42,966 bases of DNA from Lysobacteraceae bacterium (lineage in GTDB: Bacteria; Pseudomonadota; Gammaproteobacteria; Xanthomonadales; Ahniellaceae): positions 1-42,966 of the forward strand of contig JAJTHZ010000019.1 of NCBI GenBank assembly GCA_021299185.1, in the 5' to 3' direction. This document shows, in pieces, positions 1 to 42,966 of the stretch. The notes under the pieces are model-generated. The model saw only the letters and a program-made list of their open reading frames with translations. It did not search any database and was not told the origin of the DNA. Every line of letters starts with the position of its first letter. Within the stretch, counting starts at the first letter, position 1. A program made the position numbers and the translations under genes.

Positions 1-183
1 ATCCAGAGCCTGCTGGTGACCTGCCGCCTGCACGGCATCGACCCCTACACCTACCTCGTCGACGTGCTCCAGCGCGTCGGCCAGCACCCGGCATCGCGGG
101 TCGAGGAACTCACGCCGCGGCTGTGGAAGGAACGCTTCGCGACCAACCCGCTGCGCTCGCTGCTGCACAGCGCAAACCGGTAG
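1..183 (+). CDS. IS66 family transposase, C-terminal fragment
   Basis: The frame is open from base 1 and ends at the TAG at 181-183, giving 60 residues of a protein that begins outside the window. The fragment reads as the extreme C-terminus of an IS66-type (TnpC) transposase: it has the LLVTCRLHGIDPYTYLVDVL helix, then QRVGQHPASRVEELTPRLWK, which matches the typical 'DP..YL.DVL.R...HP..R..EL.P..WK' ending of this family. It would be part of the DDE transposase acting on the element's own ends. The terminal repeat that follows at about 205-211 supports the call. Whether the transposase is intact cannot be judged from here. Confidence 0.85.
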   Translation: MQSLLVTCRLHGIDPYTYLVDVLQRVGQHPASRVEELTPRLWKERFATNPLRSLLHSANR

Positions 184-211
184 TCAAGGACGGCACGGAG
201 TGAACGCTTAC
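1..211 (+). mobile_element. Right end of an IS66-type insertion sequence (partial)
   Basis: After the transposase stop, the sequence reaches GAACGCTTAC ending at 211. Its reverse complement begins GTAAGCG, the start typical of IS66-family terminal repeats. The IS edge is therefore placed at 211. IS66 elements usually make 8-bp target duplications, so GGCACGCC (212-219) is the expected duplicate copy. The left end lies outside the window. Confidence 0.65.
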
Positions 212-235
212 GGCACGCCGTCCGCGCGCCGCGGC

Positions 236-967
236 TCAGAGCCGCGTCGCGTAGGAGACGCTGAGTGCGTAGTCGTTGCGCACGTCGCCGCCAAGCTTCT
301 TCAACTCGGCGGTCACGCGCGCTGTGGCGCTGATCTGCTTGCCCAGCGAGACCCGCGAGTCGAACCAGTCGCGGTCGCCGAGCGTGTCGCGCAGGCGCGA
401 GACGTCGAACTGGCCGAACCAGCCGCTGGGCCAGATGCGGATCTGCAGCGCGCGCCACTGGTACTGGTTGATGTCGCCGACGTCGGCGTCGCCCTCGATG
501 TAGCCGAGGATGCGCTTGTGGACCAGGGCCGTGAGGTTCCGCTCGTCCCAGGCATAGACCGCGAGCACCCCGGGATTGGTCTGCCAGCGCCCGCCGCTGA
601 AGGCATCGCTGCCCCACGGCGCGACCACTTCGAACGACCCGCCCGCGGTCCAGCGTCCGAACGAGCGGATGTAGCGCACGCGGCTGAAGAAGTCGCCGTG
701 GCCGTTGCTCGATGCGCCCGGCGCATCGAGCCGGATGTGCACCGGCCACTCGAAGTTGAGCCCCACCGGCGTGCCGGCGAAGCGGTAGTCGAACTTGCCG
801 CTGAACAGCCACTGGTCGGCGCCGTCGCCGAGCCGGTTGTATTCGGTGCCCACCTGGACCTGGGTCAGCAGGTCGGCGGGGTTGACGCCTTCGACCCGGT
901 TCTGGGCGACGACGGTGGGCGCCGCCAGGCCGAACAGGAGCGCGGGCAGGACGCGGGCGAGGGTCAC
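236..967 (-). CDS. Secreted outer-membrane beta-barrel protein, function unknown
   Basis: This is a 243-residue protein with a GTG start at 967 and a signal peptide ending near residue 21 (LFGLAAPTVVAQ). The mature part is made of alternating amphipathic strands rich in aromatic residues, such as QWLFSGKFDYRF and VGLNFEWPVHIRL, and ends SVSYATRL. That is typical of a small outer-membrane barrel of about 10-12 strands. The start lies 10 bases after the stop of the larger barrel gene upstream (978-2402), so the two are probably one transcript and may form one uptake or export unit. No substrate can be assigned. The insertion sequence end at 211 lies just beyond its stop. Confidence 0.7.
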   Translation of the reverse strand: MTLARVLPALLFGLAAPTVVAQNRVEGVNPADLLTQVQVGTEYNRLGDGADQWLFSGKFDYRFAGTPVGLNFEWPVHIRLDAPGASSNGHGDFFSRVRYIRSFGRWTAGGSFEVVAPWGSDAFSGGRWQTNPGVLAVYAWDERNLTALVHKRILGYIEGDADVGDINQYQWRALQIRIWPSGWFGQFDVSRLRDTLGDRDWFDSRVSLGKQISATARVTAELKKLGGDVRNDYALSVSYATRL

Positions 968-977
968 TGCGCGGTCT

Positions 978-2402
978 TCAAGGCGTGCCCGGCACGGGCA
1001 GGAACCAGGCCAGCACGAGGCCGACCGTGGTCCAGTCGCGCAGGTCGCTGCCGTTCGGGTTGACCGCCTCGTAGCCGGCCTGCGGCGTGGTCCACGACAC
1101 GATGCCGGTCAGCGACAGGTTGGGCGCCAGCAGGCGTGTCCACTCACCGTAGGCCTCGGTCGCGAGGTGCGCCTCGGTCACGCCGGAGAACAGGTTGACG
1201 CTGCCGTCGCTGATTCCCAGTCGCGCCGCCTGGCCGAACTGCAGCGGGCTGCGCAGTTCGTCGGCGCGGAAATCGAGCAACTGGAGCTTGACGAAGTCGC
1301 GCGGGCTGGCGACCAGGAAGGCCGACAGCCGATGCACGCGCACGTTGCTGTTGAGCAGGGCGAAGGCGGCGTTGGCGCCGTACCAGAACGTGTCGAGGCT
1401 GCCACCGTAGTAGAGCGGGTCGAAGCGCTCGTAGCGCGCGGTGGCGCGATCGTCGCCCGAGAAGCGCGTCCAGCCGTAGGACAGCTTCGGCGTGAAGCGG
1501 GTGGTCGCGAACAGCCAGTTGACCTCGGCGCTGTAGCCCTCGGCGCGCATGTCGATCGCGTCGTTGCGCTGCCACGCGGCCTCGGCGCGCAGGCCGAGCA
1601 TCGGCGCGGCCTGCGGCGCGGGGTTGAACTCCGCCCAGCCGTGCAGCGTCTCCAGCCCGTCGCGGCCGCGCTCGATGAACTGCAGCGGGCGGTCGGCGCG
1701 CGGGTAGACCTGCTCGGAGTTGGTGACCTTGATGTAGGTCGCGCCGAAGCGCTGGCCCTGCGCGGGCTTGTACTCGGCCAGCGCGCCCCACAGGCGGGTG
1801 CGGGTGTCGTTGGAATCGACCTCGTTGGGCTGCAGCCAGTAGGCCTGCAGCGACAGCGGGCCGCGGCTGGCGCGCGCGATGCCGGCGATCTCCCACGCGG
1901 TGCGCGGCGCGAGCATCGTGCCGCCGCGCTCGGCGCCGTTGGCCGCACCCATCCGCAGCAGCATGCCGTTGCCGACCGCGAAGTCCTGCTGGCCGGCCGA
2001 CACGTCGTAGCCCCAGCCACCGCCGTCCGGCGCGTTGCGCCAGCCGACGAAGGCGTTCTCGAACGCGACCGAACTGTTGCCGCGGGCGCCCAGCGGATCG
2101 GTTCGCCACGTCCCGCTCGCGCCGACGCTGAGACCGCCGTAGACGCTGCCGGCCGCGTACGGCGCGGTGAAGTCGAATCCGGGCTCCAGCCAGGCCTCGC
2201 CGAAGTTCGCATCGAGGGTGTCGTCGGGGCCGCCGAGCCGCGCGCCGAGGTCCCAGAACACGTTCTGCGACGAATACAGCGCCCATTTGCTGTCCAGTCG
2301 CGGGGTCACGGTGAGCGCGGACTGGGCGGTTGCCGCCGCGGGCAGCAGCGCGGCCAGCGCCAGCGCGGTCGCGAGGCGGATGTTGCGCGTTGGGTGGGCC
2401 AT
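978..2402 (-). CDS. Alginate-export-family outer-membrane porin (putative)
   Basis: This is a 474-residue protein. The start at 2402 is preferred over in-frame codons further upstream because it begins a clean signal peptide (MAHPTRNIRLATALALAALL, cleaved after TAQ). The mature protein is a long series of beta strands with segments like those in the alginate_exp/AlgE-like group: GQQDFAVGNGML, TRLWGALAEYK, LRAEAAWQRN and TPKLSYGWTRFSGDD. It ends at a C-terminal strand (TTVGLVLAWFL). Members form large outer-membrane barrels that pass polysaccharides or other solutes. No alginate synthesis genes are nearby, so the substrate is open. It is the first gene of a two-gene minus-strand unit with 236-967 and is divergent from the regulator at 2525. 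Confidence 0.6.
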   Translation of the reverse strand: MAHPTRNIRLATALALAALLPAAATAQSALTVTPRLDSKWALYSSQNVFWDLGARLGGPDDTLDANFGEAWLEPGFDFTAPYAAGSVYGGLSVGASGTWRTDPLGARGNSSVAFENAFVGWRNAPDGGGWGYDVSAGQQDFAVGNGMLLRMGAANGAERGGTMLAPRTAWEIAGIARASRGPLSLQAYWLQPNEVDSNDTRTRLWGALAEYKPAQGQRFGATYIKVTNSEQVYPRADRPLQFIERGRDGLETLHGWAEFNPAPQAAPMLGLRAEAAWQRNDAIDMRAEGYSAEVNWLFATTRFTPKLSYGWTRFSGDDRATARYERFDPLYYGGSLDTFWYGANAAFALLNSNVRVHRLSAFLVASPRDFVKLQLLDFRADELRSPLQFGQAARLGISDGSVNLFSGVTEAHLATEAYGEWTRLLAPNLSLTGIVSWTTPQAGYEAVNPNGSDLRDWTTVGLVLAWFLPVPGTP

Positions 2403-2480
2403 GGTCGTGGTCGACGGGCTGCAGGGCAGGTAGTGTCGCCGCCGAGGCCGACGGCCGCCGGTCGGCGCCCGGGGTTTTTT

Positions 2481-2495
2481 TGCCCAAAGTGGGTA
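2481..2495. promoter_or_regulatory. Operator-like inverted repeat TGCCCA-AAG-TGGGTA
   Basis: An inverted repeat with 6-base arms (one mismatch) and a 3-base centre lies 29 bases before the regulator start at 2525. It overlaps a possible -10 (TAGACT, 2494-2499). A longer, perfect version is found at 7456-7474 upstream of the RND operon. The placement suggests autoregulation, which is an inference. Confidence 0.45.
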
Positions 2496-2524
2496 GACTG
2501 CGCCCACACCACGGAGGGCGATGC

Positions 2525-3070
2525 ATGCGCGATCCCAGGCGAAGCTCCGATCCGACCGCCGAGCCGTCGGGCGATTTCGAGGCGCTGGCGGGTGCGCTCG
2601 ACCGCCTGCTCGCCGACTTCGACCGCGCCTACGACCGCCGTCCGCTGGCCGCGACCCTGCTGCTGACCGATTTCTTCCTGCCCTATCTGCGCGAGATGTA
2701 CCGCATCTTCGACGGCGACATCGCGCTCGCCATCGTGCTCGCCGAGATCGGCGACGCGAGCACGCGGCGCTTCACCGATCCGCGCCGGCACGACGCGCTC
2801 GACCTCGTCGACGCCAACAGCGAGACCCTGATGGCCGCGGTGCGGCCCTGCAACGCGCTGTCGGCCAGCCTCGCCAGCGGCGTGCCGCGCGAGACCGCGC
2901 GGCGCAAGGTGCTCGAACTCGCCGCGCGCGGCTGGATCGCGGAGCACGAAGGCGGCTGGGTGACCACGCCCGCCGCCGGCGAGCGTTTCGTGCCGCACTT
3001 CAATCGCGAGCAGGCGCGCCGCCTGCTGCAGTCCGCGCGCCGGCTGATCGACGTCCTCGATCGCGATTGA
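2525..3070 (+). CDS. Small winged-helix transcriptional regulator (MarR/GntR-like)
   Basis: This 181-residue cytoplasmic protein starts at the ATG at 2525, which follows GGAGGGCG at a good distance. The N-terminal half is helical. The C-terminal part (about residues 115-160) contains GVPRETARRKVLELAARGWI followed by a short beta wing (EGGWVTTPA). This is the recognition helix and wing pattern of winged-helix regulators such as MarR or GntR. No effector domain is recognised. It is convergent with the RND pump genes. It shares an inverted-repeat motif with their promoter (2481-2495 and 7456-7474), so it is a good candidate for the local repressor of the pump and of itself. The link is inferred from the sites. 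Confidence 0.65.
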   Translation: MRDPRRSSDPTAEPSGDFEALAGALDRLLADFDRAYDRRPLAATLLLTDFFLPYLREMYRIFDGDIALAIVLAEIGDASTRRFTDPRRHDALDLVDANSETLMAAVRPCNALSASLASGVPRETARRKVLELAARGWIAEHEGGWVTTPAAGERFVPHFNREQARRLLQSARRLIDVLDRD

Positions 3071-3071
3071 G

Positions 3072-3088
3072 CGCGGGCCGAGCCCGCG
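3072..3088. terminator. Hairpin between convergent genes
   Basis: A 7-bp perfect stem (CGCGGGC, 3072-3078; GCCCGCG, 3082-3088) with a CGA loop sits between the two convergent stop codons. There is only a very short T run, so termination by this hairpin alone is uncertain. Confidence 0.4.
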
Positions 3089-3089
3089 T

Positions 3090-6000
3090 TCAGCCGTGCG
3101 CGGTCGACGGCGCGGGTGCCGGCGCGGAGGCCGGCTTCGCGCCGAAGCGCTCGGCGAGTCCCTGCACGACGGCGTAGAGCACCGGCACGATGAAGATGCC
3201 GACCAGGGTCGCGGCCAGCATGCCGGAGAAGACGCTGGTGCCCAGCGACACCCGCGAGCCCGCGCCCGCGCCGCTGGCCAGCACCAGCGGCACCACGCCG
3301 AGGATGAAGGCGAAGGAGGTCATCAGGATCGGCCGCAGGCGCAGTTTCGCCGCCTCCAGCGCCGCATCCGCGATGGCCAGCCCCTCCGCGCGCCGCACGC
3401 GCGCGAACTCGACGATCAGGATCGCGTTCTTGGCCGCCAGCCCGATCAGCAGCACGAGGCCGATCTGGGTGTAGACGTTGTTGGTCAAGCCGGCCAGCAG
3501 CAGGCCGAGCAGCGCGCCGAACACGCCGACCGGGATCGACAGCAGCACCGCGAAGGGCACGCTCCAGCTCTCGTACTGCGCGGCCAGCACCAGGAACACG
3601 AACACCAGCGCCAGCGCCAGCACCACCGGCGCCTGGCCGCCGGACTCGCGCTCCTGCAGCGACAGGCCCGACCACTCGTAGCCATAGCCCGCGGGCAGGG
3701 TCGCGCGCGCGACCTCCTCCAGCGCCGCCAGCGCCTGGCCCGAGCTGTAGCCCGGCGCCGGCTGGCCGCCGATCTCGGCCGCGGGGTAGACGTTGTAGCG
3801 CTTGATCACGCCGGGCGCGCCGGTCGGCACCGCGCTGACGAAGGTCGACAGCGGCACCATCGCGCCGCTGGCGCTGCGCAGGTAGAAGGCCGACAGCGCC
3901 TCGGTGCCGCCGCGGAAATCCGGCGCGGCCTGCATGGTGACCTTGTAGGTGCGCCCGAAGCGCGTGAAGTCGTTGATCGGCAGCCCGCCGAGGAAGGTCT
4001 GCAGGGTGGCGAAGACCTCGTTCACCGGCACGCCGAGCTGCTTGGCGCGCTCGCGGTCGACCTCGAAGCGCACTGCCGGCGTGCTGGCGCTGAACGAGGT
4101 GTAGGCCATGCCGATCTCCGGCCGCGCATTGGCCGCCGCGATGAAGTCCTGCGCGACGGTCTCCAGCGCCGCCGGGCCGTTGCCGGTGCGGTCCTGCAGC
4201 ATCAGGCTGAAGCCACCGGTGGTCGACAGGCCGGGGATCGACGGCGGGTTGAAGGCCATCACCCGCGCCTCGGCGATGTCGCGCGTGGCCGCCAGCACGC
4301 CGCGGATCGCGGCCTGCACCGACAGCGACGGATCGCCGCGCTCGTCCCACTGCGCGAGCTTGACCACCATCAGCGCCTGGTTGGGCTGCGCGGTGCCGAG
4401 CAGCACGTTGACGCCGGTGATCGCCAGCGTGGTCTGCACGCCCGGCACGGAGCGCGCGGCCGATTCGACCTGCGCCACCACGTCGCGCGTGCGTGCCAGC
4501 GTGGCCGCCTCCGGCAGGCTGACGCCGACCAGGAAGAAGCCCTGGTCCTCGTCCGGCACGAAGGCCGATGGAACCTTCTGCAGCAGGCCGCCGATGCCGA
4601 GGCACAGCGCCAGCAGCAGGCCCAGCGCGACGCCGCTGCGTCGAACCGCCAGCGCCACGCCGCGCCCATAGCGCTCGGTCAGGGCGTCGAAGCCGCGGTT
4701 GAAGGCGCCGAAGAAGCCGCGCCGGCCGTGGCCCGATTCCGGCGCGCGCATCAGCATCGCGCACAGGGCCGGGGTCAGGGTCAGCGCGACCAGCGCCGAG
4801 AGCAGCACCGACACCGCCACCGTGAGGCCGAACTGCTGGTACATCACGCCGCTGATGCCGCCCATGAAGGCCACCGGCACGAACACGGCCGACAGCACCA
4901 GCGCGATCGCCACCACCGGGCCGGAGACCTCGGACATCGCCTTGCGCGTGGCCTCCGCCGGACTCAGCTTCCCGCCGCGCAGGTGGTGTTCGACGGCCTC
5001 GACCACCACGATCGCATCGTCGACCACGATGCCGATCGCCAGCACCAGGCCGAACAGGGTCAGGGTGTTGACCGTGAAGCCCAGCACCACGAAGGCGGCG
5101 AAGGTGCCGACCAGCGACACCGGCACCGCCAGCATCGGGATCAGGGTGGCGCGCCAGCTCTGCAGGAACAGGAACACCACCAGCAGCACCAGCAGCAGCG
5201 CCTCGCCGAAGGTCTTGACCACCTCGGCCAGGGACTCCTTCACGAACACGGTGTTGTCCTGCACCACCTCGACCGCCATGCCGGGCGGGAAGTCGGCCGC
5301 GAGGCGCTCGAGTTCGGCGCGGATCAGGCGCGAGGTCTCGACCGCGCTGGCGTCGGGCGTGAGGTTGATGGTGTAGATGGCCGCCGGTTTGCCGTCGAGC
5401 GTGCCGAAGTAGCGGTACTCCTTCGCGCCCATCGCCACTTCGGCGACGTCCGACAGGCGCAGCACGCGGCCGCCGGCCTCGGTGCGCAGGATGATGTTCG
5501 CGAACTCCTCCGGCTCGACGAGGCGCCCGCGCACTTCGGCCGAATGCTGGAAGGCCTGGTCCGCCGGCGCCGGGAACTGGCCCAGTTGGCCGGCCGCGGC
5601 CTGCACGTTCTGCTCGCGCACCGCGGCCAGCACGTCGGCCGTGGTGACCTTCAGGCGCGCCATCTTCTCCGGGTCCAGCCACAGCCGCATGCCGTAGTCG
5701 GAGCCGTACTCGCCGACCTCGCCGACGCCGGCCACGCGCTTGAGCGCGTCGGTGACGTAGATCGAGCCGTAGTTCTTCAGGAACAGCTCGTCGAAGGTGC
5801 CGTCCGGCGAGTGCAGGGCGAAGTACATCAGCGTGTCGGGGCTCTTCTTGCGCGTGGTCACGCCGGCGGCGACGACTTCCGACGGCAGTTGCGAGGTCGC
5901 CACCGCGACGCGGTTCTGCACCTGCACGGCGGCGATGTCGGCGTCGCGCGCGAGGTCGAAGGTCACCGACAGCGCGTAGTAGCCGTCGGAGGACGAGTTG

Positions 6001-6239
6001 GAGGACATGTAGCGCATGCCCTCGACGCCGTTGACCTGCTGCTCGACGGGCTGCGCGATGGCCTGCTCGACCACCGCCGCGCCCGCGCCCGGATAGGCGG
6101 CGGTGACGCTGATCGTGGGCAGGGTGATCTGCGGGTACTGCGCGACCGGCAGGCCGGCCAGCGCCAGCGTGCCGGCGATCAGGACCACCAGCGACAGCAC
6201 GATGGCGAACACCGGCCGGTCGATGAAGAAGGCGGCCAT
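3090..6239 (-). CDS. RND multidrug efflux pump, inner-membrane permease (HAE1/AcrB type)
   Basis: This 1049-residue protein has the usual length for an AcrB-type hydrophobe/amphiphile efflux transporter. The first transmembrane helix follows FFIDRPVFAIVLSLVVL. The proton-relay pair in GIVVDDAIVVVEA falls at residues 407-408, the same numbers as D407/D408 in E. coli AcrB. The conserved lysine of LAAKNAILIVEF is at residue 937. Two large periplasmic porter loops and 12 membrane helices are expected. The pump would work with the adaptor encoded 9 bases upstream (6249-7388) and an outer-membrane TolC-like channel that is not encoded here. The substrate cannot be read from the sequence. It is probably controlled through the promoter of the adaptor gene. 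Confidence 0.95.
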   Translation of the reverse strand: MAAFFIDRPVFAIVLSLVVLIAGTLALAGLPVAQYPQITLPTISVTAAYPGAGAAVVEQAIAQPVEQQVNGVEGMRYMSSNSSSDGYYALSVTFDLARDADIAAVQVQNRVAVATSQLPSEVVAAGVTTRKKSPDTLMYFALHSPDGTFDELFLKNYGSIYVTDALKRVAGVGEVGEYGSDYGMRLWLDPEKMARLKVTTADVLAAVREQNVQAAAGQLGQFPAPADQAFQHSAEVRGRLVEPEEFANIILRTEAGGRVLRLSDVAEVAMGAKEYRYFGTLDGKPAAIYTINLTPDASAVETSRLIRAELERLAADFPPGMAVEVVQDNTVFVKESLAEVVKTFGEALLLVLLVVFLFLQSWRATLIPMLAVPVSLVGTFAAFVVLGFTVNTLTLFGLVLAIGIVVDDAIVVVEAVEHHLRGGKLSPAEATRKAMSEVSGPVVAIALVLSAVFVPVAFMGGISGVMYQQFGLTVAVSVLLSALVALTLTPALCAMLMRAPESGHGRRGFFGAFNRGFDALTERYGRGVALAVRRSGVALGLLLALCLGIGGLLQKVPSAFVPDEDQGFFLVGVSLPEAATLARTRDVVAQVESAARSVPGVQTTLAITGVNVLLGTAQPNQALMVVKLAQWDERGDPSLSVQAAIRGVLAATRDIAEARVMAFNPPSIPGLSTTGGFSLMLQDRTGNGPAALETVAQDFIAAANARPEIGMAYTSFSASTPAVRFEVDRERAKQLGVPVNEVFATLQTFLGGLPINDFTRFGRTYKVTMQAAPDFRGGTEALSAFYLRSASGAMVPLSTFVSAVPTGAPGVIKRYNVYPAAEIGGQPAPGYSSGQALAALEEVARATLPAGYGYEWSGLSLQERESGGQAPVVLALALVFVFLVLAAQYESWSVPFAVLLSIPVGVFGALLGLLLAGLTNNVYTQIGLVLLIGLAAKNAILIVEFARVRRAEGLAIADAALEAAKLRLRPILMTSFAFILGVVPLVLASGAGAGSRVSLGTSVFSGMLAATLVGIFIVPVLYAVVQGLAERFGAKPASAPAPAPSTAHG

Positions 6240-6248
6240 GGCGGAAGC

Positions 6249-7388
6249 TCAGCCGGCGGCGGGCGCGGGCGTCGGCGCCGGATCGACGGCCGCCAGCGGC
6301 TGCGCATCGACCTGCTGCCCGGGCCGCACCCGATGGTGGCCCTCGACGATCACGCGGTCCGCGGCCTCGAGGCCGGACTCGACGATCCAGTCCTCGCCCA
6401 CCCGCGGTCCCATCACCACCGCCTTGCGCTGCACGGCGCCGTCGGCGCCGACCACGCTGACGAAGGTGCGGTCGAGCAGCTGCTGCACCGCGCGCTGCGG
6501 GACGCGCATCGCGCCGGGACGGCGCTGCACGATGGCGCGCACGTGGCCGAACATGCCCGGCCGCAGCACCTCGTCGGGGTTGGGGAAGTCGGCGGCGACC
6601 GCGAAGGTGCCGGTGGCCTCCGACAGCGCGCGGTCGGCGAAGCCGATCCGGCCCTTGTGCGGGTAGGTGCTGCCGTCGGCCAGCACCAGCTCCACCGGCG
6701 GCGGCTCGGCCTGCCGGCGCGCCTCGAGGATCGGCCGCACCAGCTCCAGGTACTCGCGCTCGCTGAGGGCGAAATCGACCCGCGCGGCGTCGGTGGTGCT
6801 CACCGTCGCCAGCACGGTCTGGCCGGCCTGCACCAGCGCACCCATCTGCACCTGGGCGCGGCCGATGCGCCCGGCGTAGGGCGCGCGGATCACCGCGTCC
6901 TGCTGCGCGAGTTCGGCCTGCTCCAGCAGGGCGCGCGCCGAGGCGAGCCCGGCCCGCGCCTGGTCCTGCGCGGTGACCGCCTGGTCGAGGGTCTGCCGCG
7001 GTATGGTGCCTTTCTCGGCCAGCGGGCGGTAGCGCGCGACGTCGGCGGCGGCCTTGTCGAGCGCCGCCTGCGCGTTGCGCACCTGGCTGCGCGCGTTGTC
7101 GCTGCCAGCGCGCAGGGATTCCGCCGACAGCCGGAACAGAACCTGGCCTTCGGCCACCGTCTGGCCTTCGCGGAACTCCTGCGCGGCGACGATGCCGGTC
7201 ACCTTGGAGCGGATCTCGACCTCGCTGGTCGCGGCGACCGCGCCGACGAAGTCGCGCACGATGTCGGTGTCGGCGATGGTCGGCGTGGCGACGCGCACCA
7301 CCGGCGGCGGCGGGGCGGGCGGCGGGGCCTCGGAACATCCTGCCAGCGCCAGGCACAGCATCCAGCCAAGAGCCGCTTCCGCTCGCAT
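6249..7388 (-). CDS. RND efflux periplasmic adaptor lipoprotein (membrane fusion protein)
   Basis: This 379-residue protein starts at 7388. That start gives a lipoprotein signal (MLCLALAGC, Cys18) followed by a proline-rich linker (EAPPPAPPPP). The body follows the HlyD/AcrA order: a lipoyl half (FVGAVAATSEVEIRSKVTG), a coiled-coil hairpin (about residues 75-145, SLRAGSDNARSQVRNAQAALD), the second lipoyl half (VIRAPYAGRIG), then a beta-barrel and membrane-proximal domain ending in a proline-rich tail. It links the pump at 3090-6239 to an outer-membrane channel. The stop lies 9 bases before the pump start, so they form one operon. A perfect inverted repeat at 7456-7474 lies upstream. Confidence 0.93.
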   Translation of the reverse strand: MRAEAALGWMLCLALAGCSEAPPPAPPPPVVRVATPTIADTDIVRDFVGAVAATSEVEIRSKVTGIVAAQEFREGQTVAEGQVLFRLSAESLRAGSDNARSQVRNAQAALDKAAADVARYRPLAEKGTIPRQTLDQAVTAQDQARAGLASARALLEQAELAQQDAVIRAPYAGRIGRAQVQMGALVQAGQTVLATVSTTDAARVDFALSEREYLELVRPILEARRQAEPPPVELVLADGSTYPHKGRIGFADRALSEATGTFAVAADFPNPDEVLRPGMFGHVRAIVQRRPGAMRVPQRAVQQLLDRTFVSVVGADGAVQRKAVVMGPRVGEDWIVESGLEAADRVIVEGHHRVRPGQQVDAQPLAAVDPAPTPAPAAG

Positions 7389-7416
7389 CGCCTCGTCCCC
7401 CGTTACGCCCGCGCCC

Positions 7417-7422
7417 ACTATA
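7417..7422 (-). promoter_or_regulatory. Possible -10 element of the RND operon
   Basis: Read on the minus strand, the sequence is TATAGT, located 28 bases before the adaptor start. It is an AT-rich island in GC-rich surroundings. No good -35 is visible at the usual spacing. Confidence 0.3.
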
Positions 7423-7455
7423 TCCAAGCTCGGCGTCGCGGCGGCGGGCGCGCGG

Positions 7456-7474
7456 CCTGCCCAGAATGGGCAGG
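7456..7474. promoter_or_regulatory. Perfect inverted repeat CCTGCCCA-GAA-TGGGCAGG
   Basis: There are 8-base perfect arms around a GAA centre in the gap between the RND operon (start 7388, minus) and the gene at 7549 (plus). It shares the core TGCCCA-N3-TGGGYA with 2481-2495 in front of the winged-helix regulator gene. It is a likely operator for that regulator. Confidence 0.55.
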
Positions 7475-7548
7475 ACCGGTCTGGCGCGCCGCAGTCCGGC
7501 GCGCCAGCATGCTCGGGGCGCGATCGCCGCCCGGAGGGGAAGACCCGC

Positions 7549-7932
7549 ATGAACGCACGCCATCGACTGCCGCGCCTGCTGCTGGCCATGGGCCTCATCG
7601 CCGCCGCCGGCTTCGCCCAAGCCTACGATCGCGGCCGCTACGACTACTGCCGCCACCAGGCCGAGCGGATCAGCGGCTACTACGGGCCCGTGCCCGACCG
7701 TTACCACCGCGGCGGGGCCGTGCGCGGGGCGGCACGGGGCGCGGCCACCGGCGCGGCGATCGGGGCGATCGCCGGTGGCGACCGCAAGGACATCCGGCGT
7801 GCCGCGCGGCGCGGCGCGGTGGCCGGCGCGGTGATCGGCGCCGCGCGCCGCGAGCGCGCCCGCGACGAGTACCGCGACAGCCGCTACATCTACCAGCTCG
7901 AACTCGACCGCTGCATGGACTACTACCGCTGA
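7549..7932 (+). CDS. Secreted glycine-zipper protein
   Basis: This 127-residue protein starts at 7549 after the ribosome site GGAGGGGAAG. The signal peptide ends after FAQA (about residue 25). The centre (about residues 55-100) is a glycine/alanine repeat, VRGAARGAATGAAIGAIAGG followed by AVAGAVIGAA. This is the glycine-zipper pattern seen in the 17-kDa surface antigen/SlyB-like envelope proteins. The C-terminus is rich in Arg and Tyr (DEYRDSRYIYQLELDRCMDYYR). There is a possible disulphide between the Cys near residue 35 and the Cys near the end. It likely associates with the outer membrane. It shares a divergent gap with the RND operon and lies 19 bases before the next small gene, so the two are probably co-transcribed. 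Confidence 0.75.
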   Translation: MNARHRLPRLLLAMGLIAAAGFAQAYDRGRYDYCRHQAERISGYYGPVPDRYHRGGAVRGAARGAATGAAIGAIAGGDRKDIRRAARRGAVAGAVIGAARRERARDEYRDSRYIYQLELDRCMDYYR

Positions 7933-7951
7933 GCCGGACCCGGAGAACCCC

Positions 7952-8260
7952 ATGAACTCGATCCGCATCCCGTTCCTGATCGCGGGCCTGCTCGCCACCG
8001 CCGCCGTCGCCGCGCAAGCCGACGCCGAGGCGCCGCAGAAGCTCGCCGACTATTCCTGCTGGCAATTGCTGACCGAACCCGAGGAAACCCAGGGCGCTGC
8101 CGAAGTGTTCTACCTCGGCTACGCGCTGGGCCGGGCCGGCACCGAACTCGCCGGCGAAGCGGCCTACAAGCAGGCCGTCGCCGACGTGCTCAAGCGCTGC
8201 CAGTCGGAGCCGGACACCAAGGTCCTGGACGCCTTCGCGGGCGCGATCAAGCCGCGCTGA
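7952..8260 (+). CDS. HdeA-like small periplasmic protein
   Basis: This 102-residue protein has a signal peptide (MNSIRIPFLIAGLLATAAVAAQA). The mature part is about 78 residues. It contains DYSCWQLLT near its N-terminus and a second Cys in VLKRCQS, matching the two-cysteine plan of the HdeA/HdeB acid-stress chaperone group (a conserved SCWDFL-type motif and a distal Cys). These proteins bind unfolding periplasmic proteins at low pH. The gene sits 19 bases after the glycine-zipper gene, with the ribosome site CCCGGAGAACCCC. The assignment rests on the motif and size, and a generic small disulphide protein is the alternative. Confidence 0.65.
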   Translation: MNSIRIPFLIAGLLATAAVAAQADAEAPQKLADYSCWQLLTEPEETQGAAEVFYLGYALGRAGTELAGEAAYKQAVADVLKRCQSEPDTKVLDAFAGAIKPR

Positions 8261-8405
8261 ACCCCGTCGCAGCACAGGGCGAGGCGTCGCCTCGCGTGGC
8301 GCGCAGGGCCGCGTCTCCGTAGCGCCTTGCCGTGGCTGGCCACCCGGGGGCCGTTTTCCGGGGCGCGACGATTGATCCGGACCGTGCGAACAGGGACGAT
8401 GAGCC

Positions 8406-9950
8406 ATGCCCCGCATCCGCTCGTCGTTGCGCCGCGTCGCCCTGTCGTTAGCGGCACTGCTGCTGGCCGCCTGCGCCACCACGCCCCTGCCGCGCGGCGA
8501 GCCGGGCTCCGCGCTGCCTCCCGCGCCCAGCGGCGCGCTGGCCGAGGCGGTCGACGGCCTCGGCCTGGGCGCCGGCGAATCCGCCTACCGCCTCGTGGTC
8601 GGCGCCGAGGACGCCTTCGCGCTGCGCATGCGCACCGCCGCGCTGGCGACGCGCAGCATCGACGTGCAGTACTACATGTGGCACGACGACCTCACCGGCC
8701 GACTGCTGGCCGGCGAACTGCTGGCCGCCGCGCAGCGCGGCGCGCGCGTGCGGGTGCTGGTCGACGACATGTACGCGCGCGGGCTGGACGCCCTGCTGGC
8801 CAACCTCGACGCGCATCCCGGCCTCGAGATCCGCCTGTTCAATCCGTTCCGCAGCCGCGCTTCGACGCTGGGCAACGCGCTGGAGTTCATCGGCAGCGGC
8901 GGGCGGCAGAACCGGCGCATGCACAACAAGCTGTGGCTCGTCGACGGGCGGCTGGCGATCGTCGGCGGGCGCAACATCGGCGACGAGTACTTCGGCGCCA
9001 ACCAGGACTTCAACTTCGGCGACCTCGGCGTGCTGCTGGCCGGCGCGGCGGTCGCCGAGGCCGGCGCCAGCTTCGACGACTACTGGAACAGCGCGGCGGT
9101 GGTGCCGCTGTCCGCCTTCGCCCGCGCCGAGGATCCGCCGGCGGCGGTGGCCGCCGCGGTGGCCGCGCTCGAGGCCCATCGCAAGGCGGCAAGCGCCACG
9201 CCCTACGTGGCGCGGCTGGCCGACCTGCGCCGCGACGGCCAGCTCGGCCTGCGGCTGGACGCCCTGCGGCGCGGCCGCGGCGTGCGCGTGGTGGCCGACG
9301 ATCCGGGCAAGGCCTTCGACGACGATCCGCCGATGCGCATGCTCGACGAGGTGCGCCGCCTGCTCGGCGCGGCCACCGGGGAGGCGGTGGTGGTCTCGCC
9401 CTACTTCGTGCCGCTGCGCGCCGGCACCGACGCGCTGGTGGCCCTGCAGGAGCGCGGCGTGGCGGTGCGCGTCCTGACCAACTCGCTGGCCGCCAACGAC
9501 GTCGCCGCGGTCCACGGCGGCTACTCGAAATGGCGCCGGCCGCTGCTGCGCGCCGGGGCGGTGATCCACGAACTCAAGCCCGATCCGTCGATGGCGCGCG
9601 ATTCGGCGATCGGCGAATCGCGCGCGAGCCTGCACACCAAGGCGCTCGTGGTGGACGGGCGCATCGCCTACGTCGGTTCGTTCAACATGGACCCGCGCTC
9701 GGCGCGCATCAACACCGAGGGCGGGGTGGTGATCGACGACCCCGGGTTCGCCGCGCAGGTGCGCGCGCAGTACGAGCGCGCGATCGACCCCGCCCGCAGC
9801 TGGCGGGTCGCGCTCGAGGGCGGCCAGCTGCGCTGGCACGACGTGCGCGACGGACGCCCCGTGGTCAGCACCGGCGAGCCGCAGGCCAACACCGGGCGCA
9901 AGCTGATGGCCTGGCTGTTCCGGGTGCTGCCGCTGGACAGCCAGCTCTAG
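8406..9950 (+). CDS. Phospholipase D family lipoprotein (cardiolipin synthase-like)
   Basis: This 514-residue protein has a lipoprotein signal with the lipobox LLLAAC (Cys about 22). It carries the two HKD motifs of the phospholipase D superfamily: HNKLWLVDGRLAIVGGRN (about residue 174) and LHTKALVVDGRIAYVGSFN (about residue 408). The active site forms from both halves and works through a phosphohistidine intermediate. It resembles the bacterial ClsC/YmdC-type group of two-HKD proteins, which act on phospholipids and can make cardiolipin. Here the lipid anchor places it on the periplasmic side or outer membrane. It precedes the patatin gene by about 95 bases in the same direction. The substrate could be a phospholipid or another phosphodiester. 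Confidence 0.9.
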   Translation: MPRIRSSLRRVALSLAALLLAACATTPLPRGEPGSALPPAPSGALAEAVDGLGLGAGESAYRLVVGAEDAFALRMRTAALATRSIDVQYYMWHDDLTGRLLAGELLAAAQRGARVRVLVDDMYARGLDALLANLDAHPGLEIRLFNPFRSRASTLGNALEFIGSGGRQNRRMHNKLWLVDGRLAIVGGRNIGDEYFGANQDFNFGDLGVLLAGAAVAEAGASFDDYWNSAAVVPLSAFARAEDPPAAVAAAVAALEAHRKAASATPYVARLADLRRDGQLGLRLDALRRGRGVRVVADDPGKAFDDDPPMRMLDEVRRLLGAATGEAVVVSPYFVPLRAGTDALVALQERGVAVRVLTNSLAANDVAAVHGGYSKWRRPLLRAGAVIHELKPDPSMARDSAIGESRASLHTKALVVDGRIAYVGSFNMDPRSARINTEGGVVIDDPGFAAQVRAQYERAIDPARSWRVALEGGQLRWHDVRDGRPVVSTGEPQANTGRKLMAWLFRVLPLDSQL

Positions 9951-10044
9951 GGAGCCCCTGAACGAACCCTGCGCCGGGCATCGCGCGCCACGCGCCCGGG
10001 ATACCATCGCGCCGCCCTAAACACCGCTCCAGGCCGGAAACCCC

Positions 10045-12273
10045 ATGCGTCCGATCGTCCTTTGCCTCGCCCTCGCCGCCACGCTGGCCCTGCCCGCGAG
10101 CGCGGCTGCCGACTCCACGCCGTCCGCCGGCCGCCCGCAATGCATCGGCCTGGTGCTCGGCGGCGGCGGTGCACGCGGTGCCGCGCACATCGGCGTGCTC
10201 AAGGTGCTCGAGCGCGAACGCGTGCCCGTGTGCCGCATCGCCGGCACCAGCATGGGCGCGATCGTCGGCGGGCTCTACGCGTCCGGCTATTCGGCCGACG
10301 AGATCGAGGCGATCCTGTCGGCGGTCGACTGGAAGGAGGTGCTGGCCGACGATCCGCCGCGCACCGACTTCCCGTTGCGGCGCAAGAACGACACCCTGCG
10401 CTACCTGCTCGACTTCAAGTTCGGCCTGCGCGACGGCGCCATCCAGTTGCCGCGCGGCGTCATCCAGGGCCAGAAGCTGCTGACCCTGCTGCGTCGGCTG
10501 ACCATCCACACCTGGCGCACGCCGGACTTCGACGCGCTGCCGATCCCGTTCCGCGCGGTGGCCACCGACATCGGCACCGGCGAGGCGGTGGTGTTTTCGC
10601 AGGGCGACCTCGCGCTGGCGATCCGCGGCAGCATGTCGGTGCCGGCCGCCTTCGCGCCGCTGCGGATCGACGGGCGCCTGCTGGTCGACGGCGGGATCGT
10701 CAACAACGTGCCGGTCGACGTGGTCAAGGCGATGGGCGCCGACCGCGTGATCGCGGTCGACGTCGGCGCGCCGCTGCTTGACGACAGCGAGCTCAATTCG
10801 CCGTTCGCGATCACCATGCAGATGCTCGACGTGCTGATGAAGCAGCGCACCGCGCAGGTGATGGCCGCCATGGACCCGCGCGACGTCAAGATCGTGCCCG
10901 ACCTCGGCGACATCGGCAGCGCGTCGTTCGACCGCGCGGTGGACGCCATCGCGCCGGGCGAGGTGGCGGCGATTCGGGTGCTGCCGCGGCTGCGCGAGCT
11001 GTCGCTCGGGGAGGCCGAGTGGGCCGCGCTGCAGGCGACCCGCGAGCGCGTGCAGTTCGACGCCCCGCTGGTCGAGTTCCTCGAGGTCGTGACCCGGCGC
11101 AGCAAGACCGCCGGCTACGTCAAGCGGGAACTCGAGGGTTTCGAGGGCAAGCCCCTGGACCCGATGGCGCTGGAGCGACGCGTCAACTCGGTCTACGGCC
11201 AGGGCAACTACGAGCACATCTCGTGGAAGCTGGTGGAGAAGGAAGGCCGCACCGGCGTCGAGGTGCTGCCGGTCGACAAGGGCTGGGGGCCGAACTTCCT
11301 GACCTTCGGCCTGCAGGTCAGCGACGACTTCGAAGGCCGCAACAGCTACCAGTTGGGCGCCGAGTACACGATGACCGGCCTCAACCGCTGGGGTGGGGAG
11401 TGGCGCACGCGCGCCGAGATCGGCCGCATCACCGGCCTGCGCACCGAGTTCTTCCAGCCCGCCGGCGACCGCGGGCAGTTCTTCGGCTTTCCCTACCTCG
11501 AGTACCGCGCGATCAACCAGGACATCCGCGTCGGCGACACCGTGCTCGCCGACTACCGCGTGCGCCGCGGCGCGGTGGGCATCGACGTCGGCTGGGAGCC
11601 GAACGTCGCGATGCGCGCCTACGCCGGCCTGTTCCGCTCGCGCGGCGACGCCAGCCGGCAGATCGGCACGCCGGGCGACCTCGACGACGTCGACGAGTCT
11701 TCCGGCGGCGTGCGGCTCGGGTTCACCCGCGACACGCTCGACGATGCCGATTTTCCCTCCGCCGGCGGGCGCACCGACCTCCTGCTGCTCGCGCTGCGCG
11801 ACGTGCTCGGCGACGCCAGCGAAGGCGAGATCGTCGACCTCACCTGGGACCACGCGACGAGCTTCGGGCCGAACCGGCTGCTGTTCGGCACCCGCTTGCA
11901 GGCGCGATGGGGCCGCCCCTCGCGCTTCGAGAGTCCCGCCACGCTGGGTGGCTTCACCAACCTCTCGGGCTACAGCGAGCGCGAACTGATCGGCGACCAC
12001 GCGGCGCTGTTCCGCACCGTCTACTACCGCCGGCTCGGCGACGCCGGCGAACTGTTCTCGGTGCCGGCCTATGTCGGCGCGAGCCTCGAGACCGGCAACG
12101 TGTTCCTGCGCCGCGAGGACCTGCTCGACCTCGAGGACCTGGTGCTCGGCGGCAGCCTGTTCGTCGGCGTCGACTCGCCGTTCGGCCCGCTGTTCCTCGG
12201 CTACGGCCGCAACGACCAGGGCGATGCCTCGGTCTACCTCACCTTCGGCTCGCTGTTGCGGCCGCGACTCTAG
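10045..12273 (+). CDS. Patatin-like phospholipase with C-terminal outer-membrane barrel (PlpD type)
   Basis: This is a 742-residue protein with a signal peptide (residues 1-22). A patatin domain follows: the oxyanion loop GGGGARG at 39-45, the nucleophile in GTSMG (Ser69), and the catalytic aspartate in LLVDGG (about 215). After a linker and a POTRA-like segment (about 330-400, KRELEGFEGKPLDPMALERR), residues from about 410 to the end are a 16-strand Omp85/BamA-like barrel ending in VYLTFGSLLRPRL. This is the layout of type Vd secretion proteins such as Pseudomonas PlpD, where the lipase is carried to the outside by its own barrel. The enzyme hydrolyses phospholipid acyl esters. It is followed after 9 bases by the unknown gene at 12283, which suggests one operon. 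Confidence 0.93.
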   Translation: MRPIVLCLALAATLALPASAAADSTPSAGRPQCIGLVLGGGGARGAAHIGVLKVLERERVPVCRIAGTSMGAIVGGLYASGYSADEIEAILSAVDWKEVLADDPPRTDFPLRRKNDTLRYLLDFKFGLRDGAIQLPRGVIQGQKLLTLLRRLTIHTWRTPDFDALPIPFRAVATDIGTGEAVVFSQGDLALAIRGSMSVPAAFAPLRIDGRLLVDGGIVNNVPVDVVKAMGADRVIAVDVGAPLLDDSELNSPFAITMQMLDVLMKQRTAQVMAAMDPRDVKIVPDLGDIGSASFDRAVDAIAPGEVAAIRVLPRLRELSLGEAEWAALQATRERVQFDAPLVEFLEVVTRRSKTAGYVKRELEGFEGKPLDPMALERRVNSVYGQGNYEHISWKLVEKEGRTGVEVLPVDKGWGPNFLTFGLQVSDDFEGRNSYQLGAEYTMTGLNRWGGEWRTRAEIGRITGLRTEFFQPAGDRGQFFGFPYLEYRAINQDIRVGDTVLADYRVRRGAVGIDVGWEPNVAMRAYAGLFRSRGDASRQIGTPGDLDDVDESSGGVRLGFTRDTLDDADFPSAGGRTDLLLLALRDVLGDASEGEIVDLTWDHATSFGPNRLLFGTRLQARWGRPSRFESPATLGGFTNLSGYSERELIGDHAALFRTVYYRRLGDAGELFSVPAYVGASLETGNVFLRREDLLDLEDLVLGGSLFVGVDSPFGPLFLGYGRNDQGDASVYLTFGSLLRPRL

Positions 12274-12282
12274 GAATCCGAC

Positions 12283-13542
12283 ATGCGTGCCTCGATCATC
12301 GCTTTCGTGCTGTCGGTCGCCGTCGCGCCCGCGTTGGCCGCGGTGGAGAAGGAACCCACCTTGCCGGCCGCGCGCCTGGCCGCGCCCGGCAGCGCCCTGT
12401 CCGGTCCGGGCTGGCGCGTCGACAGCCCGGTGCCGGTCCGGGGCTACCTCGGCCAGTTCACCCTGCGCACGCCGCAGGGCGATGTGCCGGCGCAGGGACG
12501 CGAAGTGCTGGCGATCCGCATCGCCGAGATCCCGGCCTTGGCGCGGCTGGAGGAGGTGAGTCGCCGGGACGTGTTCGCCGGTGCCATCGCCGACTCGGCC
12601 AAGGCCACCGGACGCGCGGTGACGCGCGTGGTCACGAACCCCGGCGAGACCATCAAGGGCATTCCCGCGGGCCTCGGCCGGCTGGTCAAGCGCACCGCCG
12701 GCCGGGTGCGCAACGTGGCGGTCGCGGTCGGCGACGCCGCGCGCCGCGAGCGCGACAAGGACGGCGGCGCGGCGGGCGAGGGCGGCCCCGGCGCGGCCGA
12801 CAAGGCGCGTGACTTCGCCACCGAACTCGCCGGCGTGAACAAGGCGCGGCGCGCGATCGCGAAGTCGCTGAACATCGATCCCTACACCGGCAACCCGCTG
12901 CTGCAGGACCGCCTCGAGGACCTCGCCTGGGCGTCGGTGGCCGGCGGGCTGTCGATGGACCTCGCGCTGGGCGCGTTCGGCGGGCTCGCGGGCACGGTGT
13001 TGTCCACCACCGGCCAGCTCGACGGACTGGTGTGGGACCTGCCGCCGGAAGACATCCGCCGCCGGCTGGAGAAGGAACTGGTCGCGCGCGGCGCCGAGCC
13101 GATGGCCGCGCGCGAGTTCCTGCGCAACGGCGCCTTCACCCCGACCCTGCAGTTGGCCTTCGTGTCCGCCCTGCGCGCGCTCGGCCGCCCGACGGGCGAG
13201 GCGGACGTGCTGGCGCTGGCCACCGGCGTGCAGGGCGAGGTCCACGCGCGTTTCCTGGTGCAGCAGCTGCGCATGCTGGCGCGCCACGTGCCGGTGGATG
13301 ATCCCGTCGTCGCGCTGGAGGCGCTCGAGGCGTCTATCGCCGCCACCACGCGCGGCGGCGTGCGCTGGGTGGCGCTGCCGGTGGACCACCTGTCGTGGAC
13401 CGAGCAGGTCGAACAGGCCGCGCACGGCGAGGCGTCGTCCGCGTCGCGGCTGCTGGTCGCGGGCTCGGTGTCGGACCTCGCGCGGCGCGAACTGGCGCGC
13501 GCCGGCTGGCAGGTGACCGCGGATGCCGGACTCCCCGACTGA
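12283..13542 (+). CDS. Secreted protein of unknown function in a lipid-hydrolase operon
   Basis: This 419-residue protein is not recognised. It has a signal peptide (MRASIIAFVLSVAVAPALA). A small strand-rich N-terminal part contains VRGYLGQFTL. A basic stretch of helices with glycine turns follows (about residues 105-150, NPGETIKGIPAGLGRLVKR), then a charged low-complexity linker (ERDKDGGAAGEGGPGAADK). The C-terminal part is mostly helical, with a central apolar glycine-rich segment (SMDLALGAFGGLAGTV, about residues 222-245) that could insert in or lie on a membrane. It starts 9 bases after the PlpD-type patatin and overlaps the next gene by 20 bases. It may therefore serve the same envelope or lipid process. 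No catalytic motif is seen. Confidence 0.75.
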   Translation: MRASIIAFVLSVAVAPALAAVEKEPTLPAARLAAPGSALSGPGWRVDSPVPVRGYLGQFTLRTPQGDVPAQGREVLAIRIAEIPALARLEEVSRRDVFAGAIADSAKATGRAVTRVVTNPGETIKGIPAGLGRLVKRTAGRVRNVAVAVGDAARRERDKDGGAAGEGGPGAADKARDFATELAGVNKARRAIAKSLNIDPYTGNPLLQDRLEDLAWASVAGGLSMDLALGAFGGLAGTVLSTTGQLDGLVWDLPPEDIRRRLEKELVARGAEPMAAREFLRNGAFTPTLQLAFVSALRALGRPTGEADVLALATGVQGEVHARFLVQQLRMLARHVPVDDPVVALEALEASIAATTRGGVRWVALPVDHLSWTEQVEQAAHGEASSASRLLVAGSVSDLARRELARAGWQVTADAGLPD

Positions 13543-15022
13543 AGCGCCACCGCGCGCGGCGCGCTGGCGCCGTCGCGCGCTGTTCGTCGCGGCCGGCGCC
13601 TGCGGCGCGGTCGTGCTGGTCGCCGTCGGCTATGCGGTCGTGGCCCGCGGGCATCCCGAACTCGCCGCGTGGCACCGCGTGGCGCCGGAAGGCGAGCCGA
13701 CCGCGGCCGAGATCGACGCCGGCATGGACCTCGCGGGCTACCGTGCGCGCGAGGACGCCGTGCTGCGCGACGCGCGCGAGCGCGTGGCGGCCGAACTCGA
13801 CGGCACCGGCGGCGGGCACGGGCGCTTCGCGCCGGACTCGCCGATCAACCCGGCGCGCTTCGCGGTCGACTGGAACCGCACGTTCGAGCGCATCCCCGGA
13901 CGGCCGGTCGGACGGGTGCTGCTGCTGCACGGCATGACCGACGGCCCGTACAGCGCGCGCGCGCTCGCCGACCGCCTGCACGCGCAGGGCTTCCACGTGC
14001 TCGCGCCGCGCCTGCAGGGCCACGGCACCACGCCGGCCGGCCTGCTCGACGCGCGCTGGGAGGACTGGGCCGCGACCACGCGGTTGGCCATGCGCCACCT
14101 GCGCGACGCAGGCGATCCCGCGCTGCCGCTGGTCGTGGTGGGCTATTCGACGGGCGCGGCGCTCGCGCTGCAGCACCAGCTCGCCGCGCTCGACGATCCG
14201 GCGCTACCGCGCGCCGACCGGCTGGTGCTGCTCTCGCCGCTGGTGGGGCTGTCGCGCGGGGCGGGGCTCGCGCCGCTGCTGTCGGCGCTCGACGGCCTGC
14301 CGGGCTTCGAGAAGGCGGCCTGGCTGGACGTGATGCCGGAGTACAACCCGTTCAAGTACAACTCCTTCCCCGTCAACGGCGGCTGGCAGTCCCACCGGCT
14401 CGCGAGCGAGGTCGTCGCCGCGCTGGATCGCGCGCGCGCGGAAGGATCGCTCGCGCGCCTGCCGCCCATCCTCACCTTTCACTCCGTGCTCGACACCACG
14501 GTGCGCAGCGACGCCGTGGTGCGCCGCCTGTACGACGCGCTGCCGGCCAACGGCAGCGAGCTGGTGATGTACGACCTCAACCGCTGGAACGTCTTCCTGC
14601 CGCTGTTCCGCCCGGCCCAGCTCGACGGCGTGCGCGCGCTGTTCGACGGCGGGCCGCGCGCCTACACGCTGCGGGTGGTCACCAACCAGCACCCCGGCAC
14701 GCGCGCGGTGCACGAGGTCGCGATCGCGCCGGGCGCGCGCGAGCCGGCGCACCGCGACCTCGGCGCCGCCTTCCCGCCGGAGGTGTTCTCGCTCTCGCAC
14801 ACCGCGGTGCCGTTCCCCTGCGACGACCCGCTGTACGGCATCGCGCCGCGCACCGACGAGGACTTCGGCGTGCGCCTGGGCACGCTCGCCCTGCGCGGCG
14901 AGCGCCACGCCCTGCAGGTGCCGATGGAGCAACTGGCGCGCCTCAACTGCAATCCGTTCTTCGACGACCTCGCGGCGCAGGTGCTGGCCTGGGCGGCGGC
15001 GGGCGGCGCTGCGCCGCGGTAG
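13523..15022 (+). CDS. Membrane-anchored alpha/beta hydrolase
   Basis: This 499-residue protein has one N-terminal membrane helix after a basic start (RRRALFVAAGACGAVVLVAVGYAVV). The rest is probably periplasmic. The alpha/beta hydrolase core begins at about residue 128 with VLLLHGMTDGPYS (oxyanion HGM). The nucleophile elbow is VVGYSTGAAL, with Ser at about 209. Later acidic and histidine residues complete the triad, with the Asp probably in HSVLDTTV. An insert of about 100 residues near the C-terminus carries several prolines and cysteines. It resembles carboxylesterases, monoacylglycerol lipases or lysophospholipases. The 20-base overlap with the gene upstream points to translational coupling. 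With the patatin and the PLD-like lipoprotein, it suggests stepwise lipid breakdown in the envelope, which is an inference. Confidence 0.85.
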   Translation: MPDSPTEAPPRAARWRRRALFVAAGACGAVVLVAVGYAVVARGHPELAAWHRVAPEGEPTAAEIDAGMDLAGYRAREDAVLRDARERVAAELDGTGGGHGRFAPDSPINPARFAVDWNRTFERIPGRPVGRVLLLHGMTDGPYSARALADRLHAQGFHVLAPRLQGHGTTPAGLLDARWEDWAATTRLAMRHLRDAGDPALPLVVVGYSTGAALALQHQLAALDDPALPRADRLVLLSPLVGLSRGAGLAPLLSALDGLPGFEKAAWLDVMPEYNPFKYNSFPVNGGWQSHRLASEVVAALDRARAEGSLARLPPILTFHSVLDTTVRSDAVVRRLYDALPANGSELVMYDLNRWNVFLPLFRPAQLDGVRALFDGGPRAYTLRVVTNQHPGTRAVHEVAIAPGAREPAHRDLGAAFPPEVFSLSHTAVPFPCDDPLYGIAPRTDEDFGVRLGTLALRGERHALQVPMEQLARLNCNPFFDDLAAQVLAWAAAGGAAPR

Positions 15023-15118
15023 GCGATCCGCGCGCCCGCGCGTTAGCATGCGGCGTCGGCCAGTGCCGACCGTGCGGGCCGCACGCTGGCCGGCCCGAGC
15101 CTCATGGAGCACGCGACG

Positions 15119-15565
15119 ATGCGCTACGCCATCCTTCTCGCTCCGGGATTCCTCGCCCTGCTGCTCGCCGGACTGGGCTTCGCCCCGCCCGCCGAGGCGC
15201 GCGGCTATCGCTGCGGCCAGTGCGGCACGGTCGAGGACGTGGACCGCATCTGGTACGAGGGCCGGCGCGACCGCGGGACCGGCGGCGCGGTGCTCGGCGC
15301 GATCATCGGCGGCGCGCTGGGCAACCAGGTCGGCAAGGGCGACGGCCGCAAGGCCGCGACCATCGCCGGCGCGGTGGTCGGCGGCCTGGTCGGGCGCGAC
15401 ATCGACCGCAACGACGGCCGCGGTGGCCGGGGCGAGGAAGGCCTGCGGCTGACCATCCGCATGGACCGCGGCTACTACCAGACGGTCGAGATCCATGGCG
15501 ACATGCGCATCTATCGCGGCGACCGCGTGCGCCTGCGCGACGGACGGGTGGACCTGATCGACTGA
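15119..15565 (+). CDS. Glycine-zipper 2TM domain envelope protein
   Basis: This 148-residue protein could start at 15104 or 15119. The start at 15119 (MRYAILLAP) is chosen because GGAG at 15106-15109 sits 9 bases before it as a ribosome site. The signal peptide ends after EARG. A CGQCG pair (residues about 32-35) is followed by a glycine-zipper segment (GGAVLGAIIGGALGNQVGKG, then AATIAGAVVGGLVGRDID), the pattern of SlyB/17-kDa-antigen proteins in the outer membrane. The C-terminal 50 residues form a short beta region (LTIRMDRGYYQTVEIHGDM). It probably stabilises the envelope. It is a second, unrelated-length member besides the gene at 7549. Confidence 0.8.
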   Translation: MRYAILLAPGFLALLLAGLGFAPPAEARGYRCGQCGTVEDVDRIWYEGRRDRGTGGAVLGAIIGGALGNQVGKGDGRKAATIAGAVVGGLVGRDIDRNDGRGGRGEEGLRLTIRMDRGYYQTVEIHGDMRIYRGDRVRLRDGRVDLID

Positions 15566-15683
15566 TTCCCCGGCCCGCGCGGGCGGCCGGCGGCGTGTAA
15601 TCGGTGGCCGCGACCGCCGTATGCAGGCCCAGGGACGCGGCGCTGCGCCGCGTCCGCCCCCTCCAGTCAACCGGGAGCCCGCC

Positions 15684-16190
15684 ATGCGAACCGTCCGCAT
15701 CGCCCTCGCCACCGCCCTGCTCGGGGCCGCCATCGCGCCGAGCGCGGCCCTGGCCTGCGGCGCCAGCCTGTTCGGACTGGCCGAAAGCCACGTCGTGCGC
15801 ACCTACCGGGTGCCGAACCCCGGCCACATGGTGCTGTACGCCGACCGCACGCTCAGCGGGCGCGAGCTCGGCGACCCCGCCGCCTTCGGTCGTGCGCTGG
15901 TGCGTTCGGGCCACACGGTGACCGTGGCCCGCGACGCCGCGGAACTCGGCGCCGCGCTGGACGCCGGCGGCGTGGACGTGGTGCTGGTCGACGCCGACGA
16001 AGCGGCTTCGGTCGCCGCCGATGCGCGAGCGCGCGGCAGCGACGCCGCGCTGCTGCCGGTGGTGCACGACCTCGCCGGCAGCGTGCAGGGTTCGCTGGAC
16101 GGCTTCCGGCACACGCTCGCGCACGACGCCGGGCTGCGCGAGGCGCTGCGCGCGATCAACGAGCTGATCGTCGACCGCGCGCGGCCGTGA
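15684..16190 (+). CDS. Secreted receiver-like protein coupled to a barrel gene
   Basis: This 168-residue protein starts at 15684, after GGGAG at 15673. That start begins a signal peptide (MRTVRIALATALLGAAIAPSAALA). The mature part has the strand and helix order of a response-regulator receiver fold: MVLYADR like strand 1, a helix, HTVTVARDAAELGAALDAGG, VDVVLVDAD like strand 3 with its aspartate, and AALLPVVHD like strand 4. Normal receivers are cytoplasmic, so export is odd. The acidic pair of strand 1 is reduced to one Asp and the conserved Lys is not evident, so it is probably not phosphorylated. Its TGA overlaps the GTG start of the barrel gene (GTGA at 16187-16190). The fold is inferred by eye. 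Confidence 0.7.
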   Translation: MRTVRIALATALLGAAIAPSAALACGASLFGLAESHVVRTYRVPNPGHMVLYADRTLSGRELGDPAAFGRALVRSGHTVTVARDAAELGAALDAGGVDVVLVDADEAASVAADARARGSDAALLPVVHDLAGSVQGSLDGFRHTLAHDAGLREALRAINELIVDRARP

Positions 16191-17128
16191 GTCGCGAGAT
16201 CGTCGCGCTCGGCGCGCACCTGCTGGCCGGCGTGGCGCTCGCCTGCGCCAGCCCGGTCGCCGGCGCGCAGGGCCTGTTCGATGTCGAGGAACCGACCTCC
16301 CGGGTGGGCAGCGGCGCGTGGTCGTTGGGCTTCCACGCGAGCCGCGGCGAGGGCACTTTCACGGACGACGGCGAGGTCTTCGCGGCCGGCGACGTCGATA
16401 CGCGCGCGCTGATCCTCGGGCTCGACTATCGCTTCGCCGAGCGCTGGAGCCTGGCCGCGCACGTGCCTTTCGTGCGTCGGCGCAACCAGGGGTTCCTGTC
16501 GCACAACCCCGCGCTGCTGCGTCCGCCGCGCCCCGGCGTGCCGGTGGTCGACGACGGCGACTGGCACGGCGGTCTGCAGGACCTGTCGCTGGTCGTGCAC
16601 TACGACTGGATCGACGACGCCATGCGCGTGCGGCCGTTCGTCGGCATCAGCATCCCGACCCGCGACTATCCGTTCTTCGGCAACTCGGCGATCGGCACCC
16701 GGCTGGTCAAGGGCAAGCTCGGCGTCGAGGTCGTGCGCCCGATCGGGCTGTCGGACTTCTACTGGCGCGCGCAGTACGCCTACGAGGTGATCGAACGTTC
16801 CTACGAGGGCGTGAACACCAACGCGCACCTCGGCGAGCTCGAACTGGGCTGGTTCGCGGCCCGCGGCCTGCGCCTGCGCGCGTTCGCCACCGAGCGCGAC
16901 GGCAAGGGCCTCGGCGGCGATGCCGACTACGGCCGCCGCACCAATTAGCGCTGGTACTTCCACGACCGCAACGTCCGCCACGGCGCCACCGTGGCCGGCC
17001 TCGGCGCGGAGTACGCCTTCGCACCGGACTGGAGCGCCTCGCTGGTCGCCCTGCGCCTGCTCGACGGCCGCGCGATCCACAACATCCGCTTCGCCAGCAC
17101 GCTGGAGATCGCCTGGCACTTCGACTGA
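16187..17128 (+). pseudogene. Outer-membrane barrel gene interrupted by an in-frame TAG
   Basis: The frame starts at GTG 16187 with a signal peptide (ALACASPVAGAQG). It runs 253 codons of typical barrel sequence (SLGFHASRGEG, LGLDYRFAERWSLAAHVPF, WRAQYAYEVIERSYEG) to a TAG at 16946-16948. The same frame then continues without further stop for 59 codons to TGA at 17126-17128. That stretch reads as the missing last strands (RWYFHDRNVRHGATVAGLG ... LEIAWHFD). The full product would be about 313 residues. Ending at the TAG would remove the final two or three strands and the C-terminal aromatic signal used by the BAM machinery. It is a nonsense mutation, a recoded codon, or a sequencing error. If the stop is real, the protein encoded by 16187-16948 is probably non-functional. 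Confidence 0.75.
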
Positions 17129-17300
17129 ACCGCTGCCCGATCGCCGGGTGGTGCGCCTTCGCGAACCCGGGGTTCCAGCGGCCCCGGCAGGCCGTGGGAT
17201 CCGCCCCAGGCTTCGGCGCAGCGATGCGACCGGACCTCGTACACCCTGTCGCGGGCACCGTCTTCGCGCGTCACGGCATGGCCGCAGCGCGCGAAGCGGC

Positions 17301-17480
17301 GGTCGCGCGCAAGCGCGCCCCTACAGGTCGTCGCAAACCGCTGCTGTTGTAGGAGCCCGCTTGCGGGCGACCGCAACACCGCGACCTTGCCGCAGCGTGG
17401 AAGGTGCCGGTCGCGCGCAAGCGCGCTCCTACAGTTCGTCCCGCGCCGCGGCTGTCGCAGGAGCCCGCTTGCGGGCGATC
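17301..17480. repeat. REP-like array, four palindromic units in two flavours
   Basis: Four copies lie in the 395-base gap 17129-17523: 17301-17324 and 17409-17432 (GGTCGCGCGCAAGCGCGC + CTAC side) and 17349-17374 and 17457-17480 (the opposite orientation, AGGAGCCCGCTTGCGGGCGA). The flavour with the GCGC stem always points one way and the one with the GCCCGC stem the other way. They are probably REP/BIME elements. The rest of the gap (17129-17300) holds no recognisable gene. Confidence 0.8.
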
Positions 17481-17523
17481 GAGCATGCGCACCAGCCGAG
17501 GGTGGCGCGCGCCTCGAGTTCGC

Positions 17524-18135
17524 TCACCCGCCGCAATGCACCCGCAGCGATTCGCGCAGGTCCGCGACCTGTCGCTCCAGCGCGCCGCGTTCGGCCGCGA
17601 ACGCGGTGCGCGCGCCGCCGCGCGCGGTGTCCAGCGCACCGCGCCAGTGCACGCACAGTGCGTCGCGGCCCATCGGCGAGCACCGGTCCTGGACCCGGAC
17701 ATAGGCGCCGCCGACGCGGCGATCCCATTCCTGCCGCGCCGGCGAACGCGGCAGGTTGCTGGTGGTGGTCGTCGCGCCGACCGCCCACGCCGGCACGTAG
17801 CGCACCGGCGGCACCGGGTTGTCGGACACGTAGGTCTCCCCGTCCTCGCGCGTGCAGGCGTAGCGCTGCGGCAAGGGCGGCGGCGGCGCGGTCGGCGGTG
17901 CAGGCGTGCCGTCCGGTGGGGGCGGCGGTGCCGCTTTCGCGCCAAGGTCCGGCACGTAGCGGTCCGACGGCGGCCCGTCGATCGGCGGCAGCGGCAGCGG
18001 CAGCGCCTCGACCGGGCAGGGCTGGTCCTGGTAGGCGATGCGGCCTTCGGCGTCGCGGCACTTGTGGATCGCCTGCGCCTGCGCGGCGCCCGCGGCGAGC
18101 AGGAGGACCAGGACGGGCAGGGGGCGCGCGGCCAT
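17524..18135 (-). CDS. DUF4124-domain secreted protein
   Basis: This 203-residue protein has a signal peptide (LPVLVLLLAAGAAQAQA). It is followed directly by a DUF4124 motif, IHKCRDAEGRIAYQDQPCP (residues about 23-41). This small beta domain, with two cysteines, is common in envelope proteins of Xanthomonadales and relatives. A proline-rich linker follows (PPPPPDGTPAPPTAPPPPLP). A second partial copy, RYACTREDGETYVSDNPVPP, is present at about 91-110, so the protein has two such modules. A coiled-coil-like tail ends at LRESLRVHCGG. The function of the domain is unknown. The gene is divergent from the restriction-modification gene at 18212 and converges with the REP array. Confidence 0.8.
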   Translation of the reverse strand: MAARPLPVLVLLLAAGAAQAQAIHKCRDAEGRIAYQDQPCPVEALPLPLPPIDGPPSDRYVPDLGAKAAPPPPPDGTPAPPTAPPPPLPQRYACTREDGETYVSDNPVPPVRYVPAWAVGATTTTSNLPRSPARQEWDRRVGGAYVRVQDRCSPMGRDALCVHWRGALDTARGGARTAFAAERGALERQVADLRESLRVHCGG

Positions 18136-18211
18136 GCGCTATCCTCCCACGGCGGCGACCGCTCGGTGATAGCCGTCGCCGTGCAGCACGGGAAATGCTT
18201 CGAGGACCGCC

Positions 18212-21049
18212 ATGCCCCTCTCCTGGAACGAGATCAAGGACCGCGCCCTGCGGTTCTCGCGCGAGTGGGCTGGCGAGGCGTCCGAGCGTGCCGAGGCGCA
18301 GACGTTCTGGAACGCATTCTTCGACGTGTTCGGCCTCACCCGCCGGCGCGTCGCGTCGTTCGAGGAGCCGGTCAAGCGCCTGCGCGATGGCGGCAAGACC
18401 ACCACCGGCAAGATCGACCTGTTCTGGAAGGGCGTGCTGCTGGTCGAGCACAAGTCGCAGGGCAAGGACCTGGCGCGCGCCTACACCCAGGCGGTGGACT
18501 ACTTCGAAGGCATCGCCGAGCGCGACCTGCCGCGCTACGTGCTGGTGTCGGACTTCGCGCGCTTCCGGTTGCACGACCTCGACAGCGGCGCCGAGCACGA
18601 CTTCGACCTGAAGGACCTTCACCGCAAGGTCCGCCTGTTCGGCTTCATCGCCGGCTACCAGACCCGCATCTACAAGGACGACGACCCGGTCAACGTCGCC
18701 GCGGCCGAGAAGATGGGCGCGCTGCACGACGCGCTCGAGGCGTCCGGCTACGACGGGCACCCGCTGGAAGTGCTGCTGGTGCGGCTGCTGTTCTGCCTGT
18801 TCGCCGACGACACCGGCATCTTCGACCGCAACGCGTTCCGCGAACTGGTCGAACTGCGCACCGCCGTCGACGGCAGCGACCTCGGGCGCCTGCTCAACGA
18901 ACTGTTCGAGGTGCTCAATACTCCCGCCGAGAAGCGCCAGCGCGCGCTGGACGAGCAGCTGGTCGCCTTCCCCTACGTCAACGGCCGCTTGTTCGAGGAG
19001 CGCCTGTTCACGGCCGCCTTCGACGCCCGCACGCGCAGCAGCCTGCTGGATGCCTGCGCCCTCGACTGGGGCCAGATCTCGCCGGCGATCTTCGGCGCCA
19101 TGTTCCAGTCGGTCATGGACCCGAAGCTGCGCCGCAACCTCGGCGCGCACTACACCAGCGAGAAGAACATCCAGAAACTGATCGGCCCGCTGTTCCTGGA
19201 CGAACTCAAGGCCGACCTCGCGCGTATCCGCGCCCTGAAGCAGACCAACGTGCGCCAGGCGCAGTTGCGCCAGTTCCACCAGCGACTTGCGTCCCTGCGA
19301 TTCCTCGACCCGGCCTGCGGCTGCGGCAACTTCCTCGTCGTCACCTACCGCGAACTGCGCGCGCTGGAACTCGAGGTCCTGCGCGAACTGCACGCCGACG
19401 TGACCACGCGGTTCCTGTCGGTCAAGGACGAAATCCACGTCGACGTCGACCAGTTCTACGGCATCGAGATCGAGGAGTTCCCCGCCCAGATCGCCCAGGT
19501 CGCGCTGTGGCTGGTCGACCACCAGATGAACCAGAAGGTCAGCGAGGAGTTCGGGGAGCTGTTCGTGCGGTTGCCGCTGGTCAAGAGCCCCAACATCGTC
19601 CATGGCGTCAGCGCACTGGCGGTCGACTGGAACTCGGTCTGCCCAAAGGAGAGGCTGAGCTACATCCTCGGCAATCCGCCGTTCTCCGGCGCGAAGGTCA
19701 TGTCCGATGCGCAGCGGGCCGAGATCGTTAGCCTTTTCCCAGCGTCAACCGGCGCAGGCGTTCTGGATTTCGTAACAGGCTGGTACGCGATTGCTGTTCG
19801 CTTCATGCAGGGAACACGTATCAAGACGGCGTTTGTCTCGACGAACTCGATCACGCAAGGCGAACAGCCTGGGATTTTGTGGCCTGAGCTTTGGAAGCAT
19901 GGTGCGCATATCCACTTCGCACACCGAACGTTTCAGTGGAGCAACGAAGCGCGCGGCGTCGCAGCGGTCCACTGCGTCATTGTCGGTCTTGCCGCGGAGC
20001 CAACTGAGACGCCACTGATCTACGAGTACGAAAGCCTTCGCTCGGACCCTCATGTTGTTCCAGCGCGGAACATCAATCCTTATCTGGTCGACGCGCCAAA
20101 CATCGTTCTGCCGCGACGCGACCTCCCGTTGTGCGCCTTTGCGCCGGAAATAGGCATCGGCAACAAGCCAATTGACGACGGCGCCTATCTGTTCTCAGTC
20201 GACGAAGCAACTGAGTTCCTGAAGACCGAGCCTGGTGCACGGCGCTTCATGCGGGAATGGCTTGGCGCAGATGAGTTCCTTAACGGCTGGAGACGCTACT
20301 GCCTTTGGCTTGGTGATGCGGAACCGAGCGTCCTTTCGACCATGCCCCGAGTGCTCGAGCGCATAGATCACGTCAGGCGATTTCGGTCGCAGAGCCGCAG
20401 TGAGGGGACAAGGCGACTATCGGCCACGCCGACGAGATTCCATGTCGAGAACATTCCGTCGCGACAATACCTGGCGATTCCCGAGGTCTCGTCAGAACGC
20501 CGTAAGTTTATCCCGATGGGCTTTCTGAGCCCGGACGTGCTTTGCAGCAACCTGATGAAAGTGGCCCCACAGGCAACCATTGGGGACTTCGGGATATTGC
20601 AGTCGACCATGCACATGGCATGGGTCCGCGCCACCTGCGGTCGCCTAAAGAGCGACTTCCGCTACTCGAAGGACATCGTCTACAACAACTTCCCCTGGCC
20701 CGACGCCCCCACCGACGCCACGAAGGCCGCGATCGAAGCCACCGCCCACGCCGTGCTCGACGCCCGCGCCCAGTTCCCCGGCAGCTCGCTGGCCGACCTC
20801 TACGACCCGCGCACCATGCCGCCGGTGCTGGTGAAGGCCCACCAGGCGCTCGACCGCGCGGTCGACGCCGCCTACCTCGCCGGCGAAGCCGCCGCCGGCC
20901 GCAGGAAACCGTCTCTCAAGACCGACGCCGAGCGCGTCGCCTTCCTGTTCTCCCTCTACCAGCACTACACCTCGCTGCTGCCCGCGCCCGCTGCGAAGCC
21001 GAAGCGCCCGCGCAAGCCCCGCACCATGGTCGAGTCGACGGATGGCTGA
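18212..21049 (+). CDS. MmeI-like single-chain type II restriction-modification enzyme
   Basis: This 945-residue protein is close to MmeI (919). Near the N-terminus is the nuclease motif D-x9-E-x-K: Asp69, then Glu79 and Lys81 in LFWKGVLLVEHK, almost the same numbers as in MmeI. A helical spacer leads to the N6-adenine methyltransferase. It has the YTSEKNIQKLIGP segment (about 313), motif I FLDPACGCGNF (about 362) and motif IV GNPPF (about 487). The target-recognition region follows (about 600-810). Such type IIL enzymes methylate one strand of their site and cut about 20 bases away, and one protein does both jobs. Codons from about 496 to 809 are visibly lower in GC than the ends of the gene. 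No separate specificity subunit or second methylase is nearby. Confidence 0.93.
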   Translation: MPLSWNEIKDRALRFSREWAGEASERAEAQTFWNAFFDVFGLTRRRVASFEEPVKRLRDGGKTTTGKIDLFWKGVLLVEHKSQGKDLARAYTQAVDYFEGIAERDLPRYVLVSDFARFRLHDLDSGAEHDFDLKDLHRKVRLFGFIAGYQTRIYKDDDPVNVAAAEKMGALHDALEASGYDGHPLEVLLVRLLFCLFADDTGIFDRNAFRELVELRTAVDGSDLGRLLNELFEVLNTPAEKRQRALDEQLVAFPYVNGRLFEERLFTAAFDARTRSSLLDACALDWGQISPAIFGAMFQSVMDPKLRRNLGAHYTSEKNIQKLIGPLFLDELKADLARIRALKQTNVRQAQLRQFHQRLASLRFLDPACGCGNFLVVTYRELRALELEVLRELHADVTTRFLSVKDEIHVDVDQFYGIEIEEFPAQIAQVALWLVDHQMNQKVSEEFGELFVRLPLVKSPNIVHGVSALAVDWNSVCPKERLSYILGNPPFSGAKVMSDAQRAEIVSLFPASTGAGVLDFVTGWYAIAVRFMQGTRIKTAFVSTNSITQGEQPGILWPELWKHGAHIHFAHRTFQWSNEARGVAAVHCVIVGLAAEPTETPLIYEYESLRSDPHVVPARNINPYLVDAPNIVLPRRDLPLCAFAPEIGIGNKPIDDGAYLFSVDEATEFLKTEPGARRFMREWLGADEFLNGWRRYCLWLGDAEPSVLSTMPRVLERIDHVRRFRSQSRSEGTRRLSATPTRFHVENIPSRQYLAIPEVSSERRKFIPMGFLSPDVLCSNLMKVAPQATIGDFGILQSTMHMAWVRATCGRLKSDFRYSKDIVYNNFPWPDAPTDATKAAIEATAHAVLDARAQFPGSSLADLYDPRTMPPVLVKAHQALDRAVDAAYLAGEAAAGRRKPSLKTDAERVAFLFSLYQHYTSLLPAPAAKPKRPRKPRTMVESTDG

Positions 21050-21095
21050 TGCGCGGCGGATGTGGCCCGAGCATCGTGGCGTGGGGCCGAACTCA

Positions 21096-21119
21096 TTAAG
21101 CTCACGCTCGTGTGCTTAA
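21096..21119. repeat. 24-base imperfect palindrome (copy 1)
   Basis: The element begins TTAAGCTCACGC and ends GTGTGCTTAA. It matches the perfect palindrome at 21318-21341 at 20 of 24 positions, and the two lie 222 bases apart. Confidence 0.6.
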
Positions 21120-21317
21120 CTGGGATAAAGGACGAAAAACCAATTAGAACAATAGCTTGTGAGCCATCTTTGGTCGGCCTAAGCGTTGAGCCGGCGCACA
21201 GTCAGCGGTTCGCTGCATCATCCCGGTGGCTGGGTGGGCACATCGCAACGGTGCGCCACCCACCGCTGGATGACGTGAGCCGGCGGCCCGATGGCCGCCT
21301 TCCGGCAAAGAACCCTG

Positions 21318-21341
21318 TTAAGCTAACGCGCGTTAGCTTAA
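21318..21341. repeat. 24-base perfect palindrome (copy 2)
   Basis: The left half TTAAGCTAACGC is followed directly by its exact reverse complement. It ends 12 bases before the ATPase start at 21354, so it could be an operator of that gene or a recombination site. Confidence 0.7.
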
Positions 21342-21353
21342 TCGGCTTTCCGC

Positions 21354-22790
21354 ATGAAAACTGTTTCAGATCAGGAAGTTGAGGCGCACCTCAGGCGACT
21401 GAATCGGTGGTGGGACGGGAAATCGGGCATCGCGGAGGCCACGGCACAGTGGGCGCCGCGCCATTACCTGCCAGCCGTGGAGCAGCTGCTGATCGACAGC
21501 CGGTTGCGGCGGGCGGTTGTCTTGCTGGGGCCGCGCCGCGTCGGCAAGACGGTGCTGATCCAGCACCTGATCCAGCGCCTGATCGATTCGGGCGTCCCAC
21601 GCACGCGCATCGGATACGTCGAGGTTGACCATCCGCTGCTGCACAACCAGACGATCGAGTCGCTGGTCGGCGCCTGCGAACGCGCCAGCGGGGCCGATGG
21701 CGACGGTCCGAAGTACCTCTTCTTCGACGAGATCCAATATCTGCGCGATTGGGAACGACACCTCAAGCAGGTGGTCGACCACCGTCCTGACTTGCGCGTC
21801 CTCGTGTCTGGATCGGCCGCTGCGGCATTGAAGCGCCAAAGCACCGAGTCGGGGGCAGGACGCTTCACGGACTTCCTTTTGCCGCCGCTGACGTTCCCCG
21901 AGTACCTCGATCTCATCGGGGCGCACGCGCCCATTGCGGAACGCGCACCCGGTGCCTATGTCGTCCATGACATCGACCTGCTGAACGAACGCTTTGTCGA
22001 GTATGTGAACTTCGGCGGATATCCGGAACTCGCAGTGGAACGGCGGCTGCGCGACGATCCCGAGCGCTTCGTGAAGTCCGACATTGTCGACAAGGTCCTG
22101 CTGCGCGATCTGCCACAGCTTTATGGCATCACGGACATTCAGGAACTCAACGCGCTTTTCGCGCAATTGGCGTACAACACCGCGGAAATCGTGGCATTGA
22201 AGCCGCTTTCCGAACGCAGCGGCGTTGCAGGCGCGACGATCGCCAAGTACATCGAGTACCTCGAAGCGGCGTTCCTGATCAAGCGTGTGTTCCGCGTCGA
22301 CCAGTCCGGCGCGCGATACAAGCGCGAGCGGTCATTCAAGGTGTTTCTCACCAATCCGGCGATGCGGACAGGACTGTTCGGGCCCATGGGGGCAGACGAC
22401 GATGGCTTCGGCCACCTCGTCGAGACCGCGGTTTATGCGCAGCGCTTTCACGAAGAGGCGAGTCTGCACTATGCGCGCTTCGGAAGCGCTGACACGGAAG
22501 TCGACATGGTTGAAATGAGCCCGGCGCAGAGCCCGCGTTCGGTAATCGAAGTGAAGTGGTCAGACCAGGCCATTGATGACCAGAGGCGAATCGCTGGCGT
22601 CTTGAAATTCTGCGCTACGAATGGCCTGTCGGATGCACTGGTCACGACCCGTCGCCGCTTTGCGCAGAAGGAAATCAACGGGATACGGATCAACTTCTGG
22701 CCGACCGCAGCGGTCGCCTTTCACCTGGGGGCGCTCAGCGTGCGTGGTCGCCTCAAGCAGTTCCCGCCGCAATTGGAGCTACGACTGTAG
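21354..22790 (+). CDS. AAA_14/DUF4143-type ATPase
   Basis: This 478-residue protein has the ATPase fold of the 'ATP-binding protein, DUF4143' group. The Walker A motif is LLGPRRVGKTVLIQHLI (about residues 57-73). Walker B is YLFFDEIQYLRDW (about 118-130), followed by the sensor segment LRVLVSGSAAAALKR and the FTDFLLPPLTFPEYL stretch typical of the family. The C-terminal DUF4143 region holds a winged-helix (KPLSERSGVAGATIAKYIEYLEAAFLI) and a nuclease-like core with EVDMVE and VIEVKWS. Family members are common in accessory regions, and their role is not settled. GC is lower than in the neighbours (38 of 60 bases from 22201). No clear ribosome site precedes the start; a 24-base palindrome does. 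Confidence 0.88.
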   Translation: MKTVSDQEVEAHLRRLNRWWDGKSGIAEATAQWAPRHYLPAVEQLLIDSRLRRAVVLLGPRRVGKTVLIQHLIQRLIDSGVPRTRIGYVEVDHPLLHNQTIESLVGACERASGADGDGPKYLFFDEIQYLRDWERHLKQVVDHRPDLRVLVSGSAAAALKRQSTESGAGRFTDFLLPPLTFPEYLDLIGAHAPIAERAPGAYVVHDIDLLNERFVEYVNFGGYPELAVERRLRDDPERFVKSDIVDKVLLRDLPQLYGITDIQELNALFAQLAYNTAEIVALKPLSERSGVAGATIAKYIEYLEAAFLIKRVFRVDQSGARYKRERSFKVFLTNPAMRTGLFGPMGADDDGFGHLVETAVYAQRFHEEASLHYARFGSADTEVDMVEMSPAQSPRSVIEVKWSDQAIDDQRRIAGVLKFCATNGLSDALVTTRRRFAQKEINGIRINFWPTAAVAFHLGALSVRGRLKQFPPQLELRL

Positions 22791-22837
22791 CCCAGGCCAG
22801 CTCGCGGCCAGCCAGCATGGCGCGATCCGGCGCGAAC

Positions 22838-24151
22838 CTACAGCCCCAGCGCGAACAGGGCGAACAGCAGCAGCAAGCCCAGCAGCGGCACGATCACCGT
22901 CATCGCCGCCACCGGCCAGTACGCCGCCTGGTGGGTCTCGCCGCAAATCGCGCGGATGGTGGTGACCACGTAGCCGTTGTGCGGCAGCGAGTCGAGCACG
23001 CCCGAGGAGATCGCCACTGCGCGGTGCAGTTGTTCCGGGTTGGCGCCCATGCCGAGGAAGTGCGGGGCGAGGATGGGCAGGGCGATGGCCTGGCCGCCGG
23101 AGGCGGAGCCGGTCATCGCCGCGATGAGGCTGACCGCGATCGCGGCGCTGACGATCGGGCTGCCCGGCAGGTGGGTGACCCACTCCACCGCGACGGTGAA
23201 CGCGGGTGACAGTTTCGCCACCGCGCCGAAGCCGACCACCGCGGCGGTGTTGCCGATGGCGATCAGCGCGCCGGTGCTGGCATCCGCGATCGCCTTGCCG
23301 GGGTTGCGCAGCCACTTGAGGTTGATCAGCCAGGCGGCGCCGGAGCCTGCAAGCAGCGCCATGATGAGCGCCGAGGTCTTGAGGCTGTCGTGCCAGATGA
23401 AGGACACCACCAGCACCACCGCCAGCGGGATGGTGGCGAGCGCCGGATGCGGCAGGTGTTCGCGGGTGCCGGTCGGGTCGTCGGGCCGCGCCTCGAAGCG
23501 CTCGCCACGCGCGCGCGCGCCGGCGATCAGCCGCTTGAGCCACCAGTAGCCGAACGCCGCCATGAAGATCGCCACGATGATGCTCGCTTCCCACGCGGCG
23601 TAGGGCGTGGTGCCGAGGTACTGGATCGGGATCCAGTTCTGGATCTCTGGCGAGCCCGCGCTGGTCATGGTGAAGGTGACCGAGCCGAAGGCCAGCGCGG
23701 CGGGGATGAAGCGCCGCGGCAGGTCGGCCTCGCGGAACAGGGCCAGCGCCATCGGATAGACCGAGAAGGCGACCACGAACAGGCTCACGCCGCCGTAGGT
23801 CAGGATCGCGCACGCGGCGACCACCGCGAGCGCCGCGCGCTGCATGCCGAGCCGCGCGGTCACCCAGCGCGACACGGCGTCCGCCGCACCGGAATCCTCC
23901 ATCAACTTGCCGAAGATGGAGCCGAGCAGGAACATGAAGAACCAGTTCGCGATGAAGCCGGTGAAGCCGCCCATGTAGGCGCCGACCAGGTTCGGCTGGC
24001 CCTGCGCGGCCAGCGGTTCGACCACCGCCACGCCCGAGGTGAGCGCCACCACCAGCGCGCACAGCGGGGTGGCCACGAACAGGTTCATGCCGCGCAGGGT
24101 CAGCACGATCAGCAGCGCGAGCGCGCCGAGCAGGCCCAGCATGGCGAGCAT
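22838..24151 (-). CDS. GntP family permease
   Basis: This 437-residue protein is almost entirely hydrophobic, with about 12 membrane helices. The start at 24151 follows GGAGGATTCC read on the minus strand, and begins MLAMLGLLGALALLIVLTLRGMN as in GntP permeases. Typical segments are GGFTGFIANWFFMFLLGSIFGKLME, FVVAFSVYPMALALFREADLPRR and SVTFTMTSAGSPEIQN, with ALPILAPHFLGMGANPEQ near the end. The family carries gluconate and related organic acids by proton symport and includes the D-beta-hydroxybutyrate permeases. The neighbouring PHB-depolymerase-like gene makes a hydroxybutyrate substrate attractive. The gene is divergent from the TonB receptor and is likely controlled by the repeat at 24206-24221. 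Confidence 0.85.
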   Translation of the reverse strand: MLAMLGLLGALALLIVLTLRGMNLFVATPLCALVVALTSGVAVVEPLAAQGQPNLVGAYMGGFTGFIANWFFMFLLGSIFGKLMEDSGAADAVSRWVTARLGMQRAALAVVAACAILTYGGVSLFVVAFSVYPMALALFREADLPRRFIPAALAFGSVTFTMTSAGSPEIQNWIPIQYLGTTPYAAWEASIIVAIFMAAFGYWWLKRLIAGARARGERFEARPDDPTGTREHLPHPALATIPLAVVLVVSFIWHDSLKTSALIMALLAGSGAAWLINLKWLRNPGKAIADASTGALIAIGNTAAVVGFGAVAKLSPAFTVAVEWVTHLPGSPIVSAAIAVSLIAAMTGSASGGQAIALPILAPHFLGMGANPEQLHRAVAISSGVLDSLPHNGYVVTTIRAICGETHQAAYWPVAAMTVIVPLLGLLLLFALFALGL

Positions 24152-24205
24152 GGAATCCTCCGCAGTGTCGGCCGGCAGGATGGGCGGGGGTGGGGGAAGC
24201 GTCTG

Positions 24206-24221
24206 CTGTACCAAGGTACAG
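24206..24221. promoter_or_regulatory. Operator-like inverted repeat CTGTACC-AA-GGTACAG
   Basis: There are 7-base perfect arms around an AA centre, in the 181-base gap between the divergent GntP permease (start 24151) and TonB receptor (start 24333). It is well placed to control both. The regulator is not encoded next to it. Confidence 0.55.
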
Positions 24222-24332
24222 GTCCGCGCCGCGCGGCACCGCCCTAGAGTCGCGGCGAGTCCGGCTCCGCATTGGGGGTCCGCGTGCCTGCGCGGATCGG
24301 GAACCGGCCGCCGCACCCGAGGAGGACCGACC

Positions 24333-26543
24333 ATGAACCGCTTGAAGCTCACCCCGCTGGCGCTGGCGATCGCCGCCGCCGGTTTCGCCCCGCTCGCCGC
24401 CTTCGCCGCGCCGGCCGCCGACCCGCAGCCTGACCCGCAGTCGTCCGAGGAAGCGAAGTCGGACGCCGCGCGCCTCGGCGAGATCACGGTCACCGCGCGC
24501 CGCCGCGAGGAGAACCTCAACGAGATCCCGGTCGCGGTCACCGCGTTCTCCGAGGCCAAGATCGAGACCCTGAACATCGAGGACCTCGGCGATCTGCAGG
24601 GCCAGGTGCCGAACCTGACCATCTATGCCGCGCGCGGCTCGTCGTCCACCGTCACCGCCTACATCCGCGGCATCGGCCAGAGCGACCCGCTGTGGGGCGT
24701 CGAGCCCGGCGTCGGCGTGTACATCGACGACGTGTACGTGGCCCGCCCGCAGGGCGCGCTGCTCGACGTGCTCGACGTCGACCGCATCGAGGTGCTGCGC
24801 GGCCCGCAAGGCACGCTGTACGGCAAGAACACCATCGGCGGCGCGATCAAGTACGTGACCAAGCCGCTGCTGCCGGATTTCGGCGCCAAGGTGTCGCTGA
24901 CCGCCGGCGAGTACGAGCAGCTCGACGTCAAGGCCTCGGTCAACGCGCCGCTGGGCTCGGACGCGCTGGTCGGCCGCTTCAGCGCGGCCTCGCTCAACCG
25001 CGACGGCTTCGGCGAGAACCTCGTCACCGGCGCGCCGATCTCCGACAAGGAGATCCTGGTCGCGCGCGGCACGCTCGGCTTCTATCCGTCGGATGCGCTC
25101 AACGTGGTGGTCAGCGCCGACTGGATGGACGACCAGAGCGGCGTGCGCGGCGCGCAGATGCTGGCCCCCAATCGCTTCGCGCCGACGCAGTTGCCGCTCA
25201 CCAGCCGCTACGACGTGCGCAACGGCATGCCGAACGTCAACGACACCGCGATGCAGGGCGCGTCGGCCACCGTGAACTGGCAGCCGGGCGGCGCCTGGGC
25301 GTTCAAGTCGGTCACCGCCTACCGCGAGTCCGACACCACCACCAACATCGACTTCGACACCCTGCCCAACGTGATCGCCGACGTGCGCGCGGAGTACGAG
25401 GACGACCAGTTCACGCAGGAATTCCAGGGCACCTACATCGGCGACAGCCTGTCCGGCGTGGTCGGCCTGTACTACTTCGACGGCAAGGCCGGCGGCACGG
25501 TGCGCAACAACTTCTTCAACCTGCAGTTCGGCACCACCAACGGCTTCGTCGACACCACCCAGTGGGCGCTGTACGGGGAGGGCACGTACCAGGTCAGCGA
25601 CCGCCTCAAGGTGACCGCGGGCGCGCGCTACACCAACGAGAAGAAGGAAGCCAACGTCCTCAACCAGGGCTTCGCCAACGCCCAGTTCCTGACGCCGATC
25701 GCCACCCTGGCCAAGTTCAGCGACGACCTGAGCACCAACAACATCGCGCCCAAGGTCTCGGTCGACTACCAGGCCACCGAGCAGACCATGGTCTATGGCC
25801 TGGTCAGCCGCGGCTTCAAGTCGGGTGGCTACAACATCCGCGCCAACACGGTGTCGTTCCCGCTGTCCGCGCGGCCGTTCAAGGACGAGTCGGTGACCTC
25901 GTTCGAGATCGGCTCCAAGTCGGCGCTGTACAACGACACCTTCTTCCTGAACCTTGCCTACTTCTGGAACAAGTACAAGGACGTGCAGTTGTCGGTGTTC
26001 ACCTCGTTCACGCTGCCGAACGGCCAGTCGTCGTTCTTCGGCGACTTCACCAATGCCGGCAAGGCCGACGTCAAGGGCGTGGAGGTCGAGTTCGTGGCCA
26101 ACCCGACGGAGCGGCTGACGCTGTCGGGCAACCTCGCCTACCTCGATGCCGCGTACAGCGAGTTCATCGACCGCGGCGTCAACGTGGCCAACATCCAGGA
26201 GTTCACCAACGCACCGCCCTTCCAGGCCGGCGTCACGGCGCAGTACCGCTGGGACGTGTTCGGCGGCGAACTCAGCGGCCGCGTCACCGGCACCTACCAG
26301 GGCCGCGTGGTGCCGACCACCGACCTGTCGCCGGCGATCCAGCAGGCGCCCTACGCCCTGCTCGGCGCGGGCCTGCTGTGGCGCAGCGAGGATTCGCCGT
26401 GGAGCGTGGCCCTGCAGGGCAGCAACCTCACCGACCGCGCGTACCGCACCACCGGCTACAACATCGCCGGCCTCGGCGTGCTGACCGGCTTCTACGGTCC
26501 GCCGCGCCAGGTGTCGCTGACCGTGGCCTATACCTTCGACTGA
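24333..26543 (+). CDS. TonB-dependent outer-membrane receptor
   Basis: This 736-residue protein starts at 24333 behind a strong ribosome site, GGAGGA at 24321-24326. The signal peptide ends at AAFAAP. A TonB-box-like start LGEITVTARRREEN (about residue 49) leads into the plug domain (IPVAVTAF, SSTVTAYIRGIGQSDP, VDRIEVLRGPQGTLYGKNTIGGAIKYVTK in three pieces). A 22-strand barrel then runs to the final RQVSLTVAYTFD. Energy comes from TonB-ExbBD in the inner membrane. The ligand is unknown. Plug sequences of this kind are common in receptors for non-iron nutrients in Xanthomonadales and Sphingomonads. The permease on the other side and the PHB-depolymerase-like gene after it suggest hydroxyacid or oligomer uptake. 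Confidence 0.93.
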   Translation: MNRLKLTPLALAIAAAGFAPLAAFAAPAADPQPDPQSSEEAKSDAARLGEITVTARRREENLNEIPVAVTAFSEAKIETLNIEDLGDLQGQVPNLTIYAARGSSSTVTAYIRGIGQSDPLWGVEPGVGVYIDDVYVARPQGALLDVLDVDRIEVLRGPQGTLYGKNTIGGAIKYVTKPLLPDFGAKVSLTAGEYEQLDVKASVNAPLGSDALVGRFSAASLNRDGFGENLVTGAPISDKEILVARGTLGFYPSDALNVVVSADWMDDQSGVRGAQMLAPNRFAPTQLPLTSRYDVRNGMPNVNDTAMQGASATVNWQPGGAWAFKSVTAYRESDTTTNIDFDTLPNVIADVRAEYEDDQFTQEFQGTYIGDSLSGVVGLYYFDGKAGGTVRNNFFNLQFGTTNGFVDTTQWALYGEGTYQVSDRLKVTAGARYTNEKKEANVLNQGFANAQFLTPIATLAKFSDDLSTNNIAPKVSVDYQATEQTMVYGLVSRGFKSGGYNIRANTVSFPLSARPFKDESVTSFEIGSKSALYNDTFFLNLAYFWNKYKDVQLSVFTSFTLPNGQSSFFGDFTNAGKADVKGVEVEFVANPTERLTLSGNLAYLDAAYSEFIDRGVNVANIQEFTNAPPFQAGVTAQYRWDVFGGELSGRVTGTYQGRVVPTTDLSPAIQQAPYALLGAGLLWRSEDSPWSVALQGSNLTDRAYRTTGYNIAGLGVLTGFYGPPRQVSLTVAYTFD

Positions 26544-26550
26544 GCGCCGC

Positions 26551-26578
26551 GCGGCGACCGGCGCCGGCCGGTCGCCGC
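26551..26578. terminator. Strong GC hairpin after the TonB receptor
   Basis: A 12-bp perfect stem (GCGGCGACCGGC at 26551-26562, its complement at 26567-26578) with a GCCG loop starts 8 bases after the receptor stop. There is no T run. It may reduce read-through into the lipoprotein gene or protect the upstream mRNA. Confidence 0.45.
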
Positions 26579-26686
26579 GAGCCGCCGGGCGCCGGGCGCC
26601 GGGGATCGGACCGGCGCGCCGGCGACGCCGCGCAGGACGCAGCGCGGCATCCCGCCGCGAGGCACCCGGACCAGGACATCGCCCGC

Positions 26687-27709
26687 GTGAATCCATCCGC
26701 ATCGCGCACGGCCCTGCTCGGCGTGGCGGTGGTGCTCGCCCTGTCCGCCTGCGGTGGCGAGCCTCCAGCGCCCGCGCTGCCGCGTTTCGACCTCGATCCG
26801 GCACGCGTCGGCGTGGCCGGCCTGTCGTCGGGGGCCTACATGGCGACCCAGGTGCATCTCGCGCTCAACGACCGCGTGGGCGGCGCCGCGCTGTTCGCCG
26901 GCGGGCCGTATGGCTGTGCGGGCGGCGATCTGTCCACCGCGCTGTCGACCTGCATGGCGGCTGAGCATGGGCCACCTGCGGTGTCGGTGCTGGCAGGACG
27001 CGTGCAGGATCGCGCGACGTCCGGCGCGATTGCGCCGCTGTCGGCGCTGTCCGGGGATCGCGTCTACGTCTGGCATGGTCGCGCCGATGCGACCGTCGCG
27101 CCGGTGGTGGGCGAGGCCGCCGCGGCGCTGTACCGCGCGCTCGATCCCGGCCTGGCCGTGACCCTCGACCTGGCCGACGGCGCGGCGCACCTGCTGCCCA
27201 CGCGCGACGCCGGCGTCGCGTGCGACGCGGGCGGCGCACCGTGGATCGGACGCTGCGGGACCGATGGCGCGGCCAGCGCGGTTGGCGCGCTTTTCGGCGC
27301 CGTAAACGTCGACCCGGCGGCGCCGGCGGCCGGGCGCGGTGAGACTTTCGTGTTCGACCAGCGTCCACTGTTCCCGGCCGACGTCGATCCGGTGCTGGCC
27401 GAGTCGGGGCACGGCTACGTGCCGCCGCAATGCCGCGGCGCGCGCTGCGGACTGCTGGTGGTCTTCCACGGCTGCCAGCAGTCCGTCGCGGACGTCGGGC
27501 GCGCGTTCATCGACGACGGCGGCTTCAATCGCGCGGCGGACGCCGCGTCGCTGGTCGTGCTGTACCCGCAGGCGCGCGCCAGTTGGACGCCGCTCAATCC
27601 CAAGGCGTGCTGGGACTGGTGGGGCTACACCGGCGCCGACTACGACACGCGCCAGGGCGCCCAGGTGCGCTTCGTCGCCAACCTGCTCGCGGCAGCCGGC
27701 GTTCCCTGA
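26687..27709 (+). CDS. PHB depolymerase-like esterase lipoprotein (type 2 layout)
   Basis: This 340-residue protein starts at GTG 26687 (AGGA about 12 bases before). That start yields the lipobox LALSAC (Cys22). The lipase box GLSSG (Ser47) lies near the N-terminus and the oxyanion-type VVFHGCQQS lies late, near residue 260. This order, reversed compared with ordinary hydrolases, is that of the type 2 catalytic domain of extracellular polyhydroxybutyrate depolymerases. Other family-like pieces are YVWHGRADATV (Asp) and the late CWDWWGYTGADYD. It has no substrate-binding domain after the catalytic domain, so it may act on short oligomers rather than granules. Lipid anchoring puts it at the outer membrane beside the TonB receptor. 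Confidence 0.8.
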   Translation: MNPSASRTALLGVAVVLALSACGGEPPAPALPRFDLDPARVGVAGLSSGAYMATQVHLALNDRVGGAALFAGGPYGCAGGDLSTALSTCMAAEHGPPAVSVLAGRVQDRATSGAIAPLSALSGDRVYVWHGRADATVAPVVGEAAAALYRALDPGLAVTLDLADGAAHLLPTRDAGVACDAGGAPWIGRCGTDGAASAVGALFGAVNVDPAAPAAGRGETFVFDQRPLFPADVDPVLAESGHGYVPPQCRGARCGLLVVFHGCQQSVADVGRAFIDDGGFNRAADAASLVVLYPQARASWTPLNPKACWDWWGYTGADYDTRQGAQVRFVANLLAAAGVP

Positions 27710-27748
27710 CGCGCGCGCGATCGCACGCCAGCGATTCGCCCGCTGTGC

Positions 27749-28115
27749 GTAGGAGCGCGCTTGCGCGCGACCGCCACCCGATACGTTGCGGCAAGACCCG
27801 GGTGTTGCGGTCGCCCGCAAGCGGGCTCCTACGATTGCCCGGCAGCGGTTCGTATGCGTCACGTAGGAGCGCGCTTGCGCGCGATCGCCACCCCACACGC
27901 CGCGGCAAGACCCGGTTGCTGCGGTCGCCCGCAAGCGGGCTCCTACGATTGCCCGGCAGCGGTTCGTATGCGTCACGTAGGAGCGCGCTTGCGCGCGATC
28001 GCGACCTCGCACGCCGCGGCAAGACCCGGGTGTTTCGGTCGCCCGCAAGCGGGCTCCTACGATTGCCGGGCAGCGATTCGCTGGCGTCTTGTCGATTCGC
28101 GCTGGCGCGCGACTG
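27749..28115. repeat. Tandem REP-like array, about 114-bp period
   Basis: The array fills most of the 482-base gap 27710-28191. Forward units (GTAGGAGCGCGCTTGCGCGC) start at 27749, 27863 and 27977, exactly 114 bases apart. Reverse units of a second flavour (CCCGCAAGCGGGCTCCTAC) lie at 27807-27832, 27921-27946 and 28036-28060. A decayed pair follows at about 28081-28115. The pattern is that of a BIME made of two palindrome types. No gene is seen in the gap. Confidence 0.85.
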
Positions 28116-28191
28116 CCAGCCCAAGCGCCGCGGCAGGGCCCCGGTGTCGCGGTCGCCGCCATCGTCCGGCGGGCGCCGTTAACATGGGGCC

Positions 28192-31100
28192 ATGACCACC
28201 ACCACCCTCGGCCTGCTCGGCGCGCTGCTGTGGGCGCTGGCGCTGTTCGGCGTTGCGCTCGCGGGCGAGCGCCGGCTGCGCCTGCCGGAACGCGCGTGGT
28301 CGGCGGTGTATGCGCTGTCGCTGGCGGTGTACTGCACCTCGTGGACCTTCTACGGCACGGTCGCTCAGGCCGCCGCGCACGGCTGGGCGGTGCCGCCGAC
28401 CTTCATCGGCACCATCGCGTTGTTCGCGCTGGGCTTTCCCTTCCTCGGGCGGCTGGCGCGGCTGGCGCGCGAGCAGAACAGCACCTCGATCGCGGACCTG
28501 GTCGCCTCGCGCTTCGGCAAGAGCCCGCGGCTCGCCGCGCTGGTCACCGCGGTGGCGGTGGTCGGCATGGTGCCCTACATCGCGCTGCAGTTGCGCGCGG
28601 TGGCGCAGAGCTTCGCGCTGCTGACCGCCGAGGAGGGCGGGGCGATCGCCGCCGCGGCGTGGCAGGACCTCGCGTTCTGGGTCGCGCTGCTGATGGCGGC
28701 ATTCGCGATGCTGTTCGGCACCCGGCGCGCCGCGGCGACCGAGCACAACCGCGGGCTGGTGCTGGCGATGGGCTTCGAATCGCTGTTCAAGCTGGTCGCG
28801 ATGCTGGCGCTCGGCGTGTTCGCCGTGTGGGGCATCGGCGGCGGACCGTCGGAACTCGCCGCGCGCGTGGCCGACCTGCCGCCGCCCGCGCCCGGCGGCG
28901 GCTTCCTCGCCCTGGTGCTGCTCGGCGCGCTGGCGATGTTCACCCTGCCGCACCAGTTCCACATCGGCTTCGTGGAACTCCGCGATCGCGCGCACCTCGC
29001 CAGCGCGCGCTGGCTGTTCCCGCTGTACCTGCTGCTGATCGCGGCACCCATCCTGCCGCTGGCCTGGGCCGGCCAGGTCGCGATCGGCAGCGTACTGCCG
29101 GCGGACTTGTATTCGCTGGCGCTGCCGCTGTCGCGTGGTGCCGATGGCCTCGCGCTGCTGGCCTTCCTCGGGGGCCTGTCGGCGGCCACCGGGATGGTGA
29201 TCATGGCCGCGATCACGCTGTCGATCATGATCGGCAACCACTGGCTGGCGCCCGGCCTGCTGCGCGGGGCGCTGGCCTCGGGCGCGCCGCACCGCGACCT
29301 GCGCGGCGCGGTGCTGGGCCTGCGCAGGCTCGCGATCGGCACGATCCTGCTGCTGGCCTGGGCCTACAGCCGCGCGGTCGGTGAATCGAGCGCGCTGGCC
29401 GACATCGGCGCGCTGAGTTTCTCCGCGTTGGCGCATCTCGCGCCGGGCGTGGTCGCCGCGCTGTACGCGCCGCAGTGGCCGGCACGCGCGGTGGCGATGG
29501 GCCTGCTCGCGGGACTCGGGAGCTGGGCCTGGCTGCTGCTGGTGCCCGCCAGCGTGCAGTCCGGGCTGTTGCCACAGGCACTCATCGACGCAGCCGGCCC
29601 GCTGGCGCCGGAGCGCGTGCTCGGCCTGCAGGGCTGGGACCCGCTGACCCGGGCGGTGCTGCTGAGCCTCGCCGTGCACGCGCTGGTGATGGTGCTGTCC
29701 GCGCGCGGCCGGCGCGGCGCGCCGACGCGCGCCGAGCAACCGATCGCGGCCGGCGAACTGCGAGCGCTCGCCGCGCGCTTCCTGCCGGCGGCGCAGGTCG
29801 CGCGCGCGCTGGACGGGGAGGCGGACGACGCGGCGGTCGATGCCGCGCGCGCGGCCGCGGTCGAGCGCGATCTCGCGGCGGTGGTGGGGGCGGCATCCGC
29901 GCGCTGGCTGCTCGACACCGCGCGGCGCGGCGGCGAGGTCGCCGCGGTGGCGCAGATCGTCGGCGAGGCCTCGGCCGCGGCGCGCTTCAACCAGGTGCTG
30001 CTGGAGGCCGCGCTGGAGAACATGAGCCAGGGCATCAGCGTGGTCGATCGCGAGCTGCGCCTCGTCGCCTGGAACCAGCGCTATGCCGACCTGTTCGGTT
30101 ATCCGCGCGCGCTGCTGGCGGTCGGCACGCCGGTCGAAGCGCTGGTGCGCCACAACGCGCGGCGCGGGCTGCTCGGCGAGGGCGACGCCGAGGCCCTGGT
30201 CGCGCGCCGCCTCGCGCACATGCGCGCCGGCACGCCCTACGTCGCCGAGCGCCGCTTCCCCGACGGCACGGTGGTCGAGATCCGCGGCAACCCGATGCCC
30301 GGCGGTGGCTTCGTCGCCACCTTCACCGACGTCACCGCCTTCCGCCGCGCGCAGCAGGCGCTGGAGCAGGCCAACCTCACGCTGGAGGAGCGCGTGGTGC
30401 TGCGCACCCGCGAGTCGGAAGCCGCACGCGAGGAAGCCGAGCGCGCCAACCGCGCCAAGAGCCGCTTCCTCGCCGCGGTCAGCCACGACCTGCTGCAGCC
30501 GATCAACGCCGCGCACCTGTTCACCCATGCGCTGGCGCAGCAGTTGCAGCATCCGCAGTACCGCGCGGCGGTGGCCGACATCGACGGCGCGCTGACCTCG
30601 ACCGAAACCCTGCTCGCCGGGCTGCTCGACATCTCGCGCCTCGATGCCGGCGGACTCACGCCGCGCATCGACCGTTTTCCGGTGGCCGACGTGCTGGAAC
30701 CCTTGGCAGCCGAATTCGGCGTGCTGGCCCGCGAGCGGGGCATGCAGCTGTCGCGCCCGCCGTGCGCGGCCTGGGTCGAGAGCGACCCGCAGCTGCTGCG
30801 CCGCGTGCTGCAGAATTTCCTGTCCAACGCGGTGCGCTACGGGCAGCGCGGGCGCGTGCTGCTGGGCTGTCGCCGGCACGGCGACGCTCTGCGCATCGAG
30901 GCATGGGACACCGGGCCCGGCATCGCCGAGATCGATCGCACGGCGATCTTCGAGGAGTTCCGCCGCCTCGAGCGTCCGGGCGGCAGCGAAGGACTGGGCC
31001 TCGGGCTCGCGATCGCCGATCGCATCGCGCGCCTGCTCGACCACCGGATCGGCCTGCGCTCCTGGCCCGGGCGCGGCAGCGTTTTCTGGATCGAGGTGCC

Positions 31101-31542
31101 GCGCGTGGCGCCGCAGCCGCGCGCGGCGGCGGTCGCCCCAGCCGCGGTGGGCGCGGTGCCGCGCGCGCGCGTGCTGGTGGTGGACAATGATGCCGCCGTG
31201 CTGCGCGCGATGCAGTCGCTGCTCGGCGGCTGGGACCTCGAGGTCGCCTTGGCGCGCGACAGCGCCGAGGCGCTGGCTTCGGCACGGCGCGCGCCGCCCG
31301 ACCTGCTGGTGCTCGACTACCATCTCGACGGCGCGCGCACCGGGCTCGACGTGCTGGCGCAGGTGCAGGCGGCGATCGGCGAGCGCCCGGCGGTCGTGGT
31401 CTCCGCCGATCACGGCGAGGCCGTCCGCGCGGCGGTGTCGGCCGCCGGCTTGCCGCTGTTGATGAAGCCGATCAAGCCGCTGGCGTTGCGCTCGCTGATG
31501 GCGCGCATGCTCGCCGCGCGCGCCGGGCTGGCCGAGGCCTGA
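28192..31542 (+). CDS. Symporter-PAS-histidine kinase-receiver fusion (CbrA/NahK-like)
   Basis: This 1116-residue protein contains several domains. Residues 1 to about 500 form a sodium:solute symporter-type membrane domain of about 13 helices (SLAVYCTSWTFYGTVAQAA, QNSTSIADLVASRFGKSPR). A PAS domain follows (about 605-720, MSQGISVVDRELRLVAWNQR), then a coiled coil. The HisKA helix is FLAAVSHDLLQPINAAHLF, with the phosphorylated His at 765. The ATP lid region has NFLSNAVRYG and GLGLGLAIADRIA. A C-terminal receiver (VLVVDNDAAVLRAM) has its phospho-Asp at 1042 in LLVLDYHLDG. It probably couples uptake or sensing of a nutrient to a phosphorelay, as in CbrA. No partner regulator gene lies next to it. 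The product ends without a DNA-binding domain. Confidence 0.93.
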   Translation: MTTTTLGLLGALLWALALFGVALAGERRLRLPERAWSAVYALSLAVYCTSWTFYGTVAQAAAHGWAVPPTFIGTIALFALGFPFLGRLARLAREQNSTSIADLVASRFGKSPRLAALVTAVAVVGMVPYIALQLRAVAQSFALLTAEEGGAIAAAAWQDLAFWVALLMAAFAMLFGTRRAAATEHNRGLVLAMGFESLFKLVAMLALGVFAVWGIGGGPSELAARVADLPPPAPGGGFLALVLLGALAMFTLPHQFHIGFVELRDRAHLASARWLFPLYLLLIAAPILPLAWAGQVAIGSVLPADLYSLALPLSRGADGLALLAFLGGLSAATGMVIMAAITLSIMIGNHWLAPGLLRGALASGAPHRDLRGAVLGLRRLAIGTILLLAWAYSRAVGESSALADIGALSFSALAHLAPGVVAALYAPQWPARAVAMGLLAGLGSWAWLLLVPASVQSGLLPQALIDAAGPLAPERVLGLQGWDPLTRAVLLSLAVHALVMVLSARGRRGAPTRAEQPIAAGELRALAARFLPAAQVARALDGEADDAAVDAARAAAVERDLAAVVGAASARWLLDTARRGGEVAAVAQIVGEASAAARFNQVLLEAALENMSQGISVVDRELRLVAWNQRYADLFGYPRALLAVGTPVEALVRHNARRGLLGEGDAEALVARRLAHMRAGTPYVAERRFPDGTVVEIRGNPMPGGGFVATFTDVTAFRRAQQALEQANLTLEERVVLRTRESEAAREEAERANRAKSRFLAAVSHDLLQPINAAHLFTHALAQQLQHPQYRAAVADIDGALTSTETLLAGLLDISRLDAGGLTPRIDRFPVADVLEPLAAEFGVLARERGMQLSRPPCAAWVESDPQLLRRVLQNFLSNAVRYGQRGRVLLGCRRHGDALRIEAWDTGPGIAEIDRTAIFEEFRRLERPGGSEGLGLGLAIADRIARLLDHRIGLRSWPGRGSVFWIEVPRVAPQPRAAAVAPAAVGAVPRARVLVVDNDAAVLRAMQSLLGGWDLEVALARDSAEALASARRAPPDLLVLDYHLDGARTGLDVLAQVQAAIGERPAVVVSADHGEAVRAAVSAAGLPLLMKPIKPLALRSLMARMLAARAGLAEA

Positions 31543-31586
31543 GCGCGACGCCCGTCACGCTTGCGCCGTGGAAGCTGGCGCATAAT
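31543..31586 (+). promoter_or_regulatory. Promoter region with shared element, dehydrogenase gene 1
   Basis: The element GCGCGACGCCCGTCACGC (31543-31560) is followed after 20 bases by a possible -10, CATAAT (31581-31586). The gene at 33092 has the same element (16 of 18 bases) at the same distance from its own -10. The core GCGACG-N2-CGTCAC is nearly palindromic. Confidence 0.45.
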
Positions 31587-31613
31587 CAGGTGTCGAACCG
31601 GGGAAGTCTTGCC

Positions 31614-32966
31614 ATGCGCACAATGAACCGTCTTCTTGGCGCGCTGTTGCCTGGGTCCACCGTCCCCGCCGGGGCGCAGGTCGCGCCGAGCGACCTCAAT
31701 CTGGTGCAGGTGGTTCAGGGCCTCACCGCCCCGGTACAGGTGGTCAATGCAGGCGACGGCAGCAACCGTCTGTTCATCGTCGGCCTGCTCGGCCGGGTAT
31801 CGGTCCTTGAGCAGGGTGCGAGCGCGGTCCGCGCTACGCCGTTTTTCGACATCCCGCAGTGCCAGAACACACCGCCGCCGAACCTTTGCGTGCGCACCGA
31901 CTACGAGAATGGCCTGATGGGGATGGCATTCCACCCGAATTTCGAAAGCAACGGGTTCTTCTTCATTCACTACATCGATCGCAACGACGACAGCGTGTTT
32001 GCGCGCGTGCGCGTCTCGCAGACCGATCCGAACGTCGCTGACCTCACGACCCTGACCCCGATCCTGCGCATCGACCACGGCTTCCGGTTCCACCGCGGGG
32101 GCGACCTCGCTTTCGGCCCCGACGGGTTCCTGTACATCCCGATGGGCGACGGCTCAGACCAGGGCGATCCATGCCGCCGCGGGCAGACGCTCACGCCGGC
32201 GCAACTGGCGCAGAACGACCCGCGCAGCGGAGATTGCCCCGCGGATGCCAACTTCGTCGGCCCGCTGGCGAACCCGCGCTCGCGAGCCCTGCTGTCGAAG
32301 GTGATCCGGATCGACGTCAACGGCACCACGCCGGCCGGCAGTAACGAACTTTGCGGCAGCAACCCCGACGGCAGCGCGCCGTACGCGATCCCGCCCGGCA
32401 ATCCCTATGCAGGCAGCAATGGTGTGCCGGGTGCGTGTGACGAGACGTTCTCCTACGGCTGGCGCAATCCGTTCCGGTTCTCGATCGATGCCGAAACCGG
32501 CACCATGTTCCTTGGGGACGTGGGCAACAATTCGCAGGAGGAGATCTCGGCGGACAACATCACCGGAACCGGCAACCGCGACTTCGGCTGGTCCAACTGC
32601 GAAGGCACGCAGGGCGGCCCGAACGGGAACTGCGCCGGATCGGTGCCGCCGGTCTTCCCCTATCCCCGCAACACCGGGCTGGGGTCGTCGGTGACCGGCG
32701 GCTTCGTTTACCGCGGTCCGATCTGGGGCCTGCGCGGGATCTGTTTCTGGAGTGACTTCACCGCCGGCATCATCAGTTTCCTGCGCCGGCCGGTGCCGCC
32801 GTCGACGACCTGGACCAACACCGTCTGGCGCGACACCACCCAGGCCCTGGTGAGTTTCGGCGTCGGCGAGAACGGCGACCTCTATACCGTCGACATCGGA
32901 GGCAACCGCGTCTGGCGCTTCCCGTCCGCCCAGGTCGGGGTGGTGTTCGCCAACGGCTTCGACTAG
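31614..32966 (+). CDS. PQQ-type glucose/sorbosone dehydrogenase, secreted (paralogue 1)
   Basis: This 450-residue protein starts at 31614 after GGGGAAG, giving a short signal peptide (MRTMNRLLGALLPGSTVPAGAQ). The body is a six-bladed propeller of the GSDH family. It has LTAPVQVVNAGDGSNRLFIV, the GLMGMAFHPNFESNGFFFIHY segment (in two parts), GGDLAFGPDGFLYIPMGDGS and ETFSYGWRNPFRFSID, with DVGNNSQEEI later. These enzymes oxidise sugars in the periplasm with pyrroloquinoline quinone, though for many members the substrate is unknown. The last residues are VVFANGFD, a motif shared with the next two secreted proteins. No PQQ synthesis genes are in the window. Confidence 0.88.
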   Translation: MRTMNRLLGALLPGSTVPAGAQVAPSDLNLVQVVQGLTAPVQVVNAGDGSNRLFIVGLLGRVSVLEQGASAVRATPFFDIPQCQNTPPPNLCVRTDYENGLMGMAFHPNFESNGFFFIHYIDRNDDSVFARVRVSQTDPNVADLTTLTPILRIDHGFRFHRGGDLAFGPDGFLYIPMGDGSDQGDPCRRGQTLTPAQLAQNDPRSGDCPADANFVGPLANPRSRALLSKVIRIDVNGTTPAGSNELCGSNPDGSAPYAIPPGNPYAGSNGVPGACDETFSYGWRNPFRFSIDAETGTMFLGDVGNNSQEEISADNITGTGNRDFGWSNCEGTQGGPNGNCAGSVPPVFPYPRNTGLGSSVTGGFVYRGPIWGLRGICFWSDFTAGIISFLRRPVPPSTTWTNTVWRDTTQALVSFGVGENGDLYTVDIGGNRVWRFPSAQVGVVFANGFD

Positions 32967-33016
32967 CAGCAGCGCCCCCCGCGCGGGCGCAGCCCGGCCG
33001 ACGTCCTGCCGCCGGG

Positions 33017-33060
33017 GCGCGACGGGCGTCACGCCCGGGACTGCCCGGACGGCCTATCAT
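33017..33060 (+). promoter_or_regulatory. Promoter region with shared element, dehydrogenase gene 2
   Basis: GCGCGACGGGCGTCACGC (33017-33034) matches the element before the first dehydrogenase gene at 16 of 18 bases. As there, 20 bases separate it from a possible -10, here TATCAT (33055-33060). Confidence 0.45.
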
Positions 33061-33091
33061 CCGGAAGTCCCTGACCCCGCAGAGTGCCGCC

Positions 33092-34558
33092 ATGACCTCG
33101 TGGAAGACTGCCCGCCGTATCGCGACCCTGCTGGGCGCGCTGCTTGCCGCGCCGAACCTGCTTGCCCAGCCGGCCACGCCGCAGTTCACGCCCTTCATCA
33201 CGTCCGGCCTCAGCGGCCCGATCGGCGTGTTCAATGCCGCGGATGGCAGCAACCGGCTGTTCGTGATCCAGCAGGGCGGCCAGGTGCGCGTCTGGCGCGG
33301 CGGTACCCTGCAGACGACGGCCTTCATGGGATTCAACAGCAGTACCACCTGCACCTATCCCGGCAACACGACGCCGACCACCGTGGGCTTCACCAGCGGC
33401 GATGAACGCGGCCTGCTCGGGCTCGCCTTCCACCCGCAATACGAGAGCAACGGCCGCATCTTCGTCAGCATCACCGACAGCGCGGGCGACACCATGATCC
33501 TGCGCTACACCAAGGCCAACCCGGCGCCGCCTGCCTCGGGCGACGACGTGCTGACGTCCGGCGACCTCGCGACCTGCACGGTGATCCTGCGAACCGACCA
33601 GGATTTCGGCAACCACAACGGCGGCAACATCGCCTTCGGGCCCGACGGGTTCCTGTACCTCGGCCTCGGCGACGGCGGCAACGGCGGCGATCCGTGCAAC
33701 CGCGCGCTGACGCTCGACCCGGCGAACCTCGCGGCCAACGACGGCAACGACACGGGCTGTCCGTCGGACACGAACTACACGAGCAATGGTGGTGATCCCA
33801 ATTCGCGCGCGCTGCTGGGCAAGATGCTGCGCCTGGACATCAATGTCACCGAGCCGCTGGCGACGGCGGGCGCCGGGATGTGCGGCGAGCCGCGCGCCGG
33901 CCAGCCGGTGGCCTATGCGATCCCGCCGAACCAGCCTGGCGCCGCCGGCGGCGCATTTCCCGCGGCGTGCGACGAGGTCTGGGCCTACGGCCTGCGCAAC
34001 CCGTGGCGCTTCAGCTTCGATGCGACGACGGGCGACCTCTACGTGGGCGACGTCGGGCAATCGGCGCGCGAGGAAATCAGCCGCACGCCGGCCAATGCCG
34101 GTGGCATCAACTACGGCTGGCGCTGCTTCGAGGGCTCGCAGGCGTTCGCCAACAGCGGGACGGGTTGCACCGCGCCGGTGGTTGCCCGGACCGCGCCGAT
34201 CATCGAGTACCCGCGCAACCTGATCAGCGGCGCGCCGTGCTACTCGGTGACCGGCGGCCATGTCTATCGGGGCAATGTGCAGGGTGTGGAAGGTCGCTAC
34301 TTCTACGCGGACTACTGCACGGGGTCGATCTGGGCCTCCACGGGGGCCGGCGGGACCTGGTCGCAGCCGACGGGCCCGGGCGGCGCGGGAGCGCCGTTCC
34401 AGCAGTTCGGCAACGGCATCAGTACGGGCCAGGGCGTGGCCTCGTTCGGCGAAGACGAGCAGCGCAATCTCTATGTTGCGGTGGGGAACCAGATCCTCCT
34501 GCTCGATGGCCCGCGCGTGCCGGCCGACCTGCTGTTCGGCAACGGTTTCGAGCCCTGA
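33092..34558 (+). CDS. PQQ-type glucose/sorbosone dehydrogenase, secreted (paralogue 2)
   Basis: This 488-residue protein has a signal peptide (MTSWKTARRIATLLGALLAAPNLLAQ). It is clearly a paralogue of the product of 31614-32966, with the same landmarks in the same order: LSGPIGVFNAADGSNRLFVI, GLLGLAFHPQYESNGRIFVS, NIAFGPDGFLYLGLGDGG, EVWAYGLRNPWRFSFD, DVGQSAREEIS. The longer loops contain extra cysteines. The predicted fold is a six-bladed beta propeller that binds PQQ and calcium. The protein ends LLFGNGFEP, again with the F-x-[DN]-G-F motif. The two genes probably arose by tandem duplication. They have similar promoters but are separated by 125 bases and may be transcribed independently. 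Confidence 0.9.
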   Translation: MTSWKTARRIATLLGALLAAPNLLAQPATPQFTPFITSGLSGPIGVFNAADGSNRLFVIQQGGQVRVWRGGTLQTTAFMGFNSSTTCTYPGNTTPTTVGFTSGDERGLLGLAFHPQYESNGRIFVSITDSAGDTMILRYTKANPAPPASGDDVLTSGDLATCTVILRTDQDFGNHNGGNIAFGPDGFLYLGLGDGGNGGDPCNRALTLDPANLAANDGNDTGCPSDTNYTSNGGDPNSRALLGKMLRLDINVTEPLATAGAGMCGEPRAGQPVAYAIPPNQPGAAGGAFPAACDEVWAYGLRNPWRFSFDATTGDLYVGDVGQSAREEISRTPANAGGINYGWRCFEGSQAFANSGTGCTAPVVARTAPIIEYPRNLISGAPCYSVTGGHVYRGNVQGVEGRYFYADYCTGSIWASTGAGGTWSQPTGPGGAGAPFQQFGNGISTGQGVASFGEDEQRNLYVAVGNQILLLDGPRVPADLLFGNGFEP

Positions 34559-34577
34559 TCCCACCGGGCCGGTGTGG

Positions 34578-34596
34578 TCGCCGGTTCCACCGGCGA
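34578..34596. terminator. Hairpin between convergent genes
   Basis: A 7-bp perfect stem (TCGCCGG / CCGGCGA) with a TTCCA loop lies between the stops of the second dehydrogenase gene (34558) and the beta-helix gene (34617). It lacks a T run on either strand. Confidence 0.35.
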
Positions 34597-34616
34597 TCGG
34601 GCCGGCCGGAGCCGGC

Positions 34617-36029
34617 TCAGCGCAGCGCGGGCTCGAAGCCGTCGGCGAACACGAACCCCGCCGTGTCGCGCTCGAACGCGCCGATGTCGATCGGGGGCGA
34701 GGGCGGGCGGGCGATCGGCGCGCCGGCCGGCAGCGCCGCACCCGGTGGCGGCTGGAACAGCGGCGGGAACAGCGGATTGGCAAGGTCGTAGTCGGGCGGC
34801 GTGACGGTGGCGGTGGTGCCGGCATCCAGCAGCGGGCTGCCGGCAGCCGGGGATAAGTCGAGGGCCGCGGCATTGTTGAACCCGGGGCTGCTGCCGGTGA
34901 TGGTGCCGACCAGCACCGCGGGCAGGTTGGCGGGATTGAAGGCGAAGCCGGCCTTCACCCAGTTGTTGCTGCCACGCACGCGCACCACGCCGCCGGGCCA
35001 GTCGGCCTCGACGCCGCGCACCAGGGTCAGTGACGAAGCACCCTCGCGCCAGAACACGTTGTTGTGGAATTCGAGCGCGGCGATGCCGTCGAACAGGCGG
35101 AACACGGTCGGCGTGTCGGCGCCGCCGAGGCGCACCACGGTATTGTTGACGAAGCGGTAGCGGCCGAAGGTCTGTCCCGTGGCGTCGCCGCCGAAGCGCA
35201 GGATGCTGCCGAACGCCGCCGTGTGGACGATGACGTTGCCGACGATGTCCGAGTCCTCGCGCGCGAGTCCCTCGCTCCAGCCCGCCGGCGCGCCGCCGGG
35301 GTCGGGGCCGATCAGTTCCAGTTCGTGGAAGAACGCGCCCTCGAGCCAGTTGTAGTGGATCTCGTTGCGCTCGGCGCGACTCTTGATGAGGTTGCCGCCG
35401 TCGCGCGTGTCGTCGAAGCGGCTGTCGCGCAGGTAGGAATGGCGCAGGCGGAACACCGCGCCGGGGTAGGCGACCTCGTCGGTGGCCATGTAGATGGCGT
35501 GGTTGCCGACGTTGGAGCCGGCGTTACGCACCTCGGAGTACTCGACCGTCAGCGAACCCGTGTCCCGGTCGCCGCCGAGGATGCCGTGGCGCGGGCAGTC
35601 GCGCACCAGCACGTCGCGGATCGTGACCTCATGGGCGTGGTGGTAGATGCAGCGGAAGGTGCCGGTCAGCGTGTCGCCGGTGCCGGTGACCTCGAAGCCC
35701 TCGAAGCGCACATGATTGGACGAGCGGAACTCGATGGTGTTGGTGCCGCCGCGCAGCACCGGCCGCTGGCCGCCGACGCGGATACCACGCACCACGACCG
35801 GGTTGCCGTCTGCGCCGGAATCGCCCGCGCCCATCACGATGCCGGGGCTGCCGACATCGTAGGTCACGCCGCCGGCGACCTCGACGATGTCGCCGGGCCC
35901 GAGGTCGACGGCGTTGAAGGCCGCCTGCAGGGATGCGTACTGGCCGCCCGGGCCGACGGAGTAGGTGGCCGCCGCCGCTGGCATGGCGGCCGTGGCCAAC
36001 AGCAAGAGGGCGGAAGTTTGGGGTTGCAT
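34617..36029 (-). CDS. Secreted right-handed parallel beta-helix protein
   Basis: This 470-residue protein starts at 36029, giving the signal peptide MQPQTSALLLLATAAMPAAAA. The mature protein begins TYSVGPGGQYASLQAAFNAV, the usual opening of pectate-lyase-like parallel beta-helix proteins. Helix turns follow (HVRFEGFEVTGTGD, EVTIRDVLVRDCPRHGILGG, LTVEYSEVRNAG, HNNVFWREG). Such folds bind or cleave polysaccharides, but no lyase residues can be named here. A proline-rich linker (LFPPLFQPPPGAALPAG) precedes the DIGAFERD segment common at the end of these helices, and the protein finishes GFVFADGFEPALR. This is the third consecutive secreted product with the C-terminal F-x-[DN]-G-F-E motif. Confidence 0.82.
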   Translation of the reverse strand: MQPQTSALLLLATAAMPAAAATYSVGPGGQYASLQAAFNAVDLGPGDIVEVAGGVTYDVGSPGIVMGAGDSGADGNPVVVRGIRVGGQRPVLRGGTNTIEFRSSNHVRFEGFEVTGTGDTLTGTFRCIYHHAHEVTIRDVLVRDCPRHGILGGDRDTGSLTVEYSEVRNAGSNVGNHAIYMATDEVAYPGAVFRLRHSYLRDSRFDDTRDGGNLIKSRAERNEIHYNWLEGAFFHELELIGPDPGGAPAGWSEGLAREDSDIVGNVIVHTAAFGSILRFGGDATGQTFGRYRFVNNTVVRLGGADTPTVFRLFDGIAALEFHNNVFWREGASSLTLVRGVEADWPGGVVRVRGSNNWVKAGFAFNPANLPAVLVGTITGSSPGFNNAAALDLSPAAGSPLLDAGTTATVTPPDYDLANPLFPPLFQPPPGAALPAGAPIARPPSPPIDIGAFERDTAGFVFADGFEPALR

Positions 36030-36118
36030 CCGCGCAGCATCGCACCGGCGCGCCCGTCGCGACAGTGCGCGCGTGCACCAGGCTTGCGCCCGGCCGCGGG
36101 ATCGGGAACGCTGGCCGC

Positions 36119-37570
36119 ATGCTGGTGATCCCGCTGCATCGCCGCCCCGGCTGGGCCGGGCTGCCCTGGGCCACGCTCGCGCTGGTGCTGGCGAACGTGC
36201 TGGTCTTTTTCGTGCTGCAGGCCGGCGACGCCGCCGCCTGGCGCGACGCCGGGGGCTACTACCGGTCGTCCGGGCTCGCCGCGGTGGAGACGCCCCCGGT
36301 GCTGGCCCACCTGCGCGGCAGTGGCAAGGCGGAACTCGCACGGCAGCTCGAACAGGCACCGGAGGGCCAGCGTTCGGATGTGCTGTTCGCCATCACCCAG
36401 CGCGACCCGCGGTTGGCCGTCGCGATCAAGGAGCGGCGCCTGCTGGCGCCGACGCATCCGGAGTACGGGTACTGGGTGGAGCGTCGGGCGCGGCTGGCGG
36501 AGCGGATCGACGGCCTGTTCAGCCTGCGCCACTCGCTGCGTTACGACGCCCCGCGTCCGGCGGCCCTGCTGACCTCGGCCTTCCTGCACGCCGATGCCGG
36601 GCATCTGTTCGGCAACATGCTGTTCCTGCTGCTGGTCGGGATGCTGGTCGAGGGCGCGCTGGGCGCCGCGCTCTACCTCGGCCTCTACGCGCTGGTGGCG
36701 GTGGCCTCGGCGGCCTTCAGTCTGCTGGTCAACCACGGCACGCCGAGCGGCGTGCTCGGCGCGTCGGGCGCGATCGCGGGCCTGATGGGTGCGTTCTGCG
36801 TGCTGTGGGGCCTGCGCCGCGTGCGGGTGTTCTACTGGGTGCTGGTGGTGTTCGGCCAGGCGCGGGTGGTGGCGCTGTGGCTGCTGCCGTTCTGGCTCGG
36901 CTGGGAACTGTGGCAGTGGGCCGGCGACAGCCGCGGCGTGGCCTTCGATGCGCACGCGGGCGGCCTGATGGCCGGTGCGCTGGCGGCGTTCGGCGTGCGC
37001 GCGGCCGGCTGGCAGCGCGAGGACTACGTGGACCACGAAACCGTCGGCGACCGCGAAGCCGGACTGCGCGAGGCGGCGCGCGGCGCGCTGGGCCGGCTGG
37101 AGTTCCAGCGCGCGCGCGAGGCGGTGGCGCAGTTGCTGCCGCTGGCGACCGAAGACCCCGCGGTGCACGACCTGCGCTATCGCGCGCACCGCGACGTGGC
37201 CGACGACGCCTTCCACGACAGCGCGCGGCGCCTGCTGCTGGCCCCGCGGCTCGGCGCGCGCGGCGCGGCGGGCCACGTTGCGCTGTTCGAGGACTATGTC
37301 GCCGCCAGCCGCCAGCGTCCGCGCTTGTCCGGCGCCGACCTGCTGGCGATCGCGCGCCGCTGGGTCGCGGCCGGCGAGCACGCCGCGGGCGAGCGCCTGC
37401 TGGCGCGCATCGCCGACCGTGCGCCGACGCTCGACGGGCTGGCCGAGGCCTGGTTCGCGCTGTGGCTGGCGCTGCGCGATGCACGCCCGGTCGACGCCGA
37501 GCGCGTGGCAGCCGCGATCCGCGCGCGCTTCCCCGGATCGGCGCAGGCAGCGAAGCTCGCCGCCCAGTGA
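36119..37570 (+). CDS. Rhomboid family intramembrane serine protease with C-terminal helical domain
   Basis: This 483-residue protein starts at 36119 (MLVIPLHRRPGWAGLPWATLALVLANVLVF). A long loop of about 110 residues separates membrane helix 1 from the rest. The motif SAFLHADAGHLFGNMLFLLL carries the conserved His-Asn pair. The catalytic serine is in GVLGASGAIAG (Ser216) and the catalytic histidine in FDAHAGGLMAG (His279). After the membrane core, residues from about 300 to the end form a soluble helical, TPR-like domain (AREAVAQLLPLATEDPAVHDLRYR). Rhomboids cleave membrane proteins within the bilayer. The gene is divergent from the beta-helix gene with about 90 bases between starts. It is not the short rhombosortase form. 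Confidence 0.92.
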   Translation: MLVIPLHRRPGWAGLPWATLALVLANVLVFFVLQAGDAAAWRDAGGYYRSSGLAAVETPPVLAHLRGSGKAELARQLEQAPEGQRSDVLFAITQRDPRLAVAIKERRLLAPTHPEYGYWVERRARLAERIDGLFSLRHSLRYDAPRPAALLTSAFLHADAGHLFGNMLFLLLVGMLVEGALGAALYLGLYALVAVASAAFSLLVNHGTPSGVLGASGAIAGLMGAFCVLWGLRRVRVFYWVLVVFGQARVVALWLLPFWLGWELWQWAGDSRGVAFDAHAGGLMAGALAAFGVRAAGWQREDYVDHETVGDREAGLREAARGALGRLEFQRAREAVAQLLPLATEDPAVHDLRYRAHRDVADDAFHDSARRLLLAPRLGARGAAGHVALFEDYVAASRQRPRLSGADLLAIARRWVAAGEHAAGERLLARIADRAPTLDGLAEAWFALWLALRDARPVDAERVAAAIRARFPGSAQAAKLAAQ

Positions 37571-37628
37571 ACCCGCGCCGGCCGCGATGCCAGCCGAGCC
37601 GATTGCGGCCGCGCAGCGGCATAGCGGT

Positions 37629-37703
37629 GTAGGGTGCAATGAGCGCAGCGAATTGCACCGCATCGATGGGGCGGTGCAATTCGCTGCGCTCATTGCACCC
37701 TAC
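37629..37703. repeat. Perfect 33-base inverted repeat
   Basis: The arms 37629-37661 and 37671-37703 are exact reverse complements, with a 9-base loop (ATCGATGGG). The left arm begins GTAGGGTGCAATGAGCGC. It lies in the gap between the rhomboid gene and the convergent gene at 37735. It may be a dispersed REP-type element. Transcribed, it would form a very stable hairpin and could act as a terminator for both. Confidence 0.8.
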
Positions 37704-37734
37704 GCGTTCCGACGCGACCGTGCCCCGGCGCGCG

Positions 37735-39027
37735 CTACGCCTTCGGCGGTTTCGCCGCCAGCGCTTCGACGGTCTTCGTGTAGTCGGCGATCTCGGCGGC
37801 CAGCGGGTGCTGCGGGTAGCCCTGCTGCAGTTGGCGCAGCAGTTCCAGTGCCTTCGCGTCCTGGCCGAAGCGATCGACCAGCAGCCGCGCGGCGAGCAGG
37901 TAGTTGCGCGGGATGTCGGCGTGTTTCGGGAACGCCTTGTGGAAGCCGGAGACGCCCTTGAGCGCGAGGTCCGACAGCCCCATCGTGGCGGCCCGGGTGG
38001 CCAGCCGATGCACCTGGTCGGGGTCGGCCGGCCAGAACCCCGGATCGAGTTCGCGGCACTCGCGCCACATCGTCACCGCGCCGCGCTCGTCGTCGCGCGC
38101 GAGGCGCACGTTGATCGTCTCGCGGCCGTCGGCGAGCAGGGCCGGCTTGTCGCCGCGCAGGCGCAGGAACTTGCGGTGCCGCTCGCGCAGCGCGTCGCTG
38201 CCGCCGCGCTCGCGCAGGTGCTCACGCAGCAGCGCCTCGGCGGCGGCGAGTTCGCCGTCGGCGGCCAGCGCCTCGGCGCGCGCGAGCGCGTCGGTATCGG
38301 GATCGGTCGCGTGCGTCGGCAGCAGGTCGCCCTCGTCGGGCTCGAAGTCGAGCCGCGCGTGGTACTGCCAGACCGTGTAGCCCATCAGGTGGAACACGGC
38401 GACCAGCGCATAGTGCAGGGCCAGCGCGCTGGCGATCGCCGCGAACGGGCCGGGCAGGGCGGACTCCAGCAGTTCCTGCGCGTTGCCGGCGCTGGCGGCG
38501 ACCAGCAGGCACAGGCCGGCGAGCAGGAAGTAGGGCGCGCCGAGGCGCAGCATGACGGTCAGCCACAGCAGCGGGTTGAGCGCGCGCGCCCAGTCGCCGT
38601 CGATCGCCGCGCTGGCCATCGCGCCGGGCGTGCCGAGCGCGACCAGGGCGGTGGCCAGCACGCCGAGCAGCGGAGCCTCCATCGCCACCGCCACGAACTG
38701 GCCGAACAGCACCAGCAGCACCAGGCCCAACTGCACCCAGAACAGGGTCCAGCCGCGCTGGTCGTCGCTGTTGAGCCCGGTCGGCGCGTCCATCCGGCCG
38801 TGCGCCGTGCGGTACAGCACCTCGCCGGCGTAGCGCAGGATGGCGATCGTGATCAGCAGGTCGAAGATCCAGCCCACCAGGCCGGGGATGTAGCCGAGCA
38901 GGCGCGCGATCGACAGCAGGACGATGGTCAGCAGCGCCTCGCGCTGCAGCGGGTAGGCGAAGATCTTGCCCAGCCGCTGCCAGAACGGCTCGATGGCGGG
39001 TGCCCTGGCGCCGCGCGTCGTCGACAT
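37735..39027 (-). CDS. Membrane protein with C-terminal TPR-like domain, function unknown
   Basis: This 430-residue protein is not recognised beyond its layout. The N-terminal 225 residues hold about six membrane helices (LLTIVLLSIARLLGYIPGLV, GWTLFWVQLGLVLLVLFGQF, LLWLTVMLRLGAPYFLLAGL), resembling the DUF4013/YIP1-like group of membrane proteins. A charged stretch (YHARLDFEPDEGDLL) leads to about 190 residues of paired helices (LARAEALAADGELAAAEALL, AATMGLSDLALKGVSGFHK, ALELLRQLQQGYPQHPLA) that look like tetratricopeptide repeats. The C-terminal part therefore probably faces the cytoplasm and binds a protein partner. It lies 22 bases upstream of the SPOR-domain gene's stop in transcription order SPOR to this gene, so the two may be co-transcribed. 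Confidence 0.75.
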   Translation of the reverse strand: MSTTRGARAPAIEPFWQRLGKIFAYPLQREALLTIVLLSIARLLGYIPGLVGWIFDLLITIAILRYAGEVLYRTAHGRMDAPTGLNSDDQRGWTLFWVQLGLVLLVLFGQFVAVAMEAPLLGVLATALVALGTPGAMASAAIDGDWARALNPLLWLTVMLRLGAPYFLLAGLCLLVAASAGNAQELLESALPGPFAAIASALALHYALVAVFHLMGYTVWQYHARLDFEPDEGDLLPTHATDPDTDALARAEALAADGELAAAEALLREHLRERGGSDALRERHRKFLRLRGDKPALLADGRETINVRLARDDERGAVTMWRECRELDPGFWPADPDQVHRLATRAATMGLSDLALKGVSGFHKAFPKHADIPRNYLLAARLLVDRFGQDAKALELLRQLQQGYPQHPLAAEIADYTKTVEALAAKPPKA

Positions 39028-39049
39028 GCTCGCGTCCCTGCGCGTCGGC

Positions 39050-39634
39050 TCAGCGCGCCTCGCGCAGCGCGATCGCCTCGATGCCGCTGTCAGCGAGCGT
39101 GCGCCGCGCGTCGTCGAGTTCGCGCGCGCCGCCGAACGGCCCGACGCGCACGCGGTGCCAGGTCGCGCCGTTGACCGTGACCGCGACCACCGCCGCGCGC
39201 TGGCCGAGCAGGGCGAGCCGCGCCTTCATCTGTTCGGCGTCGGCCTGCGAGCGGAACGAGCCGGCCTGCAGGAACAGCCGCGCATCGGTGGCCGGCGCGG
39301 GTTCCGCCGCCGGCGGTTTGGCCGCCTCGGCCGCGATCTCGGCGTCCGGGACCACGGTCTCCATCTCCGGCAGCACGGTGTAGAAGTCGAACTTCGGCTT
39401 GGACTCGACCGGCTTGGCGGGTTCGGCCGCCACCCCCGCATCGCCGCCGCGCGCCGCGCTGGCCTGGGGATTGGGCTGCGGGCCATCACCGCCGCGCAGC
39501 GCCGGCACCCAGTCCTTGTACAGCGCAACGCCGGCAAGGCCGAGGCCGAGCAGCACGCCGGCCAGCAGCCAGACGTAGAACGGCACCGGCTTCGGCGCGC
39601 CGCCGCGGGTGGCCTGGGACTTGGATTTCGCCAT
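39050..39634 (-). CDS. SPOR-domain membrane protein (FtsN-like)
   Basis: This 194-residue protein starts at 39634 (MAKSKSQATRGGAPK), because that start gives a short basic cytoplasmic tail before a single membrane helix (VPFYVWLLAGVLLGLGLAGVALY). A low-complexity Pro/Ala/Glu periplasmic linker follows. The C-terminal SPOR domain (about residues 118-190) has LFLQAGSFRSQADAEQMKAR and WHRVRVGPFGGARELDDARR. SPOR domains bind denuded glycan strands of septal peptidoglycan. A gene of this type next to argS is common in Xanthomonadales and relatives. The gap to argS (228 bases) holds a REP-like pair at 39747-39831. Confidence 0.9.
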   Translation of the reverse strand: MAKSKSQATRGGAPKPVPFYVWLLAGVLLGLGLAGVALYKDWVPALRGGDGPQPNPQASAARGGDAGVAAEPAKPVESKPKFDFYTVLPEMETVVPDAEIAAEAAKPPAAEPAPATDARLFLQAGSFRSQADAEQMKARLALLGQRAAVVAVTVNGATWHRVRVGPFGGARELDDARRTLADSGIEAIALREAR

Positions 39635-39746
39635 CGGGTCGAAGGATTCGCTGGTCGCGGGCCCGGGTATTCGGGTGACGCCCGGATTGTCGCAGGTTCG
39701 CCTGAACCGCGGCATGGCGGGCTGCGGGCGGCGGGGTTGCGCCGTT

Positions 39747-39831
39747 GTGGGAGCGAGCAGCGCTCGCGACCGGGACCTGCGGGCTGACAGCAGGCGCGGA
39801 GGTTGCGGTCGCGAGCTGTGCTCGCTCCCAC
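39747..39831. repeat. REP-like pair of a third type
   Basis: Two 26-base units in opposite orientation, 39747-39772 and 39806-39831, match at 24 of 26 bases when one is reversed. Each contains GGGAGCGAGC...GCTCGCGACC, a stem different from those at 17301 and 27749 but with the same outer words GGAGC and GCGACC. The pair lies in the argS-SPOR gap. Confidence 0.75.
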
Positions 39832-39862
39832 AGAGTCGCCCTGTCCCAGCGCGCGCCCTGCG

Positions 39863-41623
<1,761 letters not shown>

Positions 41624-42106
41624 GGCAGGGCCCCTGCGAAAAAGTCGCCTAGTGTAGTCGCGCGGGCCGGTGCGGATAAGTCGCCCGCCCCTACAAACTT
41701 AAAGTGAATTCTCAAGAGTGGCGGTGAAGCGTCGGCAGCTGTAACGATTCTGTCGCTTATCCACACGGCCTGTGGATAAGCCTGTGCAGAACCGGCCGTC
41801 GGCGGCGGCCCGGGGCCGCTGTGACGCCGCCCGGAGCGGATCGGTCAATCTTTGGCCAGTCGCCCTCGGTCCTTTGCGATCAATCACTTGCGTTGGTCGC
41901 GTCGGCAAGACCCGACGCCCGGGCGCGCTTCCCGTCACGCCGCGCCGCCGCATGTGCATAAACGCCGGTCGGTCGGCGCTGTCATCGAACGGAAACACGC
42001 TGGTCACGAAATCGAAAGCGGCCGTTCATAGCCTCTCCACCGCGCCTGCTGCCGCGAATCCGTCATCGACGCCGCGCAGCATCGCAGTCCCCCGGAGGAG
42101 AGGTCC
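41624..42106. other. Divergent intergenic region with DnaA-box-like sites
   Basis: This 483-base gap lies between argS (minus) and the DUF3450 gene (plus). It is AT-richer around 41691-41780. It holds paired DnaA boxes at 41756-41780, a third box-like word TGCGGATAA at 41671-41679, and a 7-bp hairpin (GCGTCGG/CCGACGC) at 41899-41918. No credible gene is seen. Confidence 0.6.
41756..41780. promoter_or_regulatory. Inverted pair of consensus DnaA boxes
   Basis: TTATCCACA (41757-41765) and its complement TGTGGATAA (41771-41779) lie within a perfect 10-base inverted repeat with a CGGCC centre. Both are exact matches to the E. coli DnaA-box consensus. Confidence 0.6.
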
Positions 42107-42886
42107 ATGCCCGCAACCCGCGCGATCCATTCCCGGCGCGCCGCCCTGGCGCTTGCGCTGGCCGCCCTGCTGCCCGCGGTCGCGCCGGCGCAGGACGCCA
42201 CTGAACTGCCGCAGCGCCTGATCGCCCTGCGCGGCGAGGTCGAATCGCTCAACAGCGAACTCGAACTGCTGCGCGAAGAGCAGCGCACGACCCTGCTGGG
42301 ACTGGCGCAGCAGAAGGCGGAACTGGAGAACAACCTCAAGCGGCAGCAACTGGCGCAGCAGGAAGCGCGCGACAAGGTCGCGCGGCTCGACGCCGAGCGC
42401 GTCGTGGTCGGTGCGGCCGGTGACGCCCTGACCCCGGTGATGCTGTCGGCGATCGAAGCCCTGCGCGCGCAGGTCGCCGCGGGGCTGCCGTTCAAGACCG
42501 ATGAACGCCTCGCGGTGCTGGACGAGATCCGCGACGGGCTCACGACCGGCCAGTTGCCGCCGCATCGCGCGGCCAACCGGCTGTGGGCCTTCCACGAGGA
42601 CGAGTTCCGCGTCGTGCGCGAGACCGGACTGCACCAGCAGACGATCCGGCTCGGCGACGAGCAGGTGCTGGCGCAGGTCGCCAAGGTCGGTGCCGTGATG
42701 CTGCTGTTCAAGGCGCCCGACGGCCGTCTCGGCGCCGCGCGCCGCGCAGCATCCGGCTGGACGTGGGAGGAGTCGACGGACAAGGCCGACCAGCAGCGCA
42801 TCGCCGCGCTGTTCGACGCGCTCGACAAGCAGATCCGCCAGGGCTACTTCGAACTGCCGGCCGCGCTGGCCGCGAGCGGGAACTGA
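42107..42886 (+). CDS. DUF3450 family secreted protein (TonB2-type system)
   Basis: This 259-residue protein has a signal peptide (ALALALAALLPAVAPAQ) and a strong ribosome site, GGAGGAG, about 7 bases before the ATG. The first part of the mature protein is a long coiled coil (about residues 40-105, ALRGEVESLNSELELLREEQ, AELENNLKRQQLAQQEARDK). A compact domain follows with PFKTDERLAVLDEIRDGLTT, HRAANRLWAFHEDEFRVVRE and GAVMLLFKAPDGRLGAA. These are landmarks of DUF3450. In many Gammaproteobacteria this gene opens an operon with an ExbB/TolQ-like protein (TtpC), ExbB2, ExbD2, TonB2 and a TPR protein that powers outer-membrane transport. The gene after it fits that pattern. Confidence 0.85.
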   Translation: MPATRAIHSRRAALALALAALLPAVAPAQDATELPQRLIALRGEVESLNSELELLREEQRTTLLGLAQQKAELENNLKRQQLAQQEARDKVARLDAERVVVGAAGDALTPVMLSAIEALRAQVAAGLPFKTDERLAVLDEIRDGLTTGQLPPHRAANRLWAFHEDEFRVVRETGLHQQTIRLGDEQVLAQVAKVGAVMLLFKAPDGRLGAARRAASGWTWEESTDKADQQRIAALFDALDKQIRQGYFELPAALAASGN

Positions 42887-42891
42887 CGCCG

Positions 42892-42966
42892 ATGAAACGC
42901 TTCCTCGCCCCGATCCTCGCGCTGGCCACCTGCGTGGCCGCACCGGCCATCGCGCAGCAGCCGGTG
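42892..42966 (+). CDS. Start of a secreted or membrane protein, probably ExbB/TolQ-like (partial)
   Basis: The first 25 codons are visible and the frame runs off the window. They encode a signal peptide (MKRFLAPILALATCVAAPAIAQQ). The ATG is 5 bases after the DUF3450 stop, so the two are co-transcribed. The fused MotA/TolQ/ExbB proton channel (TtpC type) that usually follows DUF3450 also begins with a signal peptide and a periplasmic coiled coil. The identity is inferred from position only. Confidence 0.6.
   Translation, partial: MKRFLAPILALATCVAAPAIAQQPV

Follow-up and report, generated by a model that had tools for sequence, protein, structure and literature searches.

A short F-x-[DN]-G-F-E tag on proteins of one gammaproteobacterial order and its co-occurrence with a second type II secretion system

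The window analysed here, the whole stretch of 42,966 nucleotides, contains three neighbouring genes whose products end in the same short motif. The first gene (31614..32966, + strand) encodes a protein resembling the glucose/sorbosone dehydrogenase (GSDH) family (Pfam GSDH, 3.6e-19), with a signal peptide predicted by eye at about 31614-31679 (+) and the tail VVFANGFD, in which the tag FANGFD (32946..32963, +) is directly followed by the stop codon. The second gene (33092..34558, +) encodes another GSDH-like protein (Pfam GSDH), with a predicted signal peptide at about 33092-33169 (+), its end judged by eye, and the tail LLFGNGFEP, where the tag FGNGFE (34535..34552, +) is followed by P and the stop codon. 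The third gene, located on the - strand (34617..36029), encodes a beta-helix-like protein whose matches to choice-of-anchor Q and Beta_helix models were weak, both lying below the curated cut-offs. Its signal peptide was predicted by eye at about 35967-36029 (-), and in its tail, FVFADGFEPALR, the tag FADGFE (34632..34649, -) precedes PALR and the stop codon. All three tails described in the initial annotation are thus present. The accompanying argument, that different folds share the tail, needs one correction for the window: its two propellers are paralogous to each other (38% identity, E 4e-75, GSDH in both), and therefore the window alone provides two folds. Many folds occur among the tag carriers of the genome.

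In the source genome (G000) the pattern F-x-[DN]-G-F-[DE] was found at 87 places, in comparison to 3 for the reversed pattern, which excludes chance genome-wide; the motif is not confined to the gene cluster in the window. All 87 places were inspected: 75 were situated 0-6 residues ahead of a stop codon, two at 17 and 19 residues from it, and ten elsewhere. The 75 tails gave the consensus D-x-[LVI]-F-[AGR]-[DN]-G-F-E-(P), with the final motif residue being E in 73 and D in 2. Moreover, the columns left free by the search pattern were also constrained, since the residue preceding F was L, V, I or M in 71 of the 75 tails and the position -3 from F was D in 36.

The initial annotation had suggested testing whether the motif is enriched on secreted proteins, and enrichment on proteins with signal peptides was observed. 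By a crude rule, a signal peptide was detected in 46 of 64 carriers (C-terminally tagged proteins with a reading frame that opens within the fetched stretch) and in 16 of 72 control ORFs (Fisher P = 7e-9), the controls having been chosen greedily, and equally crudely, from six control stretches; none of the 72 carried the C-terminal motif. The rule misses some signal peptides, as P0001, P0003, L008 and L057 show one by eye from another start codon. The tag is modular: only about nine residues are conserved across many folds, and 74 Pfam families were represented at E 0.001 among the 75 carriers. In the NCBIfam search (E up to 0.1), the 25 families listed out of 82 included choice_anch_Q in 9 of the 75 carriers, choice_anch_I and choice_anch_D in 2 each, and the rhombosortase-dependent and T9SS-dependent M36 models in 2 each. 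In view of these choice-of-anchor and M36 matches, it looks as if the tag were placed where other sorting tails stand. The tails themselves, as had been claimed, contain neither a membrane helix nor a basic cluster: a 19-residue window scoring above 1.6 within the last 45 residues was found in 1 of 75, and the last 12 residues were free of K and R in 53 of 75. No NCBIfam model covering the tail was seen, and neither a CTERM model nor a T9SS domain was found on ten tails scanned alone.

Rarer copies of the tag occurred directly after the signal peptide, in mid-chain or in tandem. The initial annotation had spoken of a sorting or maturation signal. A sorting-type tag is supported by our data, but the copies after the signal peptide and in tandem favour a docking motif that tolerates different positions over a C-terminal maturation signal that is cleaved, and both kinds of copies fit with docking. 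A PDZ ligand that needs a free C-terminus was rejected, because the motif is followed by 0-6 further residues and copies also lie N-terminally and internally; the tag could possibly be a PDZ ligand of the internal, turn type.

The tag is abundant yet patchy within one gammaproteobacterial order. Counts given here are raw pattern counts, with every place inspected in G000 (87/87) and G096 (18/18) and a part of them in some other genomes; the highest was 200 places in one genome. Similar tails were found in other members of the Lysobacterales, in agreement with the initial annotation, which mentions GFE endings in other secreted proteins of this group; Dokdonella fugitiva, Chiayiivirga flava, Pseudofulvimonas gallinarii, Tahibacter soli and Marinicella litoralis are cultivable examples with tail-like endings in their records. 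In G008 the same tag is written with AT-rich codons. The 226 genomes from other orders of the class had low counts (0-16 places). In a wider scan, where a tail was judged by its length and the residue before F, real-looking tails were present at no fewer than 67 of the 117 loci listed. Among the matches listed, 65 of these 67 were proteobacterial according to the taxa named in the records, a few being filed under other gammaproteobacterial names (Sedimenticola, Alcanivoracaceae and Oceanospirillales MAGs), and two were filed under Actinomycetales and Acidobacteria.

Genes co-occurring with the motif across genomes, a search that the initial annotation had suggested, were found in a second type II secretion system (T2SS-2). 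The 40 GspD sequences fell into two deep clades, of which the tag-linked one (GspD-2) is a classical secretin (E 3.6e-120 to a solved GspD). T2SS-2 is a canonical T2SS with gspC adjoining gspD, held beside the common Xps-type T2SS of the order, and the source genome contains both GspD types. When genomes with 20 or more pattern places were counted as tag-rich and GspD-2 was called by hand at E 1e-170 or lower, this second, canonical T2SS was present in 78 of the 87 tag-rich genomes of the order. In the families f2 and f12 taken together, 22 of 28 GspD-2-positive genomes were tag-rich in comparison to 0 of 224 GspD-2-negative ones (highest count 10), and GspD-2 was thus present in all 22 counted tag-rich genomes. 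These counts leave out G113, G127, G454 and G609 (partial GspD-2 match, in three of them beginning at a contig end) and include as negative the weaker matches in G378 and G402, which may be fragments too. The Fisher tests on GspD-2 and the tag ignore relatedness, and genomes within a family are not independent; the number of independent co-losses may be small (f2, f12 and G019, which had no GspD match and in which 0 of 7 places examined, of 9 in total, were tail-like). Tag-richness predicted beforehand from GspD-2 was correct for all 16 of the new f12 genomes that had been named and for 2 of the 3 named from f2, and every other new f2 or f12 genome had 9 or fewer places. The prediction was partly easy, as a tag-rich member was already known for each of g17, g26 and g54; of the GspD-2 positives in previously unseen genera, G462 and G596 fitted, whereas G560, G455 and G593 did not.

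There were exceptions to this link. In the family f7 tails occurred without GspD-2, 10 of 18 places being tails in G096 (98% complete) and 3 of 5 inspected places in G063. Conversely, genus g14 of f9 contains GspD-2 and almost no tails: in G009, G058, G083 and G123, inspection of 12 of 33 places revealed one clear tail. Six f2 and f12 genomes with a lower-scoring GspD-2-like secretin had 0-2 places. Order-wide, the nine tag-rich genomes without detected GspD-2 were eight f1, f8 and f11 assemblies in 150-530 contigs and G063 in 130 contigs. No significant association between the tag and GspD-2 was detected by Fisher's test in f7, f8 or f9, each taken alone. Canonical T2SSs occur in the class Gammaproteobacteria, where the tag counts of other orders stay low.

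Several other candidate partners were rejected. A C13 legumain-type transpeptidase was present in 60 of 151 genomes, being absent from the tag-rich G002, G003, G008 and others and found in many tag-poor f12 genomes, and thus does not track the tag. An exosortase-like protein (PF09721) occurred in 62 of 151 genomes and was missing from the tag-rich G012, G109, G149, G002, G008, G015 and G021. The window rhomboid, the sole rhomboid profiled, had matches below 1e-60 in 17 of 151 genomes and does not track the tag either. GspD as a whole and the Xps-type GspD were uninformative, since they are present in nearly every genome.

The tag may thus be an address label for one secretion machine, as far as a correlation can indicate. 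Our leading explanation, to which we give a little less than even credence, is that D-x-[LVI]-F-x-[DN]-G-F-E serves as a short linear tag for export and that its carriers are recognised through it by T2SS-2, the machine that we infer to be its reader. Tagged proteins would pass the inner membrane via their ordinary signal peptide and fold in the periplasm, after which T2SS-2 would recognise the folded protein by its tag. As a guess, the reader could be the periplasmic clamp protein GspC, through its homology region or its PDZ domain. All ten GspC proteins scanned, from 17 loci inspected, carry the T2SSC domain, and in seven of the ten a PDZ match was above a Pfam cut-off; the GspC PDZ domain of the tag-poor G058 passes the cut-off too. 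The [DN]-G pair might form a tight turn displaying both phenylalanines, and such a turn would account for the tag's independence of a free C-terminus.

It is also a real possibility, though one we lean against, that the tag serves for surface retention, that is, the proteins are exported by the T2SS as usual and the tag then docks them to a putative receptor on the outer surface; the link with T2SS-2 would then mean that T2SS-2 exports the tagged proteins. The homologues of choice-of-anchor proteins and anchored peptidases among the carriers agree with this, and tandem copies would suit avidity. In Vibrio, the T2SS effector VesB, a GlyGly-CTERM protein, remains on the surface (PMC13393428), and VesB deprived of the residues beyond its GlyGly motif is still secreted (PMC12369372). 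However, no receptor was found, and the other families profiled (C13, exosortase-like and window rhomboid) do not follow the tag.

We regard it as unlikely that the tag is a cleaved C-terminal processing signal, at which a dedicated protease or transpeptidase cuts between [DN] and G and attaches the protein to another partner. Legumain-type enzymes cut after Asn or Asp, the [DN]-G pair is a fixed part of the search pattern, and the 0-6 residues after the motif would suit such a cut. However, copies behind the signal peptide and in mid-chain make no sense for a C-terminal cut, the tails have no membrane anchor, and the C13 peptidase, the only protease of this kind that was profiled, does not track the tag.

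An account with no sorting role, according to which the tag is a mobile C-terminal module or a stabilising cap, possibly left over from the first strand of a jelly-roll domain, that was spread by recombination, appears improbable. It draws on the tag in L338, which continues into FADGFETGDTSAWT, and on related strings further along the same chain in L102 and L106 (LLSENFDSGTP and FEDTLESGAPGWT), all of which we take to be the start of jelly-roll domains. Against it are the retention of merely some nine residues over many folds, the signal-peptide enrichment, and the patchy occurrence, which for the most part parallels that of a secretion system. An effect of chance or of high-GC composition is refuted by the reversed-pattern count, the AT-rich codons in G008 and the low counts in other orders.

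If T2SS-2 reads the tag, this could be the first linear T2SS signal, a nine-residue, position-tolerant motif that routes dozens of unrelated proteins per genome via a dedicated canonical T2SS, probably by binding to GspC, in one order; we put this forward with considerable reserve. Substrate choice by the T2SS is an open question, and a tag shared by dozens of proteins, and amenable to transfer, deletion or grafting, would make it directly testable. If the tag is a surface anchor instead, it would remain a sorting tag, one that lacks the membrane helix found in the tripartite CTERM tags, and annotators could use it to predict a large part of the exported proteome in many uncultured Lysobacterales. 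Among the matches listed, literature searches by motif strings gave unrelated papers, and none of the listed titles and abstract openings describes the tag, which does not prove that a description is absent.

Among known systems, GlyGly-CTERM/rhombosortase resembles the tag in that numerous exported proteins unrelated to each other share a short homologous tail, and in its link with the T2SS in Vibrio, and a carrier family is shared (the rhombosortase-dependent M36 model). However, neither the tag consensus nor the tails show the Gly-rich motif, helix and basic end of GlyGly-CTERM, the ten tails matched no CTERM model, the tag occurs also N-terminally and in tandem, and the window rhomboid does not track it. 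PEP-CTERM/exosortase systems, like the tag, comprise numerous substrates per genome and are patchily distributed, but the tagged tails lack the helix and basic cluster, and exosortase is absent from several tag-rich genomes. The C-terminal domains of the T9SS are likewise sorting elements on unrelated secreted proteins, with an M36 model in common, but they comprise 70 or more residues, whereas the tag has about nine. The T2SS substrates VesB, PelI and PulA, with their Ig/Fn3 recognition regions, resemble our model in that recognition would take place in the periplasm. According to a 2025 article, T2SS substrate selection is poorly understood with no universal linear signal known, the PDZ domain of OutC contacts a disordered loop of PelI, and in other bacteria certain substrates require the PDZ domain of GspC or are contacted by it (PMC12369372). 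Recognition of VesB, PelI and PulA is taken to be structural, whereas the tag is a candidate linear motif common to dozens of proteins.

The shared ending that the initial annotation had noticed in three neighbouring genes, F-x-[DN]-G-F-[DE] (the tag), was confirmed by translation in all three. Two are GSDH-family genes by family match, both on the forward strand (31614-32966, tail VVFANGFD; 33092-34558, tail LLFGNGFEP), and the third is a beta-helix-like gene on the reverse strand (34617-36029, tail FVFADGFEPALR), with weak matches for the fold. The two GSDH-family proteins are paralogues (38% identity), and therefore the window by itself gives two folds and not three; that different folds share the tail held genome-wide, over many Pfam families. 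A rhomboid-family gene (about 36119-37570, forward strand; Pfam Rhomboid, 9e-20) adjoins the beta-helix-like gene and is divergent from it. The window also contains a tandem repeat (27718-28157; three overlapping 212-nt copies, unit about 114 nt) with strong, REP-like inverted repeats (CGTAGGAGCGCGCTTGCGCGCGA) and a histidine kinase gene just downstream, and a perfect 30-nt inverted repeat with arms 9 nt apart between two convergent ORFs (37632-37700).

The tag is not limited to this cluster: the pattern TTYNNNRAYGGNTTYGA matched 87 places in the 4.84-Mb genome, compared with 3 for the reversed pattern. When all 87 places were fetched and translated, 75 ended 0-6 residues ahead of the stop codon and two more at 17 and 19 residues. 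Among these 75 tails, the motif was followed by no residue in 19, one in 25 and two in 12; its last residue, a column not fixed by the pattern, was E in 73 and D in 2. The F was preceded by L, V, I or M in 71 tails, D occupied position -3 in 36, and P followed the E in 39. By a crude rule, a signal peptide was called in 46 of the 64 C-terminal carriers whose reading frame opens inside the fetched stretch and in 16 of 72 ORFs from six control stretches (Fisher p 7e-9), an enrichment of the kind expected by the initial annotation; three of the 46 had a lipobox-like string. At E 0.001, 74 Pfam families were matched by the 75 carriers, and no family had more than 5 of them (among the best 25 of 74); those listed included subtilases (5), FG-GAP (4), sortilin propellers (4), GSDH (2), M14 (1) and endonuclease I (1). 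The tails contained no helix and few basic residues, as first described, and when ten tails were scanned alone against NCBIfam, the sole match was to a SecE model at E 0.2. A conserved, modular tag on signal-peptide proteins is well supported.

Across the order Lysobacterales, 398 genomes had 0 to 200 places each, and 226 genomes from other orders of the class had 0 to 16. When named genomes were scanned for F-A-D-G-F-E-stop, at least 117 loci matched, 67 of them tail-like among the matches listed. The records carry the names Dokdonella, Tahibacter, Pseudofulvimonas, Chiayiivirga and Marinicella or belong to many Lysobacterales MAGs, which agrees with the initial annotation on similar endings elsewhere in the order. 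Most genomes of families f2 and f12 are nearly without the tag.

GspD (TIGR02517) was matched in 150 of 151 genomes, and a tree of 40 GspD sequences had two deep clades: GspD-1, a diverged type common in the order, which we take to be the Xps type, and GspD-2, the classical secretin. A solved GspD chain matched GspD-2 at E 3.6e-120 and GspD-1 at 3.1e-41. Genome G019 (100% complete), from a tag-rich family, had no GspD match, and none of the 7 motif places examined there (of 9) was tail-like. A GspD-2 profile built from 21 sequences was run on the 398 genomes. With four partial matches left aside, 78 of 124 GspD-2-positive genomes were tag-rich (20 or more places) and 46 poor, compared with 9 rich and 261 poor among 270 negatives. 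In f2 and f12 together, leaving aside G609 (rich, partial match), the positives comprised 22 rich and 6 poor genomes and the negatives 0 rich and 224 poor. New genomes expected to be tag-rich were named before counting: all 16 in f12 were (39-200 places), as were two of three in f2 (99 and 22 places; G560 failed with 1). The f12 part posed little challenge, since a tag-rich member was already known from each of genera g17, g26 and g54. Three "maybe" genomes (G482, G455, G593) had 1-2 places, and the remaining new f2/f12 genomes 9 or fewer each. Of the GspD-2 positives from genera not counted before, G462 and G596 agreed with the association, but G560, G455 and G593 ran against it. Six tag-poor f2/f12 genomes (G482, G560, G455, G593, G500, G541) have lower-scoring canonical-type secretins, perhaps separately acquired type II secretion systems.

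Thus, GspD-2 co-occurs with the tag over the order and in f2 and f12; however, within f7, f8 or f9 alone the association with tag richness was not significant, and the p-values overstate the case because the statistics ignore the relatedness of the genomes. Tails without GspD-2 occurred in f7 (G096, 10 of 18 places; G063, 3 of the 5 that were read). Genus g14 of f9 had GspD-2 but few tails: of 12 places read across four genomes, one was clearly a tail, a count that omits L305, a 68-codon ORF. Of the nine rich genomes in which GspD-2 was not detected, eight are assemblies split into 150-530 contigs, from which, we guess, the gene may be missing. Three profiled families, a small control set, did not follow the distribution of the tag: C13 peptidase (60 of 151 genomes), an exosortase-like protein (62 of 151) and the window rhomboid (17 of 151 under 1e-60). 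The exosortase-like protein is short (about 190 aa), weakly matched and patchy over the order (20 of 24 in f7). In three f4 genomes (G016, G034, G004), numerous very long ORFs, mostly of about 1300-2500 aa, gave partial matches to a C13-like peptidase.

A gspC-like ORF lay directly upstream of gspD-2 in the 17 loci read, 10 of these ORFs being confirmed by Pfam; the exception was L273, with an alpha/beta-hydrolase-like gene between the two and, by eye, gspE- and gspF-like genes downstream. A helicase-like gene was often seen, by eye, further upstream. All 10 GspC proteins scanned had the T2SSC domain, and PDZ passed a Pfam cut-off in 7, being weaker in L265, L271 and L282. According to PMC12369372, VesB secretion requires the EpsC PDZ domain, and in PelI a disordered loop is contacted by an OutC PDZ domain. 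Together these findings led us to propose T2SS-2, the canonical system with GspD-2, as the putative reader of the tag, perhaps through GspC. We tentatively regard this as the best explanation, at somewhat below even confidence. A link of the tag to export or surface placement is likely.

Nearly as good, and also short of probable, is the alternative that the tag retains exported proteins on the surface. It accounts for the anchor-type carriers: at NCBIfam E 0.1 (best 25 of 82 families), choice_anch_Q matched 9 carriers, choice_anch_I 2 and choice_anch_D 2, and choice-of-anchor models describe domains preceding differing surface signals. However, it requires a receptor, and none was found.

The sorting signal first suggested stands in its likely export or surface link, but a C-terminal maturation cut is less likely than a docking motif, since copies also follow signal peptides and occur in tandem. 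Among the ten remaining places of the window genome, three (L003, about 3352; L042, about 3001; L038) directly follow a signal peptide, by eye, the L003 and L042 proteins presumably resembling DUF1800; four (L005, L014, two in L015) precede longer chains, partly running off the stretch; one (L019) lies 37 residues from the stop; and two (L027, L033) appear to be chance. By our own reading, the 30 loci fetched from eight genomes in six further families comprised 21 C-terminal tails, 6 that were not tails, one (L089) that followed a signal peptide and two (L102, L106) that preceded further chain. Tails were also read in f5, f7 and f9, the tag again directly followed a signal peptide in L344, L350 and L338, and tandem tags 11-14 residues apart were present in L015, L338, L339, L340 and L341. 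Occurrence at either end and in tandem favours a docking motif, which the tag looks like, over a cut site. In L338, L102 and L106, sequence resembling a jelly-roll domain start (FADGFETGDTSAWT...) comes after the tag or after a string related to it; the tag may have evolved from such a start.

No description of the tag appeared among the titles and abstract starts of the literature matches listed or the NCBIfam families listed. In PMC12369372, a linear universal signal is said to be lacking; that the tag is the first linear signal of a type II system, probably through GspC binding, is a conjecture we would put rather on the doubtful side. As for known sorting systems, rhombosortase-dependent and T9SS-dependent M36 families were each matched by 2 tag carriers (NCBIfam E 0.1, among the families listed).
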